A stretch of DNA of 64,000 nucleotides, taken from positions 2,233,404-2,297,403 of the forward strand of contig CANLQE010000001.1 of the NCBI GenBank assembly GCA_947493215.1, written 5' to 3'. A program made the translations under genes and the position numbers. This document shows, in pieces, positions 1 to 64,000 of this stretch (position 1 is its first letter; each line of letters begins with the position of its first letter). This DNA is from an uncultured Sphingomonadaceae bacterium (lineage in GTDB: Bacteria; Pseudomonadota; Alphaproteobacteria; Sphingomonadales; Sphingomonadaceae). The notes under the pieces are model-generated. The model was not told the origin of the DNA. It ran no database searches and saw only the letters and a program-made list of their open reading frames with translations.

Positions 1-59
1 TTGCTAGATATATAGCGCACCGCGCCGCATTGGCAGCTGCCTGTAAAAGTTTCACTCAT
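1..59 (-). CDS. GFA-family protein, N-terminal fragment (window edge)
   Basis: Only the first 19 codons lie in the window; the gene runs off the left edge. The start ATG is read on the minus strand at 59. The N-terminus reads MSETFTGSCQCGAVRY, with a CxCGAVRY signature typical of the glutathione-dependent formaldehyde-activating (GFA/CENP-V) fold. In that fold these cysteines bind structural zinc. The family name often overstates function: most members are uncharacterised zinc proteins. The rest of the gene is outside the window, so length and catalytic residues cannot be checked. Confidence 0.6.
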   Translation of the reverse strand, partial: MSETFTGSCQCGAVRYISS

Positions 60-236
60 GCAGCCCTCGATCTAACAAAAGCCTAACTTCACTAACTTCA
101 CACCAAGGAAGCCGATTATTCTACCGTTTTCTGCCTCAGCTGTTGGATTTGGCGGGCTGTTATAAAGTGTGAGAGATTCAACGATAAACATAGCGACAGC
201 CTAACGCCTACATCAAATGTAGGAAAGCTCAATATT

Positions 237-884
237 CTAGCGCTTAACCAAGCCCTTTCGCTGCATCCGCCATACAGCGAGATCGATCCGGTCCTGTCCA
301 AAAAACGGTTCGCCATCAAACACCAATGTTGGCACGCCCCAATGACCAGCAGCTTCCAAAGCTTTCTGGTTGCCAGCTATTTCGCCGTCTAACTCTTCGG
401 AATTGGCTTCCGCCTCTGCCTTTATCTCCGACAAATCAAGCCCCGCGCGCGCCGCGGCCTGCCCCAGATGATCGCCTTCATTCCATCCCTGAACACCGCC
501 CCAGATCAAGCGAGAAACTTCATCGGCAAATTCCAGTCCCTTTCCGCGCCGGGATGCAGCCTGCCCCATACGGGTAAGCAGAAAAATATGCGGTTGATCA
601 TCTGCAATTTTGCGAGTCGCTATATCCTGCACAATCGGATCGGGATTGGGCGGTGCCATCGGGATGTCCATAAACTGCGCGACCCGGAAAATATCCTTGA
701 ACACATAGCCGAGCCAATTGGGGTGATTTTTTTCAAAAAAATCGGGCTCCCGGATCGCGAGCGGATAGACAAAGCGTTGGTTGATCCTGAGATCATATTC
801 TTGGCAAAGTGCGACATAGCGGCGCGTTGCAAGATAACTATAGGGAGAGCGGAAAGACCAATAAACGTCTGCTTGTAATGTCAT
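237..884 (-). CDS. 2-hydroxychromene-2-carboxylate isomerase family (DsbA/kappa-GST fold)
   Basis: A 215-residue protein of the HCCA isomerase/kappa-class GST type. The N-terminus has the WSFRSPYSYL motif, where the first Ser after Arg (residue 13) matches the catalytic serine that contacts glutathione. The C-terminal GVPTLVFDGEPFFGQDR segment is the cis-Pro loop and end of the thioredoxin fold. Characterised homologues isomerise an intermediate of naphthalene-type aromatic breakdown; no other aromatic catabolic genes lie nearby, so the substrate here is unknown. The open frame extends 12 codons upstream, but the family begins close to MTLQADVYWSF, so I chose the ATG at 884. Confidence 0.85.
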   Translation of the reverse strand: MTLQADVYWSFRSPYSYLATRRYVALCQEYDLRINQRFVYPLAIREPDFFEKNHPNWLGYVFKDIFRVAQFMDIPMAPPNPDPIVQDIATRKIADDQPHIFLLTRMGQAASRRGKGLEFADEVSRLIWGGVQGWNEGDHLGQAAARAGLDLSEIKAEAEANSEELDGEIAGNQKALEAAGHWGVPTLVFDGEPFFGQDRIDLAVWRMQRKGLVKR

Positions 885-942
885 CTGGCAACACTGCACC
901 GCTTTTAACAGCGAAGGCAAGTTCCAATGACCGCGAAGGGTG

Positions 943-976
943 CAAAAAAGGGTATGATTGCAACAATCATACCCTC
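943..976 (-). terminator. Rho-independent terminator of the fasciclin gene
   Basis: On the minus strand an 11-bp perfect stem (positions 974-964 paired with 960-950, loop of 3) is followed by six T. It lies about 45 bases after the fasciclin-domain gene stop and points away from it. It is one of the cleanest intrinsic terminators in the window. Confidence 0.9.
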
Positions 977-1018
977 CTGATTCTCATCTGCATCAAATTT
1001 GCGCTAAAACGGCAGCGA

Positions 1019-1591
1019 TTATTTCGGCATCAACACCGTATCGATAATGTGGACGGTACCGTTGCTTGAATCAATATCCGCTTCGATCACGTTGATCTTA
1101 TTACCAGCGCCGTCCTCAAGCACAATTTTGTCACCATCCATCGTCACTTTAAGGGCTCCGCCTTCCAAAGTGGTCAGGCTAGCCGTGCCACCACCATCGG
1201 CGATTGCTTTTGCGATATCGGCGGACTTCATGTCACCTTTGACCAAACCATATCTGGCCATGCTGGCAAGCTCGGTCTTGTCTTCGGCTGCCATCAGTTC
1301 GTTGACTTCGTCCGACCCCATTTTATCGAACGCGGCGTTTGTCGCGATAAATACCGTGAACGGACCATCATCTTTCAGATCAACGGCAATGCCCGATATA
1401 GCGACCATGGTGCTGGCTGTGGACAGGTCAGGGTTACCCTGAACAATGGCGGTAAGATTTGTTGGTTTTTTATCTTCTTCTGCCAGGCGGGCATCATATA
1501 CCGCTTGTTCGTCCTCACTCATTTCGGAGGAACAGGCCGTGATTGTTGCCAGTGCGGCGGTAGCGAGAAATAATTTTGTGGAGGTTCTCAT
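1019..1591 (-). CDS. Fasciclin-domain lipoprotein
   Basis: A 190-residue protein. Residues 1-20 form a short lipoprotein signal ending in an ITAC lipobox, so Cys20 is the likely lipidated residue and the protein is probably membrane-anchored facing the periplasm. Residues about 47-188 are a single fasciclin (FAS1) domain, recognisable from the AFDKM element in the middle and the NGTVHIIDTVLMPK closing strand. Such single-domain proteins are usually adhesive or matrix-associated; no specific partner is visible. It is an isolated gene with a strong terminator behind it. Start is the ATG at 1591. Confidence 0.85.
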   Translation of the reverse strand: MRTSTKLFLATAALATITACSSEMSEDEQAVYDARLAEEDKKPTNLTAIVQGNPDLSTASTMVAISGIAVDLKDDGPFTVFIATNAAFDKMGSDEVNELMAAEDKTELASMARYGLVKGDMKSADIAKAIADGGGTASLTTLEGGALKVTMDGDKIVLEDGAGNKINVIEADIDSSNGTVHIIDTVLMPK

Positions 1592-1751
1592 GACTTATTC
1601 TTTCGTTTGGATTCTCGCTTTATACCACCATTGACCGGATGATGGCAAAGGGTTCGGATATATTCATCCCAGTTACGCATGTATTTTCGGGAATATAATG
1701 CCCAGTTTCGGCATTAAGCGGACACATAAATCGATCCGCTTATTTATCCGA

Positions 1752-2777
1752 CTAACCCTTTTGCAAATGCTTGCGTCCCAATAGTTCCGCTATCTGCACC
1801 GCGTTGAGCGCAGCGCCTTTGCGCAAATTATCGGACACGCACCAGATGATCAGGCCGTTGTCCACGGTCGGATCTTCGCGGACGCGGCTAACATAAGTGG
1901 CGCTATCGCCAGCGCTTTCAACAGGGGTTGTGTAACCTCCATCTTCGCGCTTATCGACCAGCATGATGCCCGGTGCTTCGCGAAGAATTTCCTGTGCTTT
2001 CTTAGCGGAGATTTCGTTCTCGAACTCAATGTGAATGGCTTCACTATGGCCAACAAAGACTGGCACGCGGACGCAGGTGGCAGTGAGCTTGATTTTGGGG
2101 TCGAGAATTTTCTTGGTTTCGACGACCATTTTCCATTCTTCCTTGGTCGAACCATCGTCGAGGAACACATCGATATGCGGGATTACGTTAAAGGCAATCT
2201 GCTTGGTGAAGACCTCGTTTGTCTTAGGATCACCAACGAAAATCGCACGTGACTGTTCGAACAGTTCATCCATACCGCTTTTACCGGCACCAGATACGGA
2301 CTGATAGGTCGAAACAACAACCCGCTTAATCTTCGCAGCATCGTGAAGCGGCTTAAGGGCGACTACCAGCTGTGCCGTCGAACAATTGGGATTGGCGATG
2401 ATATTACGCGCTTTATAGCCGGCAATCGCATCCGGGTTCACCTCTGGCACGATCAAAGGCACATCGGGATCCATCCGATAGAGCGAGCTATTGTCTATCA
2501 CCACGCAACCCGCAGCAGCAGCTTTTGGCGCATATTCCTTGGTCGGACCGGAGCCGGCGGCAAATAAAGCCATATCCCAGCCTGCAAAGTCGAAATGCTC
2601 GATATTCTGAACCTTGAGCATCTTGCCGGTCTCGCCCAGTTCCACTTCGGTACCATGGGACCGCGATGAGGCCACAGCCGCAATTTCATCAATTGGAAAT
2701 TCGCGCTCGGCAAGGATGGTCAGCATTTCGCGCCCGACATTCCCGGTCGCGCCAACAACTGCAACTTTGTAACCCAT
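1752..2777 (-). CDS. asd: Aspartate-semialdehyde dehydrogenase
   Basis: Reduces 4-phospho-aspartate to aspartate semialdehyde with NADPH, feeding lysine/diaminopimelate, threonine and methionine synthesis. At 341 residues the length is usual. The N-terminus carries the GATGNVGREML nucleotide-binding loop (residues 9-19). Cys132 in NPNCSTAQ is the catalytic nucleophile, and GHSEAIHIEFE holds a conserved His. Its product feeds the DapF step encoded at 9.3 kb. It is followed at some distance by rplS but is probably a separate unit, because a terminator-like hairpin for rplS lies between the two. Confidence 0.96.
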   Translation of the reverse strand: MGYKVAVVGATGNVGREMLTILAEREFPIDEIAAVASSRSHGTEVELGETGKMLKVQNIEHFDFAGWDMALFAAGSGPTKEYAPKAAAAGCVVIDNSSLYRMDPDVPLIVPEVNPDAIAGYKARNIIANPNCSTAQLVVALKPLHDAAKIKRVVVSTYQSVSGAGKSGMDELFEQSRAIFVGDPKTNEVFTKQIAFNVIPHIDVFLDDGSTKEEWKMVVETKKILDPKIKLTATCVRVPVFVGHSEAIHIEFENEISAKKAQEILREAPGIMLVDKREDGGYTTPVESAGDSATYVSRVREDPTVDNGLIIWCVSDNLRKGAALNAVQIAELLGRKHLQKG

Positions 2778-2802
2778 GAAACTTTTCCTGTGCTGAATAT
2801 GA

Positions 2803-2839
2803 AAACAGCCGGTGATCCTTCTAGGAAAACCGGCTGTTT
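2803..2839 (-). terminator. Terminator after rplS
   Basis: A perfect 10-bp inverted repeat (AAACAGCCGG / CCGGCTGTTT) with a 17-base loop sits about 20 bases beyond the rplS stop and 25 bases before the asd start. On the minus strand it ends in a run of four T. It probably closes the ffh-rpsP-rimM-trmD-rplS unit. Confidence 0.75.
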
Positions 2840-2861
2840 AGAATTGGTTGTGAAGCGTGTC

Positions 2862-3293
2862 TTATTTCGCTTCTGCTTCCTTTGCAGCTGGCTTTTCTAC
2901 CGGTTTGGTTGTCGCTACAGCATCTTTAGGCTGGTTCATGCGGCGTTCCGCAATACGAGCCCGTTTACCTGTACGTCCGCGCAGATAGTAAAGTTTCGCG
3001 CGACGAACGACACCGCGGCGAACCACTGTAATCGATTCAATATTGGGGGAGTAAAGCGGAAACACACGCTCAACGCCTTCACCGAAGGAAATTTTCCGTA
3101 CGGTAAAGTTGGAGCCCATGCCGCGATTGGTACGCGCGATGCACACACCTTCAAAATTCTGGGTACGAACGCGTTCGCCTTCGACGACGCGTACACCAAT
3201 TTTCAGAGTATCGCCTGCGCGAAATTCCGGTATTTCTTTAGAGGCTGCAAATGCTTCTACAGCTTCTTTCTCAAGTGTCTGGATCAGGTTCAT
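2862..3293 (-). CDS. rplS: 50S ribosomal protein L19
   Basis: A 143-residue L19, which sits at the 30S-50S interface. The canonical start [15 protein letters not shown] is used; its ATG overlaps the trmD stop (ATGA), indicating translational coupling. The core runs from [16 protein letters not shown] to the [23 protein letters not shown] signature. After that comes a lineage-specific tail of about 25 residues rich in Lys, Ala and Glu. The frame stays open 41 codons upstream inside trmD, but that part does not resemble L19. Confidence 0.97.
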
Positions 3294-4036
3294 GACCGAT
3301 CTTCCTTTTTCTGTCCTCGCGCACCAGAGGGCGACTGATCCGGAGCATCCCTGTGATGCTCCCATAAATCCGGCCGCCTTAGCCGTGTATCTTCCTCTGC
3401 CCTTTGTTTCCGCCAAGCAGCTATTTTCGCATGATCCCCCGATCGCAAGACTTCAGGGATAATACGCCCTTCCCATTTCTGAGGTCGGGTAAACTGCGGA
3501 TATTCCAAAAGTCCGGTTTCGAAACTCTCGTCATCTCCGCTAGAAGACGCGCCCATTACCCCGGGAAGCAGGCGAATGCAAGCGTCTAAAAGCACCAAAG
3601 CGCCCATTTCTCCGCCAGAGAGTATATAATCGCCAATTGAGACTTGTTCAATCGGGCGGGCGTCAAAAATTCGCTCGTCAAATCCTTCGAAACGACCGCA
3701 GAGGATGGTGACACCAGGGCCCGCAGAAATATCCCGCACACGCGCCTGTGTCAGGGGTTTTCCGCGCGGTGTCATAGCTAGGATGGGGGCGTCGGGTTGT
3801 TGTTCTAGCGCATGATCGACCGCTGACGCCATGACGTCAGCCCGCAATACCATGCCCGCGCCGCCGCCGGCTGGTGTGTCATCAACGGATTTATGCTTGT
3901 CGGTTGCGAAGTCGCGCATCTGGATAGGATTGCACGACCATTTGCCCTCTTCCAGCGCCCTGCCCGCCAGTGACGCGCCAAGCGGTCCGGGGAACATGTC
4001 CGGGTAGAGAGTCAAAATTTGGGCAGTGAAGGTCAT
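3290..4036 (-). CDS. trmD: tRNA (guanine-N1-)-methyltransferase TrmD
   Basis: Methylates G37 next to the anticodon, using S-adenosylmethionine, to prevent frameshifting. The 248 residues show the SPOUT fold: GGGAGMVLR near residue 57, then the knot signature [16 protein letters not shown] and RLLPGVMG. The [12 protein letters not shown] segment is characteristic of TrmD. It overlaps the downstream rplS start by four bases and its own start overlaps the stop of the upstream small membrane protein, so the run is translationally coupled. Confidence 0.97.
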
Positions 4037-4380
4037 TCAAAAATATCGTCTAATGGATCCGATTTTTTCCAGTTCATTTGTTTCAAAATCAACCAACTTG
4101 TGGGTATTCCAATTAATGCTCCGACAAACGGAAACATTATCGCCGAAGCGATCAAGGGGATAAGAACCTCAAATCCATCAATGCCGTCAGCTGAACCAGA
4201 GATCACAACAACAAAATTGACCAAAAGCCACAACCCCAAGGGCGGCAACATACTCGACCATAATATATGCTTTCTACGGCTCCAGTTAGGTCGTATTGTT
4301 TGTACAAGAAAATTCGCCCCCGCAGTGCCCAAAAAAAACATCACTACGATTGGAATTAAGCTGCTTAAAAATAAACCCAT
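4033..4380 (-). CDS. Small integral membrane protein inserted between rimM and trmD (115 aa)
   Basis: I do not recognise a family. The 115 residues contain three hydrophobic segments (about 5-27, 43-62 and 70-98) and end in an acidic tail, so it is an inner-membrane protein. Its stop overlaps the trmD start by four bases, and it follows another small membrane gene after a gap of 61 bases, so it belongs to the rpsP-rplS unit. rimM and trmD are normally adjacent across bacteria; the insertion of unrelated membrane proteins here is unusual. Confidence 0.75.
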
Positions 4381-4441
4381 TCCGCAAACTCCACATTAGT
4401 AATTGTCAGAACATTCCGTAATAAGATTTCCTAATAATCTC

Positions 4442-4735
4442 TCAAGATTTGTCCTGCCGCGTTTTTCTGATCTCAAGAATCGCGAAGGTCATGATGGAGA
4501 TTACCAGCGCCATCGCCGCGTAAATTATCATCGTTTGTATGGGATTTTCATCACCAGCCCGGTCCTCGGAAAAGGCGATTAATATGATCCCAGGTGTCAG
4601 GATCAGTTGGCCGGCGAGAATCGTACTAGCCATGCGGACAAATTGATCCTGTTTTTGGCTGAGCTTCCAACCCGCAATGGCGGGGAACGCAACCAAAGCA
4701 AAGAGCAGGATAATAAAGAATATCGGTCCGGTCAC
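4442..4735 (-). CDS. Small membrane protein after rimM (97 aa)
   Basis: Unrecognised 97-residue protein with three predicted hydrophobic spans (about 4-23, 36-54 and 68-87) and a charged RKTRQDKS end. Its ATG overlaps the rimM stop by four bases, which argues for real translation in this operon. Together with the next gene it separates rimM from trmD. No motif suggests a function. Confidence 0.75.
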   Translation of the reverse strand: MTGPIFFIILLFALVAFPAIAGWKLSQKQDQFVRMASTILAGQLILTPGIILIAFSEDRAGDENPIQTMIIYAAMALVISIMTFAILEIRKTRQDKS

Positions 4736-5220
4736 GGTTCGACAAAGTCCGCCAAAACAATGGCCGGGTCATTGCGCATATCAATCGCTCCTACCGGCAC
4801 CATGAATTTTTTGCCGCTGGCGCGTTCAATCTCGATGACATCGCCGGCGCCAAATTCGTAGATCGCGAATATTTTGCCTAGTTCTTCGCCATCGTCAGAG
4901 ACACAGCGTAGACCAACAATATCGATATGGTAAAATTCATCCTCGTCCAGCGGCGGCAAGGCGGAGCGCGGAACGGTCAGTTCAGTGCCGCGAGCGGCTT
5001 CTGCGCCATTGCGGTCCGTAATTTCGGCAATCCTCGCAATTGCGCCAATTTTATGGGGCTTCACGGATTTCAGCGTCAGTTTCCCGTCGTTGAAATTCTT
5101 GTGCTGCTTGAGACTATCGAGAGTCTCGCAGAATAGTTTGAGCCGGACCTCGCCAGTCACCCCATGCGCGCCAATAATGACGGCCAGGGGGACTGACGTG
5201 TCCGGTTCAACCTCGGCCAA
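4732..5220 (-). CDS. rimM: Ribosome maturation factor RimM
   Basis: A 162-residue 16S processing factor that acts late in 30S assembly around S19. The N-terminal RimM barrel contains IIGAHGVTGEVRLKLFCE. The C-terminal PRC-barrel has FYHIDIVGLRCVSDDGEELG and ends MVPVGAIDMRNDPAIVLADF. The start appears to be TTG at 5220, preceded by GAGGG seven bases upstream, which overlaps the tail end of rpsP. It lies four bases after the rpsP stop, consistent with the conserved rpsP-rimM pair. Confidence 0.94.
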   Translation of the reverse strand: MAEVEPDTSVPLAVIIGAHGVTGEVRLKLFCETLDSLKQHKNFNDGKLTLKSVKPHKIGAIARIAEITDRNGAEAARGTELTVPRSALPPLDEDEFYHIDIVGLRCVSDDGEELGKIFAIYEFGAGDVIEIERASGKKFMVPVGAIDMRNDPAIVLADFVEP

Positions 5221-5223
5221 GGA

Positions 5224-5784
5224 TTAACCCTCGGACTTTTCTTCGGTAGCCTTGTCTTCAGCAGGCGCTTCTTCAGCTTTTGCTTCTTCTGCAGGTGCTT
5301 CTTCGGCTTTAACTTCCTCAGCTGGCGCTTCAGGAGCAGCTTCTTCAGCGGCCGGTGTTTCTTCTGCAGGTGTTTCCGCAACAGCTTCTTGCGCTGGCGC
5401 TTCTTCTACAGGAGCGGCAGCCGCTTCTTTGGCAGCTTCTTCTGCAGCAGCAGCTTTTTCAGCTTTTTCTTCCAAACGCTCGGTGGCTTTTTCACCGGGC
5501 TTGGCTTTGTTCGGGTTGTTGCGTGCTTCGCGCTTCAAAACGCCTGCTGCATCCAAAAAACGAGCAACACGGTCAGAAGGCTGTGCACCAACGCTCAACC
5601 AATGTTTCGCGCGGTCAAGATCCAATATGACGCGCTTTTCGTCATCTTTCGCGAGCAGCGGGTTGTAGCTGCCGATACGCTCAATAAATTTACCGTCCCG
5701 TGGTGCGCGGATGTCCGCGATCACGATTTTATAATAAGGACGTTTCTTGGAACCACCACGGGCCATTCTCATTGCTACTGACAT
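5224..5784 (-). CDS. rpsP: 30S ribosomal protein S16 with long acidic tail
   Basis: Residues 1 to about 85 are ordinary S16, recognised from [19 protein letters not shown] and [10 protein letters not shown]. The protein then continues for about 90 residues of Ala/Glu/Pro-rich, low-complexity sequence with repeated APAEE units, making it 186 residues rather than the usual 80-90. Shorter acidic S16 extensions are known in alphaproteobacteria; this one is on the long side. It lies downstream of ffh with a 43-base gap and upstream of rimM. Confidence 0.95.
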
Positions 5785-5827
5785 AAATAAACCTTTCTAA
5801 ACAATATAATAAACGTAATTTCTAAAA

Positions 5828-7291
5828 CTATTTCTTCTTATTCAATAAATTTGCCAAATCCGGTGGTAATCCACCCGGAGACATATCCGGTAGACCCGGG
5901 ATTCCTGCCATTCCGCCATCTTGACCGCCCATGCCCGCACCAGCAGCACCGCCACCTCCGCCAAACATGGAAGCCAGTCCTTTCAGGCCGCCCATCTTCT
6001 TGATCTTCTTCATCGCCTTGGACATTTCCTGATGCATTTTCAGGAGTTTATTGACGTCCTGAACCGTGGTGCCAGAGCCTTTGGCGACCCGCACCTTGCG
6101 TTTGGCATTTAGCAAACCGGGGCGAACCCGTTCTTGCTTGGTCATCGAACCGATAATGGCATCCATCCGCAACAAAACTTTGTCGTCCATCGCGCCACCA
6201 GCCATGGCTGCTTTCGCTTTTTTCATGCCGGGCATCATTGCGGCAAGCGCGCCCAAACCACCCATTTTGGTCATCTGACGCAGTTGAGAGCGCAAATCAT
6301 TCAGGTCAAACTGACCCTTGGCCATTTTCTCGGCCAGCGCTTCGGACTCTTCCTTGTCAACAACTTGCGCCGCTTTTTCGACCAAGCTGACCACATCGCC
6401 CATGCCAAGAATACGGCCTGCAACGCGTTCGGGGTGGAATTCTTCCAGCGCGTCAATTTTCTCGCCAACGCCGACAAATTTAATCGGCTTGCCGGTAACC
6501 GCCCGCATGGAGAGCGCTGCACCGCCGCGGGCATCACCATCCATCCGTGTGAGGACAACACCGCTTAGCTCAACCTGTTCGGAGAAGTTGGAGGCAACGT
6601 TGACGGCATCCTGACCAGTCAGCGCATCTACAACAAGCAATGTTTCCTGAGGCTTAGAGACATCGGCAACAGCCTTCATCTCTTCCATCAACTGTTGATC
6701 AACATGCAAGCGGCCCGCTGTATCCAGCATGAGGACATCAAAGCCCTGCAATTTCGCGGATTGCAGCGCGCGCTTGGCAATCTCTACAGGTTGTTGGCCT
6801 TCAACAATTGGTAGGGTCGCAGCGTCAATCTGTTCGCCGAGCACCGCAAGCTGTTCTTGTGCCGCCGGACGATTAACATCGAGTGAGGCCATCATGACCT
6901 TCTTATTCTCTTTGTCTTTTAGCCGTTTGGCAATTTTGGCCGTGGTTGTCGTTTTACCGGAACCTTGCAGGCCAACCATCATGATGATGGCCGGCGGTGC
7001 TGCGGCCAGATCAAGACCACTAACTTCGGCACCCAACATGTCTGCCAGACCGTCATTGACGATCTTTACGACCTGCTGGCCTGGCGTAATCGACTTGAGA
7101 ACCGATTGACCAACGGCCTGTTCCGTTACTTTTTCGACAAAATCACGCACAACAGGAAGCGCAACATCCGCTTCCAGCAACGCAATACGTACTTCTCGCA
7201 TTGCGCCACGCACATCTTCTTCTTTAAGCGCACCGCGACCACGCAGTTTGTCAAAGACGCCGCCGAGCCGATCGCTTAACTTATCAAACAT
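5828..7291 (-). CDS. ffh: Signal recognition particle GTPase Ffh
   Basis: SRP54 homologue that binds signal sequences of nascent membrane proteins and docks with FtsY (encoded at 11.4 kb). The 487 residues comprise the N domain, a G domain with Walker A GLQGSGKTTTTAK (residues 107-119), DTAGRLHVD and TRMDGDARGG, and a Met-rich M domain. The C-terminus is a flexible Gly/Met-rich stretch. It is first in the minus-strand run ffh-rpsP-rimM-trmD-rplS. A 277-base divergent region without a gene separates it from the GGDEF-EAL gene; I see no clear regulatory element there. Confidence 0.98.
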   Translation of the reverse strand: MFDKLSDRLGGVFDKLRGRGALKEEDVRGAMREVRIALLEADVALPVVRDFVEKVTEQAVGQSVLKSITPGQQVVKIVNDGLADMLGAEVSGLDLAAAPPAIIMMVGLQGSGKTTTTAKIAKRLKDKENKKVMMASLDVNRPAAQEQLAVLGEQIDAATLPIVEGQQPVEIAKRALQSAKLQGFDVLMLDTAGRLHVDQQLMEEMKAVADVSKPQETLLVVDALTGQDAVNVASNFSEQVELSGVVLTRMDGDARGGAALSMRAVTGKPIKFVGVGEKIDALEEFHPERVAGRILGMGDVVSLVEKAAQVVDKEESEALAEKMAKGQFDLNDLRSQLRQMTKMGGLGALAAMMPGMKKAKAAMAGGAMDDKVLLRMDAIIGSMTKQERVRPGLLNAKRKVRVAKGSGTTVQDVNKLLKMHQEMSKAMKKIKKMGGLKGLASMFGGGGGAAGAGMGGQDGGMAGIPGLPDMSPGGLPPDLANLLNKKK

Positions 7292-7568
7292 GGCGTCTTC
7301 CTTTCTAGCAAACCCTTAAATCGGCCTAAAACAGGCCAAAAACCGAGCAACGCAAAAAACGCCGGTGGGCGAAACCTCGCTAACCGACGTGTGAGTTTTT
7401 TAACTCGAAACTGAAACCGCGACCCAATATGAGCCGTGATGTGAGACGCTCCCTAGGCGATCTGCGCGACACCCGCAACCCCCGAAATCCCCAAATTTAG
7501 GCAAAGTTAACCAGAAATTGAGGTTTATTAAGGCATTAGGCAGGCTGCAAAAAAGTGGGACTAATGTC

Positions 7569-9245
7569 ATGGGGCAAAAATTGACCGAGTCAAAGACCGC
7601 AGAGAAAAATAACAAATACGCTATTACGGCACGCCGGGATGTGTTGACCAGCTTGATTGTTATCTTCGCTATCCTGATGTTTGTAGGGACCGGCGGTACA
7701 GTTTTAAGCGAGGCTATCTCTGCGCTATCCGGCTATGGCGGCGGTTCGGACAAAATGCTGGTTTCAGCATTTTTATTGAACATTGCCCTGATATTATTTG
7801 GTTGGCGGCGCTACCGCGATCTGGCGGCGGAAGTAACCGAGCGTGCAGCTGCAGAAGAGCTCGCCCATTCCCTAGCCGTCACTGATCCCCTAACCGGTTT
7901 CCTTAATCGGCGAACTTTGGCCGAAGAAACCGCGGAAATGATCGCGACCGCCGAACGCAAGAATAAGAGTACTGCGTTTCTGATGCTTGATCTCGACAAT
8001 TTCAAAACTGTCAATGATGTCCACGGGCATGGCGCGGGGGATATTGTGCTCAAAGAAGTTGCTGCACGAATTTCCAAAGCTATTCCGCCCAATAACCTTT
8101 TGGCGCGACTTGGCGGTGACGAATTTGCCTGCGCATTTATTTTTGATCCCGATCAGCCAGAGATGGTCGACCGGATTGCCGGCGATTTGATTGATAGTAT
8201 CTCCATGCCAATTGTTGAAAATGGCAATCACTTGGTGGTTACCACCTCTATTGGTCTGTCGCGTTTCGACTTTGAGTCTGAAGGCGTCGAAGTTCTAATG
8301 CGCCGCGCCGATATCGCGATGTATTGCGCCAAAAAACAGGGCAGAAACCGTTTCTGCTGGTTCGACGTGTCCATGGAGCAAGAACTGCAAACCCGAAATA
8401 CACTTGAATCGGGCATGCGCAGCGGCATTCCAGCTGGAGAGTTTGTTCCTTATTTTGAGAAACAAATTGATCTTGCGACCGGAAAACTGACAGGCTTCGA
8501 AATGCTGGCCCGTTGGGAATCTCCAACGCAGGGATTGGTCTCACCCGAAGTATTTATTCCAATCGCCGAAGAAACCGGGATGATTGGCGATCTATCACTA
8601 AACATCATGCGGAAGACCTTCGAGCATGCGAAACATTGGGACCCAAGCCTGACCGTTTCAGTGAATATTTCACCGGTACAATTGCTCGACCCTTGGTTGG
8701 CTCAGAAGATCGTTAAATTGCTGGTTGAAACCGGGTTCCCGCCGAACCGGCTAGAAATTGAAATTACCGAGAGCTCGTTGTTCGAAAATCTCAGCCTTGC
8801 ACAATCCATTGTCGGAAGCCTTAAGAACCAGAATATTCAAATTGCTCTGGATGATTTTGGTACAGGCTATAGCTCGCTCGCTCACTTGCGCGCCCTGCCC
8901 TTTGACCGGATCAAAATTGACCGAAGCTTCGTGACATCGATTCTGGAAAATTCAGAAAGCGCTGCGATTGTCAAAGCCATTACGGGTCTCGGTGAGAGTT
9001 TGGGCATGCCGATCACTGCCGAAGGCATCGAAGACAAAGCCATAGAGGATGAACTGCGCAACATCGGTTGTGCCAAGGGGCAAGGTTGGCACTACGGTCG
9101 GCCGCTATCGATAGAGCAAATTGGAAAAGTACTGGCCGAACGCAATTTGCTGCCGGCACAGCCAGAAGCCGGGAAAGCTATCGCTGAAGAAATCGTTGAA
9201 GAAGCAATCAGTCCATCCGCCGGAACGGAGCGAAAAGCAGGTTAA
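7569..9245 (+). CDS. Membrane GGDEF-EAL protein (cyclic-di-GMP turnover)
   Basis: A 558-residue protein with two transmembrane spans (about 25-50 and 64-79), a short linker, a GGDEF domain with intact GGDEF at about 182-186, and an EAL domain. The EAL motif reads EML, but the DDFGTGYSSL and KIDRSFV elements are present, so phosphodiesterase activity is plausible. The usual RxxD inhibitory site before GGDEF is missing (PPNN there). Which activity dominates cannot be read from sequence. The frame opens at a TTG at 7518; I prefer the ATG at 7569, which has a purine-rich site upstream. Confidence 0.9.
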   Translation: MGQKLTESKTAEKNNKYAITARRDVLTSLIVIFAILMFVGTGGTVLSEAISALSGYGGGSDKMLVSAFLLNIALILFGWRRYRDLAAEVTERAAAEELAHSLAVTDPLTGFLNRRTLAEETAEMIATAERKNKSTAFLMLDLDNFKTVNDVHGHGAGDIVLKEVAARISKAIPPNNLLARLGGDEFACAFIFDPDQPEMVDRIAGDLIDSISMPIVENGNHLVVTTSIGLSRFDFESEGVEVLMRRADIAMYCAKKQGRNRFCWFDVSMEQELQTRNTLESGMRSGIPAGEFVPYFEKQIDLATGKLTGFEMLARWESPTQGLVSPEVFIPIAEETGMIGDLSLNIMRKTFEHAKHWDPSLTVSVNISPVQLLDPWLAQKIVKLLVETGFPPNRLEIEITESSLFENLSLAQSIVGSLKNQNIQIALDDFGTGYSSLAHLRALPFDRIKIDRSFVTSILENSESAAIVKAITGLGESLGMPITAEGIEDKAIEDELRNIGCAKGQGWHYGRPLSIEQIGKVLAERNLLPAQPEAGKAIAEEIVEEAISPSAGTERKAG

Positions 9246-9337
9246 ACCGTCCATAATAGCAAAACCAGGCGGTGGTACCTAATGATCGCCGCTTGAAATA
9301 CTGGACTTGCAAAGCCCGCACCCCTAAATCGCCCTTC

Positions 9338-10156
9338 ATGACACGCGGGCAATTTCACAAGATGCATGGACTGGGCAATGACTTTGTCATTATCGATGCG
9401 CGTGGGCCGGAACTTTCCGAAAGTCTGACCATGTCCTTGGCCAAGGCATCTGCAATTGCCAATCGCCATAGCGGCATTGGTTGCGACCAACTTATCATTC
9501 TCAGGCCGTCAAACAAAGCCGATGTCCGGATGCAAATCTATAACGCCGATGGCGGCGAAGTCGAAGCTTGCGGTAATGCGACGCGGTGCGTGGTAAAATT
9601 GCTCGGCGACGGGACTTCTATCGAAACCGAAGGCGGCCTGCTTTCTGGTCAAGTGACCGATGAAGGCGCGATCGTCGATATGGGCCAACCGCGCTTTGAG
9701 TGGGATGCAATCCCCCTCTCCTATGCCATGGATACATTGCACATGCCGGTGGGCTGGGAAGATTTACAGGATCCCGCGGCGGTCAATGTCGGCAATCCAC
9801 ATGCCATTTTTTTCTTGGAAGACAGCGACGCCGTTGAGCTAGATCGATTGGGACCGATGATCGAAGTCGACCCGTTATTTCCCGAGCGGGTCAACGTTAA
9901 TGTCGCCCATATAAAAGATGGCGACATATATTTACGCGTCTGGGAACGAGGCGTCGGTTTAACGCGCGCCTGCGGCACTGGAGCATGTGCGACGGCGGTT
10001 GCCGCGATCAAACGGGGGTTGGTGCAAAGTCCGGTAAAGGTGCACCTGCCGGGAGGCACTCTGACCCTGTCATGGCAACAAGGCGGTGCCATCATGATGC
10101 AAGGGCCAACCACCTATGTTTTTTCCGGTGAAACGGACTGGAGCGATTTTGAATGA
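9338..10156 (+). CDS. dapF: Diaminopimelate epimerase
   Basis: Converts LL- to meso-diaminopimelate for peptidoglycan and lysine. The 272 residues start at MTRGQFHKMHGLGNDFV, the family N-terminus. The two catalytic cysteines are present: Cys78 in EACGNATRC and Cys212 in ACGTGACAT. The frame extends to a GTG at 9272 but the added residues are unlike DapF. It starts a four-gene run (dapF-mtaB-ftsY-yciB) in which each start overlaps the previous stop by four bases. Confidence 0.97.
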   Translation: MTRGQFHKMHGLGNDFVIIDARGPELSESLTMSLAKASAIANRHSGIGCDQLIILRPSNKADVRMQIYNADGGEVEACGNATRCVVKLLGDGTSIETEGGLLSGQVTDEGAIVDMGQPRFEWDAIPLSYAMDTLHMPVGWEDLQDPAAVNVGNPHAIFFLEDSDAVELDRLGPMIEVDPLFPERVNVNVAHIKDGDIYLRVWERGVGLTRACGTGACATAVAAIKRGLVQSPVKVHLPGGTLTLSWQQGGAIMMQGPTTYVFSGETDWSDFE

Positions 10157-11418
10157 GCGGCCCCGACATCATCAGCATGGGCTGCCGTTTGAATATCGCG
10201 GAAAGCGAAGCGATCAAGCAGAGCATTAGTGCCTCAAAGGTGAACGCTGACAATCTCGTCATCGTCAACAGCTGTGCCGTGACCAATGAAGCCGTGCGGC
10301 AAACCCGCCAAGCTATCAGGCGCGCCAAGCGGGCCAATCCCGACAAGGCCGTAGTCGTCACGGGCTGCGCTGCTCAGGTCGATCCGGCCATGTTTGATGC
10401 TATGCCGGAAATTTCCGGGGTGGTTGGCAATTTCGACAAATATGATGCCGACAATTTCAAATTTGGCATGGAAACCAACAAGCCGGATATTCGCGTTTCG
10501 GATATCATGCAGGTGAAAGAAACGGCGCCACATATGGTCAGCGCCTTTGCCGAGCGGTCACGTGCCTTTGTAGAAGTTCAAAATGGCTGCGACCATCGCT
10601 GTACCTTTTGTATCATTCCTTATGGCCGTGGTAACAGCAGATCGGTGCCGGCGGGGCAAGTTGTCGACCAAGTCAAAGCGTTGGTGGACAAGGGCTTTAA
10701 CGAAGTTGTCCTGACCGGTGTTGATGTGACCAGCTATGGTCCTGATCTACCGGGAAATCCCAGTCTCGGACTGCTCGTCGAACGGGTTTTAAAGCATGTT
10801 CCCGACCTGAAACGACTGCGATTGTCGTCGGTGGATGGAGTAGAGATTGATGAACGCCTGTTTGATATCCTAACTGGCGAAAGCCGAATGATGCCGCACG
10901 TGCATCTGTCTCTGCAATCCGGCGACAATATGATCCTAAAGCGGATGAAACGTCGCCACAGCCGCGAACAAGCCATAGAATTGGTCGCACGATTGAAAGA
11001 AACACGCCCGGAAATAGCCATTGGTGCTGACATTATCGCGGGATTTCCGACCGAAACAGAGCGGATGTTTTCGGGCAGTCTGGATATTATCGATCAATGC
11101 GATATCATTCACGGTCACATATTCCCTTATTCACCGCGCCAAGGTACCCCGGCTGCCAACATGCCGCAGGTTAACGGCGTTGTTATCAAGGAACGCGCCA
11201 AGATTTTGCGGCAGAAGATTGCTACAAAGGCGCAAGCCTGGCGCGACAATCTCGTCGGAACACAGCAAAATGTGTTGTGTGAGTTAAATGGCAAAGCTGG
11301 ATATGCGGAAAATTTTGCCCATATTAGTTTTGAAGAAACCATGCCAGAAGGCCAGATCATCCCTGTAGACGTCATTGCATCCGATGGCCGAAACCTGATC
11401 GGAAGAAAAAGAGTATGA
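10153..11418 (+). CDS. mtaB: tRNA t6A37 methylthiotransferase (MtaB type)
   Basis: Radical-SAM enzyme that adds a methylthio group to N6-threonylcarbamoyladenosine at tRNA position 37. The 421 residues include the N-terminal UPF0004 domain with Cys11, Cys41 and Cys72 for the auxiliary Fe-S cluster. The radical-SAM triad is Cys146-Cys150-Cys153 in CDHRCTFC, and a TRAM-like region lies at the C-terminus. The GCRLNIAESE start and the YGRGNSRSVP stretch after the triad favour MtaB over MiaB. It overlaps dapF and ftsY by four bases each. Confidence 0.92.
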   Translation: MSGPDIISMGCRLNIAESEAIKQSISASKVNADNLVIVNSCAVTNEAVRQTRQAIRRAKRANPDKAVVVTGCAAQVDPAMFDAMPEISGVVGNFDKYDADNFKFGMETNKPDIRVSDIMQVKETAPHMVSAFAERSRAFVEVQNGCDHRCTFCIIPYGRGNSRSVPAGQVVDQVKALVDKGFNEVVLTGVDVTSYGPDLPGNPSLGLLVERVLKHVPDLKRLRLSSVDGVEIDERLFDILTGESRMMPHVHLSLQSGDNMILKRMKRRHSREQAIELVARLKETRPEIAIGADIIAGFPTETERMFSGSLDIIDQCDIIHGHIFPYSPRQGTPAANMPQVNGVVIKERAKILRQKIATKAQAWRDNLVGTQQNVLCELNGKAGYAENFAHISFEETMPEGQIIPVDVIASDGRNLIGRKRV

Positions 11419-12344
11419 GTGAAAAACCGGGGTGGAAGGATCGCTTGTTCGGCGGCTTCAGCAAGACATCAGGGAAACTGACCGAAAATCTGACAGGACT
11501 AGTGACCAAGGCCAAGCTCGACGATGCGACTCTCGACGAAATCGAAGATGCGCTCATCATTTCAGACCTTGGTCCTGCTACAGCAGCCTCTATCCGAGAA
11601 AAACTCTCAAACGAGCGATTTGAGAAGGGCCTTAGCGAGCATGCAGTCCGCGAAATTATCCAGTCGGAAATAGCAGGTATATTGGAACCTGTAGCTATAC
11701 CGCTCGAAATTGACGCCTTCCCTCGACCGCAAGTGATCCTGGTCATTGGAGTCAATGGTTCCGGAAAAACCACAACCATAGCCAAAATGGCCCACCTGTT
11801 CCTCGAGCAGGATTACGGCGTGATGCTGGCCGCCGGCGATACATTTCGTGCAGCGGCGATTGGACAGCTCAAAGTCTGGGCCGAACGACTTGGTGTTCCG
11901 ATCATCAGCGGCAAAGAAGGCGGAGATAGTGCCAGTATCGTCTACGAAGGGGTTAAACAGGCCACTGCCACCGGCATTGATGTATTAATCGTCGATACAG
12001 CCGGACGGCTGCAAAACCGCACGGAATTGATGGATGAGCTGGACAAGATTCGTCGCGTGCTTGGCCGGCTCAATCCGGAAGCTCCGCATAATGTCGTTTT
12101 GGTGCTGGACGCAACAACGGGACAAAATGCTCTGTCACAAATTGAAGTGTTTAAGGAAGTGGCAAAGGTAACCGGCCTAATCATGACGAAGTTGGATGGA
12201 ACAGCGCGCGGCGGTGTGCTTGTTGCAGCAGCGAAACAATTTAAAATGCCAATCCACGCGATTGGTGTCGGAGAGACCATGGAAGATTTACGGCCGTTTG
12301 ACGCCAACGACCTCGCCGGAGCCATAGCAGGAATTGAAGAATGA
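11415..12344 (+). CDS. ftsY: Signal recognition particle receptor FtsY
   Basis: SRP receptor GTPase at the inner membrane, partner of Ffh. At 309 residues it lacks a long acidic A domain, as is common in alphaproteobacteria; a short amphipathic N-terminus (KDRLFGGFSK) precedes the N domain. G-domain motifs are IGVNGSGKTTT (residues 111-121), DTAGRLQNR and TKLDGTARGG. It overlaps mtaB upstream and yciB downstream by four bases. Confidence 0.97.
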   Translation: MSEKPGWKDRLFGGFSKTSGKLTENLTGLVTKAKLDDATLDEIEDALIISDLGPATAASIREKLSNERFEKGLSEHAVREIIQSEIAGILEPVAIPLEIDAFPRPQVILVIGVNGSGKTTTIAKMAHLFLEQDYGVMLAAGDTFRAAAIGQLKVWAERLGVPIISGKEGGDSASIVYEGVKQATATGIDVLIVDTAGRLQNRTELMDELDKIRRVLGRLNPEAPHNVVLVLDATTGQNALSQIEVFKEVAKVTGLIMTKLDGTARGGVLVAAAKQFKMPIHAIGVGETMEDLRPFDANDLAGAIAGIEE

Positions 12345-12955
12345 GTGATGACGTCATCAATATAGAGCCGAAGAAAGAAAATAAGGGACTGGGTTTCGCA
12401 CTTGATTTCGGCCCGCTGCTCGTATTTTTCCTGGCCTATAAATTCGTCGGTATAATCGCGGGAACCGCTGCCTTCATGGCAGCCATTCTGGTCGCCGTGA
12501 TCATATCCAAATGGAAAATGGGCAAAATATCCCCGATGCTATGGCTGTCCGCCGTGCTGGTTATTGGCTTTGGCGCGCTGACCATCTATTTCAACGATCC
12601 CCGCTTTATTCAGATCAAACCGACAATCATCTATCTTGGTTTTGCTATCATATTGGGTGTCGGATTGCTGAGGGGTAAGGCCATGTTGAAATATCTGCTG
12701 CAAGCCGCCTATGAAGGGTTGTCCGATGAGGGTTGGCTGAAATTATCGCGCAACTGGGCTATATTCTTTGTCGCAATGGCTGTTCTCAATGAGGCCATGC
12801 GACTGACTTTGACCTTCGATCTCTGGTTAACGCTCAAAGTATGGGGCATCACGATATTGTCGTTTATTTTCGCGATTGCCAACGTCCCGATGTTGATGCG
12901 ACACGGTCTTGACCTTGGGCAAGATGAAGAGGTTGAAGAAGCCGAGTCCAAATAA
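12341..12955 (+). CDS. yciB: Inner-membrane spanning protein YciB (septation protein A family)
   Basis: A 204-residue polytopic protein with about five or six hydrophobic spans. It shows the family landmarks LDFGPLLVFFLAYKF near the start, KPTIIYLGFAIILGVGL in the middle and WLKLSRNWAIFF later. YciB/IspA proteins influence cell-envelope synthesis and septation; the biochemical role is unclear. The start overlaps the ftsY stop. A short acidic tail ends the protein, and a bidirectional terminator follows. Confidence 0.92.
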   Translation: MSDDVINIEPKKENKGLGFALDFGPLLVFFLAYKFVGIIAGTAAFMAAILVAVIISKWKMGKISPMLWLSAVLVIGFGALTIYFNDPRFIQIKPTIIYLGFAIILGVGLLRGKAMLKYLLQAAYEGLSDEGWLKLSRNWAIFFVAMAVLNEAMRLTLTFDLWLTLKVWGITILSFIFAIANVPMLMRHGLDLGQDEEVEEAESK

Positions 12956-12988
12956 AAACCGCGCGCCGGTTTAGCGGAGCGCGGTTTT
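12955..12988. terminator. Bidirectional terminator between yciB and sodB
   Basis: A perfect 10-bp inverted repeat (AAAACCGCGC / GCGCGGTTTT) with a 14-base loop lies between two convergent genes. It has A-tract and T-tract flanks, so it can serve both strands. Confidence 0.88.
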
Positions 12989-13009
12989 GAAGTTCTTGGG
13001 ATAAGGCGG

Positions 13010-13615
13010 TTAGCCTTGATCAGCTCGGCTCACGCCTTCGCCATCAAGGTTTTGCGCGACAAAGTCCCAATCAATGGCGCTGTCAAGCAATGCAGACACA
13101 TAATCTGGGCGCGCGTTCTGGTAATCCAGATAATAAGCATGCTCCCACACGTCGATCGTCAGCAATGGTTTCATGCCATGCGCGACCGGACTGTCTGCAT
13201 CATGCAAAGATGTGATTTCCAGCTTGTCACCGTTCAGCACCAACCATGCCCAACCGCTGGCAAAGTGGCCAACTGCTTCGGCTTTGAATTTTTCTTTGAA
13301 ATCTTCGACTGAGCCAAAGTCCGCTTCAATGCGGCTCTTCAATTCTGCTGGCATCTCTTTCTTTTCAGGGCTTAGGCACAACCAGTAAAAGCTGTGGTTC
13401 CAGACTTGTGCAGCGTTGTTGAAGAGACCACCTTCAGATGCTTTGATGATCTCGGACAATTTTTTGCCCGCATGATCTGTACCAGCGATCGCGTCGTTGG
13501 TTTTGGTCACATAAGCATTATGATGTTTGCCGTGATGGAAATTAAACGTTGCTTCAGAGATTAATTCACCGAAAGCGGTTTTTGCATAAGGAAGCGGGGG
13601 AAGTTCAAAGGACAT
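13010..13615 (-). CDS. sodB: Superoxide dismutase (Fe/Mn family, probably Fe)
   Basis: Cytoplasmic enzyme removing superoxide. The 201 residues carry all four metal ligands: His27 in NFHHGKHH, His74 in VWNHSFYW, and Asp155 and His159 in DVWEHAYYLDY. The FNNAAQVWNHSFYW pattern is typical of iron enzymes, but metal choice cannot be proved from sequence. It stands alone; the 176-base region upstream is shared with a divergent membrane protein. Confidence 0.95.
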   Translation of the reverse strand: MSFELPPLPYAKTAFGELISEATFNFHHGKHHNAYVTKTNDAIAGTDHAGKKLSEIIKASEGGLFNNAAQVWNHSFYWLCLSPEKKEMPAELKSRIEADFGSVEDFKEKFKAEAVGHFASGWAWLVLNGDKLEITSLHDADSPVAHGMKPLLTIDVWEHAYYLDYQNARPDYVSALLDSAIDWDFVAQNLDGEGVSRADQG

Positions 13616-13791
13616 TAAGAATTTTCTCCATGGTTAGAATAACTTTCAGTTAGCGCATATGGTGACAAAAGGTTCCATCGGCAACTGCCCATTAGAGCGT
13701 ATCTGATAGGATCAGCGTTTTTCCGTGACAAAAACGGCTTGAAGGCATAATATTACGACACGTTACACATTGTTTTTGGGGGAAGATAAAA

Positions 13792-14358
13792 ATGGCGAAG
13801 CTCTTTGGTAATTTGAATTTGGTGATGTTGGTGGGCCTGTTGCTTGCCATATTGGTTATTGTTGGCATCGGGCCGCTCGGCGATCCAATTAATGGTATTT
13901 TCCGCTGGCTTCATACATTTTTCGGTGTTCTGTGGATCGGCCTGCTCTATTATTTCAACTTTGTGCAAGTCCCGCAAATGCCGAATATTCCTGACGAAGC
14001 CAAACCGGCCGTGTCCAAACATATTGCACCTAGCGCTCTGTACTACTTCCGCTGGTCCGCCTTGTTTACGGTGATTACCGGTCTGATTGTCGCGTATTTG
14101 ACCGGCTATCTGCAGCAGGCTTTGCTATTGCAGGAAGGTTATTTGCTGATTGGGGTTGGTATGTGGATGGCACTGATCATGGCGTTTAACGTCTGGTTCC
14201 TAATCTGGCCTAATCAGAAAAAGGTATTGGGCATTGTCGAAGCAGATGCCGATGCAAAGGCGTCAGCGGGTAAAATCGCTCTCATGGCATCCCGGACCAA
14301 CACCTTGTTGTCCTTGCCGATGCTCTATTGCATGGTGAATGCTAATTTGGGCGGCTAG
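13792..14358 (+). CDS. PuuD-like (urate hydroxylase N-terminal) membrane protein
   Basis: A 188-residue protein with four predicted membrane spans. It resembles the membrane domain of PuuD/DUF989 proteins: FRWLHTFFGVLWIGLLYYFNFVQVP and a later MWMALIMAFNVWFLIWPNQKK. Stand-alone copies lacking the cytochrome c part are common in proteobacteria and usually have no proven urate activity; no purine-catabolic genes are nearby. A good intrinsic terminator follows. Confidence 0.8.
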   Translation: MAKLFGNLNLVMLVGLLLAILVIVGIGPLGDPINGIFRWLHTFFGVLWIGLLYYFNFVQVPQMPNIPDEAKPAVSKHIAPSALYYFRWSALFTVITGLIVAYLTGYLQQALLLQEGYLLIGVGMWMALIMAFNVWFLIWPNQKKVLGIVEADADAKASAGKIALMASRTNTLLSLPMLYCMVNANLGG

Positions 14359-14381
14359 ATGCGCTGACAAAGCAAACGGAA

Positions 14382-14408
14382 AGAGGGCTTCAAGGCCCTC
14401 TTTTTTTT
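14382..14408 (+). terminator. Terminator after the PuuD-like gene
   Basis: A 7-bp GC-rich stem (AGAGGGC / GCCCTCT) with a 6-base loop is followed directly by a run of eight T, about 24 bases after the stop codon. Confidence 0.92.
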
Positions 14409-14424
14409 GCGCGCAAGGTAGAGG

Positions 14425-15786
14425 CTAGCGAAGTCGTCGTGCCAGTTTATGGGCGGGGCCAAATCCGATAAAGGCGGCGCCAACAAACGGCATCGCGACG
14501 ACCCATAGGCGGACGCCAGTGACGCCCAACGGGCTTGCAATACTGATCGCTGCCGTCGCAGCTAGACCAGCGCAAACGAACAGCAAACCGACAATCAGCC
14601 TCCAATGAGGAAGGTCAGCTTTATCTTCCTGTCCGTTGCCAGTTCCCGCTTGCTCGTATTTAGCAAAAATCATGATAAGCGGCAATAAAGCTGCAATATA
14701 GAGCACGAACCAGATTGGCCGGGAAAGCCACCAGCTTGCGCTTCCGGGAGCGACATCAAGACCGATGCCACCCAACAGCCAAGCAGCTACCATTACCATT
14801 ACGAATGCCGTCAAATGCCAGAGATAGGTGGTCATGATCATGCCGTTCATCAGCACCACCCCTGTCCATATCCGAATATTGTCCAGCATGCGCCGTGCCT
14901 TTGGTTCGAGCACCAAAGCAAAGCCGGTTTGTGCTATCCCCAACGCGAGCAAGGCTATGGTAGGCGGCATACTGTTGCTGACCGCTTCGCCGGGAACACC
15001 GATCATCGCGACCGGATAAGGACCAAAACCAACTAAAAGCCCTAAAGCTGTCAATCCGCCTATGCCCCATAAAAACGCCCGTTTGGGGTTAGAGAAATAA
15101 CCTTCACTCCAAGCGTAACCCAGTTGATGCACCGCTAGCCAGATGAAGACAAAGTTCACAAAATTCACATAAGGCACATTCAACGCAAAGGTCATGGCAT
15201 CTATGGCAATTGCGCCGGCGACCAGCCCCCAAAAGGACGCCATGCCAAAGCGTTTCCACGCGGCATGGGTAAATGGCACTACTGCACCAACCATAAGATA
15301 GACCGCCAGAAACCAGACCGGGATCAAAGCCAATTGTGTGGCTAGTTCAACAATTTTGCGATCTACGCCCATGGCTGTGCCAAACAAAGCAAAGAGTGTC
15401 CAGATCAGGAAAAGCGGCAACACCGGATTGATCAAGCGGCGCAAGCGGCCAGTGAACCAGCCCGCATAACTACCTTCATTCCTGCGGTTTGCGGACCAGG
15501 ACAGCGCGTGGGAAAATCCGCCGACCAGGAAGAATATCGGCATAACCTGGAACCCCCAAGTCAGCCATTGTGTCCATGGCAGAATACCCAATAGATGTCC
15601 GCCCTGCACTGCGCCATTTTCAATGTAAGGCGCGGCAACCAGCCAATGGCCAATAACGACAGCAAGAATAGAAAAGGCCCGGAGGAAATCGACATAGCGA
15701 TTGCGTCCTGGCGGGGCTTTAAGCGCCATTTCTTCGGCGCGAGACCATAGAGTCCGTTTCGCCGTCGTCTCCCCGCGCTCAATCAT
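14425..15786 (-). CDS. Acyltransferase 3 (OafA-like) membrane protein
   Basis: A 453-residue protein with about ten hydrophobic spans, beginning with the family signature NRYVDFLRAFSILAVVIGHW; the His in GHW is the conserved catalytic residue. Family members O-acylate cell-surface sugars or modify exported molecules. The neighbours do not reveal the substrate. The acyltransferase-3 core ends well before the C-terminus, and no SGNH domain is fused. Confidence 0.88.
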   Translation of the reverse strand: MIERGETTAKRTLWSRAEEMALKAPPGRNRYVDFLRAFSILAVVIGHWLVAAPYIENGAVQGGHLLGILPWTQWLTWGFQVMPIFFLVGGFSHALSWSANRRNEGSYAGWFTGRLRRLINPVLPLFLIWTLFALFGTAMGVDRKIVELATQLALIPVWFLAVYLMVGAVVPFTHAAWKRFGMASFWGLVAGAIAIDAMTFALNVPYVNFVNFVFIWLAVHQLGYAWSEGYFSNPKRAFLWGIGGLTALGLLVGFGPYPVAMIGVPGEAVSNSMPPTIALLALGIAQTGFALVLEPKARRMLDNIRIWTGVVLMNGMIMTTYLWHLTAFVMVMVAAWLLGGIGLDVAPGSASWWLSRPIWFVLYIAALLPLIMIFAKYEQAGTGNGQEDKADLPHWRLIVGLLFVCAGLAATAAISIASPLGVTGVRLWVVAMPFVGAAFIGFGPAHKLARRLR

Positions 15787-15890
15787 ATAGTCCCCTCACA
15801 TCCCGATTGTTTCACATATTTAGGTAATCACAGGGCCAGCCTATTCAAGGCAAGCGGTAGTTGATGGTAAGGTGATAATGCCAAGGAAAG

Positions 15891-16943
15891 CTATCCCAGA
15901 AGATCGTGACGTTTCAGCGAATGGCGCAACTGATCATAGGTCAGATTGAGTGCCTTTGCCGTTTGTCGCTGGTTATAACGTGATTTCGCCAGAGCCGCTT
16001 CCAAGATGCGTTTTTCAAAGGCTTCGACAGCCTCTTTCATGTCATCGACCGCCGAATAAGCCGGTTCCACTGAAGCGGGTGTCGGTGCGACATCAGCTTG
16101 CTCAGATGCCTGGTTGGACTTGACGGGCTCGGGTTCCCGCGTTGCAGTTACTTGCGGCTTCCAAGGAGATTCAAAAGGGTCAAAGACGATATGATCGACT
16201 GGTCGTGAATAATCGCTCCATTGATAGACAGCGCGCTCGATAACATTACGCAGTTCACGGACATTGCCTGGCCATTGATGACGAGCCAGCGCTTCCGCGG
16301 CTAGCTGGCCAAAACCTGGCCATTGCTCCCATTCCAGCTCAGCCGCCATGCGTCGTCCGAAATAGTCGGCCAGCACCGGCACGTCGCCTTCGCGGTAGCG
16401 CAGCGGCGGCAAAGTAACGACCTCAAAAGACAAGCGATCAAGCAAATCCGCTCGAAATGTACCTTCATCGGCCATTTTGGGAAGATCGGCATTGGTTGCC
16501 GCAACGATCCGTACGTCCACCCGCTGCGGTCGCGAAGATCCTATTCGGGTAATCTCACCATATTCCACTGCGCGGAGCAACCGTTCCTGTGCAGCCGAAG
16601 ACAGCGTTCCAAGCTCATCGAGGAACAATGTCCCGCCATCGGCTTCTTCAAATCGCCCAACCCTGTTTTTGGTGGCCCCGGTAAAGGCGCCCGCTTCATG
16701 ACCGAATAGCTCCGCCTCGATCAGCGTTTCCGGCATGGCTGCACAGTTGAGTGTCACCAAAGGACCATCCCAACGCGTACTGAGGCGGTGGAGCCGTTCT
16801 GCGATCAACTCTTTACCTGTGCCGCGCTCGCCTATAACAAGGACAGGACGGTTTAATGCCGCGGCCCGGCTAGCCTTTTCTACGGCATCCAGAAAGGCCC
16901 CGGACTCTCCGATAAACTGATTTTCGCGATCCATGCCCAACAT
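15891..16943 (-). CDS. pspF: Phage shock protein operon activator PspF
   Basis: Sigma-54-dependent AAA+ activator without an N-terminal receiver domain. The 350 residues show Walker A GERGTGKE (38-45), the sigma-54 contact loop GAFTGA (85-90), FLDELGTL as Walker B, and a C-terminal Fis-type helix-turn-helix (YNQRQTAKALNLTYDQLRHSL). In characterised systems PspA binds PspF and silences it until membrane stress. It is divergent from the psp operon, whose sigma-54 promoter lies in the shared 158-base region. Confidence 0.93.
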   Translation of the reverse strand: MLGMDRENQFIGESGAFLDAVEKASRAAALNRPVLVIGERGTGKELIAERLHRLSTRWDGPLVTLNCAAMPETLIEAELFGHEAGAFTGATKNRVGRFEEADGGTLFLDELGTLSSAAQERLLRAVEYGEITRIGSSRPQRVDVRIVAATNADLPKMADEGTFRADLLDRLSFEVVTLPPLRYREGDVPVLADYFGRRMAAELEWEQWPGFGQLAAEALARHQWPGNVRELRNVIERAVYQWSDYSRPVDHIVFDPFESPWKPQVTATREPEPVKSNQASEQADVAPTPASVEPAYSAVDDMKEAVEAFEKRILEAALAKSRYNQRQTAKALNLTYDQLRHSLKRHDLLG

Positions 16944-17033
16944 ATAGTGTCAATTCCTATTAAATAGCAATTAATACCATATTCATTTTGTCAAAATTTT
17001 ATATTAATGCTATATATCAGTAACTTATAAAAC

Positions 17034-17049
17034 TGGCACGCCTCCTGCA
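17034..17049 (+). promoter_or_regulatory. Sigma-54 (-24/-12) promoter of the psp operon
   Basis: TGGCACGCCTCCTGCA matches the sigma-54 consensus, with GG and GC separated by exactly ten bases. It lies 53 bases before the first gene of the operon and opposite pspF. The AT-rich stretch at 16944-17033, including a spaced AATTAATA / TATTAAT pair (16969-16976 and 17002-17008), is a likely place for PspF or IHF binding; that part is inference. Confidence 0.92.
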
Positions 17050-17101
17050 ATGTTAGTCTCGAACCCGCAAGGGACTACAAAACGACCAATCGGAGGACAA
17101 A

Positions 17102-17284
17102 ATGTCAGCAACCACAAAAACAGGCAAACTCGCAAATTTGAGCAGAACCGATGTTTCTGCCGTCATTTCCGTCCTGCTGTTCAGCCTGACCATTTTGATC
17201 AGCGCCGTTGGGCCTGCAGAGGCGCAAGGCCCTACCATCTCCGAAGATGGTGTAATTTCCCCATCTGTCAGCTATAAAGCGTGA
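17102..17284 (+). CDS. Small exported peptide, first gene of the psp operon (60 aa)
   Basis: I do not recognise a family. An excellent GGAG site precedes the ATG. Residues 1-18 are polar and basic, 19-39 hydrophobic, and an AEA-Q junction near residue 42 looks like a signal-peptidase site. That would release a mature peptide of about 18 residues (GPTISEDGVISPSVSYKA plus Gln). It is the first gene after the sigma-54 promoter, so it should be made under the same stress. It could also remain as a single-pass membrane protein. A hairpin follows before pspA. Confidence 0.65.
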   Translation: MSATTKTGKLANLSRTDVSAVISVLLFSLTILISAVGPAEAQGPTISEDGVISPSVSYKA

Positions 17285-17293
17285 CAGGCGAAA

Positions 17294-17340
17294 TGGCCGG
17301 GACCCCTTCATTCCCCCTTGCCGAAGTTCGGTCCCGGCCA
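17294..17340 (+). other. 11-bp hairpin between the small peptide gene and pspA
   Basis: TGGCCGGGACC at 17294-17304 pairs perfectly with GGTCCCGGCCA at 17330-17340, loop 25. It is followed by CCTTTTC only, a weak T-tract. It could be a partial terminator or an mRNA processing/stability element that sets the ratio of peptide to PspA. Confidence 0.6.
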
Positions 17341-17451
17341 CCTTTTCAGATTGAAGACATAGAATTTATTGAAGACGCACAATTTTACGAAGACCAGCCT
17401 GAACGTTCGAACCATTCCAGGCGCAACGCTAGCAACTACCGGAGTTTAACC

Positions 17452-18123
17452 ATGGGTATTTTTTCAAGAACGCGCGATATCATCGCTGCCAACGTCACAG
17501 ACATGTTGGATAAAGCGGAGGATCCTTCCAAGTTGATCCGGATGATCATCCTAGAAATGGAAGAGACCCTTGTCGAAGTTCGTGCTTCTGCTGCCCGCAC
17601 CATTGCCGACCAAAAGGAAATGCGCCGGCATATAGACAAGCTGGAGCAGCTTACGGAAGATTGGAACGAAAAAGCTCAGCTGGCCCTGTCCAAAGATCGC
17701 GAAGATCTTGCAAAGGCCGCTTTGATCGAAAAACGCAAAGCATCTGATATGGCCGAGCAACTGACCGTTGAAATTCAGGTGCTCGACGACGCGCTTCGCG
17801 CTTCAGAAGGCGACATTGCGAAGCTGCAAAAGAAATTGCAGGAAGCGCGATCCCGCCAAAGCGGTTTGATCAATCGCCTAGAAAGCGCCGAAAACCGCTA
17901 TAAAATTCGCGAAATGTATAATGGCGATAAAGTCCATGATGCCTTTTCGAAATTTGAATATCTCGAACGTCAGGTTGATCATGCAGAAGGCCGCGCCGAT
18001 GCCCTGACTATGGGTGGTGAACCAGAAACACTGGAAAACCAGATTGCTGCGCTGGAAAGCAATGACAAGGTTGATGATGAATTGGAAGCCATGAAGGCGG
18101 CCATGAAGAAAGGTGACAAATAA
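17452..18123 (+). CDS. pspA: Phage shock protein A
   Basis: A 223-residue ESCRT-III-like peripheral membrane protein that coats stressed membranes and inhibits PspF. It starts at MGIFSRTRDIIAANVTDML, the family N-terminus with its amphipathic helix; a GGAG lies upstream. The rest is long coiled coil, with EDPSKLIRMIILEMEETLVEVR early and the FEYLERQVDHAEGRADA stretch late. The frame is open 57 codons upstream from a GTG, but that part lies over the hairpin and is not PspA-like. The stop overlaps the pspB start (TAATG). Confidence 0.96.
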   Translation: MGIFSRTRDIIAANVTDMLDKAEDPSKLIRMIILEMEETLVEVRASAARTIADQKEMRRHIDKLEQLTEDWNEKAQLALSKDREDLAKAALIEKRKASDMAEQLTVEIQVLDDALRASEGDIAKLQKKLQEARSRQSGLINRLESAENRYKIREMYNGDKVHDAFSKFEYLERQVDHAEGRADALTMGGEPETLENQIAALESNDKVDDELEAMKAAMKKGDK

Positions 18124-18419
18124 TGGAAAACATACTCGTACCTATTTTTGTGGTTGGCATGCTGTTTATCGGCCTACCGTGGATCATCTTTCACTATGTC
18201 ACCAAATGGAAAACTTCGGCCACCATCACCAATGAAGATGAGCAACTGCTCGATGAGTTGCACCGGATGGCGCGAAAATTGGATGATCGGATGGAAACTA
18301 TCGAACGTATCATGGCCGCCGATAATCCTAACTGGCGTCAATCGACATTGACCGATGCGACCAGCGATCCGAAACCGACGCTCGAAAATTTTGACAATCT
18401 TCTGAAAGAAAGGCGCTAA
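18123..18419 (+). CDS. pspB: Phage shock protein B
   Basis: A 98-residue protein with one N-terminal membrane span (about 4-25), then a short coiled coil with LLDELHRMARKLDDRMETIERIM. PspB with PspC relays membrane stress to PspA in enterobacteria. This copy is longer than the 74-residue E. coli PspB, with an extra C-terminal 30 residues. The LxxRxxxxERI stretch recurs in the six small proteins downstream. Confidence 0.88.
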   Translation: MENILVPIFVVGMLFIGLPWIIFHYVTKWKTSATITNEDEQLLDELHRMARKLDDRMETIERIMAADNPNWRQSTLTDATSDPKPTLENFDNLLKERR

Positions 18420-18421
18420 TC

Positions 18422-18802
18422 ATGTCTTCCACTCGCACCAAATTTTATCTCGATAAACAACGGGCCAAATGGAGCGGCGTTTGCGCAGGGATAGCCGACT
18501 ATACTGGAATAAAGGTATTTTGGGTCAGAGTATTGGCTGTCGTTGCAACCTTTGCAATCCCCTTCCCGATAACATTTATAGCCTATTTTGTTGCTGCAAA
18601 GTCATTCGATCCCAAACCGACTGAGCTATACGGTGACGCAGAGGACCGACAATTCTGGCAGGGCGTCCGCCAATCCCCTCGCCGCACGGCACGCGACGTT
18701 AAATCACGGTTCCGTGAAATTGACCGTCGTCTCGCTGATATGGAATTATATTATACAAGCAATAATAGCGCTCTATCCAATGAAATTGAGCAACTGCGCT
18801 AA
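18422..18802 (+). CDS. pspC: Phage shock protein C
   Basis: A 126-residue PspC-domain protein. Residues 8-35 (FYLDKQRAKWSGVCAGIADY) and one strong span near 38-60 form the PspC domain. The C-terminal 30 residues, containing RRLADMELYYTS and ending NEIEQLR, show the same R-L-x-x-x-E pattern and EI-x-x-LR end as the small proteins that follow. This suggests a common heteromeric coiled coil. It lies two bases after pspB. Confidence 0.9.
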   Translation: MSSTRTKFYLDKQRAKWSGVCAGIADYTGIKVFWVRVLAVVATFAIPFPITFIAYFVAAKSFDPKPTELYGDAEDRQFWQGVRQSPRRTARDVKSRFREIDRRLADMELYYTSNNSALSNEIEQLR

Positions 18803-18831
18803 ACACAGTTAGAGTTTAAAGGAGAAAAGTT

Positions 18832-19125
18832 ATGAATTGGGGTGGACCGGGATTTGTTATCGCTATCATCGCAGTTTGCTATGCTGGTTATATAATAAAT
18901 AATTGGATCAGGGCCAAACATGGCTATCCGCTCGAGAATGAGTGGGGCGGAACGACTGACAAGGGCACTCCGGATGCCGAACGCAAGATCGAACTGCTTT
19001 CTAGCGAAAATTCTGATCTGGTTGGTAAGATCGACCGCCTGCAGGAGCGCTTAGCTGTCCTCGAACGGATCGCAACAGATCCCGCCAAGCGAACCGCCGA
19101 CGAAATCGAAGCATTGAGAGAATAA
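18832..19125 (+). CDS. PspB-like small membrane protein 1 (97 aa)
   Basis: First of six tandem small proteins after pspC. It has a good AAGGAG site, a membrane span at about 6-23 and a short NNWIRAKHGYPLENEW juxtamembrane stretch. A C-terminal coiled coil contains ERLAVLERIATD and ends EIEALRE. The KHGYPLE stretch is shared with the next gene. Probably an inner-membrane PspB paralogue; its specific role is unknown. Confidence 0.85.
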   Translation: MNWGGPGFVIAIIAVCYAGYIINNWIRAKHGYPLENEWGGTTDKGTPDAERKIELLSSENSDLVGKIDRLQERLAVLERIATDPAKRTADEIEALRE

Positions 19126-19152
19126 TTAATACTGGACTGAGGGAGTTCAAAG

Positions 19153-19482
19153 ATGGAACCGGATAAAGCAGCATTCATATTGGAAATTCTACCATACGCT
19201 GCGCTGATCACGGCGGTCGCTGTTGGCGGCTGGGTTGTAACGACCTGGATGCGGATTAAAAACGGATATCCGCTAGAAGGCACCTGGGGCAATGCGCTTC
19301 ATCCCAAAACAGACCAAGAAGCTGTCGAGCGGGTTAAACTTCTAACCAATGAGAACGCTGAATTGCGCGCCGAAATTGGTTCAGTGAAAGACCGTCTGGC
19401 CAATGTGGAGCGCATTGTCACCGATGACAGCCACCGGCTGACCGGTGAAATAGAAGCCTTGCGCGACAAGCGCGCCAACTGA
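19153..19482 (+). CDS. PspB-like small membrane protein 2 (109 aa)
   Basis: Paralogue of the preceding gene. The N-terminal span is about 8-33, followed by WMRIKNGYPLEGTWGN. The coiled-coil tail has DRLANVERIVTD and EIEALRDKR. A GGGAG ribosome site precedes the ATG. The shared NGYPLE box marks genes 1 and 2 as the closest pair in the array. Confidence 0.85.
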   Translation: MEPDKAAFILEILPYAALITAVAVGGWVVTTWMRIKNGYPLEGTWGNALHPKTDQEAVERVKLLTNENAELRAEIGSVKDRLANVERIVTDDSHRLTGEIEALRDKRAN

Positions 19483-19496
19483 TCGGAGATATAGAT

Positions 19497-19778
19497 ATGG
19501 AAGTCTTACCGATATTACTCCCGATATTGGGAATATCATGTGGCCTACTCGCGATCATCGGCGGCGTTTTTGTTAAACCATGGATAAAATATAAGCAGGA
19601 AGCACTGAAAGTTCAGACCCAAATGACCGCCGAAAAAGCTGCCCAATATGGGGCGCATACAGAGCGGTTGGAGAAACGCGTCCGGGTGTTGGAGCGGATC
19701 GTCACAGATAAAGGCGTTGATCTGGCGGGGCAAATTGAAGACCTGCGCGATCAAGCGGATACAAAGGAGTTAAATTGA
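19497..19778 (+). CDS. PspB-like small membrane protein 3 (93 aa)
   Basis: Membrane span at about 3-27 followed by KPWIKYKQEALKVQTQ and a coiled coil with KRVRVLERIVTD and QIEDLRDQ. It lacks the GYPLE box. A GGAG site precedes the start. The stop codon shares its last base with the ATG of the next gene. Confidence 0.84.
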   Translation: MEVLPILLPILGISCGLLAIIGGVFVKPWIKYKQEALKVQTQMTAEKAAQYGAHTERLEKRVRVLERIVTDKGVDLAGQIEDLRDQADTKELN

Positions 19779-20044
19779 TGGATTGGCTAGCACTATTAAT
19801 TCCGCTCGCCCCGTTTGGCCTTGGCGGCCTTTGGATCTGGACCCGCCACCAAAGCAAGATGGTAGACAAACAAAAAGAGCTCATGTTGCTAGGCAAAAAC
19901 GCGCCAGAAAGCGACGATAGCCGACGCATGAACGAAGATATGAAATATCTCAAAGATCGCGTGGCTGTGTTGGAGAAAATAGTCACCGATGAACGCGGTG
20001 CGCGGGAGCTTGAAAGTGAAATAGCAAAGCTGAGAGACAGCTGA
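19778..20044 (+). CDS. PspB-like small membrane protein 4 (88 aa)
   Basis: Short span at 2-20, then WTRHQSKMVDKQKELMLL and a coiled coil with DRVAVLEKIVTDERGAREL ending EIAKLRDS. The start ATG at 19778 overlaps the previous stop by one base and has GGAG upstream; an in-frame TTG one codon earlier is less likely. The TDERGAREL / TDDRGARDL stretch pairs this copy with gene 5. Confidence 0.84.
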   Translation: MDWLALLIPLAPFGLGGLWIWTRHQSKMVDKQKELMLLGKNAPESDDSRRMNEDMKYLKDRVAVLEKIVTDERGARELESEIAKLRDS

Positions 20045-20073
20045 GCGATAGATTGTTGGAGGGAATAGAATAG

Positions 20074-20349
20074 ATGAACCCGTTTGAAATGGTTGTGGCC
20101 ATCATTATCGTCGTCACTATTGGGAAGGTGGTCAACACCCGCATTCAGGCCAGACATGGCATAACTTCTGACAAGGATGGCAATGCCTTGATGATGAACA
20201 TGAAGCCATCCGTGGATCCAGATGCCGACAAGCTCCGCGAAGAAGTCAAATTTCTAAAAGAACGCGTCGCCGTTCTGGAAAAAATCGCCACTGATGATCG
20301 CGGTGCCCGCGACCTCGAAAATGAAATTGAAAAATTGCGGGACCGTTAG
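20074..20349 (+). CDS. PspB-like small membrane protein 5 (91 aa)
   Basis: Membrane span at about 5-22, juxtamembrane TRIQARHGI, then a coiled coil with KERVAVLEKIATDDRGARDL and EIEKLRDR. The tail is nearly the same as in gene 4, while ARHG recalls the KHG of gene 1. A GGAGGG ribosome site precedes the ATG. Confidence 0.84.
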   Translation: MNPFEMVVAIIIVVTIGKVVNTRIQARHGITSDKDGNALMMNMKPSVDPDADKLREEVKFLKERVAVLEKIATDDRGARDLENEIEKLRDR

Positions 20350-20389
20350 GACGGTTCCTCAAAAGCAGGAAGAGAAGAAGGATAGCATC

Positions 20390-20620
20390 ATGCCAGACCC
20401 TAGTTTTTACCTGATGACTGCGGCCTTTACCTTGATTGGTCTGACCGCCGTATCATTGATCGCCTTGCGCGGTTGGCGCGACTGGATTGCATTGAAGACC
20501 AAGGAATTGGACCGGCATCGCGAGGAAAACCCGCCGACCGCTTCTTCAAGAATCGAAGTAGCGGACCTGAAAGAGCGTATTCGCAAGTTGGAAGCAATCG
20601 CTGCGGGCGTAGAGCTTTAA
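20390..20620 (+). CDS. PspB-like small membrane protein 6 (76 aa)
   Basis: Most divergent member. The span is at about 6-25, then GWRDWIALKTKELDRHR and a shortened coiled coil with LKERIRKLEAIAAG; the EI-x-x-LR end is lost. The ATG at 20390 has AAGGA upstream; the frame extends further back into gene 5 but that is not coding-like. The order span, basic juxtamembrane, coiled coil matches the rest of the array. Confidence 0.78.
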   Translation: MPDPSFYLMTAAFTLIGLTAVSLIALRGWRDWIALKTKELDRHREENPPTASSRIEVADLKERIRKLEAIAAGVEL

Positions 20621-20684
20621 CGTTCCTGCACAGGCAAATTCAAAAAAGGATGACGCGAATCTCCTGCCCTGCTAGCGGGCGGAG

Positions 20685-21092
20685 ATGAGCAAAATAGACG
20701 ATCTAATAGAAGAATATGAATTTCTTGAAGCTGATGACCGATACCGGCTTCTGATTGATTTGGGCAAAGAGCTGGAAGAAATGCCAGATGCCCTCAAAAC
20801 AGATGCTACTTTAGTACGCGGTTGCTCCGCCTCTGTTTGGGTTTATCCCACAAAACAAGATGATGGCCGCCTGCATTTTCTGGCGGACAGTAACGCCGCA
20901 ATAACCAAGGGTATCATTGCATTGGTTTTGGAAACTGTCCAGGATCAGCAGATTGATGCTGTGCTGAAAACTGACATCGCCGAACGACTTGCGCCGTTTG
21001 ATCTCAAAAATCAGCTAAGTTCCAATCGCACTCAAGGTATTCCCAATATGATTGCTCTGATCAATGAAACCGCGCAGAGATATCAAGGATGA
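20685..21092 (+). CDS. sufE: SufE family cysteine-desulfurase activator
   Basis: Accepts persulfide sulfur from SufS during Fe-S cluster assembly. The 135 residues are usual length and the catalytic loop VRGCSASVW places the acceptor at Cys47. No other suf genes are in the window, so it is a detached member of the pathway. The purine-rich site abuts the ATG unusually closely. Confidence 0.9.
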   Translation: MSKIDDLIEEYEFLEADDRYRLLIDLGKELEEMPDALKTDATLVRGCSASVWVYPTKQDDGRLHFLADSNAAITKGIIALVLETVQDQQIDAVLKTDIAERLAPFDLKNQLSSNRTQGIPNMIALINETAQRYQG

Positions 21093-21475
21093 TGATCGCT
21101 ATCTTGTTGTTAGCGATAGCGCCTGATCCCGCGCCACCACTGACCGCTGAGGAACAGCTAATAGAATCCAAAAATAGACCAGAGCTCCGGCTAACACCTA
21201 ATGATATCGAGACAGCACGGGTAGACTTTGATCAATATACCAATCAACCTGTTATAAATATTGCATTTTCGCCGAGTGGAAGCAGGCGGTTTATGATCTT
21301 GCAAAATGGACGGCTTGGAAAAGCCATTGCGCTTTACATTGGTGATCGTCTCGTAGCCGAGCCCATTCTCAACGAATATATTTTTGATGGTTAGGTGCAA
21401 ATTAGCGGCGGCTTTACCCTCGAAGAAGCAAATGCGCTTCAATCAGAATTGACCACAGATATAATTGAACCATAA
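21089..21475 (+). pseudogene. SecD-P1-like secreted protein interrupted by in-frame TAG
   Basis: The open part (21089-21394, 101 codons) starts inside the sufE stop and has a short hydrophobic N-terminus. It then resembles the P1 head of SecD: NDIETARVDFD, PVINIAFSPSGSRRF, GKAIALYIGDRLVAEPI. At 21392-21394 a TAG falls where the domain normally continues. After it, 26 codons in the same frame (VQISGGFTLEEANAL...) complete the typical P1 ending before a TAA at 21473. So this is a recent nonsense mutation, a sequence error or a readthrough codon. Intact stand-alone SecD-P1-like proteins have no established role. Confidence 0.6.
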
Positions 21476-21493
21476 ACCGGCAAAGAGAATCCT

Positions 21494-22030
21494 CTAAACC
21501 GGTTTCCAGACCCGCCGTTCTTCAGCGATTTTCAATACATCAAAAGCCGCCTGAGCCGCCTGAAACATCTTGGCCGCTTCTTTATCGCCGGGATTAACAT
21601 CTGGATGATGTTCCTTGGCCATTGCGCGCCAGGCTTTCTTCACAGCCTCGAAATCCACATCGGGTGGAAGGTCAAAAATCTCTAGCGCGGTCATCTCGTC
21701 GCGTGATCGGCTGCCATCGCCACTACCCATCCAGCTATAATGCGCAGATTCCTGGTAGGCATTGGCATCGCGCTGCTCATCGGCTTCGCGTTTTTTCCGT
21801 TCTTCTTTGTCCAGACCTTCGAAATAGTCCCAGCCCCGGTTGTATTCCGCCGCGTGGGTTTGGCAGAAAAACCACTTTTCCGGGCTATTGGGGGATTTGG
21901 GTGCGGGGCAAATGCCGGCTTCGTCACAGCCATGTCGGTCGCATAGCTTTAATTGCTGCGTCTCACGCGAGCTTTCATAGCTACCCCAGCGAGGAAAGCC
22001 CCAATTGTCGGATCGTTTTGCTTTTGGCAT
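21494..22030 (-). CDS. J-domain (DnaJ-like) protein
   Basis: A 178-residue protein with a C-terminal J domain (about 120-175) carrying the HPD motif in KEHHPDVNPGDKEA, which stimulates DnaK ATPase. The N-terminal half has Cys-containing segments (CDRHGCDEAG, FFCQTHA) that may bind metal. I chose the ATG at 22030 (MPKAKRSDNWGFPRWG), the usual start of this alphaproteobacterial family; the longer frame would run into rnpB. No dnaK is nearby. Confidence 0.85.
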   Translation of the reverse strand: MPKAKRSDNWGFPRWGSYESSRETQQLKLCDRHGCDEAGICPAPKSPNSPEKWFFCQTHAAEYNRGWDYFEGLDKEERKKREADEQRDANAYQESAHYSWMGSGDGSRSRDEMTALEIFDLPPDVDFEAVKKAWRAMAKEHHPDVNPGDKEAAKMFQAAQAAFDVLKIAEERRVWKPV

Positions 22031-22078
22031 AGGGCTCTCTAACAAAGCGGCTGCGCGAGTTCCAGCCATATTTAAATA

Positions 22079-22452
22079 CCAGAGGGCCTGTAAGCCGGGT
22101 TCTGTCCATCCTCTTGCGAGAAATAGCCAGTCATTCATCTCGGCGATGCATTGCTGCGCCGCTCTAGCAACCAACCCGGGCTGCAGGCCGAAATAGCCAT
22201 ATGCCGCCCCTATTTGGTTTTGCTCCAGGTGGGGTTTACCGTGCCAGATCTGTTACCAGACCCGCGGTGCGCTCTTACCGCACCCTTTCATTATCACGTG
22301 CCCGAAGGCGTCGTGACCTACTTTCTGTTGCACTGTCCCTGAACAGACGATCGCTCCCCTGCCCGCCGGACGTTATCCGGCACCTTTAAATCGTGGAGCC
22401 CGGACTTTCCTCGTGAATATTTACATATTCCCGCGACTGGCCGGCCCTCTGG
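22079..22452 (-). ncRNA. rnpB: RNase P RNA (type A)
   Basis: Catalytic RNA that trims tRNA 5' leaders. Read on the minus strand it has the universal 5' core GAGGAAAGTCCGGGCTCCAC (22412-22393) and the 3' core ACAGAACCCGGCTTA (22105-22091). The ends form P1: CCAGAGGGCC at 22452-22443 pairs with GGCCCTCTGG at 22088-22079. The length of about 374 nt fits type A. The 5' end lies seven bases from the stop of the amidase gene on the same strand, so its promoter is either inside that gene or further upstream. Confidence 0.97.
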
Positions 22453-22458
22453 TTCGTT

Positions 22459-23151
22459 CTATTTAGAGATTCCCCGCTCTCTGTCGAGCATTAACGACAA
22501 TAATATTGCGCGGCATTCGCCATCTATTACACCATCTATGTTTTTCGGACGAAACCGTCGTTGAAAGGAAACCACGGCATCTTTCTCTGCGGTGATATCA
22601 TAGCCAAAGCGCTCTAGTGCCAGCATGAAGCCACCATCTGTCCAAGGCGGATCACCGAGATTTAGCGGTGGTTTCTTGAGCGCGATGCCAAGCTTGGCCA
22701 GTCTGTCCCAATCAAACAATTCGCCCGGGTCCTGCTTTCGCGCTGGCGCAAGGTCGCTATGTCCAATCACGTTGGACGGCACGATATCGTGCCGTTTGAC
22801 TATTGCATGTGCAAGGCGCGTCACCGCATCCATCTGCTCTTCGGGAAATGGGACATAGCCCCATTCGTGCCCCGGATTGACAATCTCAATGCCGATACTG
22901 GCGCTATTCACATCGTCAATGCCGCGCCAATAGCCGCGTCCCGCGTGCCACGCACGATCTTCTTCTTTGACCATGCTGACAATTTGGCCATCTTCGGTCA
23001 CAACATAATGGGCGGAAACCTTGGCTTCCGGGTTGGCAAGCCAGTTAATCGCCGATGCGGCATCTTTCATACCGGTATAATGCATGACCAAGATACTGAC
23101 CGGCAGCTTGCGCTCGTCAAAATTCGGAGAAGGCGTCCAGATCATATCCAT
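22459..23151 (-). CDS. N-acetylmuramoyl-L-alanine amidase (AmpD-like, Amidase_2)
   Basis: Zinc amidase cutting the lactyl-peptide bond of muropeptides. The 230 residues have an Amidase_2 domain: LVMHYTG holds the first His ligand, SAHYVV and SIGIEIVN are conserved, and GHSDLAPARKQDPG gives the second His and the downstream ligand. A C-terminal peptidoglycan-binding-like region is present. No signal peptide is seen, so it is likely cytoplasmic (recycling type). I chose the ATG at 23151, nine bases after GGAGG, over the in-frame TTG two codons earlier. Confidence 0.88.
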   Translation of the reverse strand: MDMIWTPSPNFDERKLPVSILVMHYTGMKDAASAINWLANPEAKVSAHYVVTEDGQIVSMVKEEDRAWHAGRGYWRGIDDVNSASIGIEIVNPGHEWGYVPFPEEQMDAVTRLAHAIVKRHDIVPSNVIGHSDLAPARKQDPGELFDWDRLAKLGIALKKPPLNLGDPPWTDGGFMLALERFGYDITAEKDAVVSFQRRFRPKNIDGVIDGECRAILLSLMLDRERGISK

Positions 23152-23179
23152 GGTCAATACCCTCCTTGACTATCTCGCC

Positions 23180-23818
23180 TCAGGTAACAATTGCGCCGAG
23201 CAAAAGCTCTGTGCCGGATGATGGTGAAACCCGCAAATCGCCGCCATCTGCGCAAGATAATTCACGCGACATCCATGCTGCAGCGGTACGGGCCGTAAGC
23301 TCGGACTGCGGCAATGTCCCCTCGAGGGCCGCGCGAATGCCATCATCCAAAGCGATTTTAGGTCCTTCGGCGCGGATAACCACTTCCACTCCATTATCAC
23401 CCTGCTCTGCGCCCACGTCTAGTTTTCCGCCGCGCACCAGGGCTTCTCGGGCAATCAACGCGAGGTTGAGCAATATTTTAATGGCCTTTTTGGGTACTGC
23501 TCCGGTTTGCACGGCCCAACCCAAAGTAATTTTCCCTTGATCCCCGACGAGGCTTTCCACCAGCTGTTTGGCTTCTGCGGGGTCAACTTCATCACCGAAT
23601 CCACCCGCCGCGCCAAAGGCCAAGCGGAAATATTTCAGCTTGTCTGCGGACGCCCTGGCGCTGTCGGCTAATAAGTCCATGCAGCGATCCCGCATTTCTG
23701 GATCAGTTTCATCTTCAAGCAGCTCAAGCCCATTGTTTATCGCACCTACCGGGCTCAGCAGGTCGTGACATAATTTCGAACACAGCAAGGCAGCGAGGTC
23801 GACACCGGATTGAGACAT
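23180..23818 (-). CDS. chpT: Histidine phosphotransferase ChpT
   Basis: Relays phosphate from CckA to CtrA and CpdR in the alphaproteobacterial cell-cycle pathway. The 212 residues begin with the ChpT dimerisation helix: LLCSKLCHDLLSPVGAINNGLELL, with His18 as the phospho-accepting residue. The C-terminal half is a degenerate HATPase-like fold without ATP motifs, as usual for ChpT. The neighbours do not include ctrA or cckA. Confidence 0.92.
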   Translation of the reverse strand: MSQSGVDLAALLCSKLCHDLLSPVGAINNGLELLEDETDPEMRDRCMDLLADSARASADKLKYFRLAFGAAGGFGDEVDPAEAKQLVESLVGDQGKITLGWAVQTGAVPKKAIKILLNLALIAREALVRGGKLDVGAEQGDNGVEVVIRAEGPKIALDDGIRAALEGTLPQSELTARTAAAWMSRELSCADGGDLRVSPSSGTELLLGAIVT

Positions 23819-23845
23819 GAAAATGGGCCCTTAACTTGTGAAAAA

Positions 23846-24277
23846 TTAACTGCCCGCTGTTTGGCCTTTTGTGCTTTGGCAATCAAGAGCGATTGGATCA
23901 AACCGTCCATATATTTCACCATTTTGCACAGCTTGCCAAACCGCGGCATCCTGACCGTTGATGATTAGCCATATTCGGCCATCAGCCGCGGCCATTTCGG
24001 CATCTGTTTTCGACGGCGATACGCTTCCGGAAGGATGGGAATGAAAATAGCCAGTTATTTTTGGTCCACCATTCCGCATCGCGCGTTCGGCAGCTATCAG
24101 ATCAACCGGATCAATCTCAAAGTGCCGCAGCGGTTGTTTCGCAACATTCTTCGTCGCCAAAAATCCAGAAACTGCCCCATTATCGCCAAATAACAGTCCA
24201 CAAGTTTCCTCGGGCTCCGATTGATGGGCCAGTTGCTGCAAATCATCCAACATCGCGCTTGATAAGACCAGTGTCAT
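23846..24277 (-). CDS. JAMM/MPN+ metallopeptidase (M67 family)
   Basis: A 143-residue protein with the complete JAMM zinc site: Glu24 in EETCGLLFG, His79 and His81 in GYFHSHPSG, and Asp92 after SPSKTD. Bacterial members cleave C-terminal extensions of sulfur-carrier or ubiquitin-like proteins, but the substrate here is unknown. Two starts are possible (24277 or 24286); both overlap the divergent RluD-like gene, because the CATG at 24275-24278 gives a start on each strand. Confidence 0.88.
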   Translation of the reverse strand: MTLVLSSAMLDDLQQLAHQSEPEETCGLLFGDNGAVSGFLATKNVAKQPLRHFEIDPVDLIAAERAMRNGGPKITGYFHSHPSGSVSPSKTDAEMAAADGRIWLIINGQDAAVWQAVQNGEIYGRFDPIALDCQSTKGQTAGS

Positions 24278-25247
24278 GGCCCACATCTACGCCATGACAG
24301 CAGGGCAATCCATAAAATCCGGCATAGTGCCCGAAACCGACAAAAAGCAGCGACTCGACGCCGCTTTATCTGGCCTTCTCGAGGACTTGTCCCGAGAGCG
24401 GATTAAAAACTTGATCACGGGAGGCAATCTGCTGATCGAAGGCGTGACTTGCACCGATCCCGCATCGAAAAAATGCGCAGGCAAGACTTTTGCTTTGACC
24501 GTGCCCGCTCCCATAGAAGGCCCCGCACAGGCGCAGGATATCCCGCTGGATATAGTTTACGAAGATCATCACCTGATCGTCATCAATAAACCCGCCGGCT
24601 TGGTAGTGCATCCCGCCGCTGGCCATCCGGATGGCACTTTGGTCAACGCTCTGCTGCATCATTGCAAAGGCGAGTTATCCGGCATTGGCGGCGTAACACG
24701 CCCGGGGATTGTCCACCGAATCGACAAAGATACTTCCGGATTGATGGTCGCTGCCAAAACAGATGAAGCGCATCAGGGTTTAAGCGCGCTATTTGCCGCT
24801 CATGACATAGACAGACGCTATCTCGCGATTTGCAACGGCCGCCCGAATCCGCATTCCGCCACCATTGAAGGCAATATCGGGCGCAGCAACACAGATCGTA
24901 AAAAAATGGCGGTGGTCGGTGACGACAAGGGCAAGCCGGCGATGACCCATTATACGACCAAAGAAGCGCTCAATGGTGCCACTTTGGTCGAATGCACGCT
25001 GGAAACAGGACGCACCCATCAGGTGCGGGTCCATATGTCCCATATCGGGTATAGTCTTATCGGAGACCCGCTTTATGGTGTTCGCAGAAAATCATTGCTT
25101 TCCGGCAGAAAAGATATTCGATTTTGCCGGCAGGCCTTGCATGCTGCTAGTCTTGGATTTGTTCACCCCATAACGGGAGAAAAATTGTTATTTAACTGTA
25201 ACTTTCCACCCGATATGCAGGAACTATTCAGTAAGTTGCGTGTATAG
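24276..25247 (+). CDS. rluD: 23S rRNA pseudouridine synthase, RluD type
   Basis: RluA-family synthase of 323 residues. An N-terminal S4-like RNA-binding region (QRLDAALSGLLEDLSRERIKNLI) precedes the catalytic domain with HRIDKDTSGLMVAAK, where the Asp is the nucleophile, and the later ETGRTHQVRVHMSHIG. Length and S4 domain favour RluD (helix 69 of 23S). The true start may be 24276 or the ATG at 24294; neither has a clear ribosome site, and both overlap or nearly overlap the divergent JAMM gene. Confidence 0.9.
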   Translation: MAHIYAMTAGQSIKSGIVPETDKKQRLDAALSGLLEDLSRERIKNLITGGNLLIEGVTCTDPASKKCAGKTFALTVPAPIEGPAQAQDIPLDIVYEDHHLIVINKPAGLVVHPAAGHPDGTLVNALLHHCKGELSGIGGVTRPGIVHRIDKDTSGLMVAAKTDEAHQGLSALFAAHDIDRRYLAICNGRPNPHSATIEGNIGRSNTDRKKMAVVGDDKGKPAMTHYTTKEALNGATLVECTLETGRTHQVRVHMSHIGYSLIGDPLYGVRRKSLLSGRKDIRFCRQALHAASLGFVHPITGEKLLFNCNFPPDMQELFSKLRV

Positions 25248-25264
25248 AATATAGACACTATATG
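25236..25264 (+). promoter_or_regulatory. Possible promoter of rpoH
   Basis: TTGCGT at 25236-25241 and TATATG at 25259-25264 are 17 bases apart and sit 58 bases before the rpoH ATG. The -35 overlaps the end of the upstream synthase gene. Matches to the housekeeping consensus are partial, so this is a weak call. Confidence 0.3.
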
Positions 25265-25321
25265 GAAATAGACCAACGGGTGCTTGATGAGGCCCGGCGG
25301 CAAACCAGAGAAGGAACTAAA

Positions 25322-26230
25322 ATGGCTAATGGAAGCAATGTTCCGGCAAAAATCCCTGCCTTAGGGGGGGACGCGAGCCTGAATCGATACCTATCGGAAG
25401 TGCGTAAATTTCCGTTATTAAAACCCGAACAAGAATATATGCTGGCGAAACGCTATTCTGAACATAAGGATCAGGAAGCAGCGGCCCAGTTAGTAACGTC
25501 TCACCTGCGACTTGTGGCAAAAATTGCCATGGGCTTTCGCGGCTACGGCCTGCCCGTCTCGGATCTTATTTCCGAAGGCAATGTTGGCCTGATGCAGGGC
25601 GTGAAGAAATTTGAACCCGATAGAGGTTTCCGCCTGGCGACTTATGCCATGTGGTGGATCCGCGCGTCGATACAGGAATATGTATTGCGCAGCTGGAGCC
25701 TCGTCAAAATGGGAACAACCGCCGCGCAGAAGAAGCTGTTCTTCAACCTGCGCCGGATGAAAAACAATCTTGAAGCTTTTGAAGATGGCGATTTGTCACC
25801 CGAAGACGTGAACAAGATATCAACCGATCTGGGCGTTGCCGAGCATGAAGTGGTCAATATGAACCGCCGCATGTCGATGGGCGGAGATGCATCGCTGAAC
25901 GTGCCATTGTCAGAAGATGGCGATGGCGGTCAATGGCAGGACACGTTGGAAGACGACGGCCCACTGCATGACCAGCAAATTGCTGATGCACAGGAAGCCG
26001 ATTTCCGGCACGATATGCTGACCGAAGCAATGGGATCACTCAACGAACGAGAACAGCATATTCTTGCTGAACGGCGTTTGTCAGAAGATCCCAAGACGCT
26101 AGAAGACCTGAGCAAGGTTTATGAAGTCAGCCGTGAGCGGATCAGACAGATTGAAGTTCGGGCGTTTGAGAAGTTGCAAAAAGCGATGCTTCGCATTGCT
26201 GGAGAAAAGCAACTGCTTACAGCCAGTTGA
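25322..26230 (+). CDS. rpoH: RNA polymerase heat-shock sigma factor RpoH
   Basis: A 302-residue sigma-32. It has region 2 (HLRLVAKIAMGFRGYGLPVSDLISEGNVGLM), the diagnostic RpoH box QKKLFFNLR (136-144) and a region 4 helix-turn-helix (LEDLSKVYEVSRERIRQIE). The start chosen is MANGSNVPAKIPALGG at 25322, with AAGGA upstream; the frame opens 20 codons earlier without support. Its regulon should include clpP/clpX at 32-34 kb, where a sigma-32-like promoter is visible. An intrinsic terminator follows. Confidence 0.97.
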   Translation: MANGSNVPAKIPALGGDASLNRYLSEVRKFPLLKPEQEYMLAKRYSEHKDQEAAAQLVTSHLRLVAKIAMGFRGYGLPVSDLISEGNVGLMQGVKKFEPDRGFRLATYAMWWIRASIQEYVLRSWSLVKMGTTAAQKKLFFNLRRMKNNLEAFEDGDLSPEDVNKISTDLGVAEHEVVNMNRRMSMGGDASLNVPLSEDGDGGQWQDTLEDDGPLHDQQIADAQEADFRHDMLTEAMGSLNEREQHILAERRLSEDPKTLEDLSKVYEVSRERIRQIEVRAFEKLQKAMLRIAGEKQLLTAS

Positions 26231-26262
26231 TTCTCTAACCTCTCAAACATTCTAAAGATTTT

Positions 26263-26300
26263 AGCGCTCCGAAACTTCATTTGTTTTCGGGGCGCTTTTT
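26263..26300 (+). terminator. Terminator after rpoH
   Basis: AGCGCTCCGAAA pairs with TTTCGGGGCGCT (one G-T pair) with a short loop and then TTTTT. It lies about 33 bases after the rpoH stop and just before mtgA. Confidence 0.88.
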
Positions 26301-26315
26301 CATTATCTGTTGGTG

Positions 26316-27020
26316 ATGGTTGCAAAATCCCGCCGAAAAGCACTGGCTCTGCCAGTGCGCTTCATCAAGCTTTTTTTCAGGCTGATAATCTACTTCCTGT
26401 TGATTACGATTGCTTGGGTAGGTCTGCTTGCATTCCTGCCGCCACCGATCACTGCGACGATGATCATGGACGAAAACAGCATTACCAAGGATTGGGAACC
26501 GCTCGAATCAATCTCCCCTAACCTCGCGCGCGCTGTAATCGCTGCCGAAGACAGTAAATTCTGCAGTCATGACGGTTTTGACCGGGAAGCGATTCGCTCG
26601 GCTATCAAACGCAATGCCCAAGGTGGCCGCATAAGAGGTGGCTCTACCATTTCTCAGCAAACGGCCAAGAACGTCTTCCTGTGGCAAGGCGGGGGCTATT
26701 TCCGCAAGGGACTGGAGGCCTATTTCACATTCCTGATCGAGAAAATCTGGGGCAAGAAGCGGATCATGGAGGTTTATCTCAATGTCGCGGAAACAGGCAT
26801 CGGGACCTATGGCGCGCAGGCCGGCGCCCAGCGCTATTTCAAAAAAGATGCGTCGGAACTCACCAAGATCGAGGCTGCCCGCATCGCCGCTGCCCTGCCC
26901 CTACCAAAGAAACGCGCCGTAAATGGCGCCAGCGGCTTCACAAGGCGCTATGGCAATATAATTGCAGCGCGGATTAACGTGGTGAAGCGAGAAGGTCTGG
27001 ATGATTGCGTTTATAAGTAG
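26316..27020 (+). CDS. mtgA: Monofunctional peptidoglycan glycosyltransferase MtgA
   Basis: Polymerises lipid II into glycan strands at the inner membrane. The 234 residues have one N-terminal span (about 19-40) and a GT51 domain: AVIAAEDSKFCSHDGFD (catalytic Glu in AEDS), GGSTISQQTAKNVFLW, and KKRIMEVYLNVAETG. Starts at TTG 26310, GTG 26313 and ATG 26316 are in frame; ATG is preferred. Confidence 0.94.
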   Translation: MVAKSRRKALALPVRFIKLFFRLIIYFLLITIAWVGLLAFLPPPITATMIMDENSITKDWEPLESISPNLARAVIAAEDSKFCSHDGFDREAIRSAIKRNAQGGRIRGGSTISQQTAKNVFLWQGGGYFRKGLEAYFTFLIEKIWGKKRIMEVYLNVAETGIGTYGAQAGAQRYFKKDASELTKIEAARIAAALPLPKKRAVNGASGFTRRYGNIIAARINVVKREGLDDCVYK

Positions 27021-27147
27021 ATTGTCTGCTTTGGACTAATGTTCGCTATTGGCGCAAAAGGGGACAATAGAAAAAGCAATCACCACCTCGGATCAAGGTC
27101 AGTGCTGATTTATCGATTGTGCCGAACCCAATTTTCATTATGTTACA

Positions 27148-29280
27148 ATGTGTTGGTTGGGGGACTGCCTTTTGGATTCTTTAGAGCGGCAAGATAATCT
27201 TGCTGAAATTGATGGGCATGCACAGGCGGCGCTTTTTGGGCCATTTCAACTCACTGCGCAGAATGGCGCAGAAGTCCTTATTTCTAATCGCCGTGCGCGC
27301 GCTTTGCTGGCAATGCTATGCTTGGCGCCGGATGAACCGATTGACCGCGATCATTTGAGCAAGCTTTTGTGGCCGGGTCGGTTTGAAGCACAGGCGCGGG
27401 CAAGCTTGCGGCAATGTTTGTCGGATTTGGGCAAAGTACTGGCGTCGGCGGATTGCGACCTTTTGGATATTTCACGGTCCCGGATCAGGCTGAAAGCAGA
27501 TGCCGTTAGAACTGACCTGTCTGATCTGCACGATTTTCTGGCTGAAGGTAACTTTTTTGAAACAACCGAAAAGCTGACTTCCATCGGTGCCAAACCTTTA
27601 CTGGATCAGATGAATTTTGGCGAAGCGTTTGACGATTGGCTCTCTGCGCATCGCCATCAAGAAGAACAGCGTTTGCAAAGCGCGATCACAACTGCATTAT
27701 CAGCTTTGGAGGAACGTGATAACCTTGCTGAGCATGCCAGATTGCTCAACGCCTGGTCGGTGCGATCTCCCGCCGGCAAAACGATATCGGACCGGAAGCA
27801 AGGCAAGGCCCGGATTGCCGTGCTGCCATTTAAATCAATGGCCGATCCGGACGATCATGGTTTTTTTGCCGATGGTGTTGCTGATGAACTGATCACCAGT
27901 CTGGGGCAAGTGCCGCAACTTCTTGTTGCTGGCCGAACGTCATCCTTCCAGTTCAAAGATTCGGACAAAACGCTATCGGAGATTGCCGAGACCCTTAACG
28001 TATCGCATCTTTTGGAAGGCTCGGTTCATCGGCAAGGTGAACAGGTTCGCGTTGCTGTCGGCCTGGTTGACCCGGATAGCGGCTTTGAATCATGGACCTA
28101 TAGCTATGACGGTAGCCTCGACGATATGTTTGCTGCGCGGGCAGAAGTTGTACAGGCAGTAACAAATGGGCTGAGTGATGCGCTCAAATTGAAGGAGCAT
28201 GACACCAAACCCCGCAAGCTGACGAGTAATAGGGAAGCTTACGGGCTTTATCTGCAAGGCCGGGCGCTAACCATCAGGGCAATCGGAGATGGCGTGCTGC
28301 CAACAGCCATCGAACTGCTCGAGAAGGCGCTGGAAATCGATCCCGAATTTGCGGAATGCTGGACGGCACTGGCCGAAGCCGAAATCAATATGACGGTTTA
28401 CACGCCCTGTCTGGACAGATTGGAGCGATGCGAAAAAGCTGCCGGATATGCAAAGAAAGCGCTCAGCCTTTCGCCGCAGCAGGCGCATGCCCGTATCGTA
28501 CTTGCCTTTTATGCGTGGACGCAAAATGATATTGTCGGTGCGCTTGACCTGGCTTTCGAGGCTTACCGGCTGGAACCCAATAACCCCGATGTTCTAAACC
28601 GTGTCGGTTCTTTCCTGCTCTATTGTGGGCGTTCTCGGGACGCCTTGCCCTATATTGAAGCCAGCATAGATCAAGATCCGGTAAATGGCCGTAGTTACGC
28701 TATACTTTCTGGAGTGTATCTCAACCTTGGTAATGTTGATGCCGCTATTGAGGCGGGGCAGAGAATGGTCGATCTTGGTTTTCCATCTCTGTGGCTCGCA
28801 GCCGCATTGGCAGTATCGGGCGACAATGATGCTGCGGTGGAAGCCTATCAGCTGACAAAGAAGCTGATGAACACCGTGATATTTCCGCCGGCTGGCAGTG
28901 CACCGCTCGACCCGGATGCGATGGATGCCTATTGGCTGATGGCTGCAAAGGGGCTTTGGAGCGGTGAAGATCAGGACCGCAAAAATTATTGCATGGTGGT
29001 GGAGATGCTCAACGCGACACTGCACGATCCCTATGATAGTACGATCACACTACCGGCGATCTGGATGGGTCAGGCACAGATGGTTTTCAAAACCCTCGGC
29101 CAGCAGATAACAACGGCCAATTTCTTCTCTTTCATGTCGCTCTGGACCGACGCAGAGCCGATAAACCAGGTTCGACTGCATCCGGACTTCATGGATTTCG
29201 CCGAACGAATTGGAATGGTTGCGGCATGGGAAAAATATGGCTGGCCGGATCTGCTCCCCAAGCCTTCCACTATGAACTAG
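27148..29280 (+). CDS. SARP-type winged-helix / TolB-like / TPR regulator (710 aa)
   Basis: A large regulator. Residues about 25-115 are an OmpR-type winged helix of the SARP kind (LFGPFQLTAQNG, RRARALLAMLCLAP, SKLLWPG, ARASLRQCLSDLGK), followed by a BTAD-like helical part. Residues about 222-350 match the TolB/FlgO-like domain found in adenylate-cyclase-type regulators (IAVLPFKSMADPDDHGFFADG, SHLLEGSVHRQGEQVRV). The rest is TPR-like repeats. No signal peptide, so probably cytoplasmic. The target genes are unknown; none nearby looks like an obvious regulon. Confidence 0.8.
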   Translation: MCWLGDCLLDSLERQDNLAEIDGHAQAALFGPFQLTAQNGAEVLISNRRARALLAMLCLAPDEPIDRDHLSKLLWPGRFEAQARASLRQCLSDLGKVLASADCDLLDISRSRIRLKADAVRTDLSDLHDFLAEGNFFETTEKLTSIGAKPLLDQMNFGEAFDDWLSAHRHQEEQRLQSAITTALSALEERDNLAEHARLLNAWSVRSPAGKTISDRKQGKARIAVLPFKSMADPDDHGFFADGVADELITSLGQVPQLLVAGRTSSFQFKDSDKTLSEIAETLNVSHLLEGSVHRQGEQVRVAVGLVDPDSGFESWTYSYDGSLDDMFAARAEVVQAVTNGLSDALKLKEHDTKPRKLTSNREAYGLYLQGRALTIRAIGDGVLPTAIELLEKALEIDPEFAECWTALAEAEINMTVYTPCLDRLERCEKAAGYAKKALSLSPQQAHARIVLAFYAWTQNDIVGALDLAFEAYRLEPNNPDVLNRVGSFLLYCGRSRDALPYIEASIDQDPVNGRSYAILSGVYLNLGNVDAAIEAGQRMVDLGFPSLWLAAALAVSGDNDAAVEAYQLTKKLMNTVIFPPAGSAPLDPDAMDAYWLMAAKGLWSGEDQDRKNYCMVVEMLNATLHDPYDSTITLPAIWMGQAQMVFKTLGQQITTANFFSFMSLWTDAEPINQVRLHPDFMDFAERIGMVAAWEKYGWPDLLPKPSTMN

Positions 29281-29460
29281 ATCATTATTGACGCTTTTTT
29301 GACGGTAGCGCCGTTGACGGAATGTTACATTTGCGCCCATCAACAACGCACTGAAATTACAGATAAGTTAGACCATTTTGGTTGGTCCGGAAAACCCCGG
29401 TTACCGCCAACGGGAGAGCTTTGCCTATAGTTTCAAGCAAACCAAAACAGGAGAATGATG

Positions 29461-29913
29461 ATGAAATTGACAAAAAAATTGATGATCGCAACCGCGATGC
29501 TGGTGACAACCCCGATGGCTTTGCCAACGGTCGCAGCGGCACAGGAATTCCCGATGGTGGCCGGTGACTATTCGCAAGTTAGCGGAATTTTTGTCAAAGA
29601 CGGCGGAGCGTTCAAATATGCGACCCATCTGGCTACCAAATGGGTCGACGTGCAGGAATTTGCCAAATCCAAAGGCTGGATCAGCGATTACAAAATACTC
29701 ATCAACGAATATCCCCGTGATGGCGAACCAACAATCTATCTGATGACCACTTTTTCGCGCATGGCCGACGCAGCGGAAGGTGAAAGACGCAACAAAGAAT
29801 ATGATGCTTACATGAAATCATCTGCCGAGCAGCAAATAGCAGAATCCGGCAACCGGGCGGAGTACCGGACCGTGCAGAGCAGCATGCTGCTTCGCGAATA
29901 TAAAGTTCGATAG
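29461..29913 (+). CDS. Secreted protein of unknown function (150 aa)
   Basis: Not recognised. A clear signal peptide (MKLTKKLMIATAML... to VAAAQ-EF, about residue 27) is followed by 120 mostly polar residues with no Cys. Three ATG codons occur in a row at 29455, 29458 and 29461; the last is best spaced (seven bases) from AGGAG. The KYATHLATKWVDVQEFAKSKGW region looks helical. It follows the large regulator by 180 bases and may be its own unit. Confidence 0.7.
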   Translation: MKLTKKLMIATAMLVTTPMALPTVAAAQEFPMVAGDYSQVSGIFVKDGGAFKYATHLATKWVDVQEFAKSKGWISDYKILINEYPRDGEPTIYLMTTFSRMADAAEGERRNKEYDAYMKSSAEQQIAESGNRAEYRTVQSSMLLREYKVR

Positions 29914-30026
29914 GCCGCCCTTAGGTCTGTTGAAAAGCACGCGCAAGCGATGCGTCCGGTGGATGGACTTGCGACCCTCCATCCGCCGGATTTCCTCTTC
30001 ATTCTAGCAAATATGAGCCAGATGAT

Positions 30027-30395
30027 ATGGCCGATATCGAAGAACTCGCAGACGATTTTTTGTCCCTTATCCAGTCCGGTCAAGCGGTCGCGGCAGCGGA
30101 AAAATATTGGGCCATCGATATCGTCAGCATTGAGCCTGAGGATAGTACCGAACATATTCCAGTCATTGTGACGGGATTTGATGCTGCCCGCGACAAGTTA
30201 AACCGTTGGCTGAGTCACAGCGCGATGGAGGAACTCAGCATTGATGGCCCGTTCATCACGGGCAACCGCTTTGCCTTGTTTATCGACATGCTGATCAAAC
30301 GCCGCGCAACCGGAGAGCGAGAGCCCTTTTCCGAGATCGCCATTTACACCGTCCGCGACGGGAAAATCATTGAAGAGCGATATTTTTACGGCTGA
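30027..30395 (+). CDS. SnoaL-like (NTF2 fold) protein
   Basis: A 122-residue protein with the cone-shaped NTF2/SnoaL layout: N-terminal helix ELADDFLSLIQSGQ, AAEKYWAIDIVSIEPE, and closing strands EIAIYTVRDGKIIEERYFYG. The family includes isomerases, hydrolases and non-enzymatic binding proteins, so no reaction can be assigned. No close operon partner; the AmpG-like gene starts 46 bases later. Confidence 0.75.
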   Translation: MADIEELADDFLSLIQSGQAVAAAEKYWAIDIVSIEPEDSTEHIPVIVTGFDAARDKLNRWLSHSAMEELSIDGPFITGNRFALFIDMLIKRRATGEREPFSEIAIYTVRDGKIIEERYFYG

Positions 30396-30440
30396 TCGAA
30401 ACGCCTTGGGCGCTTTCAGTCATGGCCAGGAGGCGAACTA

Positions 30441-31778
30441 TTGACTCACTATGCACCCGAAATTGCGATCCAAGATATCGCCGAAACTGCAATCCCGGCA
30501 ATGTCCGAAAACATATATTTGCGCTCTACCGCCATCATATTGCTTTATTTCATGCAGGGTATCGTTGCCGGTCTTAGTCTGATCGCCATTCCTGCATGGC
30601 TTGCAGCGGGGGGCGCCTCCCCCATCGAAGTTGGCGGTTTTGTTGGAACGGCGATGCTGCCCTGGTCCCTGAAGCTTTTTAACGGCCTGTTGATGGACCG
30701 GTTTACCTATCGACCAATGGGCAGGCGTCGGTCCTGGATATTGGTCGCTCAGGCGTTGATGATGCTCACCCTGTTTCTCTTTGCGATCGTTGCGCCTTCG
30801 GCCAGTCAGATTGTCTTGCTCGCAGGCTTTTGCTTCACGCTCAATATTTGCGCCGCCTTCAACGATGTGGCGGTCGATGGCATGACGGTAGATCTGGTGC
30901 CAGAGGAAGACCGAACCACCATTAACGGATTTATGTTTGGTTCTCAGACATTGGGCGTTTCTGCGGCGGGCTTCATTGCCGGGCAGCTGTTGGTCGATGA
31001 CAAAATTTCGACAATGGCGGTTCTGTTTGGCGCTTTTGTTGGCATTGCGTCCCTGTTCATATCCCTGTTCCGGGAACGCCCCGGTGAACGGCTTTTTCCA
31101 TGGACCAGCGGTGAAGCGTCGCCAGAATGCACCGCGCGTCAACATGCGGCGTGGCTTCCGATATTAAGGGGGATTTTTCAGTCCTTACGTTCTCCGAGCA
31201 TCCTGCTGTTCCTGATAGGATTTGGATTGGCCACAGCGACTTTTTCTCTCACAGATTCCGTCGCACCCACACTGGCGGTTCAGCAATTGGGCTGGGGAAG
31301 TGACGACTATAGCAATTATGCGAGTGTTGTCGGGCTCGTTGCGGCGATTGCGGGTGCCACGATGCCAACATTCCTTGTCCGCTGGGCGGGCCTGCGCATG
31401 ACCATGTCGACACTTTTTCTTATCCTTGCAATTGCAGCAATGATTGCGGGCGCTACTTTCGAAAATTGGGAAAGCAGCACGATCTTTGCAACCATCTTCG
31501 CGGTCCAGTATGTCAGCTCCCTTTTTCTGAGCATCACCCTCATCGTCTGGGCCATGCGCCTTTGTGATCCTGCGATAGCCGCGAGCCTGTTTGCGCTGTT
31601 TATGGCAGTCCCAAACCTCGCGCGCTCGCTCATGTCGGGAAGCTTAGGCTGGATTGTCGAAGGCAGCGGATTTGCCGCGGCCTATTATGTGGTGGCCGCA
31701 ATATCCCTGGCCGCACTTGCCCTTTGCCTGCTGGCCAAAGTCGGCGTGGACGAACCGCTGCATAGGACAGAAAAGTGA
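30441..31778 (+). CDS. AmpG-like major facilitator transporter
   Basis: A 445-residue protein with about 12 membrane spans. The first repeat (LLYFMQGIVAGLSLIAIPAWL ... PWSLKLFNGLLMDRFTYRPMGRRRSWI) resembles the AmpG/PAT branch of the MFS, members of which import muropeptides or acetyl-CoA. The substrate here is not proven, although the window also has an AmpD-like amidase, MltG and MtgA. The start is a TTG at 30441, six bases after AGGAGG; the next in-frame ATG would lose 20 residues before the first span. Confidence 0.8.
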   Translation: MTHYAPEIAIQDIAETAIPAMSENIYLRSTAIILLYFMQGIVAGLSLIAIPAWLAAGGASPIEVGGFVGTAMLPWSLKLFNGLLMDRFTYRPMGRRRSWILVAQALMMLTLFLFAIVAPSASQIVLLAGFCFTLNICAAFNDVAVDGMTVDLVPEEDRTTINGFMFGSQTLGVSAAGFIAGQLLVDDKISTMAVLFGAFVGIASLFISLFRERPGERLFPWTSGEASPECTARQHAAWLPILRGIFQSLRSPSILLFLIGFGLATATFSLTDSVAPTLAVQQLGWGSDDYSNYASVVGLVAAIAGATMPTFLVRWAGLRMTMSTLFLILAIAAMIAGATFENWESSTIFATIFAVQYVSSLFLSITLIVWAMRLCDPAIAASLFALFMAVPNLARSLMSGSLGWIVEGSGFAAAYYVVAAISLAALALCLLAKVGVDEPLHRTEK

Positions 31779-32016
31779 CAAGCCAGCACATTCCTACCGA
31801 GATATTAGGGTGCCAAAACTTCAAGGGGCTTAATCAAAATTGGTGGAACCAACTGGGGAGTAACGTCAGGTAATATATCGGAAATTTATCCTAGCAGACT
31901 TTGAGCAACTTTGCTTGTCGTAACGATCAGGGCTAAAGCCCGTTTTCGGGATAATCCGAACAGGCGTTCGGTCGCCGGACAACATCCAGCCAAGCATCGC
32001 AATTTCAGAAAATGGC

Positions 32017-33288
32017 TTAAGCCGCGTCTTCTTTCTTGGCTTTGCTGCTTTTCGCAATCACCTTGACGGGCTCTTTGGTTCCGGCAACCACATCCTTGTC
32101 GATGACAATTTCGTCAACGCCTTCCAGATCAGGGAGGTCGAACATGGTGTCGAGCAAGATATTTTCAACGATAGACCGCAAACCACGGGCGCCGGTTTTC
32201 CGTTCGATCGCTTTCTTACCAATAGCAATCAAAGCGTCGTCTGTGAAAGTCAGAGCGACATCTTCCAGTTCGAACAATTTGGCATATTGTTTGACCAACG
32301 CATTTTTCGGTTCCTGCAAAATCGTAACCAACGCGTCAATATCAAGATCTTCGAGCGTCGCTATAACCGGCAAACGACCGACAAATTCAGGGATAAGACC
32401 GAATTTCAGCAAATCTTCCGGTTCGCCCTGTTGAAGCGTTTTACCAATTCTGCGTTCTTCCGGCGCGGATACATGGGCACCAAAACCAATGGATTTCGCC
32501 TCGAGACGGTCGCCAATAATCTTTTCAAGGCCAGCAAATGCGCCGCCACAGATGAATAGGATATTGGTGGTATCGACTTGCAAAAATTCCTGCTGTGGAT
32601 GCTTACGGCCGCCTTGTGGCGGAACGCTTGCTGTTGTGCCCTCCATAAGCTTCAACAAGGCCTGTTGAACGCCCTCACCCGATACATCACGCGTAATAGA
32701 TGGATTTTCTGCCTTACGGCTAATCTTGTCGATTTCATCGATGTAAACGATGCCGCGCTGAGCCTTTTCGACATTATAATCGGAGGATTGCAGCAGCTTG
32801 AGGATGATGTTTTCGACATCTTCACCAACATAACCGGCTTCGGTCAATGTCGTCGCATCAGCCATCGTAAACGGTACGTCGAAGGTTTTCGCCAAAGTTT
32901 GCGCCAACAGCGTCTTGCCGCAACCCGTTGGTCCAACCAGCAAAATGTTCGACTTGGCAAGTTCTATGTCACCGGATTTTGCGGCATGGTTGAGGCGCTT
33001 ATAGTGGTTATGAACCGCCACAGACAAGACGCGCTTCGCCCGGTCCTGTCCGATCACATAATCGTTGAGGACATCACAGATTTCCTGTGGCGTAGGCACT
33101 TCACCATCTTTTTTGCCAGTGATTGCGCCTTTGGTTTCTTCGCGGATTATATCGTTGCAAAGCTCGACACATTCGTCGCAAATAAACACAGTTGGTCCGG
33201 CAATAAGCTTGCGGACTTCATGCTGGGATTTTCCGCAGAAAGAGCAGTAGAGGGTGCTCTTCGAATCAGATCCCGTCAATTTCGTCAT
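32017..33288 (-). CDS. clpX: ATP-dependent Clp protease ATP-binding subunit ClpX
   Basis: AAA+ unfoldase that feeds substrates to ClpP. The 423 residues have the C4 zinc domain (Cys15, Cys18, Cys37, Cys40), Walker A GPTGCGKT (119-126), Walker B VYIDEIDK, the GYVGEDVE pore loop, and the IGF-type loop for ClpP docking near SIGFGAHV. It lies 140 bases downstream of clpP on the same strand. The 238-base region between its stop and the transporter stop (31779-32016) holds no gene I can support. Confidence 0.98.
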
Positions 33289-33428
33289 AAAAAGTCCTTA
33301 AAAACAGGCTAGAAATTCTAATCTAACCGTCAAAATACAAAATGCTACCGCTTTTTTTTGCGTCATCGGTACCGAGACATAAGTCTATCAAAAGCGGCTT
33401 AATTTTCATTTAGGGTCGTGATAACCCC

Positions 33429-34052
33429 TTATTTATCATCTTCAGCGGGCTTTGGCCGTTTGTCATAGACTTCATCGACAAGACCAAAGGCTTTGGCTTC
33501 ATCCGCCTCAAGGAAGGTATCGCGGTCCATGGCTTTTTCGATCTCTTTGATCGGCTTACCGGTATATTTAGCATAAAGCTCGTTCATCCGGCTGCGAATC
33601 CGCAAGATTTCCTTGGCTTGGATCTCAATATCAGAAGCCATGCCCTGTGCGCCGCCAGAAGGTTGATGCACCATGATGCGAGCATTGGTTGTCGCCATGC
33701 GCATGCCCGGCTCACCCGAAGCCAGCAGAAAGCTGCCCATGGAAGCGGCTTGGCCAACACAGACGGTACCAACGCGAGGGCGGATATATTGCATCGTGTC
33801 ATGAATCGCCATGCCGGCAGTGACAACGCCACCGGGGGAGTTGATGTAGAGATAGATATCTTTTTTCGGGTTTTCCGACTCCAGAAACAAGAGTTGGGCG
33901 GTAATGATAGAGGCCATGCCGTCTTCGACCTGCCCGGTTACGAAGACAATGCGTTCACGCAACAGCCGTGAGAAAATGTCAAAGCTACGCTCTCCGCGGT
34001 TGGATTGCTCAATAACGACGGGAACAAGAGCGTCGACGATCGGATCATGCAT
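33429..34052 (-). CDS. clpP: ATP-dependent Clp protease proteolytic subunit ClpP
   Basis: A 207-residue serine peptidase with the full triad: Ser104 in QAASMGSF, His129 in MVHQPSGG and Asp178 in MDRDTF. It forms the two-ring barrel that ClpX caps. A heat-shock-like promoter lies 80-110 bases upstream. A second clpP paralogue starts divergently 224 bases away. Confidence 0.97.
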
Positions 34053-34132
34053 GGTAATTTAGCGCCTTCTGTGAAGAATCAGGATATGAAAATGAGGGCC
34101 CCGCCAATCGGAGTCCCCATCCGTTGAGCCCT

Positions 34133-34161
34133 ACATCGGTGTATCTTCTGCAATGTTCAAG
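34133..34161 (-). promoter_or_regulatory. Candidate sigma-32 promoter of clpP-clpX
   Basis: On the minus strand CTTGAAC (34161-34155) is followed after 14 bases by ACCGATGT (34140-34133), close to the heat-shock consensus CTTGAAA and CCCCATNT. It is placed 81 bases before the clpP start. rpoH is encoded in this window, and clp genes are classical members of its regulon. Confidence 0.45.
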
Positions 34162-34276
34162 TCGGTTAAGGATTTTTTCCAGACCATATTGTGAATTTGG
34201 TGCCGTTGCGCATCAAATAACCCCCGGCTATGAGCATAAGAGAATAGAAACGAACCAAGCTTTTTAGGAGATATTC

Positions 34277-34888
34277 ATGAGCTCATATTCACCGTCCATC
34301 CCGACATTTGTTGCAGAAGAGGACAATGGAACGGCGGATCCGATGGCCTTTATGATGAAACGGCTGCTGGAAACGCGCACGGTTATGATTTTTGGCGGTG
34401 TCGATCAAAAACTGGCGGAGCGGGTTTCTGCGCAAATGCTCTATCTGGATCATATCAGCGACGAGCCTATCCGCTTGCTTATCAATTCGCCGGGCGGACA
34501 TGTAGAATCCGGTGATACTATTCATGACCTTATCGAGTATATTAGCGCGCCAGTGGCCGTGATCGGCACGGGTTGGGTGGCGAGCATAGCGACTCATATT
34601 TTCCTCGGCGTCCCTGCAAAACAACGGTTTTGCTTACCTAATACGCGCTTTCTTATCCACCAACCCTCTGGCGGGGCGGGCGGCAAGGCATCCGACATTG
34701 CAATTCAGGCCGAAGAAATCGTTAAAATGCGGGAACGAATCGCCCAGAAAATAGCCGAGGCGACAGGCCAAAAAATTGACCGCGTGCGCACAGATATTGA
34801 CCGCGATTACTGGATGTCCACTGATGAAGCCAAAGAATATGGCATACTCGGGACCGTCATCAACAAGGCGAGCGAAGTTAGCTTTTAA
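34277..34888 (+). CDS. Second ClpP-family protease subunit
   Basis: A 203-residue ClpP paralogue divergent from clpP. The triad is kept: Ser103 in WVASIATHIF, His128 in LIHQPSGGAGG and Asp177 in IDRDYWM. The region around Ser differs from the usual ASMGxFLL, and the N-terminus is lengthened and different. It could form mixed rings with ClpP or an independent barrel. GGAG precedes the ATG. It shares a strong bidirectional terminator with tig. Confidence 0.9.
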   Translation: MSSYSPSIPTFVAEEDNGTADPMAFMMKRLLETRTVMIFGGVDQKLAERVSAQMLYLDHISDEPIRLLINSPGGHVESGDTIHDLIEYISAPVAVIGTGWVASIATHIFLGVPAKQRFCLPNTRFLIHQPSGGAGGKASDIAIQAEEIVKMRERIAQKIAEATGQKIDRVRTDIDRDYWMSTDEAKEYGILGTVINKASEVSF

Positions 34889-34906
34889 CGCCAGTTGCAA
34901 ATGTCA

Positions 34907-34942
34907 CTAGCCGGAACATGCCAAGCATGTCCGGCTAGTTTT
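34907..34942. terminator. Bidirectional terminator between the second clpP and tig
   Basis: A 14-bp stem (CTAGCCGGAACATGC with GCATGTCCGGCTAG, one bulged A), loop of 3, flanked by T on the plus side and by A-rich sequence on the other. It serves convergent genes. Confidence 0.92.
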
Positions 34943-34954
34943 ATAAGTTGAGTA

Positions 34955-36496
34955 TTATTTTTTCGCAGCAGGTTTTTTCGCAGCGGGTTTCTTGGCTGCT
35001 GGCTTTTTAGCCGGGGCCTTTTTCGCAGCTGCTTTTTTCGCTGGTGCGGCTTTTGCGGTCGGCTTTTTCTCAGCTGGTTTCTTCGCTGCAGGTTTTTTGG
35101 CCGCAGGCTTTTTCGCAGCAGCTTTCTTGGCCGGAGCCTTTTTCTTGGCTGGCTTGGTTTCTGCTTCGTCTTCTTCCTCAATCGCGGCTTCGAGCTGTTC
35201 GCGCGTTACCTTTTTGTCGGTAACCTCAGCTTTTTCGAACAGGAAGTCGACGACCTTGTCTTCATACATCGGCGCACGAAGCTGGGCGGCAGCCATTGCG
35301 TCCTGCTGAATATATTCAACGAACCGCTGACGATCTTCTTCGCGATATTGTTGGGCCGCCTGCTGGATCAGCATGGACATTTCTTGCTGGCTGACTTCGA
35401 CACCATTGGCTTGGCCAATTTCAGAGAGGAGCAATCCAAGGCGAACGCGACGAACAGCGATGTCGCGATACTCGTCTTTCTCGTCTTCCATTTCCTTCTT
35501 GGCTTTTTCAGGATCTTCTTCCTGAGCCGCTTCCTGCTCCAGCTGTTGCCAGATCTGGTTAAATTCAGCTTCCACCATGGTTGGCGGCACGTCAAAATCA
35601 TGCGAAGCGGCCAATTGATCGAGCAATTTGCGCTTCATGTGCGTGCGGGTCAGGCCGTTGAGCTCTTGTTCAATCTGGCCTTTCAGCAACTCTGTAAGTT
35701 GCTCGAGACCTTCAAGGCCCATAGCTTTCGCCATTTCATCGTCGGCTTTTGCTTCTTTGGCAGTCTGGACTTCGCCGATGACAACATCAAAGGTCGCATC
35801 TTTACCCTTGAGGGTTTCGACGTTGTAATCTTCTGGAAAAGTGACTTTTACGAGAACTTCGTCATTGGCTTTCTTGCCAACCAACTGGTCTTCGAAGCCA
35901 GGGATCAAGCGGCCAGAGCCAAGCTCAATCGCCATGCCTTCACCTTTGCCGCCATCAAATGGCACGCCATCTACTTTGCCTTCAAAGTCGATCAGGCACT
36001 GGTCGCCGATCTTGGCTTTGTGGCTTTTTGCAGCAGTTTCAAACTGTTTCTGACTCTCGGCAAATTTGTCGAGCGATTCTTGAACGGTTTTCTCATCCGC
36101 CTCTACCTGCAGACGTTCAAGTTTGATCCCGTCGACCGATGGTGTCGGAACGTCAGGAAGAATTTCTAGTTCAACCTTAACTTCGGCATCTTTGCCAGCT
36201 TCATAGCCGTCAGCTAGCGTTACGCTAGGCTGCATAGCCGGACGCAGCTTGTTATCAGTGATTGTTTTTTCAACGCTTTCCTGAACGGTGCTGCTCAATG
36301 CGTCCTGCAACAAAGCATCATTGTGCATCTTGCGAACCAGATTCGCGGGCACTTTACCTTTGCGGAAACCGGGCATGTTGACTTGCGGGGTCATTTTCTT
36401 GACCTCATTATCCACGCGGGTTTCAATGTCCTTCGCGGAGATTTTGATGTCATAGGCCCGTTTAAGACCTTCGTTCAGCGTTTCAACAATCTGCAT
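34955..36496 (-). CDS. tig: Trigger factor with lysine/alanine-rich tail
   Basis: Ribosome-bound chaperone and prolyl isomerase. The 513 residues include the ribosome-binding domain with the GFRKGKVP signature (near residue 44), the FKBP-type PPIase domain (about 160-240) and the C-terminal chaperone arms. After about residue 445 it ends in roughly 65 residues of KKPAAKK-type repeats resembling a histone H1 tail, so the protein is longer than the 430-450 typical. tRNA-Leu lies just upstream on the same strand. Confidence 0.96.
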   Translation of the reverse strand: MQIVETLNEGLKRAYDIKISAKDIETRVDNEVKKMTPQVNMPGFRKGKVPANLVRKMHNDALLQDALSSTVQESVEKTITDNKLRPAMQPSVTLADGYEAGKDAEVKVELEILPDVPTPSVDGIKLERLQVEADEKTVQESLDKFAESQKQFETAAKSHKAKIGDQCLIDFEGKVDGVPFDGGKGEGMAIELGSGRLIPGFEDQLVGKKANDEVLVKVTFPEDYNVETLKGKDATFDVVIGEVQTAKEAKADDEMAKAMGLEGLEQLTELLKGQIEQELNGLTRTHMKRKLLDQLAASHDFDVPPTMVEAEFNQIWQQLEQEAAQEEDPEKAKKEMEDEKDEYRDIAVRRVRLGLLLSEIGQANGVEVSQQEMSMLIQQAAQQYREEDRQRFVEYIQQDAMAAAQLRAPMYEDKVVDFLFEKAEVTDKKVTREQLEAAIEEEDEAETKPAKKKAPAKKAAAKKPAAKKPAAKKPAEKKPTAKAAPAKKAAAKKAPAKKPAAKKPAAKKPAAKK

Positions 36497-36550
36497 GATT
36501 ATCCTTTAATGCCTTCATAATTTCTGTTTCGACCTGTTTTTCGGTGAATT

Positions 36551-36635
36551 TGGTGCGGGCGAAGGGACTCGAACCCCCACACCCTAAGATACCAGAACCT
36601 AAATCTGGCGCGTCTACCAATTCCGCCACGCCCGC
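36551..36635 (-). tRNA. tRNA-Leu (anticodon UAG)
   Basis: An 85-base tRNA with encoded CCA. The acceptor stem GCGGGCG pairs with CGCCCGC. The anticodon stem CCAGA/TCTGG encloses TTTAGGT, giving anticodon TAG, which reads CTA/CTG leucine codons. The long variable arm fits a class II tRNA. It reads towards tig, 54 bases ahead of its start. Confidence 0.96.
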
Positions 36636-36749
36636 ACGAGTTCCACCGTCAAACAATATCGAATTTTGATTGACGCGTGCGCCTAGCGGATCAATGCCCA
36701 AAGGGCAAGCCTGCTTTGCGCGTTCACGCCGCTAATTTACCGTGCCCGA

Positions 36750-38246
36750 TTACCCCGCTGGACCCAGCGTCTTCTTGAGCAACTCATTGACAACTTGTGG
36801 ATTGGCTTTGCCCTGCATGGCTTTCATCGTCTGACCAACGAAGAAACCGAACAATTTGTCCTTACCACCGCGATATTGGGCGACCTTATCTTTGTTTGCC
36901 GCCATGACGTCAGCGATCACTTTCTCAATCGCGCCGGTGTCAGATTCTTGCTTCAGTCCCTTTTCTTCAACGATTTTAGCCGCACCATCGCCGGTTTCGA
37001 GCATAATTTCGAACACTTGCTTGGCGATTTTACCCGAAATCGTACCATCTGCGATCAAGCCCAGAAGCTCAGCCGCCTGTTGCGGAGAGACGGGACTTTT
37101 TTCGATGGACAATCCCATTTTGTTGAGTGCGCCAAATAGCTCTGACGTCAGCCAATTGGCTGCAGAACTGGCTATTTTCTCCGGTTCATCGGTGGTTTCG
37201 AGCAATTCTTCGAACCAGATAGCAGTCTCATGCTCTGCCGTAAGAACGGCGGCATTATAAGCGCTGAGACCTAGAACGTTTTTATATCGCGCCCGTTTTT
37301 CATCGGGAAGTTCCGGCAGGCTCGCTTTGCAATCAAAGATAAAATCATCTTCAAGTTCCAGCGGCAGCAGATCCGGATCGGGGAAATAGCGGTAATCATG
37401 CGCATCTTCTTTAGACCGCATCGACCGGGTTTCGTTCTTGTCCGGATCAAAAAGTCGGGTTTCCTGAACAATCTCGTCACCGCTTTCGATTACATCAACC
37501 TGACGCTGGGCTTCATATTCAATCACTTGCTGAATATAGCGCAAGCTATTGACGTTTTTGGTTTCCGTCCGCGTGCCCAATTCGTCGCCCGGCTTCCGAA
37601 CCGAAACATTCACGTCGGCGCGCATGGAGCCCTGCTCCATATTACCGTCACAGCTACCTACATAACGAAGAATCGATCTTAGCTTACGAACATAAGCGGC
37701 TGCTTCTTTTGGAGATGCCATATCCGGCATGGATACAATTTCCATCAAGGCAACGCCGCAACGATTGAGATCAACATAGCTCATCGTCGGATGCTGATCA
37801 TGCATCAGCTTGCCCGCATCCTGTTCAATATGGATACGCTCCACACCAATGGTCTTGCCATGGGCGTCAGGATCTTTCTCATCCAGCGAGATCTCAATTT
37901 TTCCCTCACCCACAATCGGATGATAAAGCTGGGAAATCTGATATCCCTGCGGCAAATCGGCATAGAAATAATTTTTGCGGTCGAAACGCGAATATTTGTT
38001 GATCTGCGCATCAATCGCAAGGCCGGTGCGCACAGCTTGGCGGACACATTCCTTGTTCAAGACCGGCAGCATTCCGGGCATAGCCGCGTCCACAAGACTA
38101 ACCTGTGTATTCGGCTCCGCGCCAAATTCTGTAGAGGCTCCGGAAAAGAGCTTCGCGTTGGTGGTGATCTGCGCATGGACCTCGAGGCCGATTACAACCT
38201 CCCATTCGCCGGTTCCGCCTTGAATACGATATGTTGATTCTGTCAT
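36750..38246 (-). CDS. gatB: Aspartyl/glutamyl-tRNA amidotransferase subunit B
   Basis: Binds misacylated Glu-tRNA(Gln) or Asp-tRNA(Asn) and activates it for amidation. The 498 residues start at [11 protein letters not shown]; the longer GTG start would overlap gatA. Landmarks are [40 protein letters not shown] and the C-terminal YqeY-like tail ([29 protein letters not shown]). Runs gatC-gatA-gatB on the minus strand. Confidence 0.97.
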
Positions 38247-38248
38247 GC

Positions 38249-39733
38249 TCACCACCACTGCTCCGGCTTCGCGACAAAGCCGGCCCGTTCTTCCAAAGCC
38301 AGACCAGCGTTAAACACACTCTGTTCGTCCAGCGCCTTACCAATGATCTGCAATCCCAAGGGAAGCCCCTGCCCGTCCAGTCCTGCTGGTACGGATATGG
38401 CTGGCAATCCTGCCAAGCTGCTCGGCACGGTGAACACATCGTTCAAATACATGGCCAGCGGATCATCGCTTTTCTCGCCTAGTCCAAAGGCTGCACTGGG
38501 TGCCGTGGGCGTCAACAGCAAGTCACAACTTTCCCAAGTCTTGTCGAAATTCTGCGAGATCAGCGTCCGGACTTTCTGCGCCTGCGTGTAATAAGCGTCG
38601 TAATAGCCAGCTGACAGCACATAAGTGCCGATCATGATGCGGCGCTTCACCTCTGGTCCAAAGCCGGCTTCACGGGTTGCGGCATACATATCCTGCAGCC
38701 CCGCCCCATCCGGCAGATCGCGCATCCCGTAACGCACGCCATCATAGCGTGCGAGATTGGAGGACGCCTCTGCTGGCGCGATAATATAATAAGCGGGCAA
38801 CGCATATTTGGTATGCGGTAGCGACACATCGACGATTTTTGCGCCCGCGTCTTTGAGCCATTCTATGCCCTGTTGCCACAAAGCGTCGATCTCTGATGGC
38901 ATGTTGTCGACACGATATTCTTTAGGAATACCAATGCGTTTGCCAGCGAGATCGCTTTTCAGGCCTGCCTCCCATTCGGGAACCGGCAGTTCAAGCGATG
39001 TTGAATCTTTGGGATCGAAACCCGCCATGGCTTCCAGCATGATCGCGCAATCGCGCACATCATGGGCCATCGGGCCTGCCTGATCGAGTGAACTGGCAAA
39101 GGCAATCGTGCCCCAACGCGAACAACGACCGTAGGTTGGCTTGAAACCGGTAATGCCGACAAAGGCCGCTGGCTGACGGATCGAACCACCGGTATCTGTA
39201 CCTGTTGCTGCGGGACAGATACGGCCAGAAACAACCGCCGCACTGCCCCCAGATGAGCCACCGGGCGCGAGGTCAGTATTGCCACCATCATTGCGCCGCC
39301 ATGGCGAAATTACATTGCCAAAAGCGCTGGTTTCGTTCGACGAGCCCATAGCAAATTGATCCATGTTCAGCTTGCCGAGCATGCCTGCGCCCGCCTTGAA
39401 CAAATTGGATGACACGGTGGACTCATATTGTGGGGTGAAGCCTTCGAGAATCAGGCTACCCGCTGTTGTCGCTACACCTTCGGTGCAGAAAAGATCTTTC
39501 ATGCCAATCGGCACACCCGCCATTTTGCCAAGTGTCTCGCCCGCCGCTTTCGCTTTGTCGGTCGCTTCGGCGGCTGCCAATGCGTGATCCGGCGTTTCCA
39601 CCAAAACCGCGTTTAATGATTTTGCCGCGCTAACTCGAGCGATAAACGTCTCAGCCACTTCCTTGGCGGTAAAATCGCCGGAAGCCACGCCACTGCGAAT
39701 ATCCGCGATGCCCATTTCAAAAATCTCAGCCAT
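38249..39733 (-). CDS. gatA: Aspartyl/glutamyl-tRNA amidotransferase subunit A
   Basis: Amidase that releases ammonia from glutamine for the GatB reaction. The 494 residues hold the amidase signature: the Lys in [10 protein letters not shown], and the Ser residues in GGSSGGSAA and [12 protein letters not shown], make the Ser-cisSer-Lys triad. The start shares one base with the gatC stop, and its stop is three bases from the gatB start. Confidence 0.97.
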
Positions 39734-40020
39734 TATTCAATCACCTTCGGCACGCCAAAGAAGCCGTGTTCGGCCGCTGGAGCATTTGCAATCACCTTGT
39801 CGCGGATATTGCCATCGGTCACCACATCATCACGCAAACGCAATTTGTTCGGGATAACAGCGGTCATCGGCTCAACCTTGGAACAGTCCACTTCGCTCAA
39901 TTGTTCCACCCATCCAAGGATGTTGTTGAGCTCTGGCACCAATGCGTCGGCTTCTGCCTCAGTTACGGCGATCCGAGACAGGTTTGCGATCTTTTTGACG
40001 GTTTCTTTATCGACTGACAT
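39733..40020 (-). CDS. gatC: Aspartyl/glutamyl-tRNA amidotransferase subunit C
   Basis: A 95-residue belt-like subunit that holds GatA and GatB together. Features are [11 protein letters not shown] near the N-terminus and [20 protein letters not shown]. First of the gatCAB run. A 130-base region upstream is shared with the divergent DUF3089 gene. Confidence 0.95.
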
Positions 40021-40150
40021 GTTTCATTCTTTATCGGTTCATCTTTTTTCGGGTAATAGCACATGATATTGTGTACTCCGCGCCGCTAGCATTGGCGCGA
40101 GGCCGCTTCAAGTTGAATGAGCGGCTATAACCCAAATTGGAGCAAAATAA

Positions 40151-41275
40151 TTGGCGCGTAAGTTTCTCTATTTCGTTGCAGCCATGATCGTATTGTTCAT
40201 TGCGGGCGCATTTGTCCTGAACGTCTACGGAGAAGAATTGGCCGAAGTCGTGTTTGTTCCGGACACCGAATTTCAGGCGCAGGAAGTGCTGGAAGACAGC
40301 ATTTATGCCGATGTTTCCATGTGGTACGCGCGGCCCGAGATCAAAAAAGGTAATCCGGCCCTATGGTTGCCGCAGGGCTATGAGCCCGACGGAAACGGCC
40401 CCAAAGAAGACCAGCGCGCGGCGATATTCTTTGTTCACCCAACATCTTTCATCGACAAAGACAAATGGAATGCTCCTCTGGGCCACAAAGAAACCGAGGA
40501 CCGGACCAAAATTTTTCTGCGCGGACAGGCCAGTGCCTTCAATCAGGCCGGTGACGTCTGGGCCCCACGCTATCGTCAGGCCACGCTCGGCGCCTTTTTG
40601 ACCGAGAAAAAAGAAGGTCAGCAAGCTTTGGACGCTGCTTATCAAGATGTTTTGATCGCCTTCGACTATTTCGTCAGCGAAGTTCCGGATGATCGACCGC
40701 TCATCTTGGCAGGTCATAGCCAAGGCAGCTTGCATCTAACCAATTTACTGAAAGATCGGGTTGCCGGCACGCCGTTGGCCAATCGGATTGTAGCTGCCTA
40801 TGTTGTCGGCTGGCCCGTTTCAATCGAAGCGGATGTCCCTGCGCTGGGCCTCGATGTCTGCGAAGCGGCCGAACAGACCAATTGCCTGCTCAGTTGGGAG
40901 AGCTTTGCCGAACCTGCTGACTATGGGCGGATTGTTGAGGTTTATGACACAACGATTGGATTTAACGGTGAACCGCGCAAGGGGACGCAATTGCTTTGCA
41001 CCAACCCGATTAACGGCAATATCAATTCCGAATCGGCTGCTGAACTCAATCTGGGGACATTGGTACCCAATGATGAATTAAGTGATGCAACGCTGGTCGC
41101 TGGTGCCGTACCCGCGCGCTGCGATGATCGTGGATTTTTGCTTATTGGCGATCCACCGGATTTGGGTCCCTACACCCTGCCCGGCAATAATTATCACGTC
41201 TATGATTACAGCCTGTTCTGGCGTAATGTTCGTGCCGATGTGATGAAAAGGATGACCGAATTTCTCTCGCGCTAA
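40151..41275 (+). CDS. DUF3089 alpha/beta-hydrolase-like membrane-anchored protein
   Basis: A 374-residue protein with an N-terminal membrane span (about 5-24), then an alpha/beta-hydrolase-like region with [10 protein letters not shown] and the nucleophile elbow [11 protein letters not shown]3089 members are uncharacterised but look like lipase/esterase relatives; the substrate is unknown. The start is a TTG with GGAG eight bases upstream. Its stop overlaps the ruvX start (TAATG), indicating coupling. Confidence 0.82.
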
Positions 41276-41736
41276 TGACAGATGACCGGATGGCCTTTCG
41301 CGCAGCCTTGCCCGATGGAGGGCGTTTGCTAGGTCTTGATGTCGGCACTAAAACTGTGGGTATGGCGCTCTGTGATGCGCAGTGGATGATTGCGACCGCC
41401 GCCGAGACGATAGAACGGCGCAAGTTTTCTAAGGACCTGGAACGAATCAAGACAGTCATTGCCGATCAGTTCGTATCCGGTTTTGTTGTTGGCCTGCCCC
41501 TCAACCTTGACGGTAGCCAGAGTAAACAGACTCAGGCGGCCAAATCCTTTGCCCAGAATTTACGCCCCGTGGGATTGCCTATTCTTCTCTGGGACGAACG
41601 CTGGAGCACACAAGCGGTCACGCGCGACTTGATCGCCGCAGACGTAAGCCGCAAACGCCGCAGCGAGGTCGTTGATCAAATGGCTGCCGCCTATATTTTG
41701 CAAGGAGCGATTGACGGGCTTGCCGCCACAGAGTGA
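41275..41736 (+). CDS. ruvX: Holliday junction resolvase-like RuvX (YqgF)
   Basis: A 153-residue RNase H-fold protein with [16 protein letters not shown] at the start, GLPLNLDGS in the middle and [16 protein letters not shown] near the end. RuvX proteins act in pre-16S rRNA 5' processing and have been proposed as junction resolvases. Its ATG overlaps the previous stop. Confidence 0.93.
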
Positions 41737-41758
41737 TGGCTCTATAGGGCTGGCTTTA

Positions 41759-42763
41759 ATGACAATTGATCAAACAGGTTCACCTTCGACTGCCGGACAT
41801 CAGTTTCCAGCAGGGTCGGACGCTTTTCCCCATCGCCATCTATTGGGTATCGCAGGATTGCAGCCCTGGGAGATATTATTTCTCCTGAAAGAGGCGGAGC
41901 AATGGGTCGATCTGAACCGTCAGTCCAGCAAACATACGAACAGGCTAGATGGATTGACGGTCATCAATGCCTTTTTTGAAAATAGCACGCGTACGCTGCT
42001 GTCTTTTGAAATTGCGGGCAAACGCATGGGAGCAGATGTCGTCAATATGCATGCCGCGCAATCCAGCGTAAAAAAGGGTGAAACCTTGATCGATACAGCG
42101 GTCACACTCAATGCCATGCGCGCCGATGCAATTGTCATTCGGCATAGCAGCTCCGGCGCGGTGCAGTTAATTGCCGGCAAGGTTGATTGCCCCGTTCTAA
42201 ACGCTGGTGACGGCAGTCATGAACATCCCACACAAGCCTTGCTCGACGCGTTGACGATCCAGCGCCGAAAAGGCGACATAAGCGGCCTGACCGTGACGAT
42301 TTGCGGCGATGTCATGCACAGCCGGGTTGCCCGGTCCAACATCTATTGCCTGACAACATTGGGCGCAAAGGTACGGGTTTGTGCGCCGACTTCCTTGTTG
42401 CCCGCGGCTCTAGACCGCATGAATGTCGAGGCTTTTTCCGATTTCGACAAAGCGCTAGATGGCGCGGATGTTGTGATGATGCTCCGGCTACAGAATGAAC
42501 GCATGAACGGCGATTTCATTCCCAGTCCAAGAGAATTTCATCATCTTTATGGATTAACCAGAGCGCGGCTAGCGCTGGCGAAGCCCGATGCCCTCGTCAT
42601 GCATCCCGGCCCGATGAATCGCGGCATCGAGATTAGCAGTGATGTGGCCGATGATCTCGAACGTTCCGCCATAACCGAACAGGTTGAAATGGGCGTTGCG
42701 GTTCGAATGGCCTGTCTGGATGTGCTAACCCGCCGATCGCGTAACGTGGAGGGTTGGTCATGA
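41759..42763 (+). CDS. pyrB: Aspartate carbamoyltransferase catalytic subunit
   Basis: Joins carbamoyl phosphate and aspartate in pyrimidine synthesis. The 334 residues carry the carbamoyl-phosphate site [11 protein letters not shown], the HPTQALLD motif and the aspartate-site [10 protein letters not shown]. The chosen ATG at 41759 lies 22 bases after the ruvX stop; the longer frame from 41672 is inside ruvX. It overlaps the next gene by four bases; class A enzymes of this kind need that dihydroorotase-like partner for assembly. Confidence 0.95.
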
Positions 42764-43980
42764 AACAACTATTCACCAATGCGCAAGTTTTGATTCCCGG
42801 TGCGCAGGCGCCGCAATCCGTTAACGTTGCCACGGATGGCGATCGCATTGCCCATGTCAGCGAGGCCGCTCCATCAAAGGACCAGCAGGCCATTGATTGC
42901 CAAGGCGCCCTATTGGCTCCTGGTATCATCGATCTGGGTGTCTTTGCGATCGACAAGCCTGCTTTCCACTACGGTGGCATCACACGGGCTGCGCTGATGC
43001 CCGATCAGTCACCGGTTCTCGATCTACCGGCAATGATCAAGCATAATGCCTCTGAGGGCAAACCAGACCTCTGGTCCCATCCCCTCGCAGCGGCGACAAA
43101 AGGGTTGAATGGCGCTGAATTGGCCGAAATTGGTTTGATGAAACAAGCGGGCGCCCGCGCCGTGGCGACTGGGAGAAATTGGGTCGCCAACAGCGGTATC
43201 ATGCTGAAACTCCTCCATTATTGCCGGTCACTTGATATGCCAGTGATTGTGCATAGCGAAGATAGTGGCCTAACGGCTGGAGCTGTGGCGACGGCAGGTG
43301 AAACCGCCACGCGGCTCGGGCTGTCAAGCGCCCCGGCCAGTGCCGAAGCTTTATCAATCGCCCGCGATATCGCTTTGGTGCGCGAAAGCGGCGCACATGT
43401 TCATTTCCGACAAGTTACCACCGCTAACGGCTTGGACTTGATCCGCGCCGCAAAAGCCGAAGGCTTGCCGGTTACTTGCGGCATCACCCCCGCTCACCTG
43501 TTTCTGTCCGACATTGCGATCAGTGATTTCAGAACCTTCGCGAAAATGTCCCCGCCCCTGCGGAGTGAAGAAGACCGACAGGCTTGCTTGGAGGCCATTG
43601 AAGACGGAACGATCGACGTGATTTCCTCTGGCCACGACCCGCGCGGACCAGAAGACAAACGCCTGCCCTTTGCAGAGGCAGAATCCGGTATGGCCGGCGC
43701 GGAGACATTACTGGCGCTGTCCCTCAATCTCGTACGCGATGGGCTTATCAGCCTAAGTCGCTTGTTTGAGCTGCTATCGGCTACCCCAGCCAAAATTCTA
43801 GGCGTGGATGCTGGGCAGATTGCAGAAGGCTATGAGGCCGACTTGATCGTGATCGATCAAGATGCACCGTGGCAAGTGGATACCCGCAAAATGGCTGCAT
43901 CGACGGGCAATACCCCATTTGACAAACTGCCAGCGCAAGGCCGCGTTCGTGCCATATATAAGGGCGGAAAAGCCCTTTAG
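42760..43980 (+). CDS. pyrX: Dihydroorotase homologue, probably catalytically inactive (PyrC'/PyrX)
   Basis: A 406-residue amidohydrolase-fold protein coupled to pyrB. The family HxH metal motif is replaced by GVF (60-62), the second His of the HxxHVS motif is Gln218, and the catalytic Asp of the DHAP motif is Gly291 in SGHDPR. Lys114 (TKG) and His165 (HSED) remain. Such inactive homologues are known structural partners of PyrB in class A enzymes of pseudomonads; a true dihydroorotase should be elsewhere. The ATG at 42760 overlaps pyrB by four bases. Confidence 0.88.
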
Positions 43981-43991
43981 CTTTCCCGCCC
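43962..43991. terminator. Bidirectional terminator after the dihydroorotase homologue
   Basis: GGGCGGAAAAGC pairs with GCTTTCCCGCCC (one mismatch) around a short loop, between two convergent genes. The stop of the plus-strand gene lies within the hairpin. Confidence 0.78.
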
Positions 43992-44018
43992 TCAATTGTT
44001 TCGTAATATTGTGTTGTC

Positions 44019-45422
44019 TTAGCGAGCGGCCATCTGCGTTGGACGGATTTTCTGAACGTTACGCACGATGCAAGCGCCGCCTTTGGACTTGATACCGCTA
44101 CACATATCTTTCGCGGATTGCTCGTTACCAAAGCCCATTGCGGCCAGACGATAAAGAGTCTTTCCATTCCGCTGTATCGTGGAACTAGCATATTGGAACG
44201 AGGCCAGATCTTTGTTCTGCGATGACAATATGCCCCAAGCACGTTTCACGTTTTCAGGCGAAGAAAAAACGCCCAGTTGCACAAGATGCTTACCATTTGA
44301 AATGGATCGAGCGCGCGGCGTGAACGCCACTTTTTGCATAACTGGTTTCACCGCAGCGATGACTTGTGTCGCTGCCGCTGTCACCGGTGCTGGCTGCGCA
44401 ACCGGTGTTGGAGCCTCTGGACCTTCTACGATGAATGTTTTTTCCGGTTCAGCCGGCGCAGGTTTTACAACTGGCTTTTTAGCAGCAGGCTCGCTCGCAG
44501 GGACCGCAACCTTGGTCACTTTAACGTTATTTTCCTTGGCCATGAAGTCGACTTCGGATTCGGCTACAGGCGCCGGACCAACCGCTGGTAGCGGCGCATC
44601 CCGATCAAAGCTGGCTACTTCGCGGCTGTAATCTTCTGCAGGATTTGCAGCAACAGCTGGCATGGCTGGCGCTGCGTTCAGTGCCAGACGCACGGGCTGA
44701 CCTGGGTCGTTAGCAACTGGTTCAACGTTCAACAACGAAGCGACGCGCACCTCATAAGCACCTGGACGGGCCATTTGTGCCCACTGCATCATACGCGAGT
44801 CTAAGGTCGCAGGTGTCATGTCCTGCATCGCCATCAATTTGGCTTCTTTCCAGCGTCCGTCTAGCGCATATGCTAGGCCCAAATTCTGGCGGGTGCGGCC
44901 AGAAACATTGGAGTTGCGAATCGCTGCCTCTAGGCCATCAATAGCGGCTTTTGGATCGCCAGCCAAAGCCAGCGCCAGACCATAATCGGCGGTCGGAATA
45001 AACTGACGGTTATTCTCGATCAGCTGTTTCGCTTTGTTAGCTTTGCCCTGTGCCAATTGCGACAGGCTAAGGCTCAGAATTGTGCGTGCATCATTCTTAC
45101 CCAATTCCATCGCGTCCAAGAAACTGCGTTCGGCGGAATGGAAACGACCTGCGGCCATATAAGACTGACCGAGAAGCGCCCGTGTATCCGGGTCGGTACC
45201 AACGCCCGCGACGGAACGCTCAGCATAAACGATCGCGTTCTCAACTTGACCTTTGGCCAATGCTTTTTCTGCCTTTTTAGCAAATTTTGCACCGTCTTTA
45301 AACGTGGCTGGTTTGCTCGATGAAGAAGCGACTGAACCGCCTCCAAAAGGACCACAGCCAGTAAGGGTTGTGGAAATAACCATGGTCGAAGCGGCCAGTT
45401 TCAGTATCGTATCGCGTTTCAT
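44019..45422 (-). CDS. TPR and SPOR-domain lipoprotein (467 aa)
   Basis: The lipoprotein signal ends in LTGC (residues 20-23). About residues 45-200 are TPR-like repeats (ALLGQSYMAAGRFHSAERSF). A Pro/Ala-rich linker leads to a C-terminal SPOR domain (about 385-460, HLVQLGVFSSPENVKRAW and LYRLAAMGFGNEQSAKDMC) that binds denuded glycan at division septa. It is the last gene of the minus-strand ParA unit; another SPOR protein is divergent at 47.2 kb. Confidence 0.86.
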   Translation of the reverse strand: MKRDTILKLAASTMVISTTLTGCGPFGGGSVASSSSKPATFKDGAKFAKKAEKALAKGQVENAIVYAERSVAGVGTDPDTRALLGQSYMAAGRFHSAERSFLDAMELGKNDARTILSLSLSQLAQGKANKAKQLIENNRQFIPTADYGLALALAGDPKAAIDGLEAAIRNSNVSGRTRQNLGLAYALDGRWKEAKLMAMQDMTPATLDSRMMQWAQMARPGAYEVRVASLLNVEPVANDPGQPVRLALNAAPAMPAVAANPAEDYSREVASFDRDAPLPAVGPAPVAESEVDFMAKENNVKVTKVAVPASEPAAKKPVVKPAPAEPEKTFIVEGPEAPTPVAQPAPVTAAATQVIAAVKPVMQKVAFTPRARSISNGKHLVQLGVFSSPENVKRAWGILSSQNKDLASFQYASSTIQRNGKTLYRLAAMGFGNEQSAKDMCSGIKSKGGACIVRNVQKIRPTQMAAR

Positions 45423-45458
45423 ATCAATGCCCTCGCAATTAAATTCAATATCGTCAGG

Positions 45459-46157
45459 TTAAGCAGCGCCGCGTGACGGAATGCGCTCTGCTAGGTCTTC
45501 AAGTTCGGGGATAGACCTCAAATATTCATCCACAGCTTTGGTTACCAACTGCTGCGCTGAAACATTCTTCACAGCCGTCGCCAACCGCAGTTTTAAGTGC
45601 CTGTCAGCATCCAAACGTAAGGTAAACGCAGCCTTGGCTTTCCGTGTCCGTGACTTAGTTGCCGGACGGCGGACCTTAGCTGGTTGTTTTTCTGCAGCGG
45701 CTCTTGTGCGTCGCGGTGGTGCCACACCGATGCTAGAATTTTCTGCGACGGGAGCCACTTCACGGGAAATTGACAGCGGAACCGGAACGGCTGACTCTGC
45801 TTGCACAGGATTTGGTTCAGGAGCAGGTGCGACTTCTTCTTGACGCACCGGATGCTGGCTCAACTTCTCGGCAATTTCTTCCTGCTGCTTACGAACCGCA
45901 GGAACGACTTCTGGAATAGCACCGGCCAATGGATTGTAATGATATTGATCGGCCTCGCCTGCATTATCTGCTTCTGCTTGTGCGGCCGCATGGTCGGGAT
46001 TTGTGTCATATCCCATGTCATTCCAACCGAGATCTTCTGTTTCATGATCAGATTCGGTGGGAAACGCCATTCCTTGACGCCGCATGGCTGGCTTTGCGCC
46101 GCCTTTGCGCGCTAATAAGGATGATGACAGCGATGCTAATGGTTTAGGTTCGCTCAT
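45459..46157 (-). CDS. ParA-associated protein with ribbon-helix-helix-like C-terminus
   Basis: A 232-residue protein, mostly disordered Pro/Ala/Glu-rich. Lys/Arg-rich sequence around 150-180 is followed by a C-terminal segment (AAFTLRLDADRHLKLRLATAVKNV and QLVTKAVDEYL) that looks like a ribbon-helix-helix DNA-binding motif. I chose the ATG at 46157, eight bases after GGAGGAG; the longer frame to 46310 lies inside parA. Adjacent to parA, it could be the partner that links ParA to DNA, but the family is not named. Confidence 0.7.
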   Translation of the reverse strand: MSEPKPLASLSSSLLARKGGAKPAMRRQGMAFPTESDHETEDLGWNDMGYDTNPDHAAAQAEADNAGEADQYHYNPLAGAIPEVVPAVRKQQEEIAEKLSQHPVRQEEVAPAPEPNPVQAESAVPVPLSISREVAPVAENSSIGVAPPRRTRAAAEKQPAKVRRPATKSRTRKAKAAFTLRLDADRHLKLRLATAVKNVSAQQLVTKAVDEYLRSIPELEDLAERIPSRGAA

Positions 46158-46174
46158 ATTCTCTGCTCCTCCCA

Positions 46175-46897
46175 TTAGGACCCGATGACCCGGCGGCCAA
46201 AATTGCCTCCGGGACGCTGAACGCCAGAATTCGTAACTGGTGCCATGGCAGGTGATGAAAATACGGTACGACGGAAATTTTTCTCTAATCGATCGGAAAT
46301 ATAGCCCCATAGTTGCTGAATTTCCTGAGAAGAACGGCCTTGCGGATCCACTTCCATAACGGTGCGGCCGTCAATCATGGATCCCGCAAAGTCTGTGCGA
46401 TGATGGACAGTGATCGGGGCAACGGTGCCATGCTGAGACAAGGCAACGGCAGCTTCGGAAGTGATTTTGGCTTTGGGTGTCGCGCCATTAACAACAAACA
46501 GCAACGGCTTGCCTGCGCGTTCACAAAGATCAACAGTCGCACCAACAGCACGCAGATCATGCGGACTGGGGCGTGTTGGAATAACAATTAGTTCGGCAAC
46601 CGAGATGACAGACTGGATCGCCATGGTAATGGCTGGCGGCGTATCAATGACGGCCAGTTTAAAACCTTGCTGCCGCAAAATCGCTAGGTCAGCGGCGAGC
46701 CGAGATACAGTAGTCTGAGCGAATGCGGGCAATTCCGCCTCTCGTTCATTCCACCAATCGGCCAAAGAACCCTGCGGATCAATATCGATAAGGACAACCG
46801 GACCGGCTCCGGCCAGTTGCGCCTGTACGGCCAAATGACCCGACAAAGTTGTTTTGCCGGAGCCACCTTTTTGGGATGCCATTGCTAGAACTCGCAC
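46175..46897 (-). CDS. ParA-family ATPase
   Basis: A 240-residue deviant Walker ATPase with KGGSGKTT (10-17), DIDPQGSLADWW and DTPPA. It is not the chromosomal parA of a parAB-parS locus, as no parB is present. Such orphan ParA proteins position cargo such as chemoreceptor or division complexes. The C-terminal 30 residues are a basic, flexible tail. It is the first gene of a unit with the ribbon-helix-helix protein and the SPOR lipoprotein. Confidence 0.88.
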   Translation of the reverse strand: MRVLAMASQKGGSGKTTLSGHLAVQAQLAGAGPVVLIDIDPQGSLADWWNEREAELPAFAQTTVSRLAADLAILRQQGFKLAVIDTPPAITMAIQSVISVAELIVIPTRPSPHDLRAVGATVDLCERAGKPLLFVVNGATPKAKITSEAAVALSQHGTVAPITVHHRTDFAGSMIDGRTVMEVDPQGRSSQEIQQLWGYISDRLEKNFRRTVFSSPAMAPVTNSGVQRPGGNFGRRVIGS

Positions 46898-47160
46898 TCT
46901 ATTCCCCTTAGTCTCTTCACGGGTTGATCAGGACGTCTGAATTACACTCAGCGACATCTCTGACAGAACAGGGCTAAAATAGAGTTAACAAGATCGTGAT
47001 GTTTTTCAGACGGCCAAAAATATTTTACACGGTGTTAGATTTCAATTCAGTCGCGGCTCATATTTTTTGATTAGGGTTACGAAAAATTTGCAAATTGGCG
47101 TTAAGATCAAATTACGCATAAGATGATCGTCAGAAATTCGCAGACCAAGGGCCAAATCAT

Positions 47161-48174
47161 ATGAAAAATACCAAAATTGCTCGGAACATATTAATGGCTT
47201 CTGCCGTTTTTGGGTTTTCCGCAACAGCCTTGGCGGACGTCAAAGACGGCGTCGATGCATGGGGACGTGGTGACTATAAGACGGCGATTTCCGAATGGCG
47301 CGGACCTGCTAATGCCGGTGATGCTGACGCACAGTTTAATATGGGCCAAGCCTACAAACTGGGCCGCGGCGTGCCAATGGATATGATGAAGGCGGAACAA
47401 TTTTATAAACGAGCCGCCGACCAAGGTCATTTGCAAGCTAACGACAATTATGGCTTGATTCTTTTCCAGAATCAGCGCCGCAAAGAAGCCGTGCCCTATC
47501 TCCAAGCTTCCGCCGATCGGGGTGAACCGCGCGCGCAATATGTACTGGGCACGGGTCACTTTAACGGTGATTTTGTCGAAAAGGATTGGATCAAGGCTTA
47601 TGCCCTTGTAACGCGCGCTTCGGCCGCCGGTTTGCCGCAAGCAACATCCAATATGGCGCAGATGGACAAATATATTCCGCTGGATCAACGCCGCCGCGCC
47701 ATTGAGCTAGCCGGTCAGATGGAAGAAAATGAAAAACGCGTTCGTACAGCACAAGTTGGCGGTTTGCGGGCCGCACCATCCAGCGGAGCCATACAAACCG
47801 CGCAATTACCAGCATCCCAAGCCGTTCCTCCCGCACCAACGCCAAAACCGATAACGCCAGCGGTAGTGAAACCAGCGCCTGCGCCAGTGGCAGCACCACC
47901 GGTCGCAAGGCCTGCACCTGCACCCGTTCAAACGGCGGCAAATGGAAATTGGCGCGTACAATTGGGAGCTTTTGGTAATCAGAACAAAGCCAAAGCCCTT
48001 TGGAATAATCTCGAAAAACGGATTTCTGCGCTCAATGGGCTACAGCCTTATCTCGTCGATGCCGGTTCGATTACCCGGCTGCAAGCTGGTCCTTTTGCAA
48101 CCAAGGCGCAGGCCAGCAAGATGTGCAACACGGTCAAAGCATCAGGCAATGACTGTATTGTAAAGTCACGATAA
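47161..48174 (+). CDS. Sel1-repeat and SPOR-domain secreted protein (337 aa)
   Basis: Signal peptide about 1-25 (ending ATALA-DV). Residues about 30-170 have Sel1/TPR-like repeats (DADAQFNMGQAYKLGRGVPMD). A Pro/Ala linker leads to a SPOR domain (about 260-335; WRVQLGAFGNQNKAKALW, ITRLQAGPFATKAQAS). Likely periplasmic and septal. It is divergent from the ParA unit across a 263-base intergenic region in which I see no clear element. Confidence 0.88.
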   Translation: MKNTKIARNILMASAVFGFSATALADVKDGVDAWGRGDYKTAISEWRGPANAGDADAQFNMGQAYKLGRGVPMDMMKAEQFYKRAADQGHLQANDNYGLILFQNQRRKEAVPYLQASADRGEPRAQYVLGTGHFNGDFVEKDWIKAYALVTRASAAGLPQATSNMAQMDKYIPLDQRRRAIELAGQMEENEKRVRTAQVGGLRAAPSSGAIQTAQLPASQAVPPAPTPKPITPAVVKPAPAPVAAPPVARPAPAPVQTAANGNWRVQLGAFGNQNKAKALWNNLEKRISALNGLQPYLVDAGSITRLQAGPFATKAQASKMCNTVKASGNDCIVKSR

Positions 48175-48193
48175 ACTAAGGTATTTTAGCAAT

Positions 48194-49075
48194 TTAGCTT
48201 GTAATCCAATCGCAAGACTTGATGCCTTGAATATACAACAAGGCACTCAGGTCATTATGCTTGATCACGGCATCGGCGGCATCAGCGGCTTTTGGTTTGG
48301 CATGATAAGCGACGCCCATTCCCGCTAGCGCTATCATCGGAATATCATTGGCACCATCACCCACAGCCATGCATTGGTCCAGTGAAAGCCCGAATGATTG
48401 AGCGCTTTGCTTCAGCAATTCTGCTTTTCGCTGTGCATCAACGATCGCTCCAGCTAATTTCCCGGTCAGATTCCCGTCAGCTTCTGCCAAGATATTTGCT
48501 TCTGCGCTGGCGAAACCAATATCGCGAGCCACAGGATCAGCAAATCGGGTAAAGCCGCCAGATACCAATATGGTTTTCGCTCCGCGCGCCGCCATCGTCC
48601 GCACCAATAATTTGGCACCAGGCATGATTTTAACTTTTTCATCCAGGCAACGGTCAATCGCTGACAGCTCTAGACCATCAAGCAGTGCCACCCTGCCCCG
48701 CAGCGCTTCTTCAAAATCCAATTCGCCCAGCATCGCCCGCTCGGTAATCTCGGCAATCTGATCTTTGATACCGGCATATCCGGCCAGCTCATCAATACAT
48801 TCCACCGTGATCATGGTGCTATCCATATCAGATATCATGAGTTTTTTTTCTCGGTTTTCAGTAGATTGCACCACGAAATCAATCGCTGGACTGTCTGTCG
48901 GCAAAGCCTCTCGCGCCGCTGTCAGGTCTCCATCGAAGAAGATATCCGCCGCTTTACCATCGACAATCTCGTCACAGCGATCAATCTTCCCGCCTGCATC
49001 CGCCAATCGATCGGCAGCCGAACTTAGCTCTCCCTTTTCTAATTGATCTGCTGCTATTAGCGTGGCGATGAGCAT
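48194..49075 (-). CDS. serB: Phosphoserine phosphatase
   Basis: HAD-family enzyme completing serine synthesis. The 293 residues have ISDMDSTMI (nucleophile Asp), ILVSGGFTRFADPVA and MAVGDGANDIPMI. I chose the ATG at 49075 (MLIATLIAADQLEKGEL); a longer frame to 49186 would cover the miaA coding start. Its start and that of divergent miaA overlap. Confidence 0.92.
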   Translation of the reverse strand: MLIATLIAADQLEKGELSSAADRLADAGGKIDRCDEIVDGKAADIFFDGDLTAAREALPTDSPAIDFVVQSTENREKKLMISDMDSTMITVECIDELAGYAGIKDQIAEITERAMLGELDFEEALRGRVALLDGLELSAIDRCLDEKVKIMPGAKLLVRTMAARGAKTILVSGGFTRFADPVARDIGFASAEANILAEADGNLTGKLAGAIVDAQRKAELLKQSAQSFGLSLDQCMAVGDGANDIPMIALAGMGVAYHAKPKAADAADAVIKHNDLSALLYIQGIKSCDWITS

Positions 49076-50000
49076 ATATTCTCCGAGAGATAGTAAAGAT
49101 GTGGCGCTGATCGTCGGTCCGACGGCCAGCGGAAAGTCCGCATTGGCATTGGAGCTCGCCAAAAAGCAACCCTCTGTTGTCATCAATGCAGACAGCGCGC
49201 AGGTTTATGCAGATCTACAAATCCTGAGCGCCCGACCCAGCGAGATAGAAATGGAGGGCATAAGCCATCGTCTCTATGGTTACATAGACGGCGCGGAGGT
49301 CTGTTCTGCCGCACGTTGGGCCAGCGACGCCAAGGCGGAAATTACCGCAGCCCATGACAATGATATCTTGCCGATATTAGTCGGTGGAACCGGCCTTTAT
49401 GTCCGTACGCTGCTCGACGGTATTGCCCCGATACCCGAGATCGAACCCGCGATACGTGCAGAGATTCGAGATATGGATGTCGATGATGCTTATGAGGCCC
49501 TGCGCAAAGAAGATCAGGCTTCTGCAGAGCGATTAAATGCAAGAGATTCGACCCGGATCAAGCGCGCTCTGGAAGTTGTCCGGTCGTCTGGCAAACCATT
49601 GGATCACTGGCATGCTCATATGGCGGGCGGTATCGCTGAGGACATTGTCCTGCATCCATTAGTTTTGCTGCCACCCCGTGACTGGCTTTACGAGCGATGT
49701 GATCGTCGATTCCAGATCATGCTCGACAACGGTGCAAGTGATGAGGTTTCACGGCTTTTGGAAAGAAAATTACCAGCAGATTGTCCCGTTATGCGGGCAA
49801 TAGGTGTCCGGGAAATAAGCGCATGGATACAGGGAGAGAAGACACTGGAGGACGCGCAGGCGCATGCATCGGCGGCTACTCGCCAATATGCTAAACGCCA
49901 ATATACCTGGTTCCGCAATCAGTGTCCCGATGAGTGGGCTCGTCATGAAGAGACTATAAATAACGATAATCTTAGATATATTGTTAGATTATTACAATAA
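49068..50000 (+). CDS. miaA: tRNA dimethylallyltransferase
   Basis: Adds a dimethylallyl group to A37 of tRNAs reading U-starting codons. The 310 residues have the P-loop GPTASGKSALAL, DSAQVYADLQI, VGGTGLYVRTLLDG and a C-terminal RQYAKRQYTWFRNQ motif. Start options are ATG 49068, GTG 49062 and GTG 49101; the first two overlap divergent serB. Confidence 0.94.
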   Translation: MSIYSPRDSKDVALIVGPTASGKSALALELAKKQPSVVINADSAQVYADLQILSARPSEIEMEGISHRLYGYIDGAEVCSAARWASDAKAEITAAHDNDILPILVGGTGLYVRTLLDGIAPIPEIEPAIRAEIRDMDVDDAYEALRKEDQASAERLNARDSTRIKRALEVVRSSGKPLDHWHAHMAGGIAEDIVLHPLVLLPPRDWLYERCDRRFQIMLDNGASDEVSRLLERKLPADCPVMRAIGVREISAWIQGEKTLEDAQAHASAATRQYAKRQYTWFRNQCPDEWARHEETINNDNLRYIVRLLQ

Positions 50001-50133
50001 TATAGCTTGACACAATATATTAAAATATGTAGCGCCGCCCAGTTCAGGCCGGTCTTACGCATTGCCTTGCAGTGCAGCATCGCCTATCAAACGCCCGCCC
50101 TTCGCGGGTTTAACTATGATGATGGAGCTTAAA

Positions 50134-51879
50134 GTGGCCGAAAAAAGCGGTGCAGAAATATTGGTTCAAACCCTGCTTGATCTGGGTGTCGACACCGTAT
50201 TCGGCTATCCTGGCGGCGCCGTGCTGCCCATTTACGATGCCCTTTATGATCATCCTAAGATAAAACATATTCTCGTCCGCCATGAACAGGCGGCCACTCA
50301 TGCAGCCGAAGGCTATGCGCGTTCCACTGGCAAGCCTGGTGTTGTGCTGGTGACATCCGGCCCGGGCGCGACCAACGCCGTTACCGGGATTACCGATGCG
50401 CTGATGGATTCTATTCCAATGGTTGTTATCACCGGACAGGTTGCTACAAATTTGATCGGATCTGACGCTTTTCAGGAAGCCGATACGGTCGGTATTACCC
50501 GCCACTGCACCAAGCATAATTATCTGGTGAAGCAGCCATCTGAGCTTGCTGGCGTTCTGACCGAAGCTTTCCATATCGCAACACAAGGTCGTCCGGGACC
50601 GGTTGTCGTGGATATTCCTAAAAATGTTCAGGTCGCTGCGGCCGAGTTTAGTTCACATAACGGTTTAAAAAACTCACGCTATCAGCCGCAAGTTGACGGT
50701 GACTTCAAAGCCATTAACGAAGCCGCTGAGATGATCATGCAGGCTAAGGCTCCTATTCTCTATACGGGTGGCGGCATTATCAATAGCGGCCCGAAGGCCA
50801 GTGAAACGTTATGCCAACTAGCCGAATTACTGGGTGCGCCGGTTACATCGACTCTCATGGGTTTGGGCGCCTTTCCGGCTTCTTCTGACCAATGGCTGGG
50901 TATGTTGGGCATGCACGGCACCTATGAGGCCAATATGGCCATGAACCGGGCAGATTTAGTCGTCTGCCTTGGCGCGCGCTTTGACGACCGGATTACAGGC
51001 CGGCTTGATGCCTTTTCGCCCAACAGCAAGAAAATTCATGTCGATATTGATCGGTCATCGGTCAATAAAACCGTCCGCGTCGATTTGCCCGTTATAGGTG
51101 ATGTGGGCCGCGTAATGGAACAGCTGCTTGCTGTATTAAAAGGCCGCAAGTTCAATGCTCCTGACTATGAAGAATGGTGGTCACGCATCAAAGGCTGGCG
51201 CGCAACCGATTGTCTTGCATTCCCTGAAAACAAGACCGAGATCATGCCACAACTGGCCATTCGCAAGCTTTGGGAGGCGACGCATGAACGCGACCCGATC
51301 ATTACCACCGAAGTCGGCCAGCACCAGATGTGGGCAGCACAGCATTTTGATTTTGAAAAACCGAACAAATGGCTGACTAGCGGTGGCCTTGGGACTATGG
51401 GTTATGGCCTACCTGCCGCCATTGGCGCGCAACTGGGTGATCCCGACGCGCTGGTTATCGACATTGCTGGCGAAGCATCTATCCAGATGAATATTCAGGA
51501 ACTGGCGACGGCCAGCCAATATCGGCTGCCCGTCAAGATATTCATCGTCAACAATGAATATATGGGCATGGTCCGGCAATGGCAGGAACTGACCTATGAA
51601 AGTCGTTATTCAAATAGTTATAGCGATAGTTTGCCAGATTTTATTAAGCTTGCCGAAAGCTATGGCTGGACAGGAATATTGATAGACGACCCGGCAGATC
51701 TGGAAGCGGGTATTGCAAAAATGATCGAAACTGATGGTCCGGTATTGGTGGATTGCCGCGTGGCCAAACTCGCCAACTGCTTCCCAATGATCCCGTCCGG
51801 TGCAGCCCATACGGAAATGCTGCTGACCCCAGAAGATGTCAAAGGTACGATGGACGATAACGCAAAGGCGCTTGTTTAA
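50134..51879 (+). CDS. ilvB: Acetolactate synthase large (catalytic) subunit
   Basis: First enzyme of branched-chain amino-acid synthesis. The 581 residues have HEQAATHAAEGYARSTGKPG (catalytic Glu) near residue 45, and the C-terminal TPP motif reads AGEASIQMNIQELATA, with Glu in place of the more common Asp. The start is uncertain: ATG at 50116, 50119 or 50122 have no ribosome site. A GTG at 50134 has GGAG seven bases upstream and matches the family N-terminus. Followed by ilvN with overlapping stop/start. Confidence 0.93.
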   Translation: MAEKSGAEILVQTLLDLGVDTVFGYPGGAVLPIYDALYDHPKIKHILVRHEQAATHAAEGYARSTGKPGVVLVTSGPGATNAVTGITDALMDSIPMVVITGQVATNLIGSDAFQEADTVGITRHCTKHNYLVKQPSELAGVLTEAFHIATQGRPGPVVVDIPKNVQVAAAEFSSHNGLKNSRYQPQVDGDFKAINEAAEMIMQAKAPILYTGGGIINSGPKASETLCQLAELLGAPVTSTLMGLGAFPASSDQWLGMLGMHGTYEANMAMNRADLVVCLGARFDDRITGRLDAFSPNSKKIHVDIDRSSVNKTVRVDLPVIGDVGRVMEQLLAVLKGRKFNAPDYEEWWSRIKGWRATDCLAFPENKTEIMPQLAIRKLWEATHERDPIITTEVGQHQMWAAQHFDFEKPNKWLTSGGLGTMGYGLPAAIGAQLGDPDALVIDIAGEASIQMNIQELATASQYRLPVKIFIVNNEYMGMVRQWQELTYESRYSNSYSDSLPDFIKLAESYGWTGILIDDPADLEAGIAKMIETDGPVLVDCRVAKLANCFPMIPSGAAHTEMLLTPEDVKGTMDDNAKALV

Positions 51880-52394
51880 TGCATATCAAAGAAGAACAAG
51901 TCGAACGCCACGTTCTCGCGGTATTGGTTGATAACGAAGCCGGCATTTTAGCGCGGATCGCGGGTATGTTCACTGCGCGCGGCTATAATATCGAAAGCCT
52001 GACAGTGGCTGATATCAGCGCCGATCATGCGATTAGCCGGATCACTATTGCCACCAACGGCCCACCCTATGTCATCGAACAGATTATTGCCCAGCTCGAC
52101 CGGTTAGTACCAGTCCACAGTGTGCGCGATTTGACCGAAGCAGGCCCGCACGTTCAGCGCGAACTGGCTCTGGTCAAAGTCGCCGGCAAGGGCGAGAATC
52201 GCATCGAAGCAATGCGGCTCGCCGATGTTTATCGCGCACGCGTGGTCGATGCGACAACCGAAAGCTTCGTTTTCGAAATTACCGGCGCGCCAGAAAAAAT
52301 TCAGACCTTCGTCGGCCTGATGCGTGAAGTTGGCTTGGTCGAAGTCGGTCGTACCGGCGTTGTTGCCATTGGTCGTGGACCGGATTCGGCATGA
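51879..52394 (+). CDS. ilvN: Acetolactate synthase small (regulatory) subunit
   Basis: A 171-residue regulatory subunit with an N-terminal ACT domain (RHVLAVLVDNEAGILARIAGMFTARGYNIESL), which binds valine or other branched-chain amino acids for feedback control, and a C-terminal ACT-like part. Its ATG overlaps the ilvB stop (TAATG). The full-length form suggests IlvH/IlvN type. Confidence 0.95.
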   Translation: MHIKEEQVERHVLAVLVDNEAGILARIAGMFTARGYNIESLTVADISADHAISRITIATNGPPYVIEQIIAQLDRLVPVHSVRDLTEAGPHVQRELALVKVAGKGENRIEAMRLADVYRARVVDATTESFVFEITGAPEKIQTFVGLMREVGLVEVGRTGVVAIGRGPDSA

Positions 52395-52444
52395 CCGGCT
52401 CGCCGCACCTAATCACAGTTACTGCTTTAATTATCGGAATATAA

Positions 52445-53473
<1,029 letters not shown>

Positions 53474-53514
53474 GCCAGCAATTCGGGACTGCGCCTGCGT
53501 CAGCTTTTCAAGAG

Positions 53515-53913
53515 CTACGCAGCGCGGTCTCGTGCTTCGGCGAAACTCATTAACTCGCCCGCCACATCACGGTCGCAGTCTTTCACCAGATCTTTGACGG
53601 CTGACAACAGGCTGGCATCAGCATCGACATATTTCGAAGCCATTTCCCATTTCGGAAATTGACGACGTCCGATGTAACCAGTCTTCAATAAAATTATGGC
53701 TGAATGGCGTCTGTCGTTTGATATTCGCGCAAATGTTTCATCCACCTGACTGGCTTCACCCTCAAGATATTGAAGAAAGCGTCGCCTGTCTTGGATCAAC
53801 AAACCAGTTATTCCATTTTTGATATTATTCTTGCGCCCCGCCCGCAGAATACTGGCCAATTCGGCTCGGGCGATATCCGGCTTCGGTGTGCTGATATAGA
53901 CAAGCCTGTACAC
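53515..53913 (-). CDS. BLUF-domain blue-light photoreceptor
   Basis: A 132-residue single-domain protein. The BLUF residues are present: Tyr6 (YRLVYIST), Asn30 (NNIKNGITGLL), Gln48 (FLQYLEGE) and Trp89 with Met91 (FPKWEMAS), all positions needed for flavin photochemistry. No output domain is fused, so signalling would be by protein contact, as in short BLUF proteins. It lies convergent to ilvC; no partner gene is obvious. Confidence 0.88.
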   Translation of the reverse strand: MYRLVYISTPKPDIARAELASILRAGRKNNIKNGITGLLIQDRRRFLQYLEGEASQVDETFARISNDRRHSAIILLKTGYIGRRQFPKWEMASKYVDADASLLSAVKDLVKDCDRDVAGELMSFAEARDRAA

Positions 53914-53981
53914 ATTTTACCCCACAACCACTCAATTGTCATGGCAGTAACTGGTATCGGTTAATTTTCAGCTATGTCTGC

Positions 53982-54016
53982 AAAAAAGGCGACAGAACCC
54001 CGTTCCGCCGCCTTTT
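53982..54016 (-). terminator. Terminator after the YHS lipoprotein gene
   Basis: On the minus strand an 8-bp stem (AAAAGGCG at 54016-54009 paired with CGCCTTTT at 53991-53984) runs into a T-run. It lies about 20 bases after the stop. Confidence 0.75.
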
Positions 54017-54036
54017 CACTATTCATATTTTAGCAT

Positions 54037-54576
54037 TTATGCGTCGTCGTAACGAGCATCCGCTGGAATTTCCGGAAATGCCTTGTCGGCTTTTTCGATA
54101 AAGCCAGGAATGTCTCCGTTCCAGGTATCCTGAACCTTCTCGTTGAAGTTCAGATATAATTTACCGTCAACAATCTTATAAAGGGTCGGATCGCCGGAAG
54201 CGAGCTTGCCGCGAGATGCTGCCCATGCACAGTGACCGCCATATTGGGGGGCAAACTTGGCTGGCTCAGCCTGGAATTTCTCTGCATTTTCTGCAGAAGC
54301 GAAATGATATTCAACGCCATTATATTTGACACGATGGTCTTTGCTGCCTTCCACTGGTGTTCCGTCGCCTTCAAAATAGCTGACCGTGTCATAGCCGCTT
54401 ACTGCGACATTTTCTGATCCTGACGGACCTGTGAAAACGGGAAGTTTCATTTCATCAGAAACTTCGGCAATCGCAGCCTCGACCGATTCGGTTGTTTCTG
54501 TCGTTTCAGAAGAGGGCGCTGAGCACGCGATTGGCAACGTCGCCATCATGATTGCCGCAAAAAAAGTCTTGTTCAT
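54037..54576 (-). CDS. YHS-domain lipoprotein (179 aa)
   Basis: An N-terminal export signal ends near PIAC (a poor but possible lipobox) followed by a Ser/Thr/Glu linker. Residues about 55-175 form a YHS domain (SGYDTVSYF, GVEYHFASAENAEKF, YGGHCAWAASRG, IVDGKLYLNFN). YHS domains often bind metal through Cys and His; one Cys remains here, in GGHCAWA. It resembles the gene at 55.0 kb closely, and the cysteine-repeat gene lies between them. All three are on the same strand. Confidence 0.85.
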   Translation of the reverse strand: MNKTFFAAIMMATLPIACSAPSSETTETTESVEAAIAEVSDEMKLPVFTGPSGSENVAVSGYDTVSYFEGDGTPVEGSKDHRVKYNGVEYHFASAENAEKFQAEPAKFAPQYGGHCAWAASRGKLASGDPTLYKIVDGKLYLNFNEKVQDTWNGDIPGFIEKADKAFPEIPADARYDDA

Positions 54577-54601
54577 GAGGTAGTCCTTTTAGCAATTCTG
54601 G

Positions 54602-54642
54602 TTGAGGGAGCGGCATGCCATAGCACAACCTAACTCCCTCAA
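54602..54642. repeat. 9-bp inverted repeat upstream of the YHS lipoprotein gene
   Basis: TTGAGGGAG at 54602-54610 pairs perfectly with CTCCCTCAA at 54634-54642, loop 23. It has no T-run on either strand, so it is more likely a structured 5' leader of the YHS lipoprotein mRNA or a processing hairpin than a terminator. Confidence 0.5.
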
Positions 54643-54654
54643 ACCATGAAATTA

Positions 54655-54936
54655 TTATTGAGGAGCGCAGGTGGCAGCACAAGCTCCACAAGCAGCGGGT
54701 TGAGCAGCGCAAGCTCCGGCATCAGCGGCACAAGCTCCGCAGGCTGCGGCACAGGCACCACAAGCGGCAGCACAGGCACCACAAGCAGCAGCGCAGGCGG
54801 AGGCAGCGCAAGCACTACAAGCAGCCTGTGCTGTCGGACCCGCAGCAGTACAGGTCGCTAGTGCGGCAGATGGAGTTGCAAGAGAGAGACCGCCCATGAC
54901 AGCGAGCATTGCGGAGAGTTTGCGTTGGTTATTCAT
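54655..54936 (-). CDS. Exported cysteine/alanine-repeat protein (93 aa)
   Basis: I recognise no family. A signal peptide (about 1-28, cleavage after SAALA) precedes 65 residues with 14 cysteines and mostly alanine. Residues 51-71 are three copies of a seven-residue unit ACGACAA; further CxxC-like pairs flank them. The regular Cys spacing suits metal binding or disulfide formation. It lies between two YHS genes on the same strand. An AAGGAAAAT ribosome site precedes the ATG. Confidence 0.78.
   Translation of the reverse strand: MNNQRKLSAMLAVMGGLSLATPSAALATCTAAGPTAQAACSACAASACAAACGACAAACGACAAACGACAADAGACAAQPAACGACAATCAPQ
54724..54786 (-). repeat. Three tandem 21-bp coding repeats
   Basis: Three consecutive 21-bp units encode residues 51-71 of the cysteine-rich protein, each giving ACGACAA. 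The two units at 54745-54786 differ at only a couple of bases, while the third is more divergent. This suggests recent repeat gain by slippage or unequal exchange. Confidence 0.75.
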
Positions 54937-54996
54937 AATATTTTCCTTTGATTTTGGTGTTTAAGCCAGAAAAGCGCGTGACGAATTAGGGGCAGA

Positions 54997-55482
54997 TTAA
55001 CCGCCAAATTTGGCGTTATCTGGAAATGAAGGCCATTTGACATCTGCTTTGGTGATGAAACCTGCAATGTCGCCCAACCATGTTTTCTGTACGTTTCTGT
55101 TGAAGTTCAGATAGAGTTTTCCATCGACCACTTTGTAGATCGTTGGATCACCGGGAGCCAGAGAGCCGCGAGACAATGCCCATGCACAGTGGCCGCCATA
55201 TTGTGGCGCAAAGCTGGCTGGGTTCTTCTTAAACTTAGCGGCATTCGCGGCAGTGCTGAAATGATAATCGACACCTTTATATTTGATCCGGTGCGCGTTG
55301 CTGCCTTTGACTGGTGTGCCGGCACCTGTGAAGTAAGACGTAACGTCATATCCACCAACGGCGATGTTGCCGCCTTCGACACCGGTATATGTTGGCCCGG
55401 CAATGGCCGCGTCAATCGGTAAGGCAAAGCTTGCCGAACTTGCAACCAATGCAAGTGCTAATGGCATCATAAAGTTTTTCAT
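54997..55482 (-). CDS. Secreted YHS-domain protein (161 aa)
   Basis: Signal peptide about 1-28 (ending AIAGPT region), then a YHS domain matching the lipoprotein at 54.0 kb almost motif for motif (VGGYDVTSYF, GVDYHFSTAANAAKF, YGGHCAWALSRG, LYLNFNRNVQ). I chose the ATG at 55482 after an AAGGAAAAG site; the longer frame to 55602 has no support. The two YHS proteins are paralogues flanking the cysteine-repeat protein. Confidence 0.85.
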   Translation of the reverse strand: MKNFMMPLALALVASSASFALPIDAAIAGPTYTGVEGGNIAVGGYDVTSYFTGAGTPVKGSNAHRIKYKGVDYHFSTAANAAKFKKNPASFAPQYGGHCAWALSRGSLAPGDPTIYKVVDGKLYLNFNRNVQKTWLGDIAGFITKADVKWPSFPDNAKFGG

Positions 55483-55644
55483 TTTCTTTTCCTTGGTAAG
55501 ATTTGAATTGGTCTTTGTTTGAGGGAAACTAAAAATCTGTTTGAGACGATGTGCTCGTTGATTGTTTCGCAGGCTCGAGCCAAAAGGTTTCACCCATCGC
55601 AAAATAATTTCACCAGCATGGTTGATTTTTGCACCGCAACAGAT

Positions 55645-55704
55645 ATGACCGTCGTCATGGTATGCGTCTCAAACTTAGAGCTACTACGACTTATGCGCCC
55701 TTAG
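55645..55704 (+). CDS. leuL: Candidate leuA leader peptide (19 aa)
   Basis: A short frame reads MTVVMVCVSNLELLRLMRP and stops 121 bases before leuA. It has four Val codons, then four Leu codons that are all of uncommon type (TTA, CTA, CTA, CTT). The stop lies in the 5' arm of a terminator hairpin. No good ribosome site precedes the ATG at 55645, nor the alternatives at 55618 and 55657, so the start is unsure. The symbol is given by analogy with other leu leaders. Confidence 0.55.
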   Translation: MTVVMVCVSNLELLRLMRP

Positions 55705-55757
55705 GCGCACCGATGCTGCTGCGCGAAGCGGCCGCACCCGCCTAAGGGATGTTTTTT
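55698..55757 (+). promoter_or_regulatory. Attenuator terminator of leuA
   Basis: A perfect 10-bp stem (CCCTTAGGCG at 55698-55707 with CGCCTAAGGG at 55739-55748) encloses a smaller GC hairpin and is followed after three bases by six T. The 5' arm starts five bases after the last Leu codon of the leader. A ribosome stalled there would cover it and let transcription reach leuA. A competing hairpin (GCGCC / GGCGC at 55695-55708) could also form. The rest of the 343-base gap before leuA (55483-55825) shows nothing else I can support. Confidence 0.65.
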
Positions 55758-55825
55758 CCAAAAATTGAAATTAACTAGCAATTTCTGCCTTGCGCGAAAT
55801 GGCTTGCAGCATAAGAGTATGAACC

Positions 55826-57484
55826 ATGCATCCGAACCCATCTCAAAAATATCGCCCCTTTGGCCAGATCGATTTACCTGACCGCCAATGGCCTACCCGT
55901 GTGATTGAAAAGGCGCCTCGCTGGCTCTCGACTGACCTGCGCGATGGCAATCAGGCGCTCATCGATCCGATGGATGCGCAAAAGAAACAGCGGTTTTTTG
56001 ACCTGCTCATCAAAATAGGGATCAAAGAAATAGAAGTCGGCTTCCCGTCTGCCGGTGCCACCGACTTTGATTTCATTAGCGGCCTGGTGAAATCAGGAAG
56101 CATTCCTGATGACGTCATGGTGCAAGTGCTGACCCAGTCACGTCGCGATCTGATCGAAACCAGCTTTGCAAGCCTTGAAGGCGTCAAGCAAGCCATCGTT
56201 CACCTCTATAACGCGGTATCCCCGGCATGGCGCGATGTGGTCTTTAAACTGGGCAAGGAGGGCGTGAAGGACATTGCCAAGGAAGGCGCAACCATCCTGC
56301 GCGAGCAGGCGGAAAAATATCCCGATACCGACTGGCACTTCGAATATTCACCGGAAACCTTTTCCACAGCTGAAATAGAATTTAGCTTGGAAGTTTGTGA
56401 AACGGTCATGGATATTATTGAACCGACTGCGGAAAAGCCGTTGATCCTCAACCTGCCGGCCACCGTCGAAGCGTCTACACCGAATATCTATGCAGACCAG
56501 GTCGAATGGATGTGCAAGCATATCAGCAAGCGGGAGCATGTCGTGATCAGCCTGCACACGCATAATGATCGCGGCTCCGGAATCGCGGCATCGGAACTCG
56601 GTTTGATGGCGGGCGCGGATAGGGTTGAGGGTTGTCTGTTTGGTAATGGCGAGCGGACCGGCAATGTTGATTTGGTGACATTGGGTCTCAATATGTACAC
56701 GCAGGGCGTTGATCCGGAGATTGATTTTTCCAACATGGATGAAATTGTCAAAACGGTGGAATATTGCAATCAATTGCCCGTACCAGCGCGTCATCCTTAT
56801 GCCGGTGAGCTCGTCTTCACTGCTTTTTCCGGATCCCATCAGGACGCCATCAAGAAGGGCTTCACCGCCCAAGAACAGCGCAATGATGAGCTTTGGAATG
56901 TCCCCTATCTGCCAATTGATCCGCGCGATATTGGCCGCGACTATGAAGCGGTCATCCGCGTTAACAGCCAGTCAGGCAAAGGTGGTATCGCCTGGATATT
57001 AGAGCAGGATCAAGGACTGAAGCTGCCCAAACGCCTGCAAGCCAATTTTAGCCGTACCGTTCAGGAACTGGCGGATGAGACAAGCCGGGAACTGTCTTCC
57101 GAAGATATCTGGGGCGCTTTTAAAAAACGCTATCATCTTGATGGTGGCGGCCAATATAGCCTGATCGACTATCAAGAAAGCCAGACTGGCGGAGAGCGTA
57201 TCTTCGTTGGTAAAGTGAAAGGTCCTGACGGCGAAACATCGGTCAGCGGCCGCGGCAATGGTTTAATATCGAGCGTCGTTGACGCCCTCGCTTCATCGCT
57301 TGGAATCACGCTGGAGATCATGGATTATCAGGAGCATGCGCTTGGTTCTGGTAAAGATGCAAAGGCTGCTGCCTATGTTGAATGCAAAACCAGCGATGGA
57401 CAGGAGTTTTACGGAGTTGGCATCAATAGCGATGTCGCCAGAGCCTCTGTCGAAGCTCTTCTGAGCGCCGTAAACCGGATTTAG
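55826..57484 (+). CDS. leuA: 2-isopropylmalate synthase (long/yeast-actinobacterial type)
   Basis: First committed step of leucine synthesis. The 552-residue protein begins STDLRDGNQALIDPM and EIEVGFPSA, the pattern of the LeuA subfamily shared with mycobacteria and yeast rather than the E. coli type. The catalytic barrel is followed by a C-terminal allosteric LeuA domain (GNGLISSVVDALASSLG) that binds leucine. Candidate transcriptional attenuation lies upstream. Confidence 0.95.
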   Translation: MHPNPSQKYRPFGQIDLPDRQWPTRVIEKAPRWLSTDLRDGNQALIDPMDAQKKQRFFDLLIKIGIKEIEVGFPSAGATDFDFISGLVKSGSIPDDVMVQVLTQSRRDLIETSFASLEGVKQAIVHLYNAVSPAWRDVVFKLGKEGVKDIAKEGATILREQAEKYPDTDWHFEYSPETFSTAEIEFSLEVCETVMDIIEPTAEKPLILNLPATVEASTPNIYADQVEWMCKHISKREHVVISLHTHNDRGSGIAASELGLMAGADRVEGCLFGNGERTGNVDLVTLGLNMYTQGVDPEIDFSNMDEIVKTVEYCNQLPVPARHPYAGELVFTAFSGSHQDAIKKGFTAQEQRNDELWNVPYLPIDPRDIGRDYEAVIRVNSQSGKGGIAWILEQDQGLKLPKRLQANFSRTVQELADETSRELSSEDIWGAFKKRYHLDGGGQYSLIDYQESQTGGERIFVGKVKGPDGETSVSGRGNGLISSVVDALASSLGITLEIMDYQEHALGSGKDAKAAAYVECKTSDGQEFYGVGINSDVARASVEALLSAVNRI

Positions 57485-57574
57485 CGCAGATATTAAGCAA
57501 TCGATTAAAATAACAGTGGAATCCACCTGTGCTTAGGCTATGGCGGGTTATCACAGTTTTCAAATGGGGAATTT

Positions 57575-58546
57575 ATGACTTTACCTGCCTTGTTCGACAA
57601 TCTTCGCCTGCCGCTTATCGGTTCGCCGCTTTTCATTGTATCAGGCCCTGAATTAGTCATCGCGCAATGTAAGGCTGGCATCGTCGGTTCCTTCCCCGCC
57701 CTGAATGCACGGCCACAGACTTTGCTTGATGAGTGGATGCACCAGATTACCGAAGAACTGTCCGCTTGGAACCGGGACAATCCCGATAAGCCTGCTGCCC
57801 CGTTTGCCGTGAACCAGATTGTCCACAAGTCCAATGATCGCCTTGATCAGGATATGGCGACCTGTGAGAAATGGAAAGTGCCGCTGATCATCACGTCTTT
57901 GGGCGCGATCGAAGATCTCAACACCGCTGTTCATAGCTGGGGCGGGATCACCATGCATGACATAATCAACGACCGTTTCGCTCATAAGGCGATCGAAAAG
58001 GGAGCGGACGGCCTCATCCCGGTGGCTGCTGGCGCTGGCGGCCATGCAGGCGTTATCTCTCCCTTCGCGCTGATGCAGGAAATCCGTCAATGGTTTGATG
58101 GCCCTGTTGCTTTGTCCGGCTCCATCGGTTGCGGCGCATCTATTTTAGGTGCTCAGGCCATGGGTGCTGACTTTGGCTATATGGGTTCTGCCTTTATCGC
58201 GACCAAGGAAGCTAATGCAGACCAAGGTTATAAAGACGGCATCGTCGAAGGTCGTGCCAAGGATATTGTCTATTCTGACCTGTTTACAGGCGTGAGTGGA
58301 AACTATCTGCGCGGTTCTATTGAAAGTGCCGGCCTTGATCCTGAAAACCTGCCCGAGGGCGATTATAAGACCATGAACTTCGGTTCAGGCGGCAATACAG
58401 ACAAGAAAGCCTGGAAAGATATCTGGGGCAGCGGTCAGGGCATTGGTGCCATCGATGAAGTGCGCTCAGTACAAGACATGGTCGATATCCTGATTTCTGA
58501 ATATCAGGAAGCGCGGGACAGTCTGGCAACACGGTTTAACTACTGA
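57575..58546 (+). CDS. Nitronate monooxygenase family flavoprotein
   Basis: A 323-residue TIM-barrel FMN protein: PLIGSPLFIVSGPELVIAQCKAGIVGSFPALNARP at the N-terminus, then GADGLIPVAAGAGGHAG and GSIGCGASILGAQAMGADFGYMGSAFIATKEA, which bind FMN phosphate. The His in GGHAG fits the nitronate-oxidising class. Physiological role uncertain. It follows leuA by 90 bases on the same strand but looks functionally separate. Confidence 0.87.
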   Translation: MTLPALFDNLRLPLIGSPLFIVSGPELVIAQCKAGIVGSFPALNARPQTLLDEWMHQITEELSAWNRDNPDKPAAPFAVNQIVHKSNDRLDQDMATCEKWKVPLIITSLGAIEDLNTAVHSWGGITMHDIINDRFAHKAIEKGADGLIPVAAGAGGHAGVISPFALMQEIRQWFDGPVALSGSIGCGASILGAQAMGADFGYMGSAFIATKEANADQGYKDGIVEGRAKDIVYSDLFTGVSGNYLRGSIESAGLDPENLPEGDYKTMNFGSGGNTDKKAWKDIWGSGQGIGAIDEVRSVQDMVDILISEYQEARDSLATRFNY

Positions 58547-58591
58547 TCAGGGTTATCCTATGCTTGGCAACAAGCGCGGAGTGAAGTCGAT

Positions 58592-58708
58592 ATGCAGAAA
58601 TCGCAGTGGATCGGCATCGCGCTAATCGGATCTGTTCTGTCGAATTCTCCGGCGATAGCATCCGAGCCACAGACAATCGAAATTAACGAGCCGCTGGTGA
58701 TGCGGTAG
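58592..58708 (+). CDS. Possible small exported peptide (38 aa)
   Basis: A 38-codon frame with a signal-like N-terminus (KSQWIGIALIGSVLSNSPAIAS) and a mature part of only about 16 residues. A weak GGAG lies 11 bases upstream. It ends two bases before the next small gene. Not recognised and could be spurious. Confidence 0.35.
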   Translation: MQKSQWIGIALIGSVLSNSPAIASEPQTIEINEPLVMR

Positions 58709-58710
58709 GC

Positions 58711-58896
58711 ATGACCGAAAACGACTTGCCTGAAACTTTTTCACCGCTGCATGCCACATCATGGCGCGAGCCCGACCTGGATGGCAATCTTGGACTCCGA
58801 ATTGCGGTAATGCCCATTGACAGTTCAGAAGATCGGGAAATGGTCGACGCGGGGCTCATCATCGTCGCCGCCGAACCTTATAGCGAGGAAGACTGA
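58711..58896 (+). CDS. Small hypothetical protein (61 aa)
   Basis: An acidic 61-residue protein with no hydrophobic span and no recognised family. Codon use looks plausible and it does not shadow another gene. It begins two bases after the preceding small frame, so the two may be coupled. Function unknown. Confidence 0.4.
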   Translation: MTENDLPETFSPLHATSWREPDLDGNLGLRIAVMPIDSSEDREMVDAGLIIVAAEPYSEED

Positions 58897-58902
58897 GCGA
58901 CG

Positions 58903-59328
58903 TTAGTCGCTCTCTGATCGAGGCTTTATCTTGATATAAGCACCGCCACCAAAATTTTGAGGCGGCAAGAGATTCTCTCCATCGATTTTCATAACAACCG
59001 TGCCGAGGGGATCATATCTCGCGCCTTCTTCCGGCGGATCATATACCATCACAACCTCGTCATCCTGAAGGCTCCAACTCCCTCCGGAAAAAGCGTCGAG
59101 GCCGCCAACCATTAGAAACCAGCGAAAGCTGCCGTCTTCGAACAATTCAAGGCCGGATGCGGTTTCCATCACACCCCGTAGATTATAACGCCCTAACAGC
59201 TTTGTTCGTGCTTCCATGCCTTGCTCAACCGGAGCAGCTTGTGCCGTTTCTTCCGACCCTTTTGCGGGTTGCGATACCGCCAAAACAAGCATCGATGTCA
59301 TCAGGCTATTGACCAAAAGACCTGTCAC
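58903..59328 (-). CDS. Secreted protein of unknown function (141 aa)
   Basis: Signal peptide about 1-25 (LLVNSLMTSMLVLAVSQPAKG), then about 115 residues of beta-rich sequence with GLELFEDGSFRWFLMVGG and SGGSWSLQDDEVVMVYDPP. That pattern resembles small lipocalin-like or copper-resistance-type beta-barrel domains, without a clear family. Convergent to the previous gene and eight bases downstream of mltG on the same strand. Confidence 0.65.
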   Translation of the reverse strand: MTGLLVNSLMTSMLVLAVSQPAKGSEETAQAAPVEQGMEARTKLLGRYNLRGVMETASGLELFEDGSFRWFLMVGGLDAFSGGSWSLQDDEVVMVYDPPEEGARYDPLGTVVMKIDGENLLPPQNFGGGAYIKIKPRSESD

Positions 59329-59336
59329 AATGCTTC

Positions 59337-60308
59337 CTACATCTCACCGCGTTCGCGGCGGATGGCGAACCATTTTTCAACATTGGCATTATGCTCGGCC
59401 AGCGTCTTTGCAAAAACATGCCCGCCTTTGCCGTCTGCAACAAAGAACAGATAATCGCTCTTGGCCGGATTGAGCACCGCTTCAATGGAAGCACGACCGG
59501 GATTTGCAATCGGCCCCTTCGGCAAACCAACCATCGAATAGGTATTATAATCGTTCACCGCAGCAATTTCGGATTGGCGAATACGGCGGCCCAATGGCTT
59601 ACCCTTGGTGATCGGATAAATGATCGTTGGATCAGCCTGCAGCATCATATTGCGAGTGACCCGGTTGCTGTAGACCGCGGCAACCGTCCGACGCTCGCTC
59701 GCCAAAGCTGTTTCTTTCTCAACAATCGCCGCCAATATAATGGCCTCTTCAGGTGTTTTTACTACACTGGCGGCGGTTTTCTTCGGCCATAGTTCAGCGA
59801 TGGTATTCGTCATCGCTTTTTGCATGCGCGCGACCACCGCAGAACGCGCTTCACCGCGCTCAAAACTATAACTATCAGGCAGTATCGAGCCCTCGGTTGG
59901 TACTGGAATCTCTCCAGTCAGCAGTTTTTCAGCCATCAGTTTTTCATGGACAATGATTGACGGTGTACCTTCAGGTATCGTCATCAGGCGGAGAACCGTC
60001 TTTCCGCCCTGCAAGATGTTCAGGATCGTCGCATTGCTTGCGCCGGCGGGAATGATGAATTCACCGGCTTTAATTGGCTCTGATCCGCCAAAAATCTTCG
60101 CTCGATTAAGAAACGCATCAGCGGATTTGATAACACCAGCGTCTTCAAGAGCGTTGGCCGCCATACCAAGACTTGATCCTGACTTGATGACAATCTGCCG
60201 TTCATTTGCCGACGGCCCGCTAGCATTCCATCCATAGATGAAATTGCCCGCTACTAGACCGATGATGACCGCCGCGATGACAAGGATCAGGCAACCGAAG
60301 CGCCGCAT
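59337..60308 (-). CDS. mltG: Endolytic murein transglycosylase MltG
   Basis: Cuts nascent glycan strands and sets their length. The 323 residues have one N-terminal span (about 5-27), a LysM-like part and the YceG domain with VEKETALASERRTVAAVYSNR (catalytic Glu) and LQADPTIIYPI. It is next to fabF, a common arrangement in alphaproteobacteria (fabF-mltG). Confidence 0.94.
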   Translation of the reverse strand: MRRFGCLILVIAAVIIGLVAGNFIYGWNASGPSANERQIVIKSGSSLGMAANALEDAGVIKSADAFLNRAKIFGGSEPIKAGEFIIPAGASNATILNILQGGKTVLRLMTIPEGTPSIIVHEKLMAEKLLTGEIPVPTEGSILPDSYSFERGEARSAVVARMQKAMTNTIAELWPKKTAASVVKTPEEAIILAAIVEKETALASERRTVAAVYSNRVTRNMMLQADPTIIYPITKGKPLGRRIRQSEIAAVNDYNTYSMVGLPKGPIANPGRASIEAVLNPAKSDYLFFVADGKGGHVFAKTLAEHNANVEKWFAIRRERGEM

Positions 60309-60315
60309 GATAGAG

Positions 60316-61569
60316 CTATACCGCCTTCATGATGATGCTGGCGTTGGTCCCGCCAAAGCCGAAGCTGTTACTGAGGACCGCCTTAACTTCCCGCTTTTTG
60401 GCGACATGCGGCACCAGATCAACACCTTCACAGCTGTCCTCCGGATCATCCAGATTCAATGTCGGCGGCACAATCTGATCGCGCAGCGCTAATATACAGA
60501 AAATCGCTTCGACAGCCCCTGCCCCGCCAAGCAAATGGCCGATAGCCGATTTGGTTGAACTCATCGACATCGTCTTTATGTCTTCACCAAACAGACGGCG
60601 AACCGCTGCCAATTCCAGAACATCCGCCATGGTGGACGTGCCATGGGCGTTGACATAATCAATGTCCGCAGTGGTCAAGCCAGAGCGTTTGAGTGCCATT
60701 TCCATCGAACGATAAGCGCCTACCCCATCAGGATGCGGAGCAGTTACGTGGTGTGCGTCGCCGGACAGGCCATAGCCGACGACTTCGGCATAGATATTGG
60801 CGCCGCGTGCTTTCGCACGCTCATATTCTTCGAGAACCACAACACCAGCACCTTCACCCATGACGAAACCATCACGGTTTTTATCATATGGGCGTGATGC
60901 GCCTTCTGGATTGTCGTTATTTGTAGAAAGTGCTTTGGCTTGTGCAAAGCCAGCAATACCGATCGGGCAAATGGTTGCTTCTGCACCGCCGGCCAACATG
61001 ACATCTGCATCATCCAAGGCAATCATCCGCGCGGCATCACCAATGCTGTGCGCACCGGTCGAACAGGCGGTAACAACCGCGTGATTAGGGCCCATCAGGC
61101 CATATTTGATTGAAACCTGACCCGAGATCAGGTTGATCAACCGGCCATGGACAAAATGCGGGCTAACCCGTGTCGGGCCACGTTCGTGAAGAACCAGAGA
61201 TTCTTTCTCAATCCCGGGCAATCCACCGATGCCAGAACCAATGGAACAACCCACACGCAGCTTTTCTTCATCGCTCATTTCCGTCAGACCAGCATCTTCA
61301 AGTGCCTGTCCGGCAGCATCAATGCCGTATACGATGAACGGATCAACCTGACGTTGTACCTTGTGGTCTACGCGCTTACTGGGATCAAAACCATATTCAT
61401 GATCGGCGGGTTTGACTTCACAGGCGATGTGGCATTTCTGATCAGAAGCATCAAAGCGCGTAATCTTTCCGGCACCGGATTTTGAAGCCAATATATTGCT
61501 CCAAGTCGTTTCTACATCTCCACCAAGAGGCGTTACCAAACCCAGTCCGGTCACTACAACACGACGCAT
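60316..61569 (-). CDS. fabF: 3-oxoacyl-ACP synthase II
   Basis: Elongating condensing enzyme of fatty-acid synthesis. The 417 residues have the nucleophile Cys169 in TACSTGAHS, the His in NAHGTSTM and the second His in SAIGHLLGGAGAVEA. GFGGTNAS closes the site. It lies downstream of acpP on the minus strand with a hairpin in between. Confidence 0.97.
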   Translation of the reverse strand: MRRVVVTGLGLVTPLGGDVETTWSNILASKSGAGKITRFDASDQKCHIACEVKPADHEYGFDPSKRVDHKVQRQVDPFIVYGIDAAGQALEDAGLTEMSDEEKLRVGCSIGSGIGGLPGIEKESLVLHERGPTRVSPHFVHGRLINLISGQVSIKYGLMGPNHAVVTACSTGAHSIGDAARMIALDDADVMLAGGAEATICPIGIAGFAQAKALSTNNDNPEGASRPYDKNRDGFVMGEGAGVVVLEEYERAKARGANIYAEVVGYGLSGDAHHVTAPHPDGVGAYRSMEMALKRSGLTTADIDYVNAHGTSTMADVLELAAVRRLFGEDIKTMSMSSTKSAIGHLLGGAGAVEAIFCILALRDQIVPPTLNLDDPEDSCEGVDLVPHVAKKREVKAVLSNSFGFGGTNASIIMKAV

Positions 61570-61609
61570 GCTATGCTCCTTATATCAGGCTTGCCTAAGC
61601 CCCAATTCA

Positions 61610-61658
61610 AAAGCGGCCACCGGTTTAGGAAATGCTTCCCAGGCCGGTGAGCCGCTTT
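61610..61658 (-). terminator. Hairpin between acpP and fabF
   Basis: AAAGCGGCtCACCGG pairs with CCGGTGGCCGCTTT (one bulge) around a 20-base loop and is followed by TTTT on the minus strand. It probably gives partial termination after the highly expressed acpP. Confidence 0.7.
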
Positions 61659-61724
61659 GTAATAATCTAGCGATCATTGGCCCCGGAATGCTAGCCTTTC
61701 ATGTCGGCCGCACTCCAAAATCAA

Positions 61725-61961
61725 TTAGCCCTTATTTTTGTCGATGAAATCAATCGCGTCTTTGACGGTTCCGATTTTTTCGGCTGCATCGTCAGGAATT
61801 TCAACGCTGAATTCTTCTTCAAAGGCCATCACAAGCTCAACAATATCGAGGCTGTCTGCGCCAAGATCATCGATGAATGCCGCTTCTTCGGTCACTTTGT
61901 CGGCTTCTACGCCAAGATGCTCAACAACAATCTTTTTTACGCGGTCTGCAGTCTCACTCAT
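61725..61961 (-). CDS. acpP: Acyl carrier protein
   Basis: A 78-residue acidic carrier. Ser37 in [11 protein letters not shown] is where phosphopantetheine is attached. Between fabG (with an unrelated gene) and fabF. Confidence 0.97.
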
Positions 61962-62058
61962 GAGAGTTCCTTCTTCGTTTTATTAATTTCTATTTTGTCC
62001 TAGTGGCATGCCGCGCCGCTTGCAAGAGGGCAAGCACAGCTTTGTGAAACGAGCCAAA

Positions 62059-62595
62059 CTATTGCCGTAATTCCTCGTTACGAAAATCATCCTCAATACC
62101 CCACAGGGTTCCACGCCATTCGAAGTAGTTATACACCCACTCACGCATATTCTTGTCTTCTGGATAGCCTGCTTCGGTCAAATCCTTGTCCATTTTTCCC
62201 GACAGGAAGACATCTTCTAAAATATGTCGCCCGGTGGCGCTGACATTGTCTATGTAATATTGATCAAGAAACGGTTTAAAATCACCCAGACCCTGGATTC
62301 TCTCGATCAAGCCCTCTCCCAGCATCCAACCGTCCATCATAGAAATCCGAAAAGCACTTCGGGTTTCTATGTCCGACCATCCATGTACAGCCTGACAGGC
62401 CTTTGTGAGCGCATTTGCTGATTCAAAGGCCTCTACTTCATTGCCTTTGCGCGCCATGGAAAAATAGGCCTGCGCCTGATCGGCCGAGACTTTGCTACTT
62501 ATACAATCGAGATTTTCGATAGTCAGCAGTCCGTCCGTCGGCATGGCAGGTAGCGGGATTGCGGCCATCGCTAGAAGTAACAAGGTTGAAAACAT
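62059..62595 (-). CDS. Secreted protein of unknown function (178 aa)
   Basis: Signal peptide about 1-18, then a helical 160-residue domain with two Cys (DCISSK and KACQAVHG) that could form a disulfide. The domain layout recalls small periplasmic immunity-type proteins, but I cannot name a family. It is inserted between fabG and acpP on the same strand and starts 11 bases after the fabG stop. Confidence 0.6.
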   Translation of the reverse strand: MFSTLLLLAMAAIPLPAMPTDGLLTIENLDCISSKVSADQAQAYFSMARKGNEVEAFESANALTKACQAVHGWSDIETRSAFRISMMDGWMLGEGLIERIQGLGDFKPFLDQYYIDNVSATGRHILEDVFLSGKMDKDLTEAGYPEDKNMREWVYNYFEWRGTLWGIEDDFRNEELRQ

Positions 62596-62606
62596 TTTGG
62601 TGGGCC

Positions 62607-63350
62607 TTAGCTGATCATCGCCATGCCGCCATTTACGTGCAACGTCTGGCCGGTGACATAAGAAGCTTCATTGCTGGCAAGATAGGCAACAGCAGCACCG
62701 ATATCCTCGCCGGCACCCATTTTTCCGGCGGGAATTTTGCGGTTTATGTCGTCTTTCTGCGCATCGGTCAGCGCATCCGTCATCGGCGAAGCGATAAACC
62801 CCGGTGATACACAGTTTACCGTGATCCCGCGAGAAGCAAGTTCTTGCGCAAGCGCCTTGGACATACCCACAAGACCGGCCTTGGAAGCGACATAATTTAC
62901 CTGCCCGGGATTGCCGGTTGCACCGACAACCGAGGTGATTGAAATGATCCGGCCATGGCGTGCTTTCATCATCGGCCGTGCAGCCGCACGGGCCAGACGA
63001 AAAGCGGATTCCAGATTGACGTTCAACACATCAGACCAGTCATCATCCGACATGCGCATCACCAGCCCGTCACGGGTAATCCCAGCATTATTGACCAATA
63101 TGTCAAGCTTGCCCAGTTTCTCAATTACTTGCGGAACAAGCTCATTCACTTCTTCGGCGTCGGAAAGATTGCAAGGTACAACGATATGCCCCTCACCGTT
63201 CAGTTCCGGGATCAAATCTATCAATGTCAGCTTACGGGTGCCCGACAGCGCTATGGTCGCGCCGCGCTCTGCCAATGATTTGGCGATGGCGGAACCAATA
63301 CCGCCAGATGCGCCAGTTACCAGTGCCGTCATTCCTGTCAGATCAAACAT
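62607..63350 (-). CDS. fabG: 3-oxoacyl-ACP reductase
   Basis: NADPH-dependent short-chain reductase of fatty-acid elongation. The 247 residues have TGASGGIGSAIA (NADPH), NNAGITRDGLVMRM and the Ser-Tyr-Lys site (ITSVVGATGNPGQVNYVASKAG). The ATG at 63350 follows GAGGAAT; the longer frame to 63407 lies inside the acetyltransferase gene. Confidence 0.96.
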   Translation of the reverse strand: MFDLTGMTALVTGASGGIGSAIAKSLAERGATIALSGTRKLTLIDLIPELNGEGHIVVPCNLSDAEEVNELVPQVIEKLGKLDILVNNAGITRDGLVMRMSDDDWSDVLNVNLESAFRLARAAARPMMKARHGRIISITSVVGATGNPGQVNYVASKAGLVGMSKALAQELASRGITVNCVSPGFIASPMTDALTDAQKDDINRKIPAGKMGAGEDIGAAVAYLASNEASYVTGQTLHVNGGMAMIS

Positions 63351-63360
63351 ATTAAATTCC

Positions 63361-63792
63361 TCAATATTCCAGATAATAAAGAACGAAATCTTCGGCTTTG
63401 GCGCCATTGGATTCGTATAGTTTACGAGCCGCTATATTGTCTTGTTCAGTGCCAAGCCAGCATTCTTCACACCCGTGTTCATCGGCCAGTTCAAGTATCT
63501 TGGAGAGCATCAGCTTAGCTATTCCGTTGCGGCGCAAATTTTCGATGACGTCAATTTCGTCAATATAGAGCTCATCTTCCTTGTCGGGTCGCTTGTGGAC
63601 CATGGCGGTGCACTTGCCGATCACTTTTCCGTCCAGCACCGCGACGACCAACCAATGTGTAGGTTCTGCGAGATAGGCACGCAGGCGCATTGGACTGACC
63701 GGATTGTCAAACAGATCCTCTACGACACTATCCATCAGCTCGATATTGTCACCGGTAACCTCAAATATTTGGATGCCACCCAATTCTGCCAA
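63361..63792 (-). CDS. GNAT-family acetyltransferase between fabD and fabG
   Basis: A 143-residue N-acetyltransferase with the acetyl-CoA loop region LRRNGIAKLML, after DEIDVIENLR, and a C-terminal NIAARKLYESNGAKAEDFVLYYLEY typical of RimI-like members. The substrate is unknown. The start is probably TTG at 63792, nine bases after GGAGG that overlaps the fabD end. It sits inside the fabD-fabG cluster. Confidence 0.78.
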   Translation of the reverse strand: MAELGGIQIFEVTGDNIELMDSVVEDLFDNPVSPMRLRAYLAEPTHWLVVAVLDGKVIGKCTAMVHKRPDKEDELYIDEIDVIENLRRNGIAKLMLSKILELADEHGCEECWLGTEQDNIAARKLYESNGAKAEDFVLYYLEY

Positions 63793-63793
63793 G

Positions 63794-64000
63794 CTAGATA
63801 CCCTCCAAAAAGCCTTCAATATCATCCATACCGATCAGGCTAGTCGTTTCGACTTCCTTGTTGATACGCTTGACCATGCCGCCAAGTACTTTGCCGCCCA
63901 ATTCGACAAACTGTCCCACGCCCGCCTCGGAGAGATTGAGAACCGATTCGCGCCAGCGCACGGTTCCGGTCACCTGCTCGACCAGTAGCTGGCGAATTTC
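63794..64000 (-). CDS. fabD: Malonyl-CoA:ACP transacylase, C-terminal fragment (window edge)
   Basis: The last 68 codons before the stop; the rest is outside the window. The fragment shows the FabD C-terminal pattern: QVTGTVRWRESVLNL, FVELGGKVLGGMVKRI and the LEGI end. It is the upstream member of the fatty-acid cluster. Confidence 0.93.
   Translation of the reverse strand, partial: EIRQLLVEQVTGTVRWRESVLNLSEAGVGQFVELGGKVLGGMVKRINKEVETTSLIGMDDIEGFLEGI

Follow-up and report, generated by a model that had tools for sequence, protein, structure and literature searches.

A tandem array of six small genes related to PspB and the PspC C-terminal half in a Sphingomonadaceae psp operon: candidate accessory membrane anchors

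What are six small genes doing between pspC and sufE in the phage-shock (psp) operon of an uncultured Sphingomonadaceae bacterium, when their products fall below all Pfam and NCBIfam cut-offs and would otherwise be called 'hypothetical'? In the window (the whole stretch of 64,000 nucleotides that was analysed), the initial annotation had placed six tandem small genes after pspA-pspB-pspC, and this layout is borne out, with products of 76–109 aa, all encoded on the + strand ahead of sufE. The window proteins PspA, PspB, PspC and PspF each score above their curated NCBIfam cut-offs.

15891..16943, − strand: pspF, sigma-54 enhancer-binding activator, divergent (TIGR02974, 1.4e-148, 494.6 bits against a cut-off of 443.55)
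17034..17049, + strand: sigma-54 type −24/−12 site TGGCACGCCTCCTGCA, score 27 of 28.5
17452..18123, + strand: pspA (TIGR02977, 8.4e-84, above cut-off)
18123..18419, + strand: pspB (TIGR02976, 1.3e-25, 89.5 bits against a cut-off of 51.7)
18422..18802, + strand: pspC (TIGR02978, 1.3e-35, above cut-off)
18832..19125, + strand: paralogue 1, 97 aa; span, GYPLE box, helix with TD...EIEALR end
19153..19482, + strand: paralogue 2, 109 aa; span, GYPLE box, long helix
19497..19778, + strand: paralogue 3, 93 aa; sub-threshold PspB match, E 0.011
19778..20044, + strand: paralogue 4, 88 aa; TDxRGARxL box, close to the gene-5 rows in the tree
20074..20349, + strand: paralogue 5, 91 aa; TDxRGARxL box
20390..20620, + strand: paralogue 6, 76 aa; ends LKERIRKLEAIAAGVEL, without TD and without the EIxxLR tail
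20685..21092, + strand: sufE (PF02657, 2.8e-34); downstream boundary, outside the array

From pspB onward the eight ORFs run head to tail with gaps of −1 to 40 nt (paralogues 3 and 4 share one base, at the stop of the former and the start of the latter), and sufE starts 64 nt past the array end. The start of gene 6 was set at the ATG at 20390; a longer ORF from 20294 would overlap gene 5. The ribosome sites described earlier are, by eye, purine-rich and plausible upstream of each small ORF. Promoters were rated with a simple sigma-54 score (consensus from general knowledge, maximum 28.5). The site ahead of pspA, at 27, supports the proposed link to sigma-54, under which the array would be co-transcribed. 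Of 76 relatives' loci, 75 have a site scoring at least 22 ahead of pspA, and the 12 listed all score 27; among control ORFs, 39 of 167 reach 22 and 7 of 167 reach 24. The initial annotation saw no terminator ahead of sufE; all six terminator-like sites in 16900–21500 lie on the − strand, their number equalling the shuffled mean. Weak sigma-70-like sites in that interval number nine (6.0 expected), six of them on the + strand, and matches of this kind inside the array, with sigma-54-like ones, make separate promoters there possible. Rfam gave no match in 15800–21500. Two findings place the array in the Psp operon: its position under predicted pspF control and its co-occurrence with PspA, described below.

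Each of the six products has a hydrophobic stretch near its N-terminus with K/R behind it, as first described, and a predicted single-span topology with the C-terminus inside, as in PspB. The K+R count after the span exceeds that before it in 357 of 359 family members (the stretch before the span is short). The shared boxes GYPLE (genes 1–2) and TDxRGARxL (genes 4–5) are real. The claimed helix signatures needed correction: R-[LVI]-x-x-[LV]-E-x-I-[AV]-T-D, assigned to all six, has its TD in five only (gene 6 reads RIRKLEAIAAG), and the EI-x-x-LR end, assigned to five of six, is strict in four (gene 3 has QIEDLR, gene 6 none). Across 79 loci, R[LVIAM]xx[LVIM]E occurs in 358 of 359 genes that had been called by position and span without the motif; the array motif is therefore not due to chance. 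An AlphaFold2 model of paralogue 2 has helices at 3–37 and 54–108 (mean pLDDT 77.4, pTM 0.32). Purifying selection acts on the paralogues in the pairs compared, with Ka/Ks of 0.02–0.19 in the 15 of 18 window-versus-relative comparisons that allowed its computation, Ks being saturated in some.

To what, then, are these proteins related? None of the six reaches the curated PspB cut-off (TIGR02976/PF06667; best 16.0 bits versus 51.7 and 13.5 versus 25.6) or that for PspC, and the N-terminal PspC domain, PF04024, has no match in any of them up to E 10. One relative (L116) scores 40.7 bits against TIGR02976 (2.2e-10, residues 1–68 of 79), also below cut-off. A family profile was built from 41 members with PspB and PspC left out. 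Run against 5,766 ORFs from 80 PspA-fetched loci, it recovered 78 of 78 PspC and 73 of 78 PspB ORFs (E ≤ 0.01, Z = 4000); 353 ORFs scored at least 30 bits, equal to the 353 array genes called there, and no ORF beyond the family, PspB and PspC matched at E ≤ 0.01 in these loci. A larger set (7,236 ORFs) gave 92 of 96 PspC and 84 of 95 PspB, but contains some loci twice and some fetched by the family profile itself, the clean count being that of the 80 loci. Its nine other matches comprise four short ORFs (64–91 aa) and five long ones (425–597 aa as listed, the second of 441 aa), the latter in loci fetched by the family profile. With gaps trimmed, the profile found 89 PspC and 84 PspB in the larger set; ten heptad-block shuffles of its helix found at most 4 PspC and 12 PspB among the same ORFs, and further control profiles, one reversed and five with shuffled columns, at most 5 PspC and 1 PspB. 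As the profile recovers both proteins and its heptad-shuffled counterparts few, kinship to PspB and to the PspC C-terminal half goes beyond heptad composition, and the idea of unrelated coiled coils is rejected.

Other searches distribute this kinship over the two proteins. Among 18,950 NCBIfam models (E ≤ 0.1), PspC was the commonest match of the 41 members (22 of 41, best 1.1e-05), and PspB was matched by 16 of 41 (best 7.4e-05). In the organism's own genome, a paralogue profile ranked the second half of pspC (18605–18802) seventh, at E 0.014, after the six paralogues. By group, the score of group 1 against PspB (38.4) and that of group 2 against PspC (44.7) were reached by 0 of 20 heptad shuffles; those of groups 3, 4 and 5 against PspB were reached by 3, 4 and 4 of 20, and those of groups 1 and 3 against PspC by 3 and 1 of 20. 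Judged by their own profiles, groups 1–2 have a helix homologous to that of PspB; gene 6 resembles neither PspB nor PspC directly in the group profile comparison and is tied to them only via the profiles of genes 3 and 4. Among PDB sequences, the best 60 of 128 family-profile matches include no PspB or PspC chain, and a sequence search for PspC found none; PHROGs gave scattered weak matches, and no PHROGs family was matched by more than 2 of the 41 members. The PspB-like architecture first proposed is supported and the similarity to PspB is real, but kinship to PspB only needs refining: judged by profiles, it covers PspB and, as strongly or slightly more so, the C-terminal half of PspC.

This at least equal likeness to the PspC C-terminal half points to PspA docking and not to a PspB-like role alone; in the on state, PspA is reportedly bound by the C-terminal cytoplasmic domain of PspC (PMC5596341). 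From the homology, the topology read from sequence, the operon position and the PspA co-occurrence of the array, we consider it probable (roughly 60%) that the six genes encode accessory Psp anchors, which would become part of PspB/PspC assemblies and either dock PspA or gate it. Each paralogue would be a single-span inner-membrane protein with a cytoplasmic C-terminus and a helix homologous to both the PspB helix and the PspC C-terminal tail. Expressed from the PspF/sigma-54 promoter, the paralogues would be made together with PspA and, through the shared helix, may insert into PspB/PspC assemblies as hetero-oligomers. Genes 1–5, with their PspC-type tail, could then provide extra membrane docking sites for PspA, and gene 6, with a short PspB-type part only, might cap or silence tails much as PspB is reported to act on PspC. 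A set of anchors that differ from one another would determine both the threshold of the response and its capacity, and could recruit PspA to different membrane lesions. The initial annotation had suggested that the paralogues may form mixed coiled-coil assemblies that differ in stress inputs or lipid targets. Alternatively, the paralogues may be negative regulators: PspB-like partners in excess would sequester PspC tails or PspA, raising the induction threshold and ending the response. Contact between the cytoplasmic domains of PspB and PspC reportedly silences the Psp response in Yersinia, but five of the six paralogues carry a PspC-type and not a PspB-type end, and we regard this role as unlikely.

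The array is a lasting feature of sphingomonad psp operons. Arrays of 1–8 members in conserved order are present in 78 of 79 loci with pspC, the gene 6 type being last in 78 of 78 non-empty arrays; one locus (L036) has no family member, and L013 and L014, whose fetched pieces lack pspC, were left out. Genes of 70–125 aa with a near-N-terminal span were counted and others left out; in a metagenome assembly (L017), counted with two genes, gene 1 is split into two ORFs, and L047_4 was assigned to no group. The tandem duplication and divergence suggested at the outset is supported with a change of date: different genera hold most subtypes in common, which makes the bulk of the duplications old, and only 4–5 looks clade-specific. 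In a tree of 93 of 359 members over 95 columns, which leaves the deep group order unsettled, five gene-4 rows join the gene-5 rows (SH-aLRT 96) and are placed inside them on branches of support 80, with two further rows labelled s4 falling elsewhere. Profile comparison makes genes 1–2 the closest pair.

Does the family accompany PspA? Ignoring kinship between genomes in each count, PspA is found in 56 of 59 Sphingomonadaceae genera, and the family in 55 of these 56 and 0 of the 3 PspA-negative ones; in the PspA-positive exception, G044, the sole family-profile match is PspC. In a phylum sample of 249 genomes, strong matches (E ≤ 1e-9; that of G443 is 1.2e-10) occur in 30 of 46 PspA-positive and 0 of 203 PspA-negative genomes, leaving 16 of 46 with PspA and no match at that threshold. 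Weaker matches, from 7e-7 to 6e-4, turned up in seven PspA-negative genomes, in five cases within open frames of 366–1185 aa. In the order of G459, which was picked because G459 carries the family and which shares 12 of its 34 family-positive genomes with the phylum sample, the family occurs in 33 of 68 PspA-positive versus 1 of 52 PspA-negative genomes (120 in all). One genome of 670 contigs (G523) is family-positive without PspA at the cut-off used. Since relatives nearly always occur alongside PspA, the family is probably an overlooked Psp part, and it is not an essential one, given G044, L036 and the 16 PspA-positive genomes.

Linkage differs between lineages. By eye, among the rows listed, copies in the window's own family adjoin pspA, apart from one unlinked extra copy (G413), and in 16 genomes outside it copies lie apart from pspA; in one genome of another class a single family member comes straight after pspA-pspB-pspC. 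A sigma-54 score of 24 is reached by 5 of 20 unlinked relatives in a first set versus 7 of 167 control ORFs (p 0.004), and by 12 of 51 in an enlarged set (26 more loci and four others, from related genomes at varying distances), as against 1 of 51 reverse complements and 23 of 1020 base shuffles. No shared neighbour was seen among 14 listed loci with 10 neighbours scanned. A dUTPase adjoins the unlinked relative in two genomes of one family.

These genome counts bear on two further explanations. In the first, the paralogues are effectors that bind mislocalised multimeric pores such as secretins, each fitted to another pore. Mislocalised secretins are reported to be complexed by Psp effectors, and PspB and PspC reportedly suffice to prevent the resulting leak (PMC5596341). 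Family match number correlates with secretin number across the 56 PspA-positive genera (Spearman 0.27, p 0.04, kinship ignored) but not convincingly across all 59 (0.20, p 0.13), with G044 set to 0 copies and other match counts possibly one too high through inclusion of PspC; secretin number is thus a weak driver of copy number at best. Secretin-free genera (E ≤ 1e-10) still have family matches (five in G003, three in G019), and G030 has four secretin matches yet neither psp nor a family member, making this explanation rather improbable. That the paralogues are unrelated small coiled-coil membrane proteins, serving another process and lying by chance between pspC and sufE, would fit their failure (0 of 6) to reach the PspB and PspC cut-offs and the adjoining sufE, which is unrelated to Psp, but is very hard to believe when the family profile recovers PspB and PspC as shuffled controls rarely do, when SufE is kept in G030 and G056, two of the three genomes lacking psp and array alike, and when PspA co-occurrence holds where family genes are unlinked too.

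The accessory-anchor reading suggests a wider view, which we put forward tentatively and at slightly less than even odds. Psp systems may include an unrecognised family of free-standing PspC-tail/PspB-type anchors, present as tandem subtypes in almost every Sphingomonadaceae psp operon and elsewhere in the phylum as 1–3 mostly unlinked genes, some perhaps with their own sigma-54 sites, so that several interchangeable membrane receptors, and not one PspB–PspC pair, would recruit and gate a single PspA pool. An operon with five or six anchors that have diverged, and whose relatives reach into other classes, offers clean material for dissection, and the array could separate the PspA-binding part of the PspB/PspC helix from its specificity part.

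Among known systems, PspB (TIGR02976/PF06667) shares with the paralogues the N-terminal span, the positive residues behind it, a cytoplasmic helix with R-[LIVM]-x-x-[LIV]-E-x-I and the operon. It differs past the motif, where the window PspB continues AADNPNWR whereas genes 1–5 have TD...[EQ]IxxLR, and the paralogues are several per operon, with canonical PspB also present beside them. To the PspC C-terminal half (TIGR02978, approximately 69–121) the profile aligns through the last residue, and the PspC tail RRLADMELYYTSNNSALSNEIEQLR resembles the gene 2 tail DRLANVERIVTDDSHRLTGEIEALR; unlike PspC, the paralogues are free-standing and lack the N-terminal PspC domain. LiaI, the protein of the Bacillus lia operon that anchors the PspA homologue LiaH at the membrane, is likewise a small membrane protein beside a PspA-type protein, a likeness of role. 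LiaI is described as a small transmembrane protein in the survey of Ravi et al. 2024 (PMC11237479), who also name 'PspB duplicates' in psp operons (example AOL22920.1), the same operon type as here, and report PspC fused to a 'divergent C-terminal PspB'. The passages of that survey on these proteins mention no multi-gene array, PspC-type free-standing tails or unlinked copies, and 'sphingo' has 0 occurrences in its main text. The array extends the PspB duplicates and the PspB-like PspC C-terminus already described there.

The six small genes between pspC and sufE (genes 1-6) lie in a psp locus whose pspF, pspA, pspB and pspC all score over the curated NCBIfam cut-offs, and which is arranged in the window as follows.

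15891-16943, minus strand: pspF, divergent
17034-17049: sigma-54 type site (score 27), ahead of pspA
17452-18123: pspA
Between pspA and gene 1: pspB and pspC
Between pspC and sufE: genes 1-6 (97, 109, 93, 88, 91 and 76 aa)
3' of gene 6: sufE

Intergenic gaps from pspA through gene 6 measure −1 to 40 nt. The initial annotation saw no terminator before sufE; all terminator-like sites in 16900-21500 are on the minus strand, their number being no higher than in shuffles. Weak sigma-70-like sites (9 found versus 6.0 expected) and sigma-54-like matches (scores ≤23.5, versus 27 ahead of pspA) also occur inside the array, and a single transcript for the locus is plausible. The signature attributed to all six products, R-[LVI]-x-x-[LV]-E-x-I-[AV]-T-D, with an EI-x-x-LR end in five, is present in five genes and breaks down in gene 6, which has neither the TD nor the tail; gene 3 reads QI, not EI.

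The region from the sigma-54 site to pspA contains a 60-aa ORF (17102-17284) that is preceded by a GGAGG stretch and has a signal-peptide-like core ending SAVGPAEA. Of the 67 relatives' loci in which the site can be recognised, 58 have an ORF in this position with a hydrophobic stretch followed by a loose A-x-[GA]-P pattern, two of the 58 being long ORFs. In Pfam, the window copy matches nothing better than E 0.14, and that of the relative's locus L044 nothing at 0.01; the psp operon may begin with this unannotated ORF as its first gene. Beyond sufE, and overlapping its stop, the ORF at 21089-21394 matches the SecDF P1 head subdomain (6.9e-08).

Genes 1-6 are homologous to PspB and to PspC. 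Direct family searches gave only sub-threshold matches to either protein, and the similarity to PspB proposed for all six emerged clearly in profile-profile comparison for the subtypes of genes 1 and 2 (groups 1 and 2; scores 38.4 and 39.5, each reached by 0/20 heptad-block shuffles), weakly for groups 3, 4 and 5 (scores reached by 3/20, 4/20 and 4/20) and not directly for group 6. Against PspC, group 2 scored 44.7 and groups 4 and 5 scored 29.0 and 30.6 (0/20 shuffles each); group 3 scored 31.3 (1/20) and group 1 36.3 (3/20). Group 6 gave nothing with PspB or PspC in these comparisons; its matches were to groups 3 and 4, with probabilities of 92-94%.

Recovery by a family profile, built from 41 members without PspB or PspC, is a stronger test than comparison group by group. 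Run on 5,766 ORFs of 80 loci, this profile recovered 78/78 PspC, 73/78 PspB and 353 ORFs scoring at least 30 bits, with no other match; in the best matches listed, PspC aligned from its second span through its last residue. Ten heptad shuffles recovered at most 4 PspC and 12 PspB, versus 89 and 84 for the real profile (a gap-trimmed rebuild run on 7,236 ORFs). The N-terminal part alone recovered none and the helix alone 40 PspC and 41 PspB, which locates the signal in the helix. In its own genome, the best match of the family profile after genes 1-6 was the second half of PspC (E 0.014), and among 18,950 NCBIfam models PspC (22/41 members) and PspB (16/41) were the most frequent matches. A relative from elsewhere, L116, bridges the gap between the family and PspB: it matches TIGR02976 at 2.2e-10 (40.7 bits, under the cut-off of 51.7) and scores 51.3 bits against the family profile. 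Together, these results identify genes 1-6, as judged from sequence, as members of the span plus cytoplasmic helix module of which PspB and the second half of PspC also consist. For PspC and PspB, this relation was reported by Ravi et al. 2024 (PMC11237479). AlphaFold2 predicts a span helix (3-37) and a second helix (54-108) for gene 2, with mean pLDDT 77.4 and pTM 0.32.

The array is old and has been kept. The 80 loci were fetched by PspA, and their record names are Sphingomonadales or its genera, except for the odd or broader L034 and L062. Called 3' of pspC from position and span, independently of the motif, 1-8 array genes are present in 78 of the 79 loci with pspC (78 fetched and the window), L036 having none. 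When each array gene is assigned to whichever of the window's six it matches best, the usual order is 1-2-3-(4)-5-6, varied by losses and additional copies; a few arrays begin with another subtype, and gene 6 is last in 78/78. A tree built from 93 of the 359 members accounts for the six labels with 7 changes (5 being the minimum and 59.4 the mean of shuffled labels), which means that most subtypes are common to several genera; the deep splits are weakly supported, and the gene-4 cluster of the window's clade joins gene 5. The pairs compared are under selection, with Ka/Ks against three relatives of 0.02-0.19 in 15/18 comparisons (gene 3 having one computable comparison only). Window gene 3 scores 151 and 81 bits against the two gene-3 copies of L020 and 85-88 bits against those of L005-L010; its proximity to one L020 copy suggests differential loss.

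An ORF of ~40 aa (L037:8321-8449), which combines a hydrophobic stretch with a DRPxRR motif, lies in the ~165-205-nt gap that separates the third-last from the second-last array gene. It was seen in 13/13 loci inspected (L037, L028, L030, L040, L046, L049, L051, L057, L060, L071, L078, L083 and L084), and a narrower pattern, also requiring K/R two places before DRP, in 9/24 gaps of 150-230 nt. The L037 copy matches nothing in Pfam.

Presence of the family follows that of PspA. Of 59 Sphingomonadaceae genera, each represented by one genome, 56 contain a family match at E≤0.01, and PspA occurs in exactly these 56; the sole match in one genome (G044) is PspC itself, so the family is present in 55/56 PspA-positive and 0/3 PspA-negative genera. 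Of the latter, G030 and G056 retain SufE and none was found in G014. In a phylum sample of 249 genomes, 46 with PspA (E≤1e-60), family matches at E≤1e-9 occur in 30/46 PspA-positive (14 Sphingomonadaceae, 16 others) versus 0/203 PspA-negative genomes. Ten genomes, three PspA-positive and seven PspA-negative, have weaker matches only (7e-7 to 6e-4); in five of the seven, the match falls within an open frame 366-1185 aa long. Among 120 genomes from the order of G459, picked since G459 has the family, matches at E≤1e-6 occur in 33/68 PspA-positive versus 1/52 PspA-negative genomes, 12/34 positive genomes being already in the phylum sample; the lone PspA-negative match is in a 670-contig assembly (G523). 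Fisher tests on these co-occurrences ignore relatedness. A class sample gave matches at E≤1e-3 in 13/241 genomes, four of them Sphingomonadaceae; among the nine others, G193 is strong (2.2e-16), G238 carries its member within a psp operon, and the G082 match is PspC or PspB.

Duplicates of PspB in a psp operon were listed earlier by Ravi et al. 2024 (PMC11237479). We did not find descriptions of an array with several subtypes, of the PspC-type tails or of unlinked relatives associated with PspA: a literature search on psp genes and sphingomonads, mostly of journals outside subscription and with some papers judged by title or start of abstract, returned no paper on genes 1-6. In Yersinia, an inner-membrane complex is made of PspB and PspC; for E. 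coli, PspB is described as self-associating, and the PspA interaction as requiring the PspC zipper (PMC3068692). Given the same helix, topology and operon, the simplest view is that the products of genes 1-6 would join PspB/PspC assemblies. They could supply extra docking sites for PspA, or caps, with genes 1-5 and gene 6 perhaps differing in role.

Outside the array, the strong copies of the 16 phylum genomes from other families are, as judged by eye, separated from pspA by 79 kb or more or located on other contigs, with varied neighbours, and G538 has one member directly 3' of pspC. In a genome of another class, one member (L125:4358-4579) immediately follows pspA-pspB-pspC, with hairpin-like sequence (by eye) after it, a simple one-copy form of the array. 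A psp operon from a genome of the window's own class (L092:1058-2156) encodes PspB, a tail-less PspC-domain ORF, a family member standing alone and a complete PspC, as if PspC were splittable into domain and tail. In one Sphingomonadaceae genome a family match (G413:C6:209425-209580) is on a different contig from the array.

Sigma-54-like sites scoring at least 24 lie within 350 bases upstream of 12/51 copies (taken from 50 loci and, as judged by eye, away from pspA), versus 1/51 for the reverse complement and 23/1020 for shuffles, which is suggestive only. Some unlinked copies (L143, L147, L129 and L116) have a sigma-54-like site 52-131 bases upstream. A few unlinked family genes may thus be members of the PspF or another sigma-54 regulon, much as pspG of Yersinia is unlinked yet a regulon member (PMC5596341).
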